Source of the DNA: Chloroflexota bacterium
GTDB lineage: Bacteria; Chloroflexota; Dormibacteria; Dormibacterales; Dormibacteraceae
DNA: 54,604 nt
Assembly: GCA_005880795.1 (NCBI GenBank)
Contig: VBGP01000015.1
Coordinates: 1-54,604 of the forward strand
Direction: 5' to 3'
The notes beneath the pieces are model-generated. The model had not been told where the DNA came from and ran no database searches. It saw nothing but the letters and a program-made list of their open reading frames with translations. How positions within the stretch are numbered: the first letter of the stretch is position 1; each line of letters starts with the position of its first letter. Positions 1-54,604 of the stretch are shown piece after piece. A program made the translations under genes and the position numbers.

Positions 1-2
1 TG

Positions 3-1214
3 GGCGATTCGATCTGCCGGCTCCTGGCGTTTACAGGCCACTCGGTCCAGCGCGAGTACTACGTCAACTCGGACAACACACAGACCAGGCGTTTCGGCGA
101 GTCGGTGTATGCGCGACTCCACGGCAAGGAGCCTCCGGAGGGGGGCTATACAGGCGATTACGTCACCGAGCTCGCGGGGATGGCGCGCCACGACCTGCCC
201 GGGATCGAAAGCCTGACCCAGGAAGAGGCGGAGCCGAAGCTGCGCATGTACGCGATCCACAAGATGGTCGAGCGTATCGGCGCTTCGGTCGCCCGGCTGA
301 ACGTCCGCTACGACGAGTGGTACTACGAGAACGGCCTGTGGGAGGCGGGCCTGCCGCAACGCGCCATCGAAACGTTGCGTGAGTCGGGCCACATCAAAGA
401 GCGCGATGGCGCGCTGTGGTTCGGTGAGCCGAACGACGAGGAGGAGGATCGAGTTGTCATCCGAGCGAACGGGCAGCCCACGTATTTCGCATCGGATCTC
501 GGCTACCTGCTCAGCCGTTTCGAGCAGCGCGGATTCAATCGGGTGATCGAGGTGTGGGCATCCGATCACCATGGCTACGTCCCGCGCATGAAGTCAGCCG
601 CGGCCGCCCTGGGTTTCGACCCCCAGAAGCTCGTGATCATCCTGCACCAGATGGTCAATCTCAAGGAAGGAAAGATGTCGAAGCGCGCCGGGCGCTTCGT
701 CACCCTCGATGAGCTCGTGGATCGGGTCGGTTCCGACGCCGTCCGCTACTTCTATCTCTTGCGCTCGCCAGATACGACGATCGAGTTCGACCTCGAGCTG
801 GCCGTCACGCAGGGCAACGAGAACCCGGTCTATTACGCGCAGTACGCCCACGCGCGGCTCGTCAACGTCGAAGCGGCCGCCAGTGAGCGCCATCCGCGAT
901 TGCCGGAGAATGCCGACGTCTCACTTCTCGTCCATCCATGGGAGCTCGACGTGGCGCGCCAGCTGGCTTTCTGGCCGGATGTGGTGGAGGACGCAACGGC
1001 GCTTCTCGAGCCGCACCGCATTCCTTATTACGTGCACGACCTGGCGACGTCGGTGCACCGCTTCTACCACGCCGGCAACGCGCAGAGCGAGCACCGTGTG
1101 GTGGTCGACGATCCCGAATTAACAAGGGCGAGGCTGGAGCTGTGCCGCGCCGCGCGTCAGACTTTGAGGACAGCGCTGGACCTGATGGGTGTCAGCGCAC
1201 CGGAAAGGATGTAG
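3..1214 (+). CDS. argS: Arginyl-tRNA synthetase, 3' part
   Basis: Class I aminoacyl-tRNA synthetase that charges tRNA-Arg in the cytoplasm. The reading frame is open from the first bases of the window, and translation upstream of the first ATG (position 105) still matches the family (GDSICRLLAFTGHSV, then REYYVNSDNTQ), so the gene begins outside the window and about 403 C-terminal residues are seen. The KMSK loop is present (GKMSKRAGRFVTLDEL, near nt 670-710), followed by the QGNENPVYYAQYAHAR segment and an all-helical DALR-type anticodon-binding domain to the end. The HIGH motif must lie upstream. The stop is 11 bases before the TTG start of the next gene, so the two are probably co-transcribed. 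Identification is very secure; only the N-terminus is missing. Confidence 0.96.
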   Translation, partial: GDSICRLLAFTGHSVQREYYVNSDNTQTRRFGESVYARLHGKEPPEGGYTGDYVTELAGMARHDLPGIESLTQEEAEPKLRMYAIHKMVERIGASVARLNVRYDEWYYENGLWEAGLPQRAIETLRESGHIKERDGALWFGEPNDEEEDRVVIRANGQPTYFASDLGYLLSRFEQRGFNRVIEVWASDHHGYVPRMKSAAAALGFDPQKLVIILHQMVNLKEGKMSKRAGRFVTLDELVDRVGSDAVRYFYLLRSPDTTIEFDLELAVTQGNENPVYYAQYAHARLVNVEAAASERHPRLPENADVSLLVHPWELDVARQLAFWPDVVEDATALLEPHRIPYYVHDLATSVHRFYHAGNAQSEHRVVVDDPELTRARLELCRAARQTLRTALDLMGVSAPERM

Positions 1215-1225
1215 GGAGAAGGCAC

Positions 1226-3580
<2,355 letters not shown>

Positions 3581-3586
3581 AGGTCC

Positions 3587-4585
3587 ATGGAGCAGCAGAG
3601 AAGCGGGATGGCTTCGTTCGAGCCGGCCCCATCCCCGCCTGGCGGCGGTACTTCCCCGCAAGCGGGGAAGAGGGAGCTGTCACTTGAGCTCGTCCATGTC
3701 ACCGAGGCCGCGGCGCTGGTCTGCGCGCCGTTTCTCGGCAAAGGTGACCCAGACCGGGTCAGCGAGGCCGCCGGCGCGGCGATGCGCGATGCGCTCGAGG
3801 GCTCGATGCTGACGGGCACCGTGGTGCTGAGCCCGCGCCATCAGACCCACCTCCCGCACGGCATGGTGATCACGGGAGGGGATCGGAAGGTAGACCTCGG
3901 CGCGTACGCCGTCGAGGGCGCCAGCCAGGTAGCACGCGGCCACATCAACTCCGTGTCCACAGTGGTCGCGGTCGAGCCGGGAGGCTTTGCCAGACTGCCC
4001 GCGATCGCGCAGGTCGAGAAGTTCGTGGCCGGGCCAGGCGCGCGGGGCGCCCTCGACCTGGACGACTCGATCGCCGACAACCTCCGGCGCATCGCATTCG
4101 CCCACAACGTCCGGGTCCAGGACCTGACCGTCGCGATCCTCGAGCGTCCCCGCCACCAGGAGCTCATCGCCGAGGTGGCCGCCACCGGGGCGCGTATCCG
4201 CACCCTGGAGGAGGGCGACTTCGCCAGCTCGGTCATGGCCGCCCTACCCGGCACTGGGATCGACGCCGCGATCGGGATCGGGGACCTGCACGCGACCCTC
4301 ATCGCCGCCTGCGCGGTGCGCTGCCTGGGTGGGGAATTCTTGGCCCGGCTGCTGCCTCGCAACGACGAGGAGAAGGGCCTGCTCGGCGACGCGGCGTCGC
4401 ACGTCTACAGCCTCGCCGAGCTGGCGCCCGCCGCCGACATCGCGGTGGCGATCAGCGGCGTGACCGGCGGTCCGCTGCTGCCGGGCCTGTCATTCGGAAG
4501 CGGATATGCCGAGACGGCGTCGCTGGTCATGTCGAGCCGCCACGCCACCGTCCGCCACCTGACCACGAGACACCACCGGGCATAG
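3587..4585 (+). CDS. GlpX-like (class II fructose-bisphosphatase family) protein lacking catalytic motifs
   Basis: About 332 residues clearly related to GlpX: LSLELVHVTEAAALV, then LTVAILERPRHQELIAEV, CLGGEFLARLLP, and a C-terminal GVTGGPLLPG...SSRHATVRHLTTRHH. The residues that define the enzyme are replaced. The IGEGE-D-APML loop reads VVLSPRHQTHLPHG, the DP-EGT metal site reads AYAVEGAS, DGDV reads EEGDF, and GIGG-PEG reads GIGDLHAT. It is therefore unlikely to be a working FBPase; a regulatory, structural or altered-substrate role is possible. The first ~28 residues are low-complexity and encoded by a hairpin repeat (3621-3675), so the ancestral start was probably near RELSLELV. It follows pyrG by 6 bases. 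Family assignment is secure; function is not. Confidence 0.8.
   Translation: MEQQRSGMASFEPAPSPPGGGTSPQAGKRELSLELVHVTEAAALVCAPFLGKGDPDRVSEAAGAAMRDALEGSMLTGTVVLSPRHQTHLPHGMVITGGDRKVDLGAYAVEGASQVARGHINSVSTVVAVEPGGFARLPAIAQVEKFVAGPGARGALDLDDSIADNLRRIAFAHNVRVQDLTVAILERPRHQELIAEVAATGARIRTLEEGDFASSVMAALPGTGIDAAIGIGDLHATLIAACAVRCLGGEFLARLLPRNDEEKGLLGDAASHVYSLAELAPAADIAVAISGVTGGPLLPGLSFGSGYAETASLVMSSRHATVRHLTTRHHRA
3621..3675. repeat. Dispersed GC-rich hairpin repeat inside the GlpX-like N-terminus
   Basis: The core CTTCCCCGC-AA-GCGGGGAAG (3651-3670) is a perfect 9-bp inverted repeat, flanked by CCCC-rich and GGCGGCGG sequence. It belongs to the same family as the elements near 4591, 5850, 21036, 26391 and 50855. 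Here it lies in frame and encodes the Pro/Gly-rich leader of the GlpX-like protein. Confidence 0.7.
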
Positions 4586-4590
4586 GCTTC

Positions 4591-4640
4591 ACCTCCCCGC
4601 TCGCCGGGGAGGTCGGAGGCGCAGCCTCCGGGTGGGGAGA
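4591..4640. repeat. Dispersed hairpin repeat between the GlpX-like gene and the protease gene
   Basis: Two adjacent inverted repeats: CCTCCCC / GGGGAGG (arms 4592-4598 and 4606-4612) and CGGAGGC / GCCTCCG (arms 4614-4620 and 4624-4630), followed by GGTGGGGAG. It has no T-run, so it is not a typical intrinsic terminator. The rest of this roughly 100-base gap shows no other clear feature. Confidence 0.7.
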
Positions 4641-4688
4641 CGCGGATTAGCTCTACCGTGTGAGGGGTATCAAAGAGTTGGTAATCCC

Positions 4689-5573
4689 ATGAGCCAGAAC
4701 GACCCCTACATGCCGCCCCAGAGCGGCCAGTACATCCCGCCACCGCCTCCGTACACGGGCCAGTCGGACATCCCGCCGCAGTCGCCACACCACTACTCGC
4801 CGGCTCCCCCGCAGGACAGCCGGGGCGCCCTCGGGTGGCTTGGCTCGGGGGCCCTCGCCGTATGGGCGGTGGTCAAGTACGGGCTCATCTTCCTGGTCAA
4901 GATCCCCGCCCTGGCGACGCTCTTCTCTGCTCTCGTGAGCTTCGGGGCGTATGCGTGGTTGCGGGGCCCGGAGTTCGCTGCCGGCCTGATCGTGATGCTC
5001 TTCGTTCACGAGATGGGACACGTGGTCGAGATCCGGCGGCAGGGCATGCGAGCCACGGCGCCTGTTTTCGTGCCCTTCCTGGGAGCCGCGATCTTCCAGC
5101 GCGAGCACCCCACGACCGCCCTGAAGCAGGCGGAGATCGGCATCGCGGGGCCCATTGCGGGCACGGTTGGCGCAACGGCCGCCTTCCTCCTCTACACCTC
5201 CACCGGCAACCAGGCCTTCCTCTTGGCCGCCGCGATCGGTTTCTTCCTGAACCTCCTGAACATGATTCCGGTCTGGCAGCTCGACGGGGCATGGATCCTC
5301 GCGCCGGTCTCGCCGTGGTTCCAGGTAGTTGGGCTCGGGATGGTGGCTGTCAGCGTCCTGGTCTTCCACTTCGCGAGCTTCCTGCTGATCCTCATCGCGG
5401 TGCTCGGGATCGGGACGATGCGCGCCGGTTTCCGCAACGCGAAGAATCCCTACTACACGTCGGTTCCCGCCAATGCACGCCTGGCGCTCGGTGCGGCCTG
5501 GCTGGGTCTTGTTCTCTACCTGGGGGTGATGAGCCTGCAGGTCGAGAGTTTGTTCGTCTCGCTGCCTCGGTAA
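4689..5573 (+). CDS. Site-2-protease-family integral membrane zinc metalloprotease
   Basis: About 294 residues. The first ~45 are Pro/Tyr/Gln-rich (PPPPPYTGQ and similar) and probably cytosolic, followed by several hydrophobic segments. The zinc motif HEMGH lies in the second or third membrane segment ([14 protein letters not shown]), and the third metal ligand is in [14 protein letters not shown], where an N-P-DG motif is usual. GIAGPIAGT, also typical of the family, is present. It would cleave membrane-embedded substrates, but the target is unknown. The ATG at 4689 is chosen over an in-frame ATG at 4632 because the 4632 leader crosses the hairpin repeat's flank and looks non-coding. The Shine-Dalgarno is weak. 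Confidence 0.88.
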
Positions 5574-5595
5574 ACTACCTTTCCCTGGAGAACCC

Positions 5596-5805
5596 ATGAA
5601 AGCACAGATTCATCCCACCTTCTACGAAGACGCGGTCGTCACCTGCGCGTGCGGAAACACCTGGACGACTGGTTCCACGCGCAAGGAGCTGAAGACCGAG
5701 ATCTGCTCCGTCTGCCACCCGTTCTTCACGGGGACGCAGCGGATCGTGGACACGGGCGGTCAGGTCGAGCGGTTCCGCAAGCGGGCTGCTAAGACCCGCG
5801 CGTAG
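5596..5805 (+). CDS. rpmE: 50S ribosomal protein L31
   Basis: A 69-residue large-subunit ribosomal protein of the zinc-binding (C+) type, with CACGNTW near residues 16-22 and [10 protein letters not shown] near 37-46 supplying the four Cys ligands. It begins [10 protein letters not shown], as is usual. TGGAG precedes the ATG by 5-6 bases. Position immediately before the DUF1385 gene and prfA is a common arrangement in Firmicutes and Chloroflexota. There is no sign of the zinc-free paralogue in the window. Confidence 0.97.
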
Positions 5806-5849
5806 ATGTCGGTCCCGGAACGGACCGGGTCGGACAGCGTAGCCGCGAC

Positions 5850-5952
5850 TCCCCACTCGGCGGCTGCGCCGCCGACCTCCCCGTCCCCATCCGGCCCGGC
5901 CGCAACGCGGCAGGGCCACCTTCCCCAGCAAGTGGGGAAGGGAAGTGGGGAG
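5850..5952. repeat. Dispersed hairpin repeat that supplies the RBS of the DUF1385 gene
   Basis: A complex element with GGCGGC-TGC-GCCGCC, a CCTCCCCGTCCCCAT segment, GGGCCACCTTCCCC and a perfect hairpin CCTTCCCCA / TGGGGAAGG (arms 5919-5927 and 5933-5941). It ends GGGAAGTGGGGAG directly before the ATG at 5953. The right edge probably acts as the Shine-Dalgarno sequence. An upstream in-frame ATG at 5806 would translate the repeat into a low-complexity Pro/Ala/Ser leader. Confidence 0.72.
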
Positions 5953-6852
5953 ATGAAGCCACCGCCGTTTTTCTATGGCGGCCAAGCCGTCATCGAAGGC
6001 GTGATGATGCGCGGCAAGAGCCACTACGCGGTTGCGGTCCGGCTGCCCACCACCAAAGAGATCGTCGTGGATCGGGGCGAGCTGAAGGCGCCGATCTACA
6101 CGAACCCGATCTGGAAGCTGCCGTTCGTGCGCGGACTGGCATTGATCGGCGAGCAGCTTCATCTCGGCATGAAGTCGCTGATCTGGTCCGCCAACATGAA
6201 CGCCGGCAGCCAGAACGTTCAGATCGGAAAGCGAGAGATCACCGGTTCGGTCGCCATGGCCGGCGTCTTCGCGCTCGTCCTTTTCATCGGCCTGCCTCTG
6301 TTCCTGGCGAGCATCGCTGTGCACCGCAGCGGGAGCTTCCTGTTCGTGCTGGTCGAAGGCCTTATCCGGGTGGGCCTTGTCCTCGGGTACCTGGCGGCGA
6401 TCGCGCTGCTGCCCGACGTGCGGCGCGTCTTCCAGTACCACGGCGCCGAGCACAAGACGATCAATGCCTTCGAATCCGGCTGGACCCTCGACGTGCCCTC
6501 GGTTCGGCGCGCGAGCACCCTCCACCCTCGCTGCGGGACCGGGTTTCTCCTGGTCGTTTTGGTCGTCAGCGTCATCGTGTTCAGCATCGTCGCGCTGTTC
6601 CACCCCAACCTCTTCTGGCTCGTCGTGAGCCGTATCGTGGCGATACCGTTGATCGCCGGAACGGGCTTCGAGCTGATCCGCTTCATGGCGCGGCACCGCT
6701 ACAACCCGGTCGTTCGCATCGCGCTCCTGCCGGTGCTGGGCACCCAGAAGTTCACGACGCGCGAACCCTCCGACGACATGCTCGAGGTTGCCATCACCGC
6801 GTTCAACAGCGCCCGCGAGGGCGAGGAGGACACCGCCGGAGCCGCGGCATGA
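5953..6852 (+). CDS. DUF1385 (YqhQ-like) membrane protein
   Basis: About 299 residues. It opens FFYGGQAVIEGVMMRG, the hallmark of this family, followed by hydrophobic segments (FALVLFIGLPLFLASIAV, GLVLGYLAAIALLPDV, LLVVLVVSVIVFSIVALF) and a cytosolic FQYHGAEHKTINAFE region with His/Glu residues that could bind metal. The family sits between rpmE and prfA in many Gram-positive-type genomes; its biochemical role is unsettled. The start is placed at 5953 because conserved sequence begins there and GGGGAG lies just upstream. The ATGA overlap with prfA implies translational coupling. Confidence 0.88.
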   Translation: MKPPPFFYGGQAVIEGVMMRGKSHYAVAVRLPTTKEIVVDRGELKAPIYTNPIWKLPFVRGLALIGEQLHLGMKSLIWSANMNAGSQNVQIGKREITGSVAMAGVFALVLFIGLPLFLASIAVHRSGSFLFVLVEGLIRVGLVLGYLAAIALLPDVRRVFQYHGAEHKTINAFESGWTLDVPSVRRASTLHPRCGTGFLLVVLVVSVIVFSIVALFHPNLFWLVVSRIVAIPLIAGTGFELIRFMARHRYNPVVRIALLPVLGTQKFTTREPSDDMLEVAITAFNSAREGEEDTAGAAA

Positions 6853-7925
6853 TAAATCGACTGGAGGCGATCGCGCGCCGCTACCACGAGATCGAAAATG
6901 AGATGGCCCGGCCCGAGGTCGCGAGCGACCACGAGAAGCTGACCCGCCTCGCCCGCGAGCAGCGTTCACTGCGCGAGATCGTCCAGGCCTACGACGCATT
7001 TCGCCGCGCGCAAAAGGAGATGGAGTCGGCGCGCGAGATGCTGCGGCACGAGAAGGACGCGGACATGCAGGAGTACATGCGGTCCGAGGAGCGACGCGCG
7101 GCCGAGCAGGTGGCTCAGCTCGAGGAGAAGCTGAAGGTGCTGCTCCTGCCCAAGGATCCGAACGACGATCGCGACGTCGTCGTTGAGATCCAGGGCGCGG
7201 AGGGCGGCGACGAGGCTGCGCTGTTCGCCGCAGATCTCTTTCGCATGTACACGCGATGGGCGGAGAGGAAAGGATGGAAGGTGGAGGTGGTCGATGCTTC
7301 GCCGACCGGAATCGGCGGCTACGACAAGATCACTTTCGAGGTCCACGGGCAGGGCGCCTACTCCCAGCTGAAGTACGAAGGCGGCGTGCATCGCGTGCAG
7401 CGAGTGCCGAAGACCGAGGCCCAGGGTCGAATGCATACTTCGGCAGCGACCGTCTCAGTGCTGCCCGAAGCCGACCCGGTCGAGGTGGAGCTGAAGCCGG
7501 AAGACCTCGAGATCAAGGCCTCGACCTCGACGGGGCCCGGCGGGCAGAGCGTGAACACGACCTACTCGGCCATCCGCATCACGCACAAGCCAACAGGCAT
7601 CGCGGTGAGCATCCAGGACGAGAAGTCGCAGCTGCAGAACAAGGAGAAGGCGATGCGCGTCTTGCGCGCGCGCCTCTATGAGATGAAGCTCGCGGAACAG
7701 CAGGAGGCTATCGGCGCCCAGCGCCGCGGGATGGTCCGCAGCGGGAACCGCTCCGAAAAGATCCGGACCTATCACTTCAAGGACAACCGCGTGACCGACC
7801 ACCGGATCAACCTCACGCTGCACAAGCTCGACCGGGTGATGGCGGGCGACCTCGATGAGCTCGTCTCAGCGCTCGTCGGCGCGGAAAGGACCGCCCAGCT
7901 CAACGGCGGCAACGAAGTGGCGTGA
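6849..7925 (+). CDS. prfA: Peptide chain release factor 1
   Basis: Terminates translation at UAA and UAG. The 358 residues are the normal length. After an N-terminal coiled region, the codon-recognition tripeptide lies in HRVQRVPKTEAQGR (PKT, the P-x-T type of RF1), and the peptidyl-transferase-centre motif GGQ is at residues 231-233 (STGPGGQSVNTT). PrmC, encoded next, methylates this Gln. The start overlaps the DUF1385 stop and the stop overlaps the prmC GTG, so the three are coupled. Confidence 0.97.
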   Translation: MINRLEAIARRYHEIENEMARPEVASDHEKLTRLAREQRSLREIVQAYDAFRRAQKEMESAREMLRHEKDADMQEYMRSEERRAAEQVAQLEEKLKVLLLPKDPNDDRDVVVEIQGAEGGDEAALFAADLFRMYTRWAERKGWKVEVVDASPTGIGGYDKITFEVHGQGAYSQLKYEGGVHRVQRVPKTEAQGRMHTSAATVSVLPEADPVEVELKPEDLEIKASTSTGPGGQSVNTTYSAIRITHKPTGIAVSIQDEKSQLQNKEKAMRVLRARLYEMKLAEQQEAIGAQRRGMVRSGNRSEKIRTYHFKDNRVTDHRINLTLHKLDRVMAGDLDELVSALVGAERTAQLNGGNEVA

Positions 7926-8752
7926 CCATCGTTGAGGTCCTGAAGCTCTCCACCGACTACCTCCAAAAGCACGGTTCGGATTCGCCTCGACTTGACGCCG
8001 AGCTGCTCCTGGCCCACGGCCTCGGAATGCGTCGCCTCGACCTCTACTTGAAGTTCGATCGCGCGCTTTCCGAGGTGGAGCTGACCGCCTACCGCGGCCT
8101 CGTTGCGCAGCGGGCCAAGGGCGCGCCGGTCGCGTACCTCGTCGGCCACAAGGAGTTCATGGGCCTGGACTTCGAGGTCACGCCCGAGGTTCTCGTGCCT
8201 AACCCGGACACCGAGGTCCTCGTGCAGCGCGCGGTTGCAATTGCCCGCGAGTCTGAGGGCGGGTTCCGCGTCGCCGACGTGGGCACGGGAAGCGGATGCA
8301 TCGCGATCGCAATCGCGCACTACGCGCCGAATGCATCGGTGTGGGCGACGGACGTCAGCGGCGAAGCGCTCTCCGTCGCTGCGCGCAACGTCGCAAAGCA
8401 TGGCCTTGGGGCGAGGGTCCACCTCGAGCGAGGCGACCTGATGCAGCCGCTGGCCGGCGAGTTCAACCTCGTTTGCGCCAACCTTCCCTACGTGGCCGCC
8501 GGCACGACCCTGCCCGCCGAAGTCACCGCTCAGCCGGCGGGAGCGCTCTACGCGGACAGCGGCGGCGCCGCGCTGATCGAGCGTTTGCTCGACGAGGTGC
8601 CGACGCGCCTGCGGCCGGGCGGCCGAGTGCTGGCCGAGCTAGACCCCTCGATCGTCCAGGCCGTGTCGCAGTCGACCGGGCGAAACTTCGCCGGCCATCG
8701 GGTGCACCGCGACATGAACGGTCGCGAGCGCGTTCTCGAAGCATGGTTCTGA
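7922..8752 (+). CDS. prmC: Release factor glutamine methyltransferase
   Basis: SAM-dependent enzyme that methylates the GGQ glutamine of release factors. The 276 residues have the N-terminal helical domain, then the SAM-binding loop VADVGTGSGCIAIAIA. The catalytic motif reads ANLPYV, a variant of the canonical NPPY with Leu at the second position; the Asn and Tyr that position the substrate Gln are kept. GTG start overlapping the prfA stop by 4 bases. Downstream, tsaC begins inside its last codons. Functional context with prfA makes the call strong. Confidence 0.94.
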   Translation: MTIVEVLKLSTDYLQKHGSDSPRLDAELLLAHGLGMRRLDLYLKFDRALSEVELTAYRGLVAQRAKGAPVAYLVGHKEFMGLDFEVTPEVLVPNPDTEVLVQRAVAIARESEGGFRVADVGTGSGCIAIAIAHYAPNASVWATDVSGEALSVAARNVAKHGLGARVHLERGDLMQPLAGEFNLVCANLPYVAAGTTLPAEVTAQPAGALYADSGGAALIERLLDEVPTRLRPGGRVLAELDPSIVQAVSQSTGRNFAGHRVHRDMNGRERVLEAWF

Positions 8753-9327
8753 AGCCAACGCGCGCCGGGCTCCTGAGGGCGGCGCAGCTCGTGCGAAGCG
8801 GCGCAGTCGTCGCTTTTCCCACCGACACGGTCTACGGCCTCGGCGCCAGCGCGGACGATGAGGTGGCGCGGAAGCGGATCTACCAGATCAAGGGACGGCC
8901 GGTGGGCATGCCGTTGATCCTCATGGTGGCTGCGGAGTCGCAGCTGGAGGGCTACGTTCATGTGGACTCGCGCGCGGAGTCGATGATGCGGAGGTGGTGG
9001 CCCGGTCCGTTGACACTCATCCTTCACGCCAAAGGAGGCGGCACGCTGGGCGTGCGCATCCCCAAGCACAAGGTTGCGCTGGGCCTGCTGCGGCACGCCG
9101 GCCCGCTCATGACGACGAGCGCCAACATTCACGGCCGCGATCCCGCAATGAACGCGGACGAGGCGGGAACGCTTAGCGGAGTGATGGCGGTGATCGACGG
9201 AGGCGCGGCGCCGGGCGGCAGCGCGTCGACCGTGGTGGACCTCACCGGACCTGAGCCGCACGTCCTGCGGGAGGGTGCGATCCCAGCGCCCGAGCTGCTC
9301 GGGCCGCCCGCGCCACGCTCGGGCTAG
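8743..9327 (+). CDS. tsaC: L-threonylcarbamoyladenylate synthase (TsaC/YwlC)
   Basis: Makes threonylcarbamoyl-AMP from threonine, bicarbonate and ATP for the tRNA t6A37 modification. It has 194 residues, the single-domain length without the Sua5 C-terminal domain. Motifs are VAFPTDTVYGLGASA, IYQIKGRPVGMPLIL (KxR nucleotide site), WWPGPLTLIL, GVRIPKH and LMTTSANIHG, all in order. The ATG at 8743 overlaps the prmC stop by 10 bases. Much longer open frames upstream are antisense or overlap prmC and are not coding. Confidence 0.93.
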   Translation: MVLKPTRAGLLRAAQLVRSGAVVAFPTDTVYGLGASADDEVARKRIYQIKGRPVGMPLILMVAAESQLEGYVHVDSRAESMMRRWWPGPLTLILHAKGGGTLGVRIPKHKVALGLLRHAGPLMTTSANIHGRDPAMNADEAGTLSGVMAVIDGGAAPGGSASTVVDLTGPEPHVLREGAIPAPELLGPPAPRSG

Positions 9328-9337
9328 GATTCGGAGC

Positions 9338-10612
9338 GTGACCGCAAACATCACCACGATGTCATTTCGCGCCCTCGATAAAGAGGACCCTGAGATCGCA
9401 AACCTAATACGTCACGAGTTCAAGCGGCAGTCGGAGACGCTCGAGCTCATCGCCTCCGAAAACCTGACGAGCCCGGCCATCCTCGAGGCGCTGGGCACTC
9501 TTCTCACCAACAAGTACGCCGAGGGCTATCCCGGGCGGCGTTACTACGGCGGCACCGGCGAGGTCATCGACAAGATCGAGACCCTGGCCGTCGAGCGCGC
9601 CAAGCAGCTCTTCGGCGCGGACTACGTGAATGTGCAGCCGCATTCCGGGTCGCAGGCCAATGCGGCCGTGTACATGGCGGTGTGCCAGCCGGGCGATCGC
9701 GTGATGGGCATGGACCTCTCCGCAGGCGGCCACCTGACCCACGGGAGCCCGGCGAACTTTTCCGGAAAGTTGTACGAGATCCACTCGTACGGGGTCGACC
9801 GCGAAACCGAGCGCATCGATTACGACACGGTGCAGAAGCTGGCCGAAGAGGTGCGCCCGAAGATGCTCCTGGCCGGTTTCTCGGCCTACTCGCGCATCGT
9901 CGATTGGGAACGCATGCGCCAGATCGCTGACTCGGTCGGTGCCACCCTGTTCGTGGACATGGCGCACGTGGCAGGCCTCGTCGCGGGAGGCGTGTATCCG
10001 TCGCCGATCCCTCACGCGGCGATCACCTCGACCACCACGCAGAAAACTCTTCGTGGCGCATGGGGCGCGATCATTCTTTGCCGGAGCGACTGGCAGAAGG
10101 CCATCGACTCAGCGGTTTTTCCCGGCACCCAGGGGGGTCCGCTGATGCATGCGATCGCGGCCAAGGCTGTGTGCTTTGGCGAGGCCCTGAAGCCCGACTT
10201 CAAGGTTTATGCCAAGCAGGTGGTGGTCAACGCGAAGGCGCTGGCCGGCCGCCTCATGGAGCGGGGCCTGCGTCTGGTCAGCGGTGGGACGGACAACCAC
10301 CTCATGCTCATCGACCTGCGCCCGCAGAAGCGAAGCGGGAAGCAGGTGCAGGACATCGCCGACACCGTGGGCATCACCCTGAACCGCAACTCGATCCCCT
10401 TCGACGACGCGTCGAAGTTCAACCCGAGCGGCGTCCGCGTCGGCACCCCGCTGGTCACGACGCGTGGGATGCGCGAGGGGGATATGGTGGTCATCGCCGA
10501 CTGCATCGCCGACCTGGTCGAGCGGATCGACGATCCGGCGACGCTGGACTCGGTCCACGAGCGAGCGCTCGAGCTCTGCAGGAAGTTCCCGATCCCCTAC
10601 GCGTTCGACTGA
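9338..10612 (+). CDS. glyA: Serine hydroxymethyltransferase
   Basis: PLP enzyme interconverting serine and glycine and feeding one-carbon units to tetrahydrofolate. About 424 residues. Conserved parts include ETLELIASENLTSPAILEALGT, NKYAEGYPGRRYYGG, NVQPHSGSQANAAVYMA and the PLP lysine in TSTTTQKTLRGAWGA. The last motif is usually THKTLRGPRGG, so the His before the lysine is Gln and the loop after it is altered. Start: GTG 9338 has nearby purine-rich GGATTCGGAG, while ATG 9359 has no Shine-Dalgarno; either is possible. It follows tsaC by 10 bases. Confidence 0.95.
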   Translation: MTANITTMSFRALDKEDPEIANLIRHEFKRQSETLELIASENLTSPAILEALGTLLTNKYAEGYPGRRYYGGTGEVIDKIETLAVERAKQLFGADYVNVQPHSGSQANAAVYMAVCQPGDRVMGMDLSAGGHLTHGSPANFSGKLYEIHSYGVDRETERIDYDTVQKLAEEVRPKMLLAGFSAYSRIVDWERMRQIADSVGATLFVDMAHVAGLVAGGVYPSPIPHAAITSTTTQKTLRGAWGAIILCRSDWQKAIDSAVFPGTQGGPLMHAIAAKAVCFGEALKPDFKVYAKQVVVNAKALAGRLMERGLRLVSGGTDNHLMLIDLRPQKRSGKQVQDIADTVGITLNRNSIPFDDASKFNPSGVRVGTPLVTTRGMREGDMVVIADCIADLVERIDDPATLDSVHERALELCRKFPIPYAFD

Positions 10613-10615
10613 CCT

Positions 10616-11725
10616 TTGACTGACTTCTTCTCCGACAAAGCGCTGACCAACATCACCGAGCACCTGCTGCCAGGCCTGTGGCCGCTGCTCGTGGCTTTCG
10701 CCATTTCGCTCCTGGCGGTGCCGCTGGCGATCCGGCTGTCCCGGCGCTACGGCTGGATCGCCCAACCGGGCGGCCGCCACGCTCACGTGAACCCGACACC
10801 GCTGCTGGGCGGCCTCGCGATGTGGGTCGGATTCGGCGTTGCGGTGCTGGTGTTCGTCCACGCGAGCACGCAGGTGATCGGGGTCGTGGTCATGTCGGGG
10901 CTTGCGATGGCGCTGCTGGCCATCGACGACAAGCGCCCGATGCGGCCGCTGGTGAAGCTCGGCGTCCAGGTCGGCCTCGCCGTGGTTGCGGTCGTCGTGT
11001 TCGGAATCGAGATCCGGTTCTTCAGCCTCCCCGGCGGTCACCTGGTCACGCTTGGCCTGCTCATGGCGCCGGTGAGCATCTTCTGGCTGGTCAGCATGCA
11101 GAACACGGTCAACTTCCTGGACGGCGTCGACGGGTTGGCCGCCGGGGTGATCGCCATCGTGGCGGTGATCCTGATGCTGGCCGCCGGCCAGCTCAAGCAA
11201 CCCGAGGTGGTGCAGCTCAGCGGAGCCCTGGCGGGCTGCTGCGCGGGTTTCCTGATCTTCAACTTCCACCCGGCGCGCATCTTCATGGGCGATTCCGGCG
11301 CCCATTTCCTTGGTATGGCGCTGGGCATGATCTCGATCCTCGGGGTGGCCAAAGTGGCCGTGGCGTTTGCCCTCGCCGCGCCGGTGCTTGCTCTGGCCCT
11401 GCCGATCATCGACACCGGGTGGGCGATCCTCCGCCGGCGCCGGCAGGGGACTTCGGTCGCGCGGCCGGACCTGATGCACCTCCACCACCGCCTGCAGTCG
11501 TTCGGCCTCGACCCGCGCCAGACCTGCTACGTGTTTTACGCCGCGAGCGCGCTGCTCGGAGGCCTCGGCCTGACGCTTTTCGGCCACGGCCGAATCCTCG
11601 CTGTGGTCCTCGTGGCCACCGCGGTCCTCACCTCGACCGTCGCGACCGACCTGCTGCAGCACACGGGCTGGCGCGTGCCCGCGCCCTGGTTGCGCCGCCT
11701 TCTCGGCGTAACCGGTTCTCATTAG
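10616..11725 (+). CDS. Undecaprenyl-phosphate sugar-1-phosphate transferase (WecA/TagO/MraY family)
   Basis: Polytopic membrane enzyme that transfers a HexNAc-1-phosphate from a UDP-sugar to undecaprenyl phosphate, priming glycan synthesis. About 369 residues with roughly ten hydrophobic segments. Family motifs in order: PTPLLGGLAMW, AIDDKRPM (catalytic Asp pair), NTVNFLDGVDGLAAG, FMGDSGAHFLG and the cytosolic HLHHRLQS. The HxHH form is seen in WecA/TagO rather than MraY. The TTG start at 10616 lacks a good Shine-Dalgarno. It could prime the surface polymer made by the genes at 21-30 kb; that link is inference. Confidence 0.88.
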   Translation: MTDFFSDKALTNITEHLLPGLWPLLVAFAISLLAVPLAIRLSRRYGWIAQPGGRHAHVNPTPLLGGLAMWVGFGVAVLVFVHASTQVIGVVVMSGLAMALLAIDDKRPMRPLVKLGVQVGLAVVAVVVFGIEIRFFSLPGGHLVTLGLLMAPVSIFWLVSMQNTVNFLDGVDGLAAGVIAIVAVILMLAAGQLKQPEVVQLSGALAGCCAGFLIFNFHPARIFMGDSGAHFLGMALGMISILGVAKVAVAFALAAPVLALALPIIDTGWAILRRRRQGTSVARPDLMHLHHRLQSFGLDPRQTCYVFYAASALLGGLGLTLFGHGRILAVVLVATAVLTSTVATDLLQHTGWRVPAPWLRRLLGVTGSH

Positions 11726-11738
11726 AATTCGGAGGGGC

Positions 11739-11951
11739 ATGACGCCCACCTCGGGTTCAGGACCAACCGGGTCGGATCTGGCCGGAATCGGGTTTTATAT
11801 GGCGGCCGCGGTCCTGATTCCGCTGCTTGCGGGCGTGGCACTGGATCGGTGGTGGCACACCGCCCCGCTCTTCGTGCTTGTTGGGCTGTTTGTGGGCCTG
11901 GCCGCAGCCGCGGCAGGCATCTGGATGAAAGTGAGGGACTTTACGAAGTGA
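11739..11951 (+). CDS. atpZ: AtpZ/AtpI-family small membrane protein
   Basis: A 70-residue protein with two hydrophobic segments (GIGFYMAAAVLIPLLAGVAL and LFVLVGLFVGLAAAAAGIWM) joined by a short loop DRWWHTAP, the usual form of AtpZ, which is thought to aid Mg uptake and assembly for F-type ATP synthase. CGGAGGGGC sits 2 bases before the ATG. Its stop overlaps the GTG of the next gene. Position at the head of the atp operon supports the call. Confidence 0.8.
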   Translation: MTPTSGSGPTGSDLAGIGFYMAAAVLIPLLAGVALDRWWHTAPLFVLVGLFVGLAAAAAGIWMKVRDFTK

Positions 11952-12286
11952 GGCCGGGCACCATTCAGGCTGAGGCGCTTGGCGCCTCTGTGCTGCTGGC
12001 CGCAGCCGTCATGGTCGGCGCGGCCCTCGCGGGATACGGGACCCTGGGCGCCGGGGTGGGCGCGGGCCTTGCCCTGGGCTCATTCAACGGTTTCATCATC
12101 AAGGCGCTGCTCGACCGCCGCGCACCGATGCTTCCAACCAGCATCCTCCGCCTGGGTCTCTACAGCCTCGTGGCCCTGCTTGCCGCCCGCCTTCTCGGTG
12201 GCTCGGTGTGGCCAGTCGTGATCGGCATCGGCATGGCCCAGCTCGTGATGGTTGGCGTCGGCGTACGGCGGGGACTGCGTGCGTGA
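11948..12286 (+). CDS. atpI: ATP synthase subunit I-like membrane protein
   Basis: 112 residues with four hydrophobic stretches (ALGASVLLAAAVMVGAALAG, GAGVGAGLALGSFNGFIIKAL, LGLYSLVALLAARLLGG, PVVIGIGMAQLVMVGVGV), resembling the UncI/AtpI group that assists c-ring assembly. The sequence is weakly conserved in general, so assignment rests on topology, length and position between atpZ and atpB. GTG start overlapping the atpZ stop; its own stop overlaps the GTG of atpB. Confidence 0.72.
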   Translation: MRPGTIQAEALGASVLLAAAVMVGAALAGYGTLGAGVGAGLALGSFNGFIIKALLDRRAPMLPTSILRLGLYSLVALLAARLLGGSVWPVVIGIGMAQLVMVGVGVRRGLRA

Positions 12287-13062
12287 TCCTTGCAGACACC
12301 GGCACCCACCCCACCGTCACCATCGGCGGCTGCGGCGCGCTCTGCACCTTCAACTACGACAGTCTCATCTCGAGCTTGGTCGCTGTGGCCGCAACGCTGG
12401 GCGTGGGATTCTGGCTGCGGTCGCAGCTCCGCTACGGCGAGCCGACCAAGGTCCAGGCAATCCTGGAGTGGGGATATGACCTGCTGCGGTCGCTGATCAA
12501 GACCAACGTGTCAGAAGACGCGCTTTTCATCATTCCGCTCGCGATGACGCTGTTCCTCTACATCCTGGTCGCCAACTGGATCGAGTTTCTGCCGCTTGGC
12601 TTCGTGCCCATCCTCCACGGCGCCAACGCGGACCTGAATCAGACGCTCGCCATGGGCATCATCGTGTTCGTCGTCGTCGAGTGGTACAGCATCCGCGTGC
12701 TGGGGTTCGCCGGGTTCTTGCGCCGGTTCACCAAACCCTTCGAGCTGCCTGTGATCGCGCGCGTCGTCTTCATCCCGCTCAACCTGATTGAAGAGCTCAC
12801 CAAGCCCGTGACGCTCTCCATGCGGTTGTTCGGCAACATATTCGCCGGCGCCGCGATCATCGGCTTGATCATCGGGTTCGGAACGCTCAACCTGCCGATC
12901 GGGGGCCCGATACCCGGGGTGATCGTCGGCACCATCCTTCTCGGTGTCTGGAAGGCTTTCGACGTGCTGTTCATCGGTTTCATCCAGGCGTTCATCTTCA
13001 TGCTGCTAACGGTTGTTTATTTCTCCGCGGCCCGCGAGGGTCTCGAGCACGAGCATCAATAG
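12283..13062 (+). CDS. atpB: ATP synthase F0 subunit a
   Basis: Membrane stator subunit that forms the two proton half-channels against the c ring. About 259 residues. The essential arginine lies in KPVTLSMRLFGNIFAGAAII, and the C-terminal helix GFIQAFIFMLLTVVYFSAA is typical. The N-terminus has a short periplasmic segment with two Cys (GGCGALCTF), unusual for the family. GTG start overlapping the preceding stop. Confidence 0.95.
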   Translation: MILADTGTHPTVTIGGCGALCTFNYDSLISSLVAVAATLGVGFWLRSQLRYGEPTKVQAILEWGYDLLRSLIKTNVSEDALFIIPLAMTLFLYILVANWIEFLPLGFVPILHGANADLNQTLAMGIIVFVVVEWYSIRVLGFAGFLRRFTKPFELPVIARVVFIPLNLIEELTKPVTLSMRLFGNIFAGAAIIGLIIGFGTLNLPIGGPIPGVIVGTILLGVWKAFDVLFIGFIQAFIFMLLTVVYFSAAREGLEHEHQ

Positions 13063-13073
13063 GAGGTTGATCA

Positions 13074-13319
13074 GTGACTGACCACGGAATCGGACTGGCC
13101 GCGGCTCTTCTTGGATTCGGCATTGCGCTTGGGGGCGCCGCCATCGGTGCGTGTATCGGCGACGCTGTCGCCGGCAACGCCTTTCTCGGCGGCATCTCCC
13201 GCCAGCCCGAGGCGCAGGGACGGATGATCCCGTGGCTGTTTGCGGTGATCGGCCTGGTCGAAGGCATGTACTTCGTCACGTTCGGATTGGGGTTCGTCCT
13301 CCTGTCCCAGGTCCACTAA
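13074..13319 (+). CDS. atpE: ATP synthase F0 subunit c
   Basis: 81-residue hairpin that oligomerises into the rotor ring. Helix 1 carries GFGIALGGAAIGACIGDAVAGNA, the loop is RQPEAQGRM, and helix 2 has the ion-carrying Glu63 in GLVEGMYFV. The GDAVAGNA...RQPEAQGR stretch resembles actinobacterial c subunits. No Na-type Gln/Ser-Thr signature is evident, so proton use is likely. The residue two after Glu63 is Met, discussed in the findings. GTG start with AGGAGG at 13061-13066. Confidence 0.96.
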   Translation: MTDHGIGLAAALLGFGIALGGAAIGACIGDAVAGNAFLGGISRQPEAQGRMIPWLFAVIGLVEGMYFVTFGLGFVLLSQVH

Positions 13320-13840
13320 TGCCTTTTCTCGCGGGTGAAGCCGGCGTCGTCACGATCGACGGAACCGTCGTCGTCGAGCTGATCACGTTCCTGGTGATGC
13401 TGGCTATCCTCGCGAAGTACGTCTATCCGAGGATCGTTGCGGTCGCAGAGGCTCGACAGCACGCCATCGCCAGGCAGCTGAAGGAGGCCGAGGAGGCGCG
13501 AGCCGCGGCCGAGGCCCAGCTCGCGGAGGCCAAGGCCAAGCTGGACGACGCACGGAGGTCCGCGCAGAGCGTCATCGATGCGGCCGCAAAGTCAGCCGAG
13601 CAGCTGCGCCAGGAGCTGAGACAGAAGGCGGACGAGGAGGCCAGGCGAACCGTCGAGGGCGCGCGCAAGCAGATCGAAGCGGAGCGAGACCAGGCCATCC
13701 GCTCGGTGCGCATGCAGGTCGCGGACCTGGTCATCACCGCGACGGAGAAGGTCATCGGCGAAACACTCGACGACGCCAAGCACAGGCAGCTGATCGAGCG
13801 ATCGATCCAGGAGGTCGCGAGTGGCGACGGCAGCCGCTAG
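13319..13840 (+). CDS. atpF: ATP synthase F0 subunit b
   Basis: Peripheral-stalk subunit of 173 residues: one N-terminal membrane helix (TVVVELITFLVMLAILAKYVYPRI) followed by a long charged, Ala/Glu/Lys-rich coiled coil, ending VITATEKVIGETLDDAKHRQLIERSIQEV, which binds delta. ATG overlaps the atpE stop by one base (TAATG), and its end overlaps atpH by 20 bases. Confidence 0.95.
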   Translation: MPFLAGEAGVVTIDGTVVVELITFLVMLAILAKYVYPRIVAVAEARQHAIARQLKEAEEARAAAEAQLAEAKAKLDDARRSAQSVIDAAAKSAEQLRQELRQKADEEARRTVEGARKQIEAERDQAIRSVRMQVADLVITATEKVIGETLDDAKHRQLIERSIQEVASGDGSR

Positions 13841-14351
13841 GCGCTACGCGCGGGCAGTGTTCGAGCTCGCCCAGCAAAAGGGCGACATCGAGCAGTGGGC
13901 CCGCCGCCTGGCCAAGATCCGCGAGCTGTTCGCCGACCCGAAGGTCGCGGCGGTGCTGACCAACCCGACGATCCCCGCCGTGCGGCGTGATGCCCTTGTC
14001 GCAACGGCTCCTCATCTCTTCGACGTTGAGGCGACCAACCTCGCGCGGCTCCTCATCGAGTCCGGGAGGGTCGGTGACGCGGCTGCGATCGAGGAAGAGT
14101 TCGAGAGCCTCGCCGACCAGTCAATGGGGCGCGTTCGTGCCACGGTCACCACGGCGGTTGAGCTGACCGCGCACGATCGCGAACGCGTGCAGCGCGAGCT
14201 CTCGCGCCGGCTGGACAAAGAGGTCCGCATCACGGTGGTCGTGGATCCTCGAATCCTCGGGGGGTTGAAGCTTCAGTACGGCGACCGCGTCGTCGACGCG
14301 AGCGTTGCCACCAGGTTGCAGCAGCTTCGCCGCCGCCTGGCGGCCACGTAA
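13821..14351 (+). CDS. atpH: ATP synthase F1 subunit delta
   Basis: Links the peripheral stalk to the top of F1. 176 residues beginning ATAAARRYARAVFELAQQKG, with the N-terminal six-helix bundle and the C-terminal signature ILGGLKLQYGDRVVDASV. GTG start lies inside the end of atpF with AGGAGGTC just upstream, so the two are translationally coupled. Confidence 0.95.
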   Translation: MATAAARRYARAVFELAQQKGDIEQWARRLAKIRELFADPKVAAVLTNPTIPAVRRDALVATAPHLFDVEATNLARLLIESGRVGDAAAIEEEFESLADQSMGRVRATVTTAVELTAHDRERVQRELSRRLDKEVRITVVVDPRILGGLKLQYGDRVVDASVATRLQQLRRRLAAT

Positions 14352-14366
14352 GGTCTAGGAGACGGA

Positions 14367-15932
14367 ATGGGAATCAGCACCAAAGAGATCTCGGAAGTCA
14401 TCAAAGAGCGGCTCAAGGATTTCGACGCGAGCCTGGTGTCCGTCGACGTCGGCCGCATCGTCGCCGTGGGCGACGGCATCGCCCAGATCTACGGCCTGCA
14501 GAACGCCATGGCCGGGGAGCTGCTGGAGTTCCCGCGTGACACTTTCGGGCTTGCGCTCAACCTCGAGGAGGACCAGGTGCGCTCCGTCATCCTCGGCGAC
14601 TTCGGGCACCTGCACGAAGGCGACGAGGTCAGGACCACCGGCCGGCTGCTCGAGGTCCCGGTCGGTGACGAGCTGCTGGGCCGGATCGTCAACCCGCTGG
14701 GCGTTCCCCTCGACGACAAAGGCCCGATCAAGACCAGCAAGACGCTCCCGGTCGAGAAGATCGCGCCTGGCGTGATCACGCGCAAGCGCGTCGACAGCCC
14801 CGTCCAGACCGGCATCAAGGCCATCGACGCCATGATCCCGATCGGCCGCGGCCAGCGCGAGCTCATCATCGGCGACCGGTTCACGGGCAAGACGACCGTT
14901 CTCCTCGACACCATCATCAACCAGAAAGGAAAGGACCTCTACTGCATCTACGTGGCCATCGGACAGAACGCCGCATCGATCGCGCGCGTGGCCGCCACTC
15001 TCGAAGAGGCCGGCGCCATGGAGTACACGATCATCGTCGCGGCGTCTGCGGCCGACCCCGCATCGCTGCAGTACATCGCCCCATACGCGGGCTGCGCCAT
15101 GGGCGAGTACTTCATGGACCAGGGCAAGGAAGCGCTCTGCTGCTACGACGACCTGACCAAGCAGGCGTGGGCCTACCGCCAGCTCTCGGCGACGCTGCGC
15201 AGGCCGCCGGGTCGCGAGGCCTATCCGGGCGATGTGTTCTACCTGCATTCGCGGCTGCTGGAGCGGGCGGCGAAGCTGAACCAAGCCCACGGCGGCGGTT
15301 CGCTGACCGCGCTGCCGGTGATCGAGACGCAGGCGAATGACGTCTCCGCCTTCATCCCGACCAACGTGATCTCGATCACCGACGGCCAGATCTACCTCCA
15401 GTCGGACCTGTTCAACGCTGGCCAGCGTCCGGCGCTCAACGTCGGCATCAGCGTGTCGCGCGTCGGTGGCGACGCCCAGACCAAGGCGATGAGGCAGGTG
15501 TCTGGCAAGCTGCGCCTCGACCTCGCGCAGTATCGGGAGCTGGCGGCCTTTGCCCAATTCGCGTCGGACCTGGACAGCGCGACGCGCAACCAGCTCGAGC
15601 GCGGAGCGCGTTTGACCGAGCTGCTCAAACAGGACAAGTACCAACCCGTGCCGCTGTCGGAACAGGTCGCCGTCCTGTACGCGGGAACGCAGGGGCACCT
15701 CGACAAGGTTCCCGTGGCTCGCGTGCTGGAGTGGGCGGGCGGCTTCGTCCGGTTCTTGAAAGCTGATCGCCAAGGGCTGCTCGACGAGATCGACAAGCAG
15801 AAGGCGCTGGACGACACGCTGAACGCGCGGCTGAACGCCGCGATCTCGACGTTCAACCACCAGTTCGGGATCGAGGGCTACGAGGACCAGCCCGATCCTG
15901 CCGCCAAGACCGAAGCGAAGAAAGCAAGCTAG
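14367..15932 (+). CDS. atpA: ATP synthase F1 subunit alpha
   Basis: Non-catalytic nucleotide-binding subunit of the F1 head, 521 residues. The beta-barrel and P-loop domains are complete; the Walker A reads GDRFTGKTT, with Phe where Gln is near-universal (GDRQTGKT). Further family segments are [30 protein letters not shown] and the C-terminal helical domain. ATG at 14367 preceded by TAGGAGACGG. The Lys-rich tail ([10 protein letters not shown]) is typical of high-GC lineages. Confidence 0.97.
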
Positions 15933-18262
<2,330 letters not shown>

Positions 18263-18266
18263 GCAA

Positions 18267-18677
18267 ATGAAATATCCGCTCCGGGTGGTGAGCGTCGAGC
18301 GCAGCCTGTTCGAGGGCGATGTCGAGTTCATGATCGCAACCGGCGCGGAGGGTGAGCTCGGCGTCCTGGCGCGCCACGCCCCGCTGATGACCATCCTCAA
18401 GCCCGGGCCGCTGCGGATCCAGGAGACCTTCGGCGGACCGGAGCAGGTCCTGTTCGTCGGCGGCGGATTCCTCGAGGTGCTGCCGGACCGAGTCACGGTT
18501 CTCGCCGACGTGGCCGAGCACGCGGAGGAGATATCGATCGCGAGCGCTGAGGAGGCACGACGTCGAGCCCAGGAAAAGCTCGCCGGGACATTGTCCACCG
18601 CCGAGGAGACCGAGTTCCAGAACGCGCTCGCCATGGCCGAGGCCCGCCTCCGCCTGGCCCGAGCCCGCCGCGGATAG
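18267..18677 (+). CDS. atpC: ATP synthase F1 subunit epsilon
   Basis: 136-residue rotor-foot subunit: N-terminal beta sandwich (YPLRVVSVERSLFEGDVEFM, GELGVLARHAPLMTILKPG) and a C-terminal two-helix arm rich in Ala/Glu/Arg that can inhibit the enzyme. It starts 5 bases after the atpD stop and ends the operon. The next gene begins 22 bases later; no terminator hairpin is seen, so read-through into murA is plausible. Confidence 0.95.
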   Translation: MKYPLRVVSVERSLFEGDVEFMIATGAEGELGVLARHAPLMTILKPGPLRIQETFGGPEQVLFVGGGFLEVLPDRVTVLADVAEHAEEISIASAEEARRRAQEKLAGTLSTAEETEFQNALAMAEARLRLARARRG

Positions 18678-18698
18678 TTCGGGGATAGTTAGGCCCTG

Positions 18699-20006
18699 AT
18701 GGCAGGGCGCGACCGTGCGCTCCGGATCACCGGAGGCGCACAGCTGGCGGGCAAGATCTGCGTCAGCGGCTCCAAGAACGCGGCGCTGCCCGAGATGGCC
18801 GCCGCGCTTCTGACCACCGACCGCGTGACCCTCCACAACGTGCCCCGGGTGACCGACACGCGCGTTATGGCCCAGATCCTCGAGGAGCTCGGTGGGCGTT
18901 GCGAGGGCGACGGCACGGTGTTGATCAATACGGGCGCTGCTGTGCGCAGCGACGTGCCGGACCAGCTTGGCGGCCGCATGCGGGCCACGATCGTCCTGCT
19001 CGGCGCGCTGCTGGGCCGGTTCGGCAGGGCCCGCGTGCCGCGACCGGGCGGCGACGACATCGGGGCAAGGCGGGTGGAACAGCACCTGCGAGGCCTTCGT
19101 CAGATGGGCGCTCACATCAACGAGACGCAGCACGAGATCGTGGCCACGGCCGAACGCCTGCATGGCAACCGCATCGTGTTCGACCTGCCCACGGTGACGG
19201 GGACCGAGAACATCCTGCTCGCCGCGGTCAAGGCAGAGGGGAGGACCGAGATCTTCAACGCCGCGCGCGAGCCGCACGTCCAGGACCTGTGCCGCCTGCT
19301 CATTGCGATGGGTGCGCAGATCGAGGGCGCCGGGACCGAGCGCCTCATCGTCGACGGTGCTCAGGAGCTCCGGGGCGCCGAGCACACCGTCATCGCGGAC
19401 TACCTCGAAGCCGGCACGTACGCGATCGCGGTGGCGGCGGCGGGGGGCGACCTGCGCATCGAATGCAGCCGGCCCGAAGACCTGCCGGTGCTCCTGCTGA
19501 AGCTCGAGCAGGCCGGCGCTCAAGTCGAAGCAGGTGAGGATTGGTTTCGCGTCGCGCGATCCAGCGCGTCGCCGATCAATCCGATCGACATGTCGACCTG
19601 GACGTTTCCTGGCTTTCCCACCGACCTCCAGGCGCAGTACATGGCGCTGATGACGCAGGCCGATGGCGAAAGCGTGATCTCGGAGTACGTGCACGAGAAC
19701 CGTTTCCAGCACGTGCGCGAGCTGGCCAAGATGGGCGCCGGCATCACCGTCGAAGGACGGCTTCACGCGGTGGTGCACGGACCATGCCGGCTGCACGGCA
19801 CAGAGGTGGCGATCCCAGACATCCGGTCCGGCGCGGCGCTTGTCATTGCGGCCCTGTGCGGGGAAGGGGAGAGCCTGCTGCGCAACTCCTGGCACATCGA
19901 GCGGGGCTATGAGGACATGGTCGGCAAGCTGGCCTCGGTCGGCGCCCGGATCAAAAGCGTGAGCGTCGAGGCGGACTCGAGCAGCTCAACCCACACTTAC
20001 GAATAA
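18699..20006 (+). CDS. murA: UDP-N-acetylglucosamine 1-carboxyvinyltransferase, fosfomycin-insensitive type
   Basis: First committed step of peptidoglycan synthesis: adds enolpyruvate from PEP to UDP-GlcNAc. 435 residues. The conserved Lys is in SGSKNAALPEMAAALL. The active-site loop that normally reads PGGC-IG reads RPGGDDIGARRVEQHL, so the PEP/fosfomycin-reactive Cys (115 in E. coli) is Asp119. GAGTERLIVDG, EAGTYAIA and the C-terminal RSGAALVIAAL are typical. Family neighbours such as UDP-GlcNAc-binding EPSP synthases are excluded by the GSKN and PGG loops. It precedes mreB by one base. Confidence 0.95.
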   Translation: MAGRDRALRITGGAQLAGKICVSGSKNAALPEMAAALLTTDRVTLHNVPRVTDTRVMAQILEELGGRCEGDGTVLINTGAAVRSDVPDQLGGRMRATIVLLGALLGRFGRARVPRPGGDDIGARRVEQHLRGLRQMGAHINETQHEIVATAERLHGNRIVFDLPTVTGTENILLAAVKAEGRTEIFNAAREPHVQDLCRLLIAMGAQIEGAGTERLIVDGAQELRGAEHTVIADYLEAGTYAIAVAAAGGDLRIECSRPEDLPVLLLKLEQAGAQVEAGEDWFRVARSSASPINPIDMSTWTFPGFPTDLQAQYMALMTQADGESVISEYVHENRFQHVRELAKMGAGITVEGRLHAVVHGPCRLHGTEVAIPDIRSGAALVIAALCGEGESLLRNSWHIERGYEDMVGKLASVGARIKSVSVEADSSSSTHTYE

Positions 20007-20007
20007 G

Positions 20008-21021
20008 TTGTCGATCCTTTCCAGGAAGATCGGAATCGACCTGGGCACGTCGACAGTGCTGATCTACGTCAAAGGCGAGGGCATCGTGGTGAACGAGCCC
20101 TCGCTCGTCGCGCTCAACAGGGATGGAACGCGCATCCTCGCCGTCGGGAAGCAGGCTTTTGAGATGGTGGGTCGAGCCCCGGACTCGATCCAGATCGTGC
20201 GGCCGATGCGAGACGGCGTGATCGCCGACTTTGTCGTTACCGAAGGCATGCTGCACCACCTCATTGGCAAGGTCCAGGGCCGCCAGCGCCTGTTCAGGCC
20301 GGAGATCATGATCTGCGTTCCGTCAGGGGTGACGTCCGTGGAGCGCAGGGCTGTCACCGAGGCGGCGATCTCGGCCGGTGCGCGCCAGGCATGGCTCATC
20401 GACGAGCCGCTTGCGGCCGCGATCGGCGTCGGCCTTCCGATCGCGGAGCCGAGGGGCAACGCGATCTGCGACATCGGCGGCGGGACTACCGAGATCGCGG
20501 TGATCTCCATGTCCGGCATGGTCGTGGCGCATTCGATACGGGTCGGGGGCAACCGCATCGACGATGCCATCGCGAGCTACCTGAAGCGTACGCACAACCT
20601 GTTGATCGGCGAACGGACCGCCGAAGAGGTGAAGGTCGCGGCCGGATCGGCCGTGTCCATGAAGCAGCCGCTCGTCACTGAGGTGCGCGGACGGGACGTG
20701 GTCACGGGCCTCCCCAAAAACGTTCAGGTGACCTCCAATGACATCGTCGAGGCGATCCAGGAGCCGCTGCGCCTCATCGTCGGCGCAGTCCGTGCCGTTT
20801 TGGAGGAGACGCCCCCTGAGCTGGCGGCGGACATCTTCGACCGCGGGATCGTGCTGTCAGGCGGGGGGGCGCAGCTGCGGGGCCTCGATCGCTACATCTC
20901 GATGCATACCGGGATCCCGGCGGTGGTGGCGGACGAGCCGCAGACCTCGGTGGTACGCGGGACGGGCCTCGCACTGGAGAACTTCGAGGTACTTAAGCGC
21001 AACCAGTCTTATCTCCGTTGA
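20008..21021 (+). CDS. mreB: Rod-shape-determining actin-like protein MreB/Mbl
   Basis: Actin-fold ATPase that organises lateral cell-wall synthesis beneath the membrane. 337 residues, near the family norm. Phosphate-1 motif IGIDLGTSTVLIYVKGEGIV, connect-1 CDIGGGTTEIAVIS, and the adenosine region IVLSGGGAQLRGLDRYI are all present. The N-terminus SILSRKIGIDLG lacks a long amphipathic extension. TTG start one base after the murA stop. Whether it is MreB or the Mbl paralogue cannot be decided without a tree. Confidence 0.94.
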   Translation: MSILSRKIGIDLGTSTVLIYVKGEGIVVNEPSLVALNRDGTRILAVGKQAFEMVGRAPDSIQIVRPMRDGVIADFVVTEGMLHHLIGKVQGRQRLFRPEIMICVPSGVTSVERRAVTEAAISAGARQAWLIDEPLAAAIGVGLPIAEPRGNAICDIGGGTTEIAVISMSGMVVAHSIRVGGNRIDDAIASYLKRTHNLLIGERTAEEVKVAAGSAVSMKQPLVTEVRGRDVVTGLPKNVQVTSNDIVEAIQEPLRLIVGAVRAVLEETPPELAADIFDRGIVLSGGGAQLRGLDRYISMHTGIPAVVADEPQTSVVRGTGLALENFEVLKRNQSYLR

Positions 21022-21035
21022 AGGGGTTCGGGGCA

Positions 21036-21078
21036 GCCCCTCCGGCCGTGCCGGCCACCTCCCCATAAATGGGGAGGA
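21036..21078. repeat. 43-bp dispersed hairpin repeat supplying an RBS
   Basis: A module of GCCCCTCCGG, then CCGGC / GCCGG, then CCACCTCCCCAT and ATGGGGAGGA. It differs from the copy at 50855-50897 at 6 of 43 positions, all in loop or stem-compensating sites. GGGGAGGA lies 7 bases upstream of the TTG at 21086 and is the best Shine-Dalgarno for that gene. Confidence 0.8.
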
Positions 21079-21085
21079 GACTTTT

Positions 21086-22198
21086 TTGACTGGTTTGCGG
21101 GTCGTGGTGGATGGGTCTGGGCTGGCGAGGCCTCGGGCCGGAGTCGGCGTTTACACCACCCAGATCCTCCACGCGATGGCGGTCGACCGCCCGGACTGGC
21201 GGCTGGTCGTTTTCGGGCCGGCGGGCGGATTTGCCCACGTGCCCGAGGCGTCCTATCACCTGCTCCCCCGGACCCGGCTCATCGGACGCCACCTCCAGTG
21301 GCCGGCCGCGATGCGGCGTCTCAAACCGGATGTTTACTTCGGCCCGGCTGGAGCAATGCCGCTGGGCAGGATTGGCATCCCGTCCGCGATCACGGTGCAC
21401 GACCTGGCGATCTACCGGAACCCGCGCTGGTTCCCGGGCCGCCAGCCGTTGAGCACGCGCCTGGTCGTGCCACGGTCCATCCTGCGCGCGGACGTGGTCA
21501 TCGCCGTCTCGGAAAACACGGCACGCGACATCGTTGAGCTGTTCGGCATCGACCGCGCGCGCATCCACGTCGTGCCGCACGGTGTCTCGCCGAAGCTGCG
21601 GCCCATGGGCGCCGAAGAGCTCGCCGACGCGCGCGCCCGGCTCGGCCTGCCCGAACGATTCATCCTGTTCGTGGGGACGATCGAGCCGCGCAAGAACCTC
21701 GAGACGCTGCTCGACGCGTGGGCCACGATGCGCGACCGCCCCGCCCTGGTCGTGGTCGGGTCATGGGGCTGGCGCTACGAAGCCATACGCGACAAGATGG
21801 CGCGGCTGGGCCCAAGGCTCCATCACATGGAGTCGGTCGACCCCGACGAGCTGCCGGCGATCTACAACCTGGCGCGGGCGCTGGCCCACCCGGCTTGGTA
21901 CGAAGGCTTTGGCCTGCCTCCGCTCGAAGCGATGGCTTGCGGGACCCCCGTGGTCGTGTCCGACACCTCCAGCCTGCCTGAGGTCGTGCAGGACGCCGGC
22001 ATCATCGTGCCGGCGGGGGAGCCGGAGGAGTGGCGCAAGGCGCTGGAGCGGGTGGTGGGGGACACGCAGCTTGCCGCCGACCTGCGCCACAAAGGGATCC
22101 TGCGCGCCGCGCAGTTCAGCTGGGATCGCGCCGCCCGCCTGACCTGGCGCGCGATCGACGAAGCAATAGCAGCAGCTACTCGCCGACGATCTCCTTGA
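21086..22198 (+). CDS. Glycosyltransferase family 4
   Basis: About 370 residues, GT-B fold. The N-domain begins LRVVVDGSGLARPRAGVGVYT and has VHDLAIYRNPRWFPG and AVSENTARDIVELFGI. The C-domain carries RFILFVGTIEPRKNLETLLDA and the nucleotide-binding EGFGLPPLEAMACGTPVVVS with the catalytic E-x7-E. It would use an NDP- or GDP-sugar, but donor and acceptor are unknown. TTG start at 21086 is chosen because conserved sequence and the GGGGAGGA RBS coincide there. The 3' end overlaps the convergent gene by 23 bases. Confidence 0.9.
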   Translation: MTGLRVVVDGSGLARPRAGVGVYTTQILHAMAVDRPDWRLVVFGPAGGFAHVPEASYHLLPRTRLIGRHLQWPAAMRRLKPDVYFGPAGAMPLGRIGIPSAITVHDLAIYRNPRWFPGRQPLSTRLVVPRSILRADVVIAVSENTARDIVELFGIDRARIHVVPHGVSPKLRPMGAEELADARARLGLPERFILFVGTIEPRKNLETLLDAWATMRDRPALVVVGSWGWRYEAIRDKMARLGPRLHHMESVDPDELPAIYNLARALAHPAWYEGFGLPPLEAMACGTPVVVSDTSSLPEVVQDAGIIVPAGEPEEWRKALERVVGDTQLAADLRHKGILRAAQFSWDRAARLTWRAIDEAIAAATRRRSP

Positions 22199-23252
22199 TC
22201 ACCGCCGCCACTCCCGCCGCGGTCTTGTCCCAGGTGAACCTGGCGGCGCGGGCGCGGGCGATCCGCGCCAGCCTGGTCCGCAGGGTCTGATCGTTCAACG
22301 CAACGCCGAGCACACCCGCCAGCTCGTCCGGGTTGGCGGATTCGTGGAAATACAGGGCCGCCTCGCCGCCGACCTCCGGCAGCGAAGAGGACTTCGCGGC
22401 CACGACGACCTTCCCGCGTGCCATCGCCTCCAGCACTGGCAGCCCGAAACCTTCGTAGAGGCTGGGCACGATCACCGCTGCTGCGCGCTTGTACAGCAGC
22501 TCGAGCGTCGGCTGGTCGACCCGGCCGAGCACGCGGGCGTGAGTCGAGCTGCGCAGCGTCTCTGAGAGCGCGCGGTCCCGCTCCGGCCCCGCCATGACGA
22601 GGGTGACGCCGTCGAGGCGCTCCACCGCGGCAAGGGCGGCGGCCTGGTTCTTGCGCGCCTCGATGCGGCCGACCTGCAGGACGAATGTGCCGTTCAGCCC
22701 CAGCTCTTTGAGGGCTGATGCGGGTGCGGGCAAGGTCGCGGGTGGGCTGATCCCGAGCGGCACCACTCGGACGCGCTCCGGCGCCACGCCGTACGCCTCG
22801 ACCAGGTCTTGCTTCGTCGACTCGGAGATGGCGATGAGCAGGCGGCACCTGGCGACGGCCCAGCGCGTCGTCATCCGGAGGTACGTTCGGTCGCCGAAGC
22901 TGTAGGCGTGCGGGTGGCGCTCGAAAGCGAGGTCGTGCACGACGGTCAGCACCTTGCCCGGCCAGGCGAACGGGATGACGTGGCCGGGAACGAAAAGGAG
23001 GTCGGGCCGTTCGTGCGCCAGCTCCACCGGCAGCCGCACCTGTGACCACATCCGGCGGAATGGCAGCACGACCGCGTCGGCTCCGAGGCCGGCGCGCGGC
23101 CGCGATGCATAGAAGCGCCAGCGATACTCGGGCGCGATTTGAGGCAGCCGCGCCGACACCTCGCGGGTGTAGGTCTCGGTCCCGGTCACGACGGCGCGTG
23201 TGGCGGGATTGACATCCACCGCGATGATCGTTGGCCGCGATCCCCCCGCCAC
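22176..23252 (-). CDS. Glycosyltransferase family 4
   Basis: 358 residues, GT-B fold, distinct from its convergent neighbour. Visible motifs are DVNPATRAVVTGTETYTREV, VLTVVHDLAFERHPHAYSFG, LLIAISESTKQDLVEAYGV, FVLQVGRIEARKNQAAALAA and YEGFGLPVLEAMARGKVVVAAKSSSLPE. GTG start. Only 27 bases separate it from the divergent deacetylase gene, so both promoters would have to overlap or lie inside coding sequence. It most likely adds a sugar in the same surface-polymer pathway. Confidence 0.88.
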   Translation of the reverse strand: MAGGSRPTIIAVDVNPATRAVVTGTETYTREVSARLPQIAPEYRWRFYASRPRAGLGADAVVLPFRRMWSQVRLPVELAHERPDLLFVPGHVIPFAWPGKVLTVVHDLAFERHPHAYSFGDRTYLRMTTRWAVARCRLLIAISESTKQDLVEAYGVAPERVRVVPLGISPPATLPAPASALKELGLNGTFVLQVGRIEARKNQAAALAAVERLDGVTLVMAGPERDRALSETLRSSTHARVLGRVDQPTLELLYKRAAAVIVPSLYEGFGLPVLEAMARGKVVVAAKSSSLPEVGGEAALYFHESANPDELAGVLGVALNDQTLRTRLARIARARAARFTWDKTAAGVAAVIKEIVGE

Positions 23253-23279
23253 TTCTCGGACGACCTTAAGCTAACGGCC

Positions 23280-24215
23280 GTGGGGCATGTCGCCGGGCGC
23301 GTCGCTGTCGCGGCGGCCCTGTTGCTTGCCACCTCCTACCTGCTGCAGGCAGACGATTCGCGGCCATTCTCCGCGGCCCCGCTGCCTGTGGCCGCGGTGC
23401 AGCTTGCGCCGATATTGACGGTCCAGGCCGGTAACGGCGACCGCGAATATTTCGTTTCGCACCGAGAGGTCGTTCCGCTGGGCTCCCCCGCGATCAGCCT
23501 TCCAATCCTCATGTATCACTACGTCCGCAAGCCGCCGTCGATCCGCACCGACATGATCGGATTCAAGCTCTCGGTCTCGCCTGAGGACTTCCAGGCCCAG
23601 ATGGACTGGTTGTACGCGCACCACTATCACCCGGTGAATTTCAACCAGGCTCGCGCCTATTTCGCCGGCAGCACGGCGCTTCCCACCCGGCCGATCGTGA
23701 TCACGCTCGACGACGGCTACCAGGACCTTTACACGGCGGCCTTCCCGATCCTCAAGGCGCATGGCTTCACCGCAGTCGCGTACATCGTCAGCGGGTTCGT
23801 CGACCGCCCAGGCTACGTGTCGAGACGCCAGCTGCTGGAGATGGACCGGACCGGCATCGAGATTGCATCCCACACTGTCAATCACCCGGACCTCGCTCGC
23901 TCCGGGTTGGGCTCGATGACATTTGAGGTCGTGCAATCCAAGCGGTGGCTGGAGGAGACGGTCGGTCATCCCGTGCTCGACTTCGCATACCCCTCGGGAA
24001 AGTACAACGCGCAGGCAATCCAGGCGGTCAGCAGGGCCGGCTACAGCACGGCGGTCACGACTTCCGTGTCGTCGACAATGCACAGCATGGCCGACCGCTA
24101 CGCGTGGGGTCGGGTGCGAGTGGGCGGCGGGGAATCGCTGCAGGAGTTCATCACCAACCTCGGGCCCAACATGCCCTCGACCACGATCTCGACTCTCGAC
24201 GTCGAGCAGTCTTGA
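23280..24215 (+). CDS. Secreted or membrane-anchored polysaccharide deacetylase (CE4)
   Basis: 311 residues. An N-terminal hydrophobic segment (VAVAAALLLATSYLL) looks like a signal anchor. The NodB-homology domain has ILMYHYVRKPP, the metal/catalytic VITLDDGYQDLYT, the His pair in ASHTVNHPDL, and FAYPSGKYN. It would remove acetyl groups from GlcNAc-containing polymer outside the membrane. GTG start at 23280 is chosen because the in-frame stretch upstream is antisense to the neighbouring gene. Its stop overlaps the TTG of the next gene. Confidence 0.87.
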   Translation: MGHVAGRVAVAAALLLATSYLLQADDSRPFSAAPLPVAAVQLAPILTVQAGNGDREYFVSHREVVPLGSPAISLPILMYHYVRKPPSIRTDMIGFKLSVSPEDFQAQMDWLYAHHYHPVNFNQARAYFAGSTALPTRPIVITLDDGYQDLYTAAFPILKAHGFTAVAYIVSGFVDRPGYVSRRQLLEMDRTGIEIASHTVNHPDLARSGLGSMTFEVVQSKRWLEETVGHPVLDFAYPSGKYNAQAIQAVSRAGYSTAVTTSVSSTMHSMADRYAWGRVRVGGGESLQEFITNLGPNMPSTTISTLDVEQS

Positions 24216-24931
24216 ATCAAGCTCGGATTCTTGGTGTAAGGGTCGACTGCCTGGACATGAACGAAGCGCTCGAGAAGCTCGAGCACTTTGTCGACGATGG
24301 CGGACTTCATCTCGTTGCAACGGTGAACCCGGAGTTCGTAATGCGCGCGCAAAGCGACCCTGAGTTTGCGCGAGTTCTCGCCTCGGCAGAGCTTTGCCTG
24401 GCCGACGGCTCGGGCGTCGTCTGGGCCGCCCGGCGGCAAGGCTGCACCCTGCCCGGGCCGGTTGCGGGCGTCGACCTGGTCGGACCGATCGCCGCGATGT
24501 GCGCGCGACGCGGGTTCCGCCTCTTCCTCCTTGGAGCCATGCCGGGAGTCGCGGATGAGCTAGCTGGCCAGCTGCGCGCGGCCCACCCAGACCTTGCGGT
24601 GACCGCGCACGCTGGTGGCCCAGAGGAGTCGCACGACCTCGAGACGCTCCAGCTGATCCAGGAGCGCGGTGCCGACGTGCTTCTCGTCGCTTATGGCGCG
24701 CCCGCGCAGGAGCTGTGGATCGACCGGCTGCGGAACCGGCTGCCCGTGGCCGTCGCGATGGGGGTGGGGGGGGCCTTCGACTACCTGACAGGGCGGGTGT
24801 CGCGCGCCCCGGGATGGATGAGAAAGGCCGGGCTCGAGTGGCTCCACCGTCTCGCGCGCCAGCCGTGGCGTGTCCGCAGGATGGCCGTGCTCCCCGTCTA
24901 CGCGATCAAGGTTCTGAGCGCTCCCAAGTAA
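24212..24931 (+). CDS. WecG/TagA/CpsF-family glycosyltransferase
   Basis: 239 residues of the GT26 family, which transfers HexNAc-type sugars to undecaprenyl-PP-linked acceptors on the cytoplasmic face. Markers: ATVNPEFVMRAQSDPEF, LCLADGSGVVWAARRQG, AGVDLVGPIAAM, FRLFLLGAMPGVADELA and AMGVGGAFDYLTGRVSRAPGWMRKAGLEWLHRL. It is a natural second step after the WecA/TagO-type enzyme at 10.6 kb. TTG start overlaps the deacetylase stop (4 bases). Confidence 0.9.
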   Translation: MNQARILGVRVDCLDMNEALEKLEHFVDDGGLHLVATVNPEFVMRAQSDPEFARVLASAELCLADGSGVVWAARRQGCTLPGPVAGVDLVGPIAAMCARRGFRLFLLGAMPGVADELAGQLRAAHPDLAVTAHAGGPEESHDLETLQLIQERGADVLLVAYGAPAQELWIDRLRNRLPVAVAMGVGGAFDYLTGRVSRAPGWMRKAGLEWLHRLARQPWRVRRMAVLPVYAIKVLSAPK

Positions 24932-24942
24932 CATCGCGTGCC

Positions 24943-25641
24943 GTGTTGAGCGTCGTGGTGCCTTGCTACAACGAAGAGGGGCGACTGCCACGGACCATCG
25001 AGCAAATCGAGCGCTACCTCGACGGCAAGAAGGTGGCCTACGAGCTGATCCTCGTCGATGATGGAAGCGCCGACGCCACGCGCACAGTCATGGATGCGGC
25101 GCTCGATCGCCACGAGGGCGTTCGCGTGGAGGCGCTGCCGAGCAACCGCGGCAAGGGTCGCGCGCTGGCCGTGGGCGTCCACGCCGCAAAGGGAGACGAG
25201 ATCCTGCTGACCGACGCGGACCTCTCGACACCAATCGAAGAGCTCGACAAGCTTCAGGCCGCTCTGGCCGCCGGGGCGGGCGTGGCGATCGGGTCGCGCG
25301 CCCTGAGGAGCTCGCGCGTAGAGATCTCGCAGCCGTTGTACCGCGTCCTGATGGGCAAGGGATTCAACCTGATCGTCCAGGCGGTTCTGCTCCCCGGGAT
25401 CTGGGACACGCAGTGTGGATTCAAATTGTTTCGCGCGGACGTGGCTCACCGCGTCTTCGCCGACCTGATCACAGACGGGTTCGGCTTTGACCCCGAGGTC
25501 CTCTATCGCGCGCGTAAGCAAGGGGTCAGGATCGCTGAGGTGCCTGTCGTTTGGCGCAATTCCTCACCGACGAAGGTGAACGCGGTGCGCAGCTCGCTCG
25601 ACATGCTGAAGCACGTCATCAGGCTGAGGTTCAGGGTATGA
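24943..25641 (+). CDS. Glycosyltransferase family 2, dolichyl/undecaprenyl-phosphate glucosyltransferase-like
   Basis: About 232 residues, GT-A fold: LSVVVPCYNEEGRLP, ELILVDDGSADATR, PSNRGKGRALAVG, LLTDADLSTPIEEL (DxD-like DAD) and DTQCGFKLFRADVA, GFGFDPEVLYRA. The sequence resembles the ALG5/yeast Dpg1 subgroup, which makes lipid-phosphate-linked sugar for GT-C enzymes. GTG at 24943 is the first valid start after the previous stop; no clear Shine-Dalgarno. The stop overlaps the next ATG. Confidence 0.87.
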   Translation: MLSVVVPCYNEEGRLPRTIEQIERYLDGKKVAYELILVDDGSADATRTVMDAALDRHEGVRVEALPSNRGKGRALAVGVHAAKGDEILLTDADLSTPIEELDKLQAALAAGAGVAIGSRALRSSRVEISQPLYRVLMGKGFNLIVQAVLLPGIWDTQCGFKLFRADVAHRVFADLITDGFGFDPEVLYRARKQGVRIAEVPVVWRNSSPTKVNAVRSSLDMLKHVIRLRFRV

Positions 25642-26375
25642 GCGGCGGTGGCAGGCTCACGGAGCGCAAGTCGTCGCCGACTGAAGTTCTCGTCGTGCTG
25701 CCCACCTTCAACGAGCGGGAGAACCTGGAAAGGGTCGTCGCCGGCGTCCGGCACCTCGGTCACGACGTGCTCGTTGTGGATGACGCGTCGCCCGACGGGA
25801 CAGGGGAGCTCGCGGACAAGCTCGCTGGTGGCGACCGCGGGGTCCGTGTCCTGCATCGCGAGCGCAAGCTCGGCATCGGGAGCGCTTATGAGGATGCATT
25901 CAGGATCGGGCTGGACGAGGGCTCGTCGCTGTTTGTCGAGATGGACGCCGACGGCTCGCACCGGGCGCAGGACCTGGACAAGATCGTGGATGCCGCGCGG
26001 GGAAGCGGCGGTCTCGCCATCGGATCGCGTTACATGCGCGGTGGCGAGATCGCCGGCTGGCCGGCGCACCGGCTGCTTCTCTCGAGGGGGGCCAACGTCT
26101 ACTGCCGGACGCTGCTGCGTCTGCGGGTGCGCGACTGCACATCGGGATTTCGCTGCTACACGCGCCAGCTCCTGGCCGCCATGCAGCTCGATGAGATCGT
26201 CTCGCAGGGCTACTCGTTCCAGATCGAGATGGTCCACCGCACCGTGCGGCTTGGCTATCCGGTGGTCGAGGTGCCGATCCGCTTCGAGGACCGTGTCGCC
26301 GGAGCCTCGAAGGTCTCGCAGGGAGAGATCAGCCGGGCCCTCTGGACGGTCCTGCGCCTGAGCGTATCCCGATGA
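25638..26375 (+). CDS. Polyprenol-phosphate mannosyltransferase-like GT2
   Basis: 245 residues of the DPM1-like subgroup: EVLVVLPTFNERENLERVVAG, VLVVDDASPDGTGELADK, RERKLGIGSAYEDAFRIGLDEG, FVEMDADGSHRAQDL (DAD), SRGANVYCRTLL, DCTSGFRCYTRQLL and EVPIRFEDRVAGASKVSQGEI. It probably makes a polyprenyl-phospho-sugar, the donor for GT-C membrane glycosyltransferases such as the two candidates encoded next. No C-terminal membrane domain. ATGA overlap with the preceding gene; its stop overlaps a possible ATG of the next. Confidence 0.9.
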   Translation: MSGGGRLTERKSSPTEVLVVLPTFNERENLERVVAGVRHLGHDVLVVDDASPDGTGELADKLAGGDRGVRVLHRERKLGIGSAYEDAFRIGLDEGSSLFVEMDADGSHRAQDLDKIVDAARGSGGLAIGSRYMRGGEIAGWPAHRLLLSRGANVYCRTLLRLRVRDCTSGFRCYTRQLLAAMQLDEIVSQGYSFQIEMVHRTVRLGYPVVEVPIRFEDRVAGASKVSQGEISRALWTVLRLSVSR

Positions 26376-26390
26376 AAACAATGGATCTCC

Positions 26391-26431
26391 AGACCCCTCT
26401 CCCCCCAGGGGAGAGGGCAAGGGAGAGGGGC
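26391..26431. repeat. Dispersed hairpin repeat at the start of a membrane-protein gene
   Basis: The core CCCTCTCCCC-CCA-GGGGAGAGGG (26395-26417) has perfect 10-bp arms and is followed by CAAGGGAGAGGGGC directly before GTG 26432. An upstream in-frame ATG (26372) would translate the repeat (PLPPGERARERG). Confidence 0.72.
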
Positions 26432-28126
26432 GTGGCAGAAGAAGGGCGAGTCACGTGGCGGCTTCCCCTCCTTGTGGGCTTAGCCCTCGCCGTGATCACC
26501 GCCATCCCTTACCTCTACGCCTACGCCGTGCAGCCGCCAGGCCACGTCTTCGTCGGCTTCTTCTACCTGTGGGACGACGCGACCACCTACCTGGCAAAGA
26601 TGCGCGAGGGTTGGGAAGGCTCGTGGGCCTGGCAGAACCGCTACACGACCGAGACGAGCCCGACCGCATACCTCTTCATGTTCTGGCTCGCGCTGGGGCA
26701 CATCGCGGCGGTCACGAACCTGCCACTGATCGTGGTCTTTCACCTGGCGCGGATCGCCGGGGCCTTCGCTCTCATCGCAGCCGCGTGGCTCTGCATCTGC
26801 CACTTCATCCAGGACCGCTCTGCCCGTCGCTTCGCCCTGTTCTTCCTCGCGTTCGGCCTTGGGCTCGGCCTGGTCATCTGGGCGGTGGGGCGTCCCTCCG
26901 TGTTCGACGGGCCGACCGAGGGCCTCGACTTGCGCATGCCCGAGCTGAGCGCGTTCTACTCGATCCTCGCGCTGCCGCACTTCGCATGGTCCGCGGTTTT
27001 TGCGGGGCTTGGGATCGCCCTCACCTTGAAAGCGATCGAACGAGGAAGCCTGTGGTTCGGCCTGCTCGCGGGCCTTGCGTGGCTCGGCCAGGCCTCGATC
27101 CACCCGCAGATGCCCGTCCTGATGGGCGGCGCCGTCGCGGTGGCGCTTCTGCTGCGTCCCGCTCGCCCGCGCGGCTGGGTCGCCGCTGCGCTGGCCTTCG
27201 CCGTCCTGGCGGGGCTCGCGTGGCTGGGCCAGGCTTCCATCCACCCGCAGATGCCGGTGCTCATGGGCGGAGCCACCGCGGTGGCGCTCCTGCTGCGGCC
27301 TGCTCGCCCGCGCGGTTGGGTGGCAGCGGCCCTGGCTTTCGCCATCCCCGCGCCCTACATCCTTTATTCGTACCTGGCCTTCGTGGGCAACCCGGAGGTC
27401 GAACGGTGGACCTTCCATTCCAAGAACGCAGTCGCGCCCGAGACGGTGAGCTTGCTCCTCGCCCTCGGTCCACAGCTCTTGCTGGCGGCGGCCGGCGTCC
27501 CAGGTGCCCTCCGCCGGCGGACTCGCGAGGACCTCTTCTTGCTCGCATGGCTCGTCCTGCTCGCGGCCATCCTGTGGCTGCCCAACCCGGCCGGGGATCT
27601 GAGGCGGCGGTTCTTCGACGCCATCTACCTCCCGCTCGTGCTGCTCGGCGCGCGCGGGCTGTACGAGGCGATCTTGCCGCGGCTCCGGAGCCTGCGGGCG
27701 CGCCGCCTGATTCCTTTCTCTTATGTGACCGTCACGGCAATCGGCAGCGCCTTCCTGCTCCTGGCACCGCTTTCCGTCGCCGCCACGCCTCAGTACGAGA
27801 TCAGCCAGGCCGAGTCAGGCGGCCTGACCTGGCTGGGCTCGCAGCCGGCCGGCCGCGTCCTGTGCATGCCCGGGGTCGGGCTTTACGTTCCGGCATACAG
27901 CGCGGATACCGTTTACGTCGGGCACTACGACGAGACGTACAACTACGCCGCCAAGACCCAGACCGCGCTGACCGTGCTGACCGGCCAATCGGACATCGAG
28001 CAGTTCATCCACGACAACCAGATTCGCTACGTGGTGTGGACCAGCGACCTCGGGTCCCCGCCGCCGCCAGCCCTCGGGCCGCCGGCCTATGACACCCCCG
28101 ATTTCAAGATTTGGGAAGTGCCCTGA
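26432..28126 (+). CDS. Large GT-C-like integral membrane protein with an internal tandem duplication
   Basis: About 564 residues with roughly ten to twelve hydrophobic segments. After the first membrane helix a loop carries FYLWDDATTYLAKMREGWEG, an acidic motif placed as in GT-C glycosyltransferases. A soluble C-terminal region follows (SQPAGRVLCMPGVG...NQIRYVVWTSDLG). It lies after two lipid-phosphate-sugar synthase genes, which fits a GT-C role; the function is inferred. A 47-residue segment beginning LAGLAWLGQASIHPQMPVLM occurs twice in tandem (nt 27065-27346). GTG 26432 is preferred because the longer start lies upstream of a repeat. Its end overlaps the convergent gene by 23 bases. Confidence 0.75.
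   Translation: MAEEGRVTWRLPLLVGLALAVITAIPYLYAYAVQPPGHVFVGFFYLWDDATTYLAKMREGWEGSWAWQNRYTTETSPTAYLFMFWLALGHIAAVTNLPLIVVFHLARIAGAFALIAAAWLCICHFIQDRSARRFALFFLAFGLGLGLVIWAVGRPSVFDGPTEGLDLRMPELSAFYSILALPHFAWSAVFAGLGIALTLKAIERGSLWFGLLAGLAWLGQASIHPQMPVLMGGAVAVALLLRPARPRGWVAAALAFAVLAGLAWLGQASIHPQMPVLMGGATAVALLLRPARPRGWVAAALAFAIPAPYILYSYLAFVGNPEVERWTFHSKNAVAPETVSLLLALGPQLLLAAAGVPGALRRRTREDLFLLAWLVLLAAILWLPNPAGDLRRRFFDAIYLPLVLLGARGLYEAILPRLRSLRARRLIPFSYVTVTAIGSAFLLLAPLSVAATPQYEISQAESGGLTWLGSQPAGRVLCMPGVGLYVPAYSADTVYVGHYDETYNYAAKTQTALTVLTGQSDIEQFIHDNQIRYVVWTSDLGSPPPPALGPPAYDTPDFKIWEVP
27065..27346. repeat. Two tandem 141-bp in-frame repeat units
   Basis: Units 27065-27205 and 27206-27346 encode 47 residues each, differing at only two (Val/Thr and Val/Ile). 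The DNA copies differ at 22 of 141 positions by hand count, 19 of them synonymous. The unit covers a membrane helix, the SIHPQM motif and a basic RPARPRGW loop. Confidence 0.9.
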
Positions 28127-29636
28127 CGTAGATCACTGCGACCGAGTCCTGGTAGACCAGGGTCCAGTCGGGTTGAGTGGCGAGCACGTTCGACAGCGCC
28201 TCGCCTTTGTTGTAGACGACGTAATCGACGCCATACCGGTCGAGGATCTGCTTCCAGTCCGGCCGCAACGTCTGGACGTCCTCATAGTCGTTCAACAGCG
28301 GATCGCCCATCAGTGCCGCCTCGCCGAAGATGAACACCTGGCGGTTCTTCTGCGGGTAGAAGCGGTACGCGAGGTAGCCGCCCCAGCCGTACTGGTTGTA
28401 CATGTGCGTACCGACGTCCGGGTGTGCGGCCAGCCAGTCCGCGGCTGCGACCGGGTAGGTGGTCACATCGACCTGCTGCTGTCTTGAGGCCGACAACTCG
28501 CTGCTGACGCGAAGAGCAGTCGTGCCGACGATGACCACCAGCACGATCGCGGTGACCACGGCGAACAACGGCCGCGGGGGGAGGGTGATGTTCCACTTGC
28601 GAGCCGCGACATATTCCCGCCACCACGATCCGTAGGTGTTGATCAGCACCGGCGTGGTCGCCGCGACGAACAGCGCGATGTTGCGCACCGACTGCAGGGC
28701 CAGGAAGATCGCGATCGCGGTGAGGAGAAACTCGTAAAGCGTCGGCTTGCGGAGGGCGAAGCCGCCGATCAGGAGAAACACCATGGCCTCGAACGGCCGC
28801 AGGTAGATCTGGTGAAAGTCGGGCGAGAACCACTCCACGATGAGGCGCTGCTGCGCGACGCTGCCCTGGGTCTGGAAGGGGTATGGATAGAGGCTCAGCA
28901 GGTGTGGCGTCACGGCGACGGCGAAGACCGAGGCGGCCGTGATCACCGCGAGTCGGCGGACGTGCATCCAGTGCGCGGGGTTGTCCTGCTCCCAGGCCCA
29001 CATGAACAGCTCCGCGGCCAGCGCCACGCCCAGCCAGACGAATCCGACCACCCATCCGCCATGGAGGTTGGCCCACAGGACCATCACAAACGGGAAGAAG
29101 TTCAGCGCCCGGCTGCGCCCGCTGAGGTAGCCGTGCAGCCAGTAGAGCTCGAGACAGCTGAGGGCGAACGTGATCATCTGGGCGCGCGGGCCCCAGATCG
29201 GAGAGCCCGCCACCGCGCCGATGGCCAGGCCCAGGCCGACGAACACGAACGGCTGGCGCGCGACCTGGCGGTAGATCAGCCAGAACCCGGCCCAGGTCAG
29301 CAGGCCGAAGGCGAGGACCAGGACCGTCAGTCCAAGCGTGCTGTACGTGAGCCACATGAGGATCTCGGTCAGGTACTCGTGGTCCGTCCAGGTGTGGTTG
29401 CTGACCGTGAACGTGAAGATGTCGGTGCTCGGCAGCATCCCGTGCTCGACCATCCACCGGCCGATGCGCAGGTGCCACCAGAAGTCGGGGTCCTGCTCGG
29501 GGCCGATGAAGAGCACGAGGATCACGCTCATGACGCCGCCGAGCAGCAGCGTCCGCGCGCTCAGGCGCTCGCTCAGCCGCAAAGGACTAATGGCGGGAGA
29601 ACGGGTTGGGTAGGTAGCGGGGGACGCGTCTTGCAT
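28104..29636 (-). CDS. Large integral membrane protein, possible GT-C glycosyltransferase
   Basis: About 510 residues with ten or more hydrophobic segments. Just after the first helix lies GPEQDPDFWWHLRIGRWMVEHG, with DPD placed like the GT-C acidic motif, then FTVSNHTWTDHEYLTEI. After the membrane part comes a soluble C-terminal domain (DVTTYPVAAADWLAAHPD...YNQYGWGGYLAYRFYP...DRYGVDYVVYNKGEAL). Proteins of this shape are frequent in Chloroflexota; their activity is unproven. ATG at 29636 is preferred because longer forms run deep into the neighbouring methyltransferase-like gene. It still overlaps that gene by 50 bases. Confidence 0.72.
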   Translation of the reverse strand: MQDASPATYPTRSPAISPLRLSERLSARTLLLGGVMSVILVLFIGPEQDPDFWWHLRIGRWMVEHGMLPSTDIFTFTVSNHTWTDHEYLTEILMWLTYSTLGLTVLVLAFGLLTWAGFWLIYRQVARQPFVFVGLGLAIGAVAGSPIWGPRAQMITFALSCLELYWLHGYLSGRSRALNFFPFVMVLWANLHGGWVVGFVWLGVALAAELFMWAWEQDNPAHWMHVRRLAVITAASVFAVAVTPHLLSLYPYPFQTQGSVAQQRLIVEWFSPDFHQIYLRPFEAMVFLLIGGFALRKPTLYEFLLTAIAIFLALQSVRNIALFVAATTPVLINTYGSWWREYVAARKWNITLPPRPLFAVVTAIVLVVIVGTTALRVSSELSASRQQQVDVTTYPVAAADWLAAHPDVGTHMYNQYGWGGYLAYRFYPQKNRQVFIFGEAALMGDPLLNDYEDVQTLRPDWKQILDRYGVDYVVYNKGEALSNVLATQPDWTLVYQDSVAVIYVRALPKS

Positions 29637-30285
29637 AGTCGGAGTACTCGTTCGGGAAAGTCTGGGCCAGGATGCGCTCCTCCCAGCGGATGCGGAGCAG
29701 CTCACAGGCGACGAAATAGACGATCGCCAGCGCGCTCAGCCAGCCCCCGGTGGCCAGGTTGATGCCGATGGCGGTGGCGATCTCCCCGAGGTAGACGGGG
29801 TGCCGGCTCAATGAGTAGGGTCCGCCCGTGACCAGCCGGCGCGCCTCGGGGATGATCGAGAAGGACCGGCGCAGGTACGCGAGGCCCCAGACCGAATAGG
29901 CAAGCCCGGCCGTCGCCAGGATGTCGGCGACCACGACGAGCTCTGGCCGGCGCGTACCGCCCGGTAGAAAGCTCGCGCCGATCGCGGCGAAGGTCCCGCT
30001 GAAGGCGATGACGATCACTGCCAGCCGGTGGTCGGTTCCGCGCTGGGGCAGCCGGACCGCGTAGAGGACGACCAGCAGCGTGAAGTAGGCCAGCGCAAGC
30101 AGCTGCTGGCCGACAAAAAGCAGGTCGCCAGGCTGGCGGAGCCCCTGGATTCCTCCCCAGAGCAGGATCAGCTGGCGAGCAAGGAAAAGGCTGAAGAAGA
30201 GGGCGGGCGCCAGGCGCCCGAAGGCCAGGTCTCGCCAGTAGGCTCCCGTGCGCCGTTGCACATGCTCTGCGACGCCGGTGACCAT
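29587..30285 (-). CDS. Isoprenylcysteine carboxyl methyltransferase-like membrane protein
   Basis: About 232 residues with five or so membrane segments. The C-terminal signature RRLVTGGPYSLSRHPVYLGE followed by EERILAQTFPNEYSDYARRVPRYLPNPF is the ICMT/PEMT/NnrU-type SAM-binding fold. The true bacterial substrates of such proteins are mostly unknown; lipid or isoprenoid methylation is possible. ATG at 30285 is preferred to 30369, because the longer form would cover the well-formed flp promoter at 30341-30369. Confidence 0.8.
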   Translation of the reverse strand: MVTGVAEHVQRRTGAYWRDLAFGRLAPALFFSLFLARQLILLWGGIQGLRQPGDLLFVGQQLLALAYFTLLVVLYAVRLPQRGTDHRLAVIVIAFSGTFAAIGASFLPGGTRRPELVVVADILATAGLAYSVWGLAYLRRSFSIIPEARRLVTGGPYSLSRHPVYLGEIATAIGINLATGGWLSALAIVYFVACELLRIRWEERILAQTFPNEYSDYARRVPRYLPNPFSRH

Positions 30286-30340
30286 TCCCGGCGAAAGGTT
30301 AGCGACCCGGAACAGCGTGACGGTCGTTTTGGCTAATGAA

Positions 30341-30369
30341 TTGACCTGCCTGGGACCGATGAGTACCAT
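30341..30369 (+). promoter_or_regulatory. Sigma70-type promoter of the flp pilin gene
   Basis: TTGACC (30341-30346) and TACCAT (30364-30369) are separated by 17 bases. The predicted transcription start is near 30376, giving a leader of about 97 bases before the pilin ATG. Confidence 0.6.
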
Positions 30370-30375
30370 CCTCGA

Positions 30376-30472
30376 CCGCGAGAGAGCCCGGTAGCCCGCA
30401 AGAAGCGGGATAGGGCGGCGTCAGACAGGTCAGAAACCTGTAGTTCAGGAAAAAGGAGGTGAAATCGCAGAA
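30376..30472 (+). ncRNA. Structured 5' leader of flp mRNA
   Basis: Two hairpins: CCCGC-AAGAA-GCGGG inside an outer GCCC/GGGC stem (30386-30416, with an asymmetric internal loop GGUAG/AUA), and ACAGGT-CAGAA-ACCTGT (30425-30441). A strong AAGGAGGTGA Shine-Dalgarno (30453-30462) follows in unpaired A-rich sequence. Known c-di-GMP riboswitch consensus segments were looked for and not found. It could simply stabilise the mRNA. Confidence 0.45.
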
Positions 30473-30649
30473 ATGTTGAGCCTTTACTGGAAGCTTCGGA
30501 GCCTTACGACCCGTCAGGAAGGCCAGGGCATGGTTGAGTACGCCCTGATCCTCGTCCTCGTTTCGATCGTCGTCATCGTGATCCTTCTTACGATGGGCAA
30601 CCAGATCAAGAACGTGTTCTCGAACGTCGTAGCAGCCCTCGGAGCGTAG
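30473..30649 (+). CDS. flp: Flp-type major pilin
   Basis: A 58-residue class III prepilin. It has a short basic leader (MLSLYWKLRSLTTRQEG) and then QGMVEYALILVLVSIVVIVI, a hydrophobic helix with the Glu-Tyr pair of Flp pilins. Cleavage after Gly17 puts Glu at position +5, as the family requires. The C-terminal tail NQIKNVFSNVVAALGA is short, so this is a minimal pilin. AAGGAGGTGA lies about 10 bases upstream. It has its own promoter and is followed by a strong terminator, consistent with high expression relative to the assembly genes behind it. Confidence 0.93.
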   Translation: MLSLYWKLRSLTTRQEGQGMVEYALILVLVSIVVIVILLTMGNQIKNVFSNVVAALGA

Positions 30650-30674
30650 AGCCCACGTAACAGCACCTTCAAAG

Positions 30675-30703
30675 GAGAGCCCCGCGAGGGGCTCTCTTTC
30701 TTT
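30675..30703 (+). terminator. Intrinsic terminator after flp
   Basis: A perfect 9-bp stem GAGAGCCCC / GGGGCTCTC around a GCGA tetraloop, followed by TTTCTTT. It lies 26 bases after the pilin stop. Partial read-through would give the downstream assembly genes a lower level than the pilin. Confidence 0.9.
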
Positions 30704-30739
30704 ACAGCGAAGTGGGGAGAAGATCGCGGTTCCCATGGT

Positions 30740-30745
30740 TACAAT
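30740..30745 (+). promoter_or_regulatory. Possible -10 box for cpaB (TACAAT)
   Basis: TACAAT lies 40 bases upstream of the cpaB start and beyond the terminator, where a second promoter would be useful. No good -35 box sits 17 bases upstream, so it is weak. The remainder of 30650-30784 holds only the terminator and the cpaB Shine-Dalgarno (GGAGGTGA). Confidence 0.35.
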
Positions 30746-30784
30746 GTCGCCACTCTCAAGGATTCCATCGGAGGTGACTTAGTT

Positions 30785-31657
30785 TTGGCCGTCGCACCTG
30801 CTGCTACAAGACCCCGTCCTGGCGGTGGTCGTCTGTTCATCATCGTCGGCGTTTTACTCGCCATCGTTGCGTTCGCCGCAGTGTTCCTGCTCTCCAGCGC
30901 AACAGGCGGCGGTGGCATCGGCGGACCGAACACATCGGTCGTGATCGCCAAGCAGGCGATCCCGCTCCGCCATCAAATCACCTCGGCGGACATCGAGATA
31001 GCGAAAGTCTCGATCAACGGCAACGGCTCGCTGACCAACACCTACGCCACGACCACTGACGTGCTGAATCTCATCTCCGAGATCAACATCACGAAGGGCT
31101 CTGTGGTCACGTCCGACATGCTGGCGCGGGACATCAGCCTGGTGCCCGCCGGCGCAGCCCCCGCTTACCTACCGCTGGCCAAGGGCTACGTCGCGATCAC
31201 CATTCCCACTGCCGAGCAGCAGGGCGTCGCGGGTCACATCAGCGTTGGCGACTACATCACGGTCATCTCGTCCGCCAACCTCACGCTCTTCAACACCGCT
31301 GGGCAGCAGCAGGGCCCGGTGCGGCAGGTGAGCAAGACCGTCTTCTTCAACCTCCGGGTGATCGGCCTCGGTCCCGCGTCCGCCGGTGTTCAACCGGCTA
31401 ACGGCAGTGGAGGCACGACTTCGGCGGCCGCATCCAGCGGTGTGACGTCGAGCCTTACCGTCGAGGTCACGCAGTGCGACGCCGAGTTCCTGACCTGGTT
31501 TTTGGCCAACACTCAGGTGCGCTACACCCTCGAGTCGTACAAGGACTACTCGACCGCTCCAACGGACAACCAGGACACGACGTGTGCAACCATCCAGGCC
31601 GCCGGAGGAGTGACCAACAAGCAGGTGGACGCGAAATACAAGTTCACCGCGCTCTAA
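30785..31657 (+). CDS. cpaB: Flp pilus assembly protein CpaB/RcpC
   Basis: 290 residues. One N-terminal membrane helix (RLFIIVGVLLAIVAFAAVFLL) precedes an extracytoplasmic SAF-like domain starting TSVVIAKQAIPLRHQITSADIEI, and VPAGAAPAYLPLAKGYVAITIP is followed by a VGDYITVI segment typical of the family. In Gram-negatives it supports the outer-membrane channel; in a monoderm-type cell its role would be at the membrane or wall. A Ser/Gly/Thr-rich linker and two Cys (TQCDAEF, DTTCAT) lie near the C-terminus. TTG start with GGAGGTGA upstream. Confidence 0.88.
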   Translation: MAVAPAATRPRPGGGRLFIIVGVLLAIVAFAAVFLLSSATGGGGIGGPNTSVVIAKQAIPLRHQITSADIEIAKVSINGNGSLTNTYATTTDVLNLISEINITKGSVVTSDMLARDISLVPAGAAPAYLPLAKGYVAITIPTAEQQGVAGHISVGDYITVISSANLTLFNTAGQQQGPVRQVSKTVFFNLRVIGLGPASAGVQPANGSGGTTSAAASSGVTSSLTVEVTQCDAEFLTWFLANTQVRYTLESYKDYSTAPTDNQDTTCATIQAAGGVTNKQVDAKYKFTAL

Positions 31658-31666
31658 CAAAAATCA

Positions 31667-33151
31667 ATGGGGCTCCTCGATAGGGTCAAGCAGAACCAGA
31701 CGGTTCCACCGGCGGGACCGGCCGGAAACGGTCCCGCCGCCACAGCGACTCTTCCAGGGGCCACGCCCTACACGCCGCAGGCGCCGGTAGCTCAACCGGC
31801 CCCCCCCGCGCCTGCGGCGCAATCGCTCTCCCAGCGCGCCGGCGCCGTGGGTGCCGAGCTGACGCCCGCCTTCACCGCGGCGAAGGTGCAGATCCACTCC
31901 AAGCTGATCGAGAAGTTCGCGGACGAGATCGATTCCAGCAACAAGGCTGGAGTCCGCGAAAAGATCCTCGAGCTCGCCGAGGAGTACTTCCGCTCCACGG
32001 CGATGACGATGACCAAGAACGACAAGGAGCGCCTTGTCGACTCGGTCCTCGACGACGTGCTGGGCCTTGGCCCCCTCGAGGCTCTGCTCGCAGACGCGAG
32101 CATCACCGAGATCATGGCCAACCACCCAAAGCAGATCTATGTCGAGAAAAGCGGCGAGCCGATCCTCTCCTCGGTCACGTTCGAGTCGGAACGCCAGATG
32201 CGCCAGGTCATCGACCGAATCGTGAGCCTGGTCGGCCGGCGCGTCGACGAGTCGACCCCCATCTGTGACGCGCGCCTGAAGGATGGCTCGCGTGTCAACG
32301 TGGTCATCCCGCCCATTGCGCTCAAGGGTCCCGCGCTGACGATTCGAAAGTTTGCGAAGGAGAAGTGGGGCCCGGCCGACATCGTCAACCGGTTCAAGTC
32401 CTCGAGCCCGGAGATCATGACGTTCCTGCGCTCTTGCGTACGAGCGCGCCTCAACATCCTCGTCTCCGGAGGCACCGGCTCAGGTAAGACCACGCTGCTC
32501 AACATCCTGTCCTCGTTCATCCCCGAGAACGAGCGCCTCATCACGTGCGAGGATGCCGCTGAGCTGCAACTGCAACAGCCGCACTGGATCCAGCTCGAGT
32601 CGCGTCCGCCCAACGTCGAGGGCAAGGGCGCCGTGCCGATTCGCGAGCTGGTCAAGAGCTGTCTGCGTATGCGACCGGACCGCATCATCGTCGGTGAGTG
32701 CCGTGGCGGTGAGGCCCTCGACATGCTCCAGGCCATGAACACGGGCCACGATGGATCGATGTCCACGCTTCACGCCAACAACCCGAAAGAGGCCCTTGTC
32801 CGTCTCGAGACGCTGGTCCTCCAGGCGGGCCAGGACCTGCCTTCGCGGGCCATCCGCGAAACCATCGGGTCCGCGATCCACCTGATCGTCCAGCAGTCCC
32901 GCCTGCGTGGTGGTATCCGGCGCATCGTGAGCGTGGCGGAGATCACCGGGATCAAGGACGGCGAGGTGCAGTTCCAGGAGCTCTTCACGTTCAAGCAAGT
33001 GGGCGTGAACGCCGAGGGCAAAGCCGTCGGTTATCACACCGGGACCGGCCTCTTGCCGATGCGCATGGAACACCTTCGAGCTGAGGGTGAGGATGTGCCG
33101 GAACAGATCTTTGCGACCGCCAAGCAACCATCGCCGGACAAGCTGTACTGA
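31667..33151 (+). CDS. cpaF: Tad pilus assembly ATPase (CpaF/TadA)
   Basis: 494-residue secretion-superfamily ATPase powering pilus assembly. The first ~70 residues are Pro/Ala-rich and poorly conserved, followed by the helical N-domain (LGLGPLEALLADASITEIMANHPKQIYVEK). Walker A is SGGTGSGKTTLLNIL, the Asp box CEDAAELQL, Walker [17 protein letters not shown], and the His box STLHANNPKEAL. All catalytic motifs are present. ATG, 9 bases after cpaB; AAAAATCAATGG is not a strong Shine-Dalgarno, suggesting coupling. Compare the second copy at 37502. Confidence 0.94.
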   Translation: MGLLDRVKQNQTVPPAGPAGNGPAATATLPGATPYTPQAPVAQPAPPAPAAQSLSQRAGAVGAELTPAFTAAKVQIHSKLIEKFADEIDSSNKAGVREKILELAEEYFRSTAMTMTKNDKERLVDSVLDDVLGLGPLEALLADASITEIMANHPKQIYVEKSGEPILSSVTFESERQMRQVIDRIVSLVGRRVDESTPICDARLKDGSRVNVVIPPIALKGPALTIRKFAKEKWGPADIVNRFKSSSPEIMTFLRSCVRARLNILVSGGTGSGKTTLLNILSSFIPENERLITCEDAAELQLQQPHWIQLESRPPNVEGKGAVPIRELVKSCLRMRPDRIIVGECRGGEALDMLQAMNTGHDGSMSTLHANNPKEALVRLETLVLQAGQDLPSRAIRETIGSAIHLIVQQSRLRGGIRRIVSVAEITGIKDGEVQFQELFTFKQVGVNAEGKAVGYHTGTGLLPMRMEHLRAEGEDVPEQIFATAKQPSPDKLY

Positions 33152-33168
33152 CTTTTTAGGAGAATCAA

Positions 33169-34152
33169 ATGCCTCCCATCTCCGTGGTTTTCGGGCTGAT
33201 CGCCTTCGCGGGCGTCTTCCTCTTTTTCCTCGGCGTCAGCCAGATGCGACGCTCAGCAGGAGGAGCGGAGGACTTCCAGGCGCGCCTTGCCGCCTACGGG
33301 GTGACGACCGCAGGCGCCGCGGCGCTGCCGCAGTCGGCGGGCATGCGCGACACCCTCAACCGGCTCTTCCAGCCCGCCGCCGATCGCATGGGACGCGGCG
33401 ATGCCAAGAAGGGCAAGCCCTCCGTGGCGGAACAGCTGCAGCGGGCCGACCTCAAGCTGCGCCCGTCCGAGTTCTTCCTGATCCAGCTGGGCAGCGGAGT
33501 GCTCATCGCCCTGATCGTGTACTGGCGATTCAACAGCATTTTCGGAATCCTGACGTTCGTCATCGGCTACCTCGCGCCGAGCTTCTATGTTCGCTACCGG
33601 ATCAGCCAGCGCCTGAAGAAGTTCAACAACCAGCTCGGCGACACCCTGACCCTGCTGTCGAACGCGCTGAAGGCCGGCTACTCCTTTGCCCAGGCGATCG
33701 ACACCGTCGCGAAGAATGCCATTGCCCCGATCGGGGACGAGTTTGGCCGGGCCGTCCGCGAGATGAACCTCGGTGGTTCGCCGGACGAAGCTCTGTCGAA
33801 CATCACCAAGCGCATCGCGAGCCCTGACTTCGACCTCGTGTCGACGGCATACTCGATCCACCGGACGGTCGGTGGCAACCTGGCTGAGATCCTCGACAAC
33901 ATCGCCTACACGATCCGCGAGCGCGTGCGCATCAAGGGCGAGATCCAGACCCTGACCGCGCAAGCCCGAGCATCGGGCAGCATCATCACGGCGCTGCCGA
34001 TTCTGCTGGCGGCGTTCATGTTCTTTGTTACCCCGACTTACTTCCAGCCGATGTTCAGCAACGTGATCGGATGGGCGCTGATCATCGTCGCGTGCTTCCT
34101 GATCTTCATCGGCAACCTGATCATTCGCCGCGTCGTGGCGATCGAGGTTTAG
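33169..34152 (+). CDS. tadB: Tad pilus inner-membrane platform protein TadB
   Basis: 327-residue T2SSF-domain membrane protein that forms, with TadC, the platform driven by CpaF. It has an N-terminal helix (VVFGLIAFAGVFLFFLGVS), a pair of central helices (LGSGVLIALIVYW and FVIGYLAPSFYV), the T2SSF core NQLGDTLTLLSNALKAGYSFAQAI...RTVGGNLAEILDNIAYTIRER and two C-terminal helices. TAGGAGAATCAA precedes the ATG. Two bases separate it from tadC. Confidence 0.92.
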   Translation: MPPISVVFGLIAFAGVFLFFLGVSQMRRSAGGAEDFQARLAAYGVTTAGAAALPQSAGMRDTLNRLFQPAADRMGRGDAKKGKPSVAEQLQRADLKLRPSEFFLIQLGSGVLIALIVYWRFNSIFGILTFVIGYLAPSFYVRYRISQRLKKFNNQLGDTLTLLSNALKAGYSFAQAIDTVAKNAIAPIGDEFGRAVREMNLGGSPDEALSNITKRIASPDFDLVSTAYSIHRTVGGNLAEILDNIAYTIRERVRIKGEIQTLTAQARASGSIITALPILLAAFMFFVTPTYFQPMFSNVIGWALIIVACFLIFIGNLIIRRVVAIEV

Positions 34153-34154
34153 CG

Positions 34155-35075
34155 ATGGGAACCACAATGCTCCTCGGCCTGGTCGTCGCGATCGGCGTGC
34201 TGATGATCTTCATCGGCCTCTCGCGCACTCCGTCCACCAACACCGCGCAGATGGTGCAGCAGCGACTTTCCGTTTACGGCGGAGAGAAGCAGCTGACGGT
34301 GGAGGAGATCGAGCTCCAGCGTCCGTTCAGCGAGCGCGTGCTGCGGCCCGCGATCGAGAGACTCGGGTCGCTGCTTTCTCGCTCCACCCCCCAAAAGGCG
34401 CGACAGGACGTCCTCAACCGCCTCGAGCTGGCAGGACGGCCCGGCAACCTCACGCCCGAGGACTTCGTCGCGGTGCGCCTCGTCGCAGCCGCGGTGCTGG
34501 GCGCGATCGGCCTGCTTCTCGGACTGCTCCTGGGCAACCCGGTCTACCTTGTCATCTCGCTCGCGATCGGCGTCATCTTCGGCTACTACCTGCCGGTGCT
34601 CTGGCTGAAGCAGAAGGTCGACGCCCGGCGCAACGAGATCCAGAAGGGCCTGCCTGACGCGCTTGACCTGCTCGTGATCTGCGTCGACGCCGGCCTTGGT
34701 TTCGACGCCGCGCTGGCCCGTGTGACGGACAAGTACCGCAACGCGCTTTCCGACCTGCTCAGCAAGGCCTTGCGCGAGGTCAGCCTGGGCCGCCCGCGCC
34801 TGGAGGCGCTGGACGAGATGGGCCGGAACAGCGGCGTGGAAGACCTCCACAACTTCATCCAGGCCGTCATCCAGTCCGAGCAGTTCGGCACCGGGATCGG
34901 CAAGATCCTGCGCATCCAGGCCGACGAGATGCGGCGCAAGCGACGCCAGCGGGCCCAGGAGAAAGGCGCCCAGGCGACCCTGAAAATGATGCTGCCGATG
35001 GTCGGCTGCATCTTCCCGACGCTGTGGATCGTGCTGCTCGGACCCGCCGTGCTCATTCTGCTGCGGCCGCGCTGA
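34155..35075 (+). CDS. tadC: Tad pilus inner-membrane platform protein TadC
   Basis: 306 residues, paralogous in fold to TadB. N-terminal helix LLGLVVAIGVLMIFIGLS; central helices VLGAIGLLLGLLLG and LVISLAIGVIFGYYLP; T2SSF core KGLPDALDLLVICVDAGLGFDAAL...SEQFGTGIGKILRIQADEMRRKRRQRAQEKGAQ; final helices MVGCIFPTLWIVLLGPAVLILL. The KGAQATLKMMLP stretch is typical of TadC. It closes the pilus operon in this window; TadE/F, prepilin peptidase and CpaE homologues are not present. Confidence 0.92.
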   Translation: MGTTMLLGLVVAIGVLMIFIGLSRTPSTNTAQMVQQRLSVYGGEKQLTVEEIELQRPFSERVLRPAIERLGSLLSRSTPQKARQDVLNRLELAGRPGNLTPEDFVAVRLVAAAVLGAIGLLLGLLLGNPVYLVISLAIGVIFGYYLPVLWLKQKVDARRNEIQKGLPDALDLLVICVDAGLGFDAALARVTDKYRNALSDLLSKALREVSLGRPRLEALDEMGRNSGVEDLHNFIQAVIQSEQFGTGIGKILRIQADEMRRKRRQRAQEKGAQATLKMMLPMVGCIFPTLWIVLLGPAVLILLRPR

Positions 35076-35154
35076 GGTAGACCTCACGCTTCTGGCGCTC
35101 CCATCGGCGCTGACGCTGTCGGTCGGCTGGTGGGAGCTCGCGCTTCGCGGAATC

Positions 35155-35619
35155 GTGACCTACGCGGCTCTGCTGGTCGCGTTGCGGATTTTCGGCAAGC
35201 GCGAGATAGGCCAGTTCACTCTCTACGACCTAGTCTTCATCCTGCTGGTCGCGAACGCGCTGCAGCCGTCGATGACCGGGCCGGATACGTCACTGACGGG
35301 CGGCATTGTCTTGATCGTCGCCCTGGTCGGGACGAATTTCGTCATCGGCCGCCTCGACCGTGTACCACGATTTCACGAGCTCTTCAGCGGGTCGCCTTCA
35401 GTGATCATCAAGGACGGCAAGTTCGTTCCCGCCGCGCTGAAGCGGGAGGGACTCACCCCCGACGAGGCGGAGATGGCGATCCGCGAGCACGGAGTCGCAG
35501 ACCTCAAAGAGGTTCAGCTTGGCGTGCTCGAGCCGGACGGAACCATCTCGATCGTTCCGACCGGTGACTCCGTCCGCAAGAGCAGACGCAAGGTTCGGTT
35601 CCTCCGCCGGCCGAACTAG
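35155..35619 (+). CDS. DUF421 (YetF/YcaP-like) membrane protein
   Basis: At least 154 residues: membrane segments YAALLVALRIFGKREIGQFT and GGIVLIVALVGTNFVIG, then a cytosolic domain with FSGSPSVIIKDGKFVPAALKREGLTPDEAEMAIREHGVADL, characteristic of this family of unknown function. The GTG at 35155 is the only standard start that fits, but coding similarity continues upstream in frame (SVGWWELALRGIV, from about 35119) where no ATG, GTG or TTG exists back to tadC. The true start may be a rare codon, or the start has been damaged. Its stop overlaps the convergent hydrolase stop. Confidence 0.8.
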   Translation: MTYAALLVALRIFGKREIGQFTLYDLVFILLVANALQPSMTGPDTSLTGGIVLIVALVGTNFVIGRLDRVPRFHELFSGSPSVIIKDGKFVPAALKREGLTPDEAEMAIREHGVADLKEVQLGVLEPDGTISIVPTGDSVRKSRRKVRFLRRPN

Positions 35620-36362
35620 GCTTCGGCTGTCAGGAAGTCGAGCGCCGCCTGCTTGAACTCGCGAGCGGGCACCGCGCTCATGTGATCGCGGCCCGCGATC
35701 GTCACGAGGCGAGCGCTTGGGATCAGCTCGATCAGCTCGGGCGCGCCGCCCGCGATGTCATCGCGGTCGCCGACGACGATGAGGATCGGCGTACGAATCC
35801 TGGCCAGCCGTTCCGGGCGCCGCTCAGGTCTCAGCCCGCTGATGCATGCTGCAAGGGCGATCAGGTCGTTGTCCGGGCGGGCCGAGGCGAAACGGTAAAA
35901 CGTCTGCGCCACAGGATCGTCCGTCGGCTCGCCGGTTCGAAATGCGCGCGCGATCTGCTCCGCCCGGTCGATGGATCCGGCCGCTCCCACGCCTCCCAGC
36001 ACCGCCCGCGTGATGCGGTCGGGATGCTCGAGCACGACCTCGAGCCCGATGCGCCCCCCCATGGAGTACCCGAGATACGCGGCCGTTTGCATGTCCAGGT
36101 GGTCCAGGAGGCGAACGACGTCTCCGGCCATGACGTCGACCGCGTAAGCCGCCTCGTCATGGGGCTTGTCGCTGTGGCCGTGGCCACGGCAATCGAGTCC
36201 GATGACCTTGAAGCCGGAATTGGACAATGTCTCCTGCCATCGGGTGCCGACCCAGTTCAGCCGGTAGTCGGAGGCGAAGCCGTGCACCAGCACGATGGGG
36301 GTCCCGCGCTCGGCCCCGTTCACCTCGTAGTGAAGACGGACGCCATCGCTGTCGAAATCCAT
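35616..36362 (-). CDS. Alpha/beta-fold hydrolase
   Basis: About 248 residues. Visible features are the oxyanion region VLVHGFASDYRLNW, DCRGHGHSDKP, the nucleophile elbow LGYSMGGRIGLEV (Ser), the acid in PILIVVGDRDDIAGG, and the catalytic His in IAGRDHMSAV. A complete Ser-Asp-His triad is therefore present. Substrate is not predictable; esterase or C-C hydrolase are options. ATG at 36362 is chosen over a longer form, because the longer form would overlap the divergent DUF192 start. Only 29 bases separate the two starts. Confidence 0.85.
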   Translation of the reverse strand: MDFDSDGVRLHYEVNGAERGTPIVLVHGFASDYRLNWVGTRWQETLSNSGFKVIGLDCRGHGHSDKPHDEAAYAVDVMAGDVVRLLDHLDMQTAAYLGYSMGGRIGLEVVLEHPDRITRAVLGGVGAAGSIDRAEQIARAFRTGEPTDDPVAQTFYRFASARPDNDLIALAACISGLRPERRPERLARIRTPILIVVGDRDDIAGGAPELIELIPSARLVTIAGRDHMSAVPAREFKQAALDFLTAEA

Positions 36363-36391
36363 TGGTGCGCCGATTAACCTATCCGATCGCA

Positions 36392-36745
36392 ATGCAGGGA
36401 CGGCGAGCTGTCCACGAACGGTCAGGGAAGGTTCTGGCGGAGGAGCTCGAGATTCCGCGCACGATGTTCGGGCGCGGACTCGGGCTCATGTTTCGCAAGG
36501 CGCTCGAACCAGGTCGCGGCATGTGGATCGTGCCGTGCAGCGGCATCCACATGATGTTCATGAACTTCCCGATCGACGCCTTGTTCCTGGACAGGGGCGA
36601 GCGCGTGAAGAAGGTCTACCGAAAGTTGCCACGATGGTATGGCGTCGTGTGGTGGGAGATCGGCGCCCACAGCGTGCTCGAGCTGCCGCCCGGCTCCACC
36701 TCGGAGATCGACCTGCAGCGAGGCGACCAGATCATCATCCAGTAG
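36392..36745 (+). CDS. DUF192 protein
   Basis: 117 residues with the family pattern AEELEIPRTMFGRGLGLMFRKAL, then WIVPCSGIHMMFMNFPIDALFLD, VKKVYRKLPRW and a C-terminal VLELPPGSTSEIDLQRGDQI. These are small single-domain beta proteins of unknown function, often exported; this copy has no signal peptide. It is a divergent partner of the hydrolase gene. Roughly 40 bases before comF contain no clear promoter. Confidence 0.85.
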   Translation: MQGRRAVHERSGKVLAEELEIPRTMFGRGLGLMFRKALEPGRGMWIVPCSGIHMMFMNFPIDALFLDRGERVKKVYRKLPRWYGVVWWEIGAHSVLELPPGSTSEIDLQRGDQIIIQ

Positions 36746-36787
36746 CTCCTGTTAAGGACCTCTTGACCCGGTGCATAGGCTTGGACG

Positions 36788-37462
36788 GTGCCGCTCCTGG
36801 ACTTCCTGCTGCCTCCACGATGCGGAGGCTGTCGTGCGGTCGGGTCATGGCTCTGCGAGCGCTGCCGGTCGCGGATCCGCCGACTTGAAGAGCCGCTGTG
36901 CCGCCGCTGCGGAGCCGAGCTGCCGTCCGCGCGAAGGGACTGCGGCTGCCGCGCGCGGCTCAAGTCGCTCAGCCGCCTGCGCTCCGCGGTCGCCTACGAG
37001 GGACCCATCGAGCGGGCGGTGCATCGCTTCAAGTACGAGGGCTGGCGGCGCTTGGCGGCTCCGCTCGCCCTGCTGATCGCGGAACGGCTCGCCGTCGAGG
37101 GCGTGGGGGCTCGATGGGTGGTCTCGGTCCCGCTGCATCCGGAGCGCCTGAGCCAGCGCGGTTTCAACCAGGCCGAGCTGCTGGCGGGCGAGCTGCGCCG
37201 GCGCCTGCGCCTCGGCTCACCCGCGGGAGTACTCGTACGTACGCGTCCAACCCCGCCGCAGGTCGGTCAAGACCGAAAGCGACGCTTTGAGAATGTCGCG
37301 GGGGCGTTTGCGTGGCGAGGCGGCGCAATCAAAGCCGAATCGATCTTGTTGATCGACGATGTCGCAACGACCGGAGCCACGCTGGACGCGTGCGCAAGCG
37401 CACTGCGCGCGGCCGGATCGGGGCCCGTAACAGGGGTCTCAGTCGCGCGCGTGAATGTATAG
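36788..37462 (+). CDS. comF: ComF-family protein (phosphoribosyltransferase fold)
   Basis: 224 residues. An N-terminal zinc-ribbon-like region has four CxxC-type pairs (RCGGC, LCERC, LCRRC, DCGCR), then a PRTase domain with WVVSVPLHPERLSQRGFNQAELLA, VGQDRKRRFENVAGAF and the PRPP loop ILLIDDVATTGATLDACASAL. ComF proteins support DNA uptake in competent bacteria, though many are found outside com loci; the nearby pilus genes make a DNA-uptake role conceivable. GTG start. Confidence 0.9.
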   Translation: MPLLDFLLPPRCGGCRAVGSWLCERCRSRIRRLEEPLCRRCGAELPSARRDCGCRARLKSLSRLRSAVAYEGPIERAVHRFKYEGWRRLAAPLALLIAERLAVEGVGARWVVSVPLHPERLSQRGFNQAELLAGELRRRLRLGSPAGVLVRTRPTPPQVGQDRKRRFENVAGAFAWRGGAIKAESILLIDDVATTGATLDACASALRAAGSGPVTGVSVARVNV

Positions 37463-37501
37463 TTGGCGGTCGGTTATCAACTCGGAGGGGAGGCTCGCCG
37501 A

Positions 37502-38638
37502 ATGGCAGTCCGGATCCCAGGTATCAACATCGATGAGTACTATCAGCAGCTCGGGCCGATCGAGCCCCTGATCCGCGACGACCGCGTAACCGAGGTCATG
37601 GTCAACGGCAGCGACCATGTGTACGTCGAAATGGCCGGCAAGGTCGTCCTCACCAACATCAAGTTCGTCGACGAGGACCAGCTCCTCAACGTGATCCAGT
37701 TCATCGTCCGGACGGTGGGCCGCCGCATCGACGAACGCTCACCCCTTTGCGACGCGCGTTTGGCGGACGGGTCCCGTGTCAACGCCGTGATCAGACCGCT
37801 CGCCTTGAACGGCCCGCTGCTCACCATCCGCAAGTTCTCACGCGACCCCTACCAGGTCGAAGACCTGATCCGTTTCGGTACGTGTAATGAATTTGGTTTC
37901 GGATTCCTGAAGGCCGCGGTGCTCTCCAAGGCCAACATCATCGTCTCGGGGGGAACCGGCACCGGCAAGACCACGTTCCTCAACGTTCTGTCCGGATTCA
38001 TTCCGGTCGAGGACCGCATCGTGACGATCGAGGACGCCGCTGAGCTTCAGCTGCACCAGGAGCACGTGTGCCGCCTGGAGACGCGGCCGAAGGACATCAA
38101 CGGCGAAGGCGAGATCACGATCCAGCGACTGGTCATCAACTCGCTGCGTATGCGCCCGGAGCGGATCGTCGTAGGTGAGTGTCGTGGTGGAGAGGCGCTC
38201 GACATGCTCCAGGCCATGAACACCGGCCACGACGGTTCGATGACCACCCTCCATGCAAACAGCCCACGCGACGGCCTCGCGCGTCTCGAGACGCTAGTCC
38301 TGATGGCCGGCGTGGACCTTCCCGTGCGCGCGATCCGCAACCAGGTCGCGAGCGCGATCAACCTGATCGTCCAGCTCAACCGCCTCCGCGACGGATCGCG
38401 CAAGGTGACCGCGGTCAGTGAGATCGTCGGCATGGAGCAAGACGTGATCACGATGCAGGACATCTTCGTGATGGAGCAGAAGGGCGCGACGCCGGAAGGC
38501 AAGGTCATCGCGGAGTTCAAGCCGACCGGACTCCGGCCGAAGATCCTGGACCGAATGTTCTCCCAGGGCATCCCGCTGCCGAAGGAGATCACGGCTCTGT
38601 TCCCGGCGCCGCCGGGATACAAGCCCTCCGGCCGCTAG
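37502..38638 (+). CDS. Second CpaF/TadA-type ATPase
   Basis: 378 residues, lacking the Pro/Ala-rich leader of the copy at 31667. Motifs are intact: [34 protein letters not shown] (Walker A), [30 protein letters not shown] and [12 protein letters not shown]. The C-terminus ([20 protein letters not shown]) is typical of stand-alone CpaF proteins that lie apart from tad operons in Actinobacteria and Chloroflexota. It could energise a second pilus or secretion system or supplement the first. ATG with CGGAGGGG upstream at a longish spacing. Confidence 0.92.
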
Positions 38639-38653
38639 TCACTTTTTCCGTCT

Positions 38654-38659
38654 TATACT
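38654..38659 (+). promoter_or_regulatory. -10 box (TATACT) for hpf, implying a leaderless mRNA
   Basis: TATACT ends 6 bases before the GTG start of hpf, so transcription would begin at or next to the start codon. No Shine-Dalgarno is present, and no TTGACA-like -35 box is visible at the usual distance. Confidence 0.55.
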
Positions 38660-38665
38660 CGGGTT

Positions 38666-39217
38666 GTGAAGGTCGTCCTGCACGACCGTACGGACGGTCT
38701 CGGGCAGGAGGTGCGCGATACGGCGCAGCGCAAGCTGACCCGCCTCGAGCACCACTTCGGCAAGGTGATGGACGCCGAGCTGGAGTTCTCCGAAGAGCGC
38801 AAGAGAAGCGGGCTGGCGACCACGGTGTGCCGGATCACGCTCCATCTCGACGGACGCCGCGCGCCCGTCCTGCACGCGCGCGAGCGCGGGGCCGATCCCC
38901 AGTCGGCCCTGGACCTCGCCCTCGACAAGATCGACCGCCAGGTGGTGGCGTTCAAGGAAAAGGTCACCCACCGCAAGCAGCAGACATCACCGGTGCGGGT
39001 GCCGGCCGAACCGGTCCGTGCCGGGCAAGAGCGCTCCTCGGAGCCTGAGCGCATGCGGCTAAAGCTGCGGCCGATGTCGGTCTCAGAGGCCTCCTCGGAG
39101 CTCCTGGCGGACAGCCAGCCGTTCCTGGTCTACCTGGACGAGGACTCGGGTGAGATCCAGATCATGGTGAAGCGAGCCGACGGCTCCCTGGCTGTGATCG
39201 AGCCTGTGATCCCCTAG
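38666..39217 (+). CDS. hpf: Long-form ribosome hibernation promoting factor
   Basis: 183 residues. The N-terminal RaiA/HPF domain reads VVLHDRTDGLGQEVRDTAQRKLTRLEHHFGKV...SALDLALDKIDRQVVAFKEKV. After a variable linker, a C-terminal dimerisation domain follows (LRPMSVSEASSELLADSQPFLVYLDEDSGEIQIMVKRADGSLAVIEP). The long form makes 100S dimers by itself during slow growth. GTG start with a -10 box just upstream, so it is probably translated without a leader. It lies 42 bases before secA, a common neighbourhood. Confidence 0.94.
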   Translation: MKVVLHDRTDGLGQEVRDTAQRKLTRLEHHFGKVMDAELEFSEERKRSGLATTVCRITLHLDGRRAPVLHARERGADPQSALDLALDKIDRQVVAFKEKVTHRKQQTSPVRVPAEPVRAGQERSSEPERMRLKLRPMSVSEASSELLADSQPFLVYLDEDSGEIQIMVKRADGSLAVIEPVIP

Positions 39218-39259
39218 CCCGGGGTTCAGTCACCCTCGGGCCGGGTAACCTCTATTCCA

Positions 39260-41902
<2,643 letters not shown>

Positions 41903-41938
41903 AGTCCGGCCTGCCACGCATGCCGTTATGGAGATTTG

Positions 41939-43055
41939 ATGGACGCTGAACTGAACCCGAAAGAGCTCTTGAAAAGGATCCTCCAGCTCAAGGAGCACCT
42001 TTGACCTGCCTGCGAAAGGGAAGAGGGCAGACGAGCTAGACGCACAGCTCACCCAGCCTGGGGTCTGGGACGATCCGAAGCACGCCGGCCAGATGGCGCG
42101 CGAGGCTGCCGAGAACCGGGAGCAGATTGCGACGTGGGACCGCCTGGAGAGGCGCGCCCGCGACGTCCTGGAGCTCGAGCAGCTGGGCGAGGACGATCCC
42201 GAGCTGGAGAAGCAGGTAGCCGAAGAGCAGGCCGCCGTGGAGAAGGAGCTGCGTTCCCACGAGCTCGACCTGTTGTTCACCGACACGTACGCAAACCACA
42301 ACGCCGTCGTGACCATCTCGGTCGGCCAGGGCGGGGTGGAGGCGCAGGACTGGGTCGAGATGCTGCTGCGCATGTACCTCAAGTGGGCGGAGCGCCGAGG
42401 CTTCGAGACCGAGATCATCGACGAGTCACGCGGTGAGGAGGCCGGGCTGAAGAGCGTGACGTTCATCGTCCACGGGCCGCGGGCCTACGGTCTCCTTCGC
42501 TCGGAGCATGGAGTGCACAGGCTGGTCAGGATCTCCCCGTTCGACCAGAATCACCGGCGGCACACCTCGTTCGCGCTGGTCGAGGTCATGCCCGAGCTCG
42601 AGAGTACCGACGAGGCCGCGGTCGTGATCAACCCGCAGGACCTGCGGATCGACACCTACCGCTCGACTGGAGCGGGCGGGCAGCACGTCAACAAGACCGA
42701 CTCTGCGGTGCGGATCACGCACCTACCGACCGGGATCGTGGTCACCTGCCAGAACGAGCGGTCGCAGATGAAGAACCGCGAGATGGCCATGAAGGTGCTC
42801 AAGGCGCGGCTGTTCCAGCGCCAGCAGCAGGAGGCCGCCGAGCACCTGGACCAGATACGCGGTCAGGTCATGCCGGCCGAGTTCGGCTCGCAGATCCGGA
42901 ACTACGTCCTGCAGCCCTACACGCTGGTCAAGGACGTGCGGACCGGCCTCGAGGTCGGGAACGCGCAGGCGGTGCTCGACGGCGAGATCGATCCCTTCAT
43001 CGAGAGCTGGCTGCGCTGGCGTCTGGGCAAGAACGGATCGACTCCCGCCGGATAG
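41939..43055 (+). CDS. prfB: Peptide chain release factor 2, read by programmed +1 frameshift
   Basis: Terminates at UGA and UAA. The first 21 codons (41939-42001: MDAELNPKELLKRILQLKEHL) end at an in-frame TGA (42002-42004). Skipping the T at 42002 continues with DLPAKGKRADELDAQL to the stop at 43055, giving 371 residues, the normal size. The codon-reading tripeptide SPF is in VRISPFDQNHRRHTSF and the catalytic GGQ is at about residues 246-248 (STGAGGQHVNKTDSAVR). ATG has TGGAG upstream. Automatic annotation would probably start it late, at 42093. Its stop codon lies within the first copy of a paired palindrome. Confidence 0.95.
41990..42005 (+). promoter_or_regulatory. prfB programmed +1 frameshift site
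   Basis: AAGGAG, then CAC, then CTT TGA C: an internal Shine-Dalgarno placed three bases before the slippery CTT, followed by the in-frame UGA and C. This is the same geometry as the E. coli site (AGGGGG TAT CTT TGA C). Low RF2 favours the shift, so RF2 autoregulates. Confidence 0.93.
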
Positions 43056-43109
43056 TCCGGACTAACCGAGGATCTGAGCATGGGAGTAATCGATAGTCCG
43101 GACTAACCG
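43051..43109. promoter_or_regulatory. Pair of palindromic operator-like sites upstream of ftsE
   Basis: The 18-base unit GATAGTCCGGACTAACCG occurs at 43051-43068 and 43092-43109, offset by 41 bp. Each contains the perfect 12-bp palindrome TAGTCCGGACTA. The first overlaps the prfB stop. Both lie 70-128 bases upstream of the ftsE -35 box. No known consensus is claimed. Confidence 0.6.
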
Positions 43110-43178
43110 GGCGTTTCGGAACGCGCAAGCCTGGTAACCCCCGGTCGTTAAACCAGTGTTTGACACTCTGGGAAGGGG

Positions 43179-43207
43179 TTGGACGGATCGGAGCGCTGCG
43201 TTATACT
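43179..43207 (+). promoter_or_regulatory. Promoter of ftsE (TTGGAC, 17 bp, TATACT)
   Basis: TTGGAC at 43179-43184 and TATACT at 43202-43207 are 17 bases apart. The transcription start would be near 43214, giving a leader of about 54 bases. The rest of the 43056-43267 gap holds the paired palindromes and an isolated TTGACA at 43160 without a matching -10. Confidence 0.65.
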
Positions 43208-43267
43208 GCCCGCGACCTAGCCACGCGCGCCCGCGGGCACGCAACGATAAAGCAAGAGACGCAGCTA

Positions 43268-44011
43268 ATGGTTTTGACACCAGATTTTGCAACCCGGCCG
43301 GTTATCAGTTTCCAGCACGTCTTCAAGACGTACCCGACTGGAACTGAGGCTCTTCGCGACGTCAATCTCGAGGTCCCCGAGGGCGATTTCCTGTTCCTCG
43401 TCGGTCCCTCAGGCGCCGGCAAGTCGACCCTGGTGCGCCTGCTGATCCGCGAGGAGAAGCCGAGCAGAGGCAAGATCTTCGTCGACGGCATCGAGCTGGG
43501 CCGGATGAAGAGGCGCAGGCTGCCCCACTACCGCCGGAAGGTCGGCCTGGTGTTCCAGGACTTCAAGCTCCTGCCCAACCTCACGGTTTACGAGAACGTC
43601 GCCTTCGCACTGCGGGTCCTGGGTGAGCCCGAGCACATGATTCAGTCACGAGTCGCGGAGGCGCTCGACACGGTCAGCCTGTCCGGCAAAGAGAACACGT
43701 ACCCGTCGAACCTTTCCGGCGGCGAGCAGCAGCGCGTGGCGATCGCGCGCGCGCTTGTGCATGCTCCCCGGTTCATCATCGCCGACGAGCCCACTGGCAA
43801 CCTGGATCCGGCGACCGCGTGGGAGATCATGCAGCTCTTCCTCCGAATCAACGCCCGCGGAGCCACCGTCGTGATGGCGACCCACAACCGCGAGATCGTC
43901 GACCTCCTCCGCCGCCGAGTCATCGCAATCGACTCAGGACAGATCGCAAGAGACGACCGTTCCAGCAGGTATCACGAAGATGTTGCGAAACCTCAAGTTC
44001 GCGTTCAATAG
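43268..44011 (+). CDS. ftsE: Cell division ATP-binding protein FtsE
   Basis: 247-residue ABC ATPase, partner of FtsX in controlling septal peptidoglycan hydrolases. Walker A GPSGAGKSTLVRLL, Q-loop LVFQDFKLLPNLTVYENV, signature NLSGGEQQRVAIARAL, Walker B FIIADEPTGNLD and H-loop MATHNREIVD are all present. The ATG at 43268 is chosen because an earlier in-frame start at 43160 would translate the promoter. The C-terminal 10 codons overlap ftsX by 32 bases. Confidence 0.95.
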   Translation: MVLTPDFATRPVISFQHVFKTYPTGTEALRDVNLEVPEGDFLFLVGPSGAGKSTLVRLLIREEKPSRGKIFVDGIELGRMKRRRLPHYRRKVGLVFQDFKLLPNLTVYENVAFALRVLGEPEHMIQSRVAEALDTVSLSGKENTYPSNLSGGEQQRVAIARALVHAPRFIIADEPTGNLDPATAWEIMQLFLRINARGATVVMATHNREIVDLLRRRVIAIDSGQIARDDRSSRYHEDVAKPQVRVQ

Positions 44012-44870
44012 CGCCTGGCAGAGCTTCTGGCGGAACCTGGCCGTGAGCCTGGCCGCGGTTCTGTCGATCACGCTCATCCTCATGCTCGCCGGCATCAATC
44101 TCCTGGTCGGGCATGCGTTCTCGCAAGTGCTCGACGGTTTCCGCGACAAGGTCAGCGAGATCTCGATCAACGTGTCCGACGACACCCCGCTGTCCAACGT
44201 TTACGACTTCCAGCAGCAGCTAGCCGCCGACTCGCGCGTGACGAACGTGAAGTTCGTGACCAAGGACGAGGCCTTGACGCAGTTCAAGGCGGATCCCCAG
44301 AACGGCGTCCTGGCCCAGCAGATCGACGGCAACCCGCTCGACGCGAAGCTGGACGTGCAGGTGAAGAGCCTGAGTGACGTCGCCGCGATCGACGCCAAGG
44401 CGCGGCAGTGGTCTGGAGTCGACCCCACCGACCCGACGAACTACCAGGGCGATTTCATCAACCGCATGCTCCAGCTGTCGCAGTGGTTGGGGCTTGCCGG
44501 GGTCGCCCTGCTCGTCATCCTGCTCATCGTGTCGGTCGTGATCGTCATGAACACGATTCGCACGGCCGTCTATCACCGGCGCAAAGAGATCGAGGTGATG
44601 AAGCTGGTGGGTGCGACCGAGTGGTTCGTGCGCGGCCCGTTCGTGATCGAGGGCATCATGACCGGCCTGGTGGCTGCGGCCATCGCGCTCGCCCTCCTGG
44701 TGATCTCCTATGAACCGATCGTCGCTCGATTCAAATCAGACGTCGGTTTCATCCCGCTCTCCTATGACCCGGCGTTCATCTCGAACCTGGCCACCGACCT
44801 GCTTCTGGCCGGAGCCCTGCTCGGAGCCCTCGGCAGCTACATCGGCGTCCGCCGCTACGTGAGGATCTGA
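43980..44870 (+). CDS. ftsX: Cell division protein FtsX
   Basis: 296-residue membrane subunit with four membrane segments: NLAVSLAAVLSITLILMLAG, then a large extracytoplasmic loop (residues ~60-160, with NVKFVTKDEALTQFKADP), and GVALLVILLIVSVVIVMNTI, GIMTGLVAAAIALALLVI and LLLAGALLGALGSYIGV. HRRKEIEVMKLVGATEWFVRGPF is the coupling region contacting FtsE. The loop transmits the ATPase cycle to a wall hydrolase, very probably the M23 protein encoded 2 bases downstream. Confidence 0.95.
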   Translation: MLRNLKFAFNSAWQSFWRNLAVSLAAVLSITLILMLAGINLLVGHAFSQVLDGFRDKVSEISINVSDDTPLSNVYDFQQQLAADSRVTNVKFVTKDEALTQFKADPQNGVLAQQIDGNPLDAKLDVQVKSLSDVAAIDAKARQWSGVDPTDPTNYQGDFINRMLQLSQWLGLAGVALLVILLIVSVVIVMNTIRTAVYHRRKEIEVMKLVGATEWFVRGPFVIEGIMTGLVAAAIALALLVISYEPIVARFKSDVGFIPLSYDPAFISNLATDLLLAGALLGALGSYIGVRRYVRI

Positions 44871-44872
44871 CA

Positions 44873-46102
44873 TTGAAAGCCCGCATCCTCCTCGCCGTCC
44901 TCCTGGCGACATTCTTCTCGCTGCCGCATTCAGTCCAGACCGCTTCGGCCGTCTACTGCTATTCGGGCGATCCTCCCGCCGTCTACCAGGCTTGTCTCGC
45001 GTACAACAGCGGCATCGGGCAACAGGTCAACAACCAGAACCAACTCGAAAGCATTCAGGCGCAGATCAGCAACACCGTCGCTCAGATCAACGCCATCGAC
45101 GCTCTGATCGCCAGCCTGAAGAACCAGATCGCCGCCCAGCGGGCGCTCATCGCTCAGACCCAGGCGGCGATCGACGATCTGAACATGAGGATCAGGTTTG
45201 GTGAAGTGGCTCAGATCCGGCTCGAAGCTCATCTCAGCGTGCGGGAAGAGCTGCTGAACCAGCGCCTGCGCTACGTCGACTCACATGGGAGCGTCAACTA
45301 CGTTCAACTGGCACTTAGCTCCAACAACATCAATCAGCTGTTGAATCGGATCGTTGGTGCTCAGCAGGTCGCAGCCTCGGACCGGCGCCTGCTCGCCAAT
45401 CTGGGCGATGAGCGCAGGCAGGTCGCGATCGCAGCCAACGAGCTGGACCTGAAGAAGAGCCAGGTCGTGATCCTGCTGCAGCAGCAGCAAGCGACCGAGG
45501 CCGACCTGGAGAAGAACCTGACGACCCAGAACGCGGCGATCGTCGCGGAGCAGAAGCTCCAAGCGCAACTGTCAGTGCAGTATGCGCAGGTGCAGGCGGA
45601 GCGGGCTGCGATCGACGCCCAGGTCGCACAGCTGTACCTGCAATATGCCGCCCAGGCGGAAAAGGCAGGCGGTGGCAACGGCGTGTTCGAGTGGCCGGTG
45701 CCAGCGTGCGGGTATGCCTGCATCTCTCAGGGTTTCGGGTGTTCGAGCTTCTACCTCGAGGTCTACGACCCAAGCTGTCCCTACCCGCACAAGATCCACA
45801 CCGGTGTCGACATCGCCGGGTCATACGGGACCCCGATCGTGGCCGCCGATACAGGCATCGCGTACCTCTACCCACGCAGCATCGGCTACGGCAACCTGCT
45901 CGTGATCATCCACGGCAACGGCTACTCGACGTATTACGGACATCTGGCGGGGTATGCCGCGATTTCCACCGGGCAGGTCGTCCCGCGTGGCACGACGGTC
46001 GCTTACGAAGGTTCGACGGGTTGGTCCACCGGGCCGCACCTGCATTTCGAGATCAGGGTCAACGGCGTCTACAAGAACCCCTGCATCTGGCTCGGTTGTT
46101 AG
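44873..46102 (+). CDS. Exported coiled-coil M23 peptidoglycan hydrolase (FtsEX-activated type)
   Basis: 409 residues. A signal peptide (ILLAVLLATFFSLPHSVQTASA) is followed by two long coiled-coil stretches (~50-120 and ~170-265, Gln/Ala/Leu-rich) and a C-terminal LytM/M23 domain. Zinc ligands are visible in HKIHTGVDIAGSYGTP and in GPHLHFEIRVNG, with the added GYSTYYGHLAGYA. Layout and position match EnvC/PcsB-type hydrolases gated by FtsEX. The catalytic domain carries six Cys (CGYACIS, GFGCSS, DPSCPYP, NPCIWLGC), unusual for the family and suitable for disulfides. TTG start. Confidence 0.92.
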   Translation: MKARILLAVLLATFFSLPHSVQTASAVYCYSGDPPAVYQACLAYNSGIGQQVNNQNQLESIQAQISNTVAQINAIDALIASLKNQIAAQRALIAQTQAAIDDLNMRIRFGEVAQIRLEAHLSVREELLNQRLRYVDSHGSVNYVQLALSSNNINQLLNRIVGAQQVAASDRRLLANLGDERRQVAIAANELDLKKSQVVILLQQQQATEADLEKNLTTQNAAIVAEQKLQAQLSVQYAQVQAERAAIDAQVAQLYLQYAAQAEKAGGGNGVFEWPVPACGYACISQGFGCSSFYLEVYDPSCPYPHKIHTGVDIAGSYGTPIVAADTGIAYLYPRSIGYGNLLVIIHGNGYSTYYGHLAGYAAISTGQVVPRGTTVAYEGSTGWSTGPHLHFEIRVNGVYKNPCIWLGC

Positions 46103-46111
46103 TCTGACCAC

Positions 46112-47311
46112 ATGAATCGAAGCGTCGCCCTGCGGGGTGGCGCCGTCGCGCTGATCCTGGTCATCGGTTTCGTCGCGGGTTTGTACGTCGATCAGGCTTA
46201 CCCCGAGTTCGTGCCGTATTTCGGGCACCGAAATGTCTCGAGGGTGGATCTCACCGAGGTCCAGCAGGCGGCGCGTTTGATCCAGGCGGATTACGTCGAC
46301 ACCAACGTCAACGCTTCAAAGCTGTCGCAGGGCAGCGTGCAGGGCCTGGTGAGCAGCCTTGGCGACCCATATTCCCTGTACTTCAGCCCTGACCAGTACA
46401 AGAAGCTCCAGCAGAGCTATCAGGGGCAGTACACCGGGATCGGAATCTACCTCAGCTTCAGCACGACGACCTACCCCACCATCACTGGGACCGTGCCGGG
46501 TTCGCCGGCCGCAGAAGCGGGATTGATGAGGGGCGACCAGATCGTCAAGGTCGGGGACAAGGACATGAAGGCCATAACGGCCGATCAGGCAACGGCGCTG
46601 ATCCAGGGACCGGTGGGGACCAAGGTCACGCTCACGATCATGCGGGGCGCGGACGCGATGACTTTTACGATCACCCGGGCGCAGATCCAGGTGCCGACCG
46701 TTCGCTCGGCAATGGTCGGGAACCGCGTGCTCTACGTGCGGATCTACCAGTTCGGGTCGGAGACGTCGAAGGAGTTTGCTGCGGCGCTGAAGGGCGGGCT
46801 TTCCGGTGCCAACGGCATGGTGCTCGACCTGCGCAGCGACCCTGGCGGATTCATCTCGGCCGCCGATGACGTGATCACCCAGTTCGTCGCGACTGGGGAG
46901 ACCTTCGAGACCCACGGCCGCAACGGTGTAGATCGCCACCAGGTCGGCTCCCAGCATGCCGCGCCAAGCGTGCCGCTGGTCGTCCTGGTCGATGCCAACA
47001 GCGCTTCGGCGGCCGAGATCGTGGCCGGCTCGCTTCAGGTCCACAACCGGGCGAAGCTGGTCGGCACGACGACCTTCGGCAAGGGCTCCGTGCAGGAAGA
47101 CTTCGTCCTGAGCGATGGATCGGATGTCCACCTCACGGTGGAACGTTGGTTCCTGCCAAACGGCGTGACCATCGACCACAAGGGCCTCACCCCTGACGTG
47201 AGCGTGACGCTGACTCGGGCGGCGGACGCTTATGACGTGACGCAGCCGTCCCTTGGATACGCCAACGACACCCAGCTGAATGCAGCATTGACTTTGCTGG
47301 CGGGTGGGTAG
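46112..47311 (+). CDS. S41 carboxyl-terminal processing protease (CtpA-like)
   Basis: 399 residues. An N-terminal membrane anchor (GGAVALILVIGFVAGLYVDQAY) precedes a PDZ domain (TVPGSPAAEAGLMRGDQIVKVGD) and the tail-specific protease core with LRSDPGGFISAADDV. The nucleophile Ser is in LVDANSASAAEIVAGSL and the Lys general base in GTTTFGKGSVQEDF. Such enzymes often process or turn over wall hydrolases; the gene follows the M23 protein by 9 bases. ATG with no strong Shine-Dalgarno. Confidence 0.93.
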   Translation: MNRSVALRGGAVALILVIGFVAGLYVDQAYPEFVPYFGHRNVSRVDLTEVQQAARLIQADYVDTNVNASKLSQGSVQGLVSSLGDPYSLYFSPDQYKKLQQSYQGQYTGIGIYLSFSTTTYPTITGTVPGSPAAEAGLMRGDQIVKVGDKDMKAITADQATALIQGPVGTKVTLTIMRGADAMTFTITRAQIQVPTVRSAMVGNRVLYVRIYQFGSETSKEFAAALKGGLSGANGMVLDLRSDPGGFISAADDVITQFVATGETFETHGRNGVDRHQVGSQHAAPSVPLVVLVDANSASAAEIVAGSLQVHNRAKLVGTTTFGKGSVQEDFVLSDGSDVHLTVERWFLPNGVTIDHKGLTPDVSVTLTRAADAYDVTQPSLGYANDTQLNAALTLLAGG

Positions 47312-47328
47312 ACTGGCTGACGCGATAC

Positions 47329-47402
47329 GGGCGGTTAGCTCAGCTGGCTAGAGCGCCTCGCTTACACCGAGGAGGTCGTTGGTTCAAGTCCATCACCGCC
47401 CA
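47329..47402 (+). tRNA. tRNA-Val (UAC)
   Basis: A 74-base cloverleaf: acceptor GGGCGGT / ACCGCCC, anticodon stem CCTCG / CGAGG with loop CTTACAC (anticodon TAC at 47363-47365), and T-loop TTCAAGT. The T-stem has one T-T mismatch. The 3' CCA is not encoded. It lies 17 bases after the S41 protease stop, so it may be transcribed with it or from an unseen promoter. Confidence 0.93.
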
Positions 47403-47412
47403 CACTTGACTC

Positions 47413-47970
47413 CTAGGACTTGGGCAGGTTCGCGACAGCGATGCGAGCCAGTGCCTCTACCTTCGACGGGTCGCTGGCGGGGCTGACCGCGATCAGCAAG
47501 ACGACGTTCGACTTGAAAACGAAGATGACGATGCCGCCCCCGCCGGCGCTGGTCGCCGTGTACTCGAAGGCCTTGTCCCCTATGCCCGTGACCGGCTTGG
47601 CGTTGGAGATTCCGTACTGGCCGTTCATCACGGCCGCCAGCTGGTCCGGCGAGACTGAGTCGGCGGTCGTTGTGTCCGGGTAGGTCTGCGCGAATACCAA
47701 AACAGACGCCTGACTGTCCTGGCTTCCGTAGATGCACGCGCCTGGGACCGACGCTCCGGTACCGGCGGCGAGATTCGTCAACGTGGCGCCGGTCGCAGTC
47801 GACGCATCCGCCGAAGTGACCAGAGAGCAGGCGTCCACCGACGTGATTTGGGCGGCTTTGGTCGGAGTGGGGGAGGACTTTGCCGAGGAGTTGGATGGGC
47901 TGCCACCGCAGGCAACGGTCAGGGCCGCCGCGACGGCCAGCGCAGCCAGGGCGCGACCGGTCCAGGTCAT
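47413..47970 (-). CDS. Putative lipoprotein, DUF3558-like
   Basis: 185 residues. The signal peptide RALAALAVAAALTVACGGS ends in a lipobox (TVAC), so Cys about 21 would be lipidated. A Ser/Pro/Thr linker (SPSNSSAKSSPTPTK) follows, then a domain with ITSVDACSLVTSADASTATG, GACIYGSQ and GIGDKAFEYTA, resembling the DUF3558 group of actinobacterial lipoproteins. Role unknown. ATG at 47970 is preferred, because residues before it are polar and would spoil the signal sequence. It is antisense to both neighbouring tRNAs. Confidence 0.75.
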   Translation of the reverse strand: MTWTGRALAALAVAAALTVACGGSPSNSSAKSSPTPTKAAQITSVDACSLVTSADASTATGATLTNLAAGTGASVPGACIYGSQDSQASVLVFAQTYPDTTTADSVSPDQLAAVMNGQYGISNAKPVTGIGDKAFEYTATSAGGGGIVIFVFKSNVVLLIAVSPASDPSKVEALARIAVANLPKS

Positions 47971-48085
47971 CGGCTTTGAGGGATTGCTGCGGCGGTCACG
48001 ATGGGGCCCGTAGTCTCGCAAGGGCGCCATTGGCTGTCAAGCGATAACGAGTCGAATCCAGTCCGCCGATAAAATTACCCGCCGT

Positions 48086-48162
48086 GCCGAGGTAGCTCAG
48101 CTTGGTAGAGCACTTGACTGAAAATCAAGGTGTCGCCGGTTCAAATCCGGCCCTCGGCACCA
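48086..48162 (+). tRNA. tRNA-Phe (GAA)
   Basis: Acceptor GCCGAGG / CCTCGGC, D-arm GCTCAGCTTGGTAGAGC, anticodon stem CTTGA / TCAAG with loop CTGAAAA (anticodon GAA, 48120-48122), and T-arm GCCGG-TTCAAAT-CCGGC. The CCA end is encoded (48160-48162). A TAAAAT box lies about 10 bases upstream of the mature 5' end. Confidence 0.96.
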
Positions 48163-48215
48163 TCAACCGCTAGTGTCCATCAGGTGACAGGGCCGACGCG
48201 GGTGCCGTGCATTAC

Positions 48216-48276
48216 GCACGTTTTGCGCAAAGTGCACGTTTCGCGTGCGTGGCAAAGGTTCGTTTTGCGCAAAACG
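48216..48276. promoter_or_regulatory. Pair of TTTTGCGCAAA palindromes upstream of the LLM oxidoreductase
   Basis: CGTTTTGCGCAAAACG (48261-48276) is a perfect 16-bp palindrome. A near-copy with core TTTTGCGCAAA lies at 48221-48231 inside GCAC...GTGC flanks. The centres are 42 bp apart, about four turns of DNA. This looks like paired operator sites for a dimeric repressor. The rest of 48163-48286 shows no clear -35/-10 pair. Confidence 0.6.
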
Positions 48277-48286
48277 CGTTGAATCT

Positions 48287-49237
48287 GTGAAACCGAACCG
48301 CGCCAGGCCTTTTCGGTTCAGCGTTCAGGAGCACCGGGCACATAGCGCCAAACAGTGGCGGGACAGGGCCCGAGCCATCGAAGCCATGGGCTATTCGGGG
48401 CTCTATCTGCCCGACCACTTCGATGAGCAGCCGGGACCAATCGCGGCGCTCATGTCGGCGGCCGATGCCACGACAAAATTGCGCATCGGCTCGCTTGTCT
48501 TTGACAACGACTATCGCCATCCCTGGGTGCTCGCGAAAGAGGCGGCGACGCTCGATCTTTTGTCCGACGGCAGGTTGGACCTGGGCCTGGGCGCCGGCTG
48601 GCTGGTCGCCGACTACGAGCGAGCCGGCATTCCGTACGACCCAGCCGGCAAACGGATCGAACGCCTTGAAGAAGCTCTTGAGGTCGTCAAGGGCTTTTTC
48701 GGCGGCAAGCCCTTCACATTCTCGGGCAAGCACTATTCGATCAAAGACGCGGAGGGGTCCCCGTCGCCGGTGCAGAAGCCACATCCGCCGTTCTTGCTGG
48801 GCGGCGGCGGGCGGCGCATGCTCACCCTGGCCGCGCGTGAGGCTGCCATCGTCCACATCAACTACAACCTGAACGAGGGCCGGATCAACCCCAAGCTGGT
48901 CCGAACCGGTATGGCTGAGGCGACCGAGGAGAAGGTGGGTTGGGTCAGGCAAGCCGCGGGTGAGCGTTTCGATTCGATCGAGCTCGGTTTCACAGTGTTC
49001 TTCGCCAACGTCACCGACGATCGCGAATCCATCGCCGCGGCGATGGCGCCGTCGATGGGGTTCGAGCCGCGCGACGTGCTCGAGATGCCGCACTTCCTTA
49101 TCGGAACGATGGACCAGATCGAACAGGACTTGCTGGCCCGCCGCGAGCGCTACGGCTTCTCCGATGTGATCCTTCCAGGCGGCGCAGCCGACGAGCTCGC
49201 GCCGATCGTGGAGCGCCTCGCCGGGCAACAAGGCTGA
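48287..49237 (+). CDS. LLM-class (F420- or FMN-dependent) oxidoreductase
   Basis: About 316 residues of the luciferase-like TIM-barrel family. Opening KPNRARPFRFSVQ, then AMGYSGLYLPDHFDEQPGP, RIGSLVFDNDYRHPWVLAKEAATLDLLSDGRLDLGLGAGW, KPHPPFLLGGGGRRMLTLAAREA and a C-terminal HFLIGTMDQIEQDLLARRERYGF. The sequence resembles the F420-dependent TIGR03621-like group, but cofactor choice is inference. GTG at 48287 is preferred over ATG 48245, because the latter would place the perfect palindrome inside the coding region. A few bases separate it from malate synthase. Confidence 0.88.
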   Translation: MKPNRARPFRFSVQEHRAHSAKQWRDRARAIEAMGYSGLYLPDHFDEQPGPIAALMSAADATTKLRIGSLVFDNDYRHPWVLAKEAATLDLLSDGRLDLGLGAGWLVADYERAGIPYDPAGKRIERLEEALEVVKGFFGGKPFTFSGKHYSIKDAEGSPSPVQKPHPPFLLGGGGRRMLTLAAREAAIVHINYNLNEGRINPKLVRTGMAEATEEKVGWVRQAAGERFDSIELGFTVFFANVTDDRESIAAAMAPSMGFEPRDVLEMPHFLIGTMDQIEQDLLARRERYGFSDVILPGGAADELAPIVERLAGQQG

Positions 49238-49246
49238 GGTAGATTG

Positions 49247-50848
<1,602 letters not shown>

Positions 50849-50854
50849 CCCCGA

Positions 50855-50897
50855 GCCCCTCCGGCGCTTCGGGCCACCTCCCCATTCATGGGGAGGA
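50855..50897. repeat. 43-bp dispersed hairpin repeat after aceB
   Basis: Same module as at 21036-21078 (GCCCCTCCGG...CCACCTCCCCAT...ATGGGGAGGA), 37 of 43 positions identical by hand alignment. It lies between the convergent ends of aceB and the small minus-strand gene at 50906. The 3' palindrome could serve as a weak bidirectional terminator, but it lacks T-runs. Confidence 0.8.
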
Positions 50898-50905
50898 CAT
50901 GCAGA

Positions 50906-51199
50906 CTATTTGGCCGGCGCGGGTGGCTTGCCCGGCAGGCGGCGCCACTGACGCGGCCCGACACCGTTGTTGGGGTTGCCCAGCACGAATGCCACGGCCG
51001 ACGGCTTTACCATGCAGCTGTCCTTGCGCACCACGCTGCGCTCGCCGCCTTCCTGATGTTCGATCACGACCGTTCGCTCGAGCACCGCACGAACCCTTAC
51101 CGGCTGGCCATCCACCACTGCGTTGAAGCCGCCGCTGACTTCGTGGTTGGGAGGAGGGACGATGGTGGCAAGCGAGACGAGTTCGACGATTTTGCTCAT
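50906..51199 (-). CDS. Small protein of unknown function, paralogue of the next upstream gene
   Basis: 97 residues, not recognised. It reads SKIVELVSLATIVPPPNHEV, then a conserved block FNAVVDGQPVRVRAVLERTVVIE and a basic tail ending RQWRRLPGKPPAPAK. The block matches the protein encoded upstream on the same strand (F-A-VD...V-V-AVLERT-VIE). Probably a small beta-rich soluble protein; no membrane segment or catalytic motif is seen. ATG with GAGGGA upstream. The 124-base gap to the upstream gene shows no clear promoter. Expression and function are unknown. Confidence 0.6.
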   Translation of the reverse strand: MSKIVELVSLATIVPPPNHEVSGGFNAVVDGQPVRVRAVLERTVVIEHQEGGERSVVRKDSCMVKPSAVAFVLGNPNNGVGPRQWRRLPGKPPAPAK

Positions 51200-51322
51200 G
51201 TAGTGGCTTCCCTCGGGCTTGGCGGCGGGTCGCGCCGCGGAAATCAGCAGGCGCCGCAGCGTGCGGCAGCAGCGAATGTTACCAGAGGTGCTTTGCCCGA
51301 CTTGACAGGCCCGACGACGAGC

Positions 51323-51658
51323 TTAAGCCGCGGAGCTCTGCTGTTCCTGAAGCCGGAGCTGGCGGGCTGCCTCACGGCCGCGTCGCGCCGCTTCCTTGCT
51401 GGCAAGGTGACGGACGCGCAGGTTCCGCGGGTCAACAAAGAGACGCCGGCGGTTGACCAGGACCTTCGGCTCACCCGGGGCAGGCTCGATCACGGCCGTG
51501 CGCTCGAGGACCGCCGTCACCCAGACACGCCTGCCGTCGTCCACCTCGGCCTCGAAGTCGGGGAGGATCTCGTCGTCTTCGTCCATCGAGACGTTGTCCA
51601 GGCGCACCAGGTCGGTGCCGGTCTTCGCAGCGCTCTTACGGTTAGTTGCCATGCTCAT
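51323..51658 (-). CDS. Small protein of unknown function with the AVLERT-VIE block
   Basis: About 111 residues. The N-terminus SMATNRKSAAKTGTD is basic, followed by an acidic stretch (MDEDDEILPDFEAEVDDG), the conserved RVWVTAVLERTAVIE block, and a highly basic, probably helical C-terminus (RRRLFVDPRNLRVRHLASKEAARRGREAARQ). The charge pattern would suit nucleic-acid or ribosome binding, but that is a guess. Starts at 51658 or 51652 are both possible. It lies downstream of lipB on the same strand, separated by about 120 bases that include an inverted repeat. Confidence 0.6.
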   Translation of the reverse strand: MSMATNRKSAAKTGTDLVRLDNVSMDEDDEILPDFEAEVDDGRRVWVTAVLERTAVIEPAPGEPKVLVNRRRLFVDPRNLRVRHLASKEAARRGREAARQLRLQEQQSSAA

Positions 51659-51727
51659 ATCCCACTTACCCGATAACGGACGAGACCAAACGGAGTACCG
51701 CACCCGCCGGTCAAACAACTCACGCTA

Positions 51728-51758
51728 GGAATACCGGATTGGTAACACCCCGTATTCC
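51728..51758. repeat. Inverted repeat GGAATAC / GTATTCC downstream of lipB
   Basis: Arms at 51728-51734 and 51752-51758 with 17 bases between them, which can extend through GG/CC inside. No T-run follows on either strand, so this is more likely an operator or mRNA structure than a terminator. The rest of the 51659-51781 gap shows no other clear element. Confidence 0.45.
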
Positions 51759-51781
51759 GGCGATCTTCGTACGGGCGTTCC

Positions 51782-52486
51782 CTAGTTGATTACCCGCCTG
51801 AGATCGAGCAAGGTTTCGGCGGGTGCCCATTCGAGAGAGGTTTCGAATACGGAGCCGAAATGGCGGGCGTAGGCGAAGGCTGCAGCCTGGGTGTCCACCG
51901 TCTGCTGACTGACGGCTTCCAACGACGTCGGGCGGCGATCGGCATGGCCGCACGGCACGATGCCTTCGAAATAGCCAAGATCAGTCGTCAGGTTCAGTGC
52001 AAAGCCGTGGCTGACCACCGAACGGTTGAGCTTGATCCCGATCGCGGCCAACTTTTCGCCCTCGCGCCAGACCCCCGTGAAACCGGGCTCTCCCGGCTCC
52101 GACTCGACCCCAAGCTCCCGCAGGTACTCGATCAGCGAGCGCTCCAGCCGCTGGAGGTACTCCGGAATCGTCAATCCGAGCCGCGCCAGGTCGAGCACCG
52201 GGTATCCGACCAGCTGGCCCGGACCGTGGTAGGTCGCCTCGCCGCCGCGGTCTGACCACACCACCTCCACCTGCCGCCGCCGGCGTTCGGCCTCGTCCCA
52301 CAGCAGGTGGTCCGCCGACGCCGCCTTCCCCATCGTGAAGACGTGCGGATGTTCGAGCAGGAGCAGCGTGTCGCGGCCGTGCCCCTCGCGCAGCCCCCTG
52401 ACCAGCTCTGCCTGGAGGTCCCAGGCTTCGCGGTAGGGGACGCTACCCAGCCAGAACGCTCTTACGGGCGGCAGGGATCTGCTCAT
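51782..52486 (-). CDS. lipB: Octanoyl-[ACP]:protein N-octanoyltransferase
   Basis: Transfers octanoate from ACP to lipoyl-domain lysines, the first step of lipoate synthesis. 234 residues. Signature SDRGGEATYHGPGQLVGYPVLDL, then KLAAIGIKLNRSVVSHGFALNLTTDL and the catalytic Cys in FEGIVPCGHADR. The conserved Lys is in EKLAAIGIKL. The start lies 44 bases inside the end of lipA, so the two are translationally coupled. With lipA and the E2 gene it forms a functional unit for a lipoylated dehydrogenase. Confidence 0.95.
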   Translation of the reverse strand: MSRSLPPVRAFWLGSVPYREAWDLQAELVRGLREGHGRDTLLLLEHPHVFTMGKAASADHLLWDEAERRRRQVEVVWSDRGGEATYHGPGQLVGYPVLDLARLGLTIPEYLQRLERSLIEYLRELGVESEPGEPGFTGVWREGEKLAAIGIKLNRSVVSHGFALNLTTDLGYFEGIVPCGHADRRPTSLEAVSQQTVDTQAAAFAYARHFGSVFETSLEWAPAETLLDLRRVIN

Positions 52487-53339
52487 CAGCGTGGTAGGAG
52501 GAGCGCACCAGCGGGCCGGCCTCGACGTGGCCGAAACCCATCGCCAGGGCCTTCTCTTTCAGGCGGACAAATTCTTCGGGTCGGTAGTAGCGCACAACCT
52601 CGGCGTGCTTTTTCGAGGGTCGGAGGTACTGACCAACGGTAAGGACATCGATGTTGTGGGCTCGCATGTTTCGAAACACTTCGAGCAGCTCGTCCTCGGT
52701 TTCACCGAGGCCGACCATCAGCCCCGACTTGGTGACCATCTCGGGCGCAAGCGACTTGACATGCCGGAGCAGCGCAAGACTGTTGGCGTAAACCGCCTTC
52801 GGACGGATCCGCGCGTACAGACGAGGCACCGTCTCCGTGTTGTGATTGAAGATGTCAGGTCTCGCCTCGACCACCGTGTGCACAGCGTTGAAGTCGCCCT
52901 GGAAGTCCGGCGTCAGCACTTCGATGGTGGTGGCCGGGCTTCGCCTCCGGATGGCGCGAATGGTCCGGGCAAATATTCCTGCTCCGCCGTCCTTCAGGTC
53001 GTCGCGGTCGACCGACGTGATGACCGCATGCTTGAGTCCCAGCTCAGCCACGGATTCGGCCACCCGTCCAGGCTCGCCCAGGTCGAGCTCCCCGGGCCGG
53101 CCAGACGTCACCGCACAAAACCGGCACGCGCGAGTGCAAACATCGCCGAGGATCATGAAGGTCGCGGTCCGGCGATTCCAACAGTCGAAGATATTCGGAC
53201 AACGCGCCTCCTCGCAGACCGTATGCAGCCTACGGCCCTGGACGATCTGCTTAAGCTCCTTGAAGTTGCCGCCCTCGGTGACCCGGACGCGGATCCATTC
53301 CGGTATCGGCTCGAGTCGTAGTGGCTCGGAGACGCTCAC
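52443..53339 (-). CDS. lipA: Lipoyl synthase
   Basis: Radical SAM enzyme that inserts two sulfurs into octanoyl-lysine. 298 residues. The auxiliary cluster Cys are in CEEARCPNIFDCW, the radical SAM cluster in CTRACRFCAV, and the C-terminal Ser ligand in GPLVRSSYHADEQ. EVLTPDFQGD and NHNTETVPRLY are also typical. GTG start overlapping the E2 stop by 4 bases; downstream overlap with lipB. All catalytic ligands are present. Confidence 0.97.
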   Translation of the reverse strand: MSVSEPLRLEPIPEWIRVRVTEGGNFKELKQIVQGRRLHTVCEEARCPNIFDCWNRRTATFMILGDVCTRACRFCAVTSGRPGELDLGEPGRVAESVAELGLKHAVITSVDRDDLKDGGAGIFARTIRAIRRRSPATTIEVLTPDFQGDFNAVHTVVEARPDIFNHNTETVPRLYARIRPKAVYANSLALLRHVKSLAPEMVTKSGLMVGLGETEDELLEVFRNMRAHNIDVLTVGQYLRPSKKHAEVVRYYRPEEFVRLKEKALAMGFGHVEAGPLVRSSYHADEQIPAARKSVLAG

Positions 53340-54604
53340 AGCCGAATGCTACCGGGGGTCCATTCTTCGAGTCCTTTCTTGATCGCTCCGAGGAATTGGC
53401 CCGCCATCATTCCGTCGATGATCCGGTGGTCGAAGCTGAGGCACATGTTCATCATGTGGCGCATCGCGATCGCGTCATCGATCACGACCGCGCGCTTGAC
53501 GATCGACTCAGTCGTAAGAATGGCCGCCTGAGGCTGATTGATGATCGGCTGGCTCGCGATGGAGCCCGTCGCGCCGGTGTTGTTCAGGGTGAACGTCCCG
53601 CCCTGCACGTCGTCCGGCTTGAGCTGCTTGTTGCGGGCGCGCTCGACAAGGTCGTTGGTGACCTTGACCAGGTCGGTGAACCCGAGCCGGTCCGCATCCT
53701 TGAGCACGGGGACGATGAGGCCGTCCGGGATGGCGACAGCAATTCCCAGGTTGATGTAGCGCTTCAGCACAACGCCGTCGTCGCTCCACGATGAGTTGAG
53801 CCACGGGAACTGCTTGAGGGCTTCGCAGACCAGCTGTGCGACAAAGGGCATGTAGGTCAGCGAGGTGCCGTGCCGCGCCTTGAAGTTGTCCTTTTCCGCC
53901 TCTCGATAGCGCACCAGGCTCGTGACGTCGATCTCTTGTAGCGTCCACGCATGAGGCGATGTCGCAAGGCTGCGCACCATGTGCTCTGCGATCGACTTGC
54001 GCATGACGCTGAGCTTCACCAGCTCCTCGCGCTTGCCGTCGGCCCGGGACGGAGCAGGCGCGGCGGGCGCGGCAGGCGTCGTTGGCGCCGCAGCGGCATG
54101 CCCTTCGCCGACCGCTGCGAGGACGTCATCCCGGGTTACGCGTCCGCCCAGGCCGGACCCCCGCAGTGACGATGGGTCGATGCCGTGCTCGGAGGCCAGC
54201 TTGCGGACGGCCGGCGAGAGTCGCTGGCGTTCGCCACCGTTAACAGCGTCTGGCACGGGACTCACGACAGGCACAGGTGCCCTGCCGCCAGCCCCCTCAG
54301 GGGGGACCTCTGTGTGGGCCACGTCGGACTCTTTGCCTTTGGACGGGGCGGCGGCCGGCGCCGCTGCGGTCTCGATCTGCGCGATGACTGCGCCAACGCG
54401 GACGGTCTCACCCTCGCCGACCGCGATCTTAACCAGCTTGCCCTCGAACGGAGACGGGATCTCGGCGTTGACCTTGTCGGTCACGACCTCGACGATCGGC
54501 TCGTCGCGCTTGACGAAGTCGCCCTCGTGCTTGAGCCATTTGTCGACGGTGCCCTCGGTGACAGATTCGCCCAGCTGAGGCATCTTGATTTGCGAAACGC
54601 CCAT
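53336..54604 (-). CDS. 2-oxoacid dehydrogenase E2 (dihydrolipoamide acyltransferase)
   Basis: 422 residues. One N-terminal lipoyl domain with the lipoyl lysine in VVTDKVNAEIPSP, a Pro/Ala linker, a peripheral-subunit-binding domain (RLSPAVRKLASEHGIDPSSLRGSGLGGRVTRDDVL) and the catalytic domain ending in SFDHRIIDGMMAGQFLG (His and Asp). One lipoyl domain and this spacing are found in both 2-oxoglutarate and branched-chain/pyruvate types, so the substrate is open. ATG sits exactly at the window edge; a Shine-Dalgarno cannot be checked. Its E1 and E3 partners must lie outside. Confidence 0.92.
   Translation of the reverse strand: MGVSQIKMPQLGESVTEGTVDKWLKHEGDFVKRDEPIVEVVTDKVNAEIPSPFEGKLVKIAVGEGETVRVGAVIAQIETAAAPAAAPSKGKESDVAHTEVPPEGAGGRAPVPVVSPVPDAVNGGERQRLSPAVRKLASEHGIDPSSLRGSGLGGRVTRDDVLAAVGEGHAAAAPTTPAAPAAPAPSRADGKREELVKLSVMRKSIAEHMVRSLATSPHAWTLQEIDVTSLVRYREAEKDNFKARHGTSLTYMPFVAQLVCEALKQFPWLNSSWSDDGVVLKRYINLGIAVAIPDGLIVPVLKDADRLGFTDLVKVTNDLVERARNKQLKPDDVQGGTFTLNNTGATGSIASQPIINQPQAAILTTESIVKRAVVIDDAIAMRHMMNMCLSFDHRIIDGMMAGQFLGAIKKGLEEWTPGSIRL
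54285..54311. repeat. Possible repeat-family remnant inside the E2 linker
   Basis: The palindrome CCCCCT-CA-GGGGGG (54292-54305) with CCAG and ACCTC flanks is encoded in frame within the low-complexity linker between the lipoyl and binding domains. It resembles the dispersed repeats in composition only, so membership is uncertain. Confidence 0.35.

Follow-up and report, generated by a model that had tools for sequence, protein, structure and literature searches.

The window analysed here, a stretch of 54,604 nucleotides from a Chloroflexota soil bacterium (family Dormibacteraceae), is contig 55 of a 217-contig, 3.2-Mb genome, and it carries a compact Tad locus built around an flp pilin gene. 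The product of this gene matches the Flp_Fap profile PF04964 with 41.2 bits, above the cut-off of 32.2, and the genes behind it match, in this order, PF16976 (CpaB/RcpC), PF00437 (T2SSE ATPase) and PF00482 twice (T2SSF), which is the composition of a Tad/Flp locus. A preliminary description of this DNA had recognized a self-contained pilin unit ahead of cpaB, with a well-spaced TTGACC/TACCAT promoter, a strong Shine-Dalgarno sequence (SD), a 58-residue pilin and a terminator, and all of these parts, the last of them as a stem-loop, were recovered in the analysis and found to be conserved in orthologs (Table 1). The feature reaches past the span then given to it (30341-30703), as far as a -10-like box in front of cpaB, and two of its properties were absent from that description, namely a motif of the 3' UTR that is complementary to the SD and a constraint on synonymous sites of the pilin ORF. 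As for the surroundings, a second T2SSE-type ATPase gene (37463-38638) is situated near the one within the Tad cluster (31667-33151), past a DUF192 gene and a zinc-ribbon/phosphoribosyltransferase gene. An antisense ORF on the minus strand (30299-30736) is unlikely, because the leaders of relatives differ by indels.

Table 1. Features of the flp pilin unit and its downstream boundary (positions in the window).
Feature	Position	Strand	Basis
Sigma-70-like promoter TTGACC-N17-TACCAT (TTGACC 30341-30346, 17-nt spacer, TACCAT 30364-30369)	30341..30369	+	Motif scan; kept in orthologs
Hairpin 1, CCCGC-AAGAA-GCGGG	30395..30409	+	Fold; weak support
Leader element, first half, GCAAGAA	30398..30404	+	Conservation in orthologs
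Leader element, second half, CGTC	30419..30422	+	14 nt past GCAAGAA; conservation
Hairpin 2, ACAGGT-CAGAA-ACCTGT	30425..30441	+	Fold; nearly invariant in genus, unsupported outside
Shine-Dalgarno sequence GGAGGTG	30455..30461	+	Sequence; ortholog leader alignment
flp pilin, 58 aa (PF04964)	30473..30649	+	ORF and profile match
3' UTR motif CACCTTC	30664..30670	+	Complements SD, 7 bp with one G-U; invariant
Terminator-like stem-loop, 12 bp, GCGA loop, then TTTCTTTA	30672..30699	+	Fold; tail tally
TACAAT, -10-like box of a probable separate cpaB promoter	30740..30745	+	Ortholog conservation
cpaB/rcpC (PF16976), first gene of the machinery	30785..31657	+	Profile match

Pilins were found by protein search in all 42 genomes of the family. 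The loci compared were taken from the best 30 pilin matches and 20 chosen regions, with the weaker pilin copies of these genomes only partly covered. The parts of the unit recur in 29 distinct close ortholog loci of seven genera; a diverged class-A set adds six loci (L115-L120) from four further genera, two of these loci being nearly identical, and 22 paralogous pilin copies served for comparison. The ortholog sequences (n = 28) are related and hence not independent. Many of the paralogous pilins (G000 C163:38637 and relatives, L121-L134) have a distinct conserved upstream block of their own, TTACAAACA-TTGAG ... TTAATGAAAGCTGAA, the TTAATGAAAGCTGAA part being present in 10 of the 22 copies. 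At one further locus (L137, genome G003, contig 132) the leader and the 3' UTR are there and the pilin frame is without its first half, which represents either an assembly collapse or a real deletion. The name Dormibacter does not occur among the matches listed in a search of open papers, which is thin evidence of absence.

The promoter is the sole sigma-70-like site detected between 29500 and 31500, with 9 of 12 consensus matches where shuffled sequences lead to an expectation of 0.3 sites. TTGACC is retained in 28 of the 29 ortholog loci and the hexamers stand 17 nt apart in 19 of them and 18 nt apart in 10, so that the site has the two conserved hexamers at a distance of 16-18 nt that define promoters of the sigma-70 type. 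The pattern TA-N2-AT is present in 29/29 orthologs, yet the same pattern had served to locate the box. The length of the leader, 97 nt, depends on a transcription start that is assumed, not mapped.

Behind the pilin, the GC-rich stem-loop (one G-U among its 12 bp) is a strong structure, matched in stability by only 2 of 200 shuffles (z -3.07). It had been described as a perfect terminator, which it is not, since its tail TTTCTTTA is T-rich (6 T in 8 bases) without a clean T run. The corresponding tails of 28 orthologs contain 3-6 T, and in 10 of them the tract is weak (3-4 T of 8), so that read-through is possible there. The stem-loop was not listed by a consensus terminator scan, we think because the T run lies partly inside the stem. 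In the diverged loci, too, a stem-loop is present, and of the 8 bases after it 5-7 are T in L115-L119 and 4 in L120. This is a homology argument in favour of a terminator, and we regard the structure as a candidate intrinsic terminator at which transcription would putatively stop. TACAAT precedes cpaB in all 28 orthologs with enough sequence and in none of the six diverged loci within 200 nt. Within 30714-30745, an imperfect inverted repeat is also present upstream of this box; it reads GGGGAC..GTCCCC in many relatives, its arms vary between some species, and it may be the operator of a promoter that lacks a clear -35 element.

This architecture suggests that the sigma-70-like promoter would give rise to a short mRNA of about 320 nt ending at the GC-rich stem-loop, and that transcription of cpaB and the assembly genes would restart from a separate promoter, whereby the output of pilin could exceed that of the machinery. 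An insulated pilin unit permitting such an excess is the ordinary and likely reading of the locus, and the expectation of much more pilin than machinery, as voiced in the preliminary description, is consistent with the conserved promoter, SD and stem-loop and with TACAAT before cpaB. The same mRNA would also bear two lineage-specific cis signals, one in each UTR.

The signal of the 3' UTR, which is new in the present analysis, is the heptamer CACCTTC between the stop codon and the stem. It is present in 28/28 orthologs, and its last six bases, ACCTTC, are retained in 33 of the 34 class-A loci (L116 being the one without them), though the remaining UTR differs; they follow none of the 22 paralogous pilins and would turn up in about 1.7% of 40-nt segments taken from the loci compared. 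Shortly before GAGAGCCC, ACCTTC is found at 53 places in the family, 34 of which are the flp site and the other 19 of which are close to the reversed-control count of 16. The duplex CACCTTC:GGAGGTG amounts to -11.2 kcal/mol, and the helix between the SD and the 3' UTR was chosen by RNAalifold for 28 whole transcripts with all of its pairs invariant. Because both sides are invariant, covariation cannot test this helix, and the SD has independent reasons to be conserved. The mean predicted probability of this pairing is 0.62 in the native transcripts and 0.39 when the ORF's synonymous codons are permuted (12 permutations per ORF, UTRs fixed), with the native value being higher in 20 of 28 orthologs, and the alternative pairing partners of the SD are minor. 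The prediction stays below 0.35 in 10 of the 28 orthologs, and among four diverged loci with ACCTTC that were tested it is about zero in L115, L119 and L120 and 0.75 in L117. As in the icaR type of control, the locus has a conserved 3' UTR motif that is the complement of its own mRNA's SD, and the complementarity, conservation and predicted fold together suggest a function in the control of translation: within a completed mRNA, CACCUUC would pair with GGAGGUG, and this would slow new rounds of initiation or alter decay, acting as a fold-back brake on a protein that is probably made in great amounts.

The pilin ORF itself is under a strong synonymous-site constraint, far above that of cpaB, with fourfold-degenerate sites agreeing in 74% of comparisons for the pilin and 45% for cpaB (all pairs, 26 loci). 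Several codons seldom used in cpaB are nevertheless invariant in 28/28 pilins (GTA53, CTT38, CTT39, GTT21, GAA16 and CGT14), GTA making up 2.4% of the Val codons of cpaB. Among the paralogs, CTT is found at codon 38 in 21 of 22 copies and GTA at codon 53 in none of the 22. Compared with their synonymous permutations, the native ORFs form slightly less stable folds (mean z +1.1), and the mRNA as a whole is therefore not selected for a stable fold. A helix between codons 13-18 and 37-42, predicted within the ORF and without covariation, was rejected as the cause of the rare codons and is not claimed here, because CTT38 is also present in 21 of the 22 paralogs, which differ upstream. Pairing of the leader sequence GCAAGAA with codons 38-40, noticed by eye, was rejected as well, three leader variants being uncompensated in the ORF.

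One alternative is that flp is a plain insulated pilin gene, whose UTR motifs serve mundane needs such as the formation of mRNA ends or stability and whose SD complementarity is coincidental. Every ordinary part (promoter, SD, pilin, terminator) is indeed present and conserved, a full 7-nt complement of the SD is not so rare, arising in 1.4% of shuffles of the 26-nt UTR piece, and three of the four diverged loci tested are not predicted to pair. Coincidence accounts less readily for the retention of ACCTTC in class-A loci amid a changing UTR and its absence after the paralogs, for a choice of codons in the pilin ORF that favours pairing of the SD with the 3' UTR, and for the rigid spacing of the leader blocks considered next, and we give this explanation a chance well short of even.

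In the leader alignment, the blocks GCAAGAA and CGTC and the SD region are invariant amid variable sequence. GCAAGAA is exact in 26 of the 29 orthologs and carries one change, within its last two bases, in the other three; CGTC is kept in 28 and reads CGTT in one. The two blocks are separated by 14 nt in 28 orthologs and by 15 nt in one, the spacer sequence being free, while GCAAGAA is located at a variable 24-31 nt from the -10 box. A search with the leader pattern gave one match at the pilin in each of 30 of the 42 family genomes, plus an extra match in genome G008, and none with the reversed control, while the bipartite motif is absent upstream of all 22 paralogous pilins and CGTC is not retained at the corresponding place in most diverged loci. 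A looser pattern matched in 48 genomes out of 400 in the phylum, family members counted in, and the strings outside the family, judged by eye, look scattered and are without the block structure. Across the 42 genomes the bipartite motif is neither rarer nor commoner than chance, so that what is conserved is solely its position ahead of the pilin. On these comparisons we accept that the leader holds a real, conserved cis element specific to this pilin. A regulatory element in the leader had been proposed before on the strength of two stacked hairpins; a conserved element is indeed there, in the form of the short bipartite motif GCAAGAA-N14-CGTC, with the hairpins being at best weakly supported.

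The geometry of the two blocks, which we take to be either ECF-like (GCAAGAA-N14-CGTC) or FliA/WhiG-like (CAAG-N16-CG), raises the question of a second promoter, read by an alternative sigma factor and providing regulated expression besides that from the sigma-70-like start. Such a promoter would be expected to display a pair of short, invariant and rigidly spaced blocks with a free spacer and a variable distance from the -10 box, as is seen here, and a FliA_WhiG model has matches in all 42 family genomes, all of them below the cut-off and some of them surely other sigma factors. There is also a precedent in Rubrobacter, where WhiG has been proposed to control type IV pili (PMC8325347, in excerpt). 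Against it, the exact motif occurs at 89 places in the 42 genomes, flp sites counted, and its reversed control at 131, while the one-mismatch form occurs at 78 and its control at 82 (three genomes); as neither form exceeds its reversed control, a second promoter with a regulon was rejected. Furthermore, CGTC is missing from its place in most diverged loci, and the block is unlike the flagellar consensus given in the excerpted source (PMC8325347), having GCAAGAA and GGCGTCAG where FliA/WhiG promoters have TAAA at -35 and GCCGATAA at -10. A second promoter in the leader thus appears doubtful. The same searches brought up a GCAAGAACCAAGCGGCCCGAACGTC-like sequence at eight places in genome G018, perhaps a mobile element.

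The leader has also been considered as an RNA structure, in which GCAAGAA would be the loop of a hairpin bound by a protein or a small RNA controlling the translation or stability of the pilin mRNA. The 97-base leader (30376-30472) does fold as the preliminary description had it, with both hairpins present and 1 of 200 shuffles as stable (z -2.74), and it is the covariation and Rfam support that fails to appear clearly. Covariation among relatives, which had been put forward as a check on the leader, is not clear. The RNAalifold consensus of 15 leaders of the genus includes no compensatory change in 16 pairs and chooses another register. A structure drawn by hand from L009, with both hairpins in it, has 5 compensatory pairs where shuffles average 2.9, and as 45 of 500 shuffles reach 5, it scarcely exceeds them. 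When the arms around GCAAGAA were compared with arms swapped between species, none of 5000 swaps was as good over all 29 orthologs; two versions of the test gave 27 and 34 of 5000 within the genus and 950 and 165 of 5000 in other genera, the values 34 and 165 belonging to the local hairpin, whose own arms beat swaps, and the 950 to the duplex test, which is null outside the genus, where stem positions differ. For the 5'-most hairpin, 27 of 5000 swaps were as good over the pooled 29, 1545 within the genus and 3310 in other genera, and for hairpin 2 the corresponding numbers are 66, 4322 and 2646, its own arms pairing no better than swapped ones outside the genus; the pooled values of these two are probably clade differences, because nothing is seen within the genus or in other genera. 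Other arm limits gave 3, 7 and 16 of 5000 for the three helices, a much weaker 252 of 5000 for a wider choice of the first helix over all 29, and 1125 of 5000 for a control pair of regions. Covarying-helix results across relatives are thus weak for the first hairpin and none is clear for the second, and with swap tests inflated by relatedness we consider a bound leader hairpin rather unlikely. Pilus genes are often under c-di-GMP control, but a c-di-GMP or other known riboswitch is highly improbable and was rejected, as there is no conserved multi-helix core, and the leader and 14 relative loci match no Rfam 15 family at the gathering score, the only matches being tRNAs that lie elsewhere, with a permissive search yielding chance-level matches only.

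The pilin unit is real and conserved and its main logic is ordinary, with two unexplained family-specific UTR signals added to it. We lean, without great assurance, toward flp being an insulated single-gene transcription unit of a Tad-type pilus that has the CACCUUC fold-back brake and the leader element on top. A further, more speculative extension is that the whole family controls its pilus subunit, likely to be among its most abundant surface proteins, by a short self-closing mRNA whose codons have been tuned against competition of the ORF with closure. On this tentative reading of a self-closing mRNA, the heptamer just before the terminator would mask the SD once transcription is done, as a compact brake of the icaR type on a structural gene. 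Many pilins are needed per assembly machine, and this is usually explained by promoter strength or by a terminator; the comparative evidence presented here points to further signals, specific to this gene, in its 5' and 3' UTRs and in the synonymous choices among its 58 codons, on an mRNA small enough for full testing in vitro.

The idea of a terminator between pilin and machinery is already known from the tad locus of Aggregatibacter actinomycetemcomitans, for which Kram et al. in 2008 reportedly described "a termination cascade", a terminator-like structure between the pilin and machinery genes being said to cause their unequal dosage. Both loci have the flp pilin first and a terminator-like structure before the machinery genes, whereas cpaB here has its own conserved -10 box, and the leader and 3' UTR elements are peculiar to this Dormibacterota family. 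In Variovorax paradoxus EPS, a transcriptome-based prediction places the tad genes in three distinct transcripts, with the pilin and prepilin peptidase acting apart from the other tad genes; pilin and peptidase are on one transcript there, and an antisense RNA has been described (PMC7494200, in the portion available), whereas here the pilin stands alone, as judged from sequence. The RsiG-(c-di-GMP)-WhiG system of Rubrobacter, as far as the excerpt of PMC8325347 goes, is similar in having two short boxes, which there are alternative-sigma promoters of pilus genes; the motif here mismatches TAAA / GCCGATAA and has no visible regulon, and the sigma factors found score under the FliA/WhiG cut-off. 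The closest parallel to the fold-back is the icaR mRNA of Staphylococcus aureus, in which UCCCCUG of the 3' UTR has been experimentally proven to pair with the SD of the same mRNA (PMC3868564, partial text). Both systems oppose a short 3' UTR motif to their own SD, UCCCCUG there and CACCUUC here, but icaR has a long 3' UTR and a pairing established at the bench, whereas the flp motif lies in a short UTR immediately before the terminator of a structural pilin gene and its pairing is predicted from sequence. If true, the fold-back would extend translation control of the icaR type, between the 5' and 3' UTRs, to a gene for a structural protein, in a phylum that has received little study.
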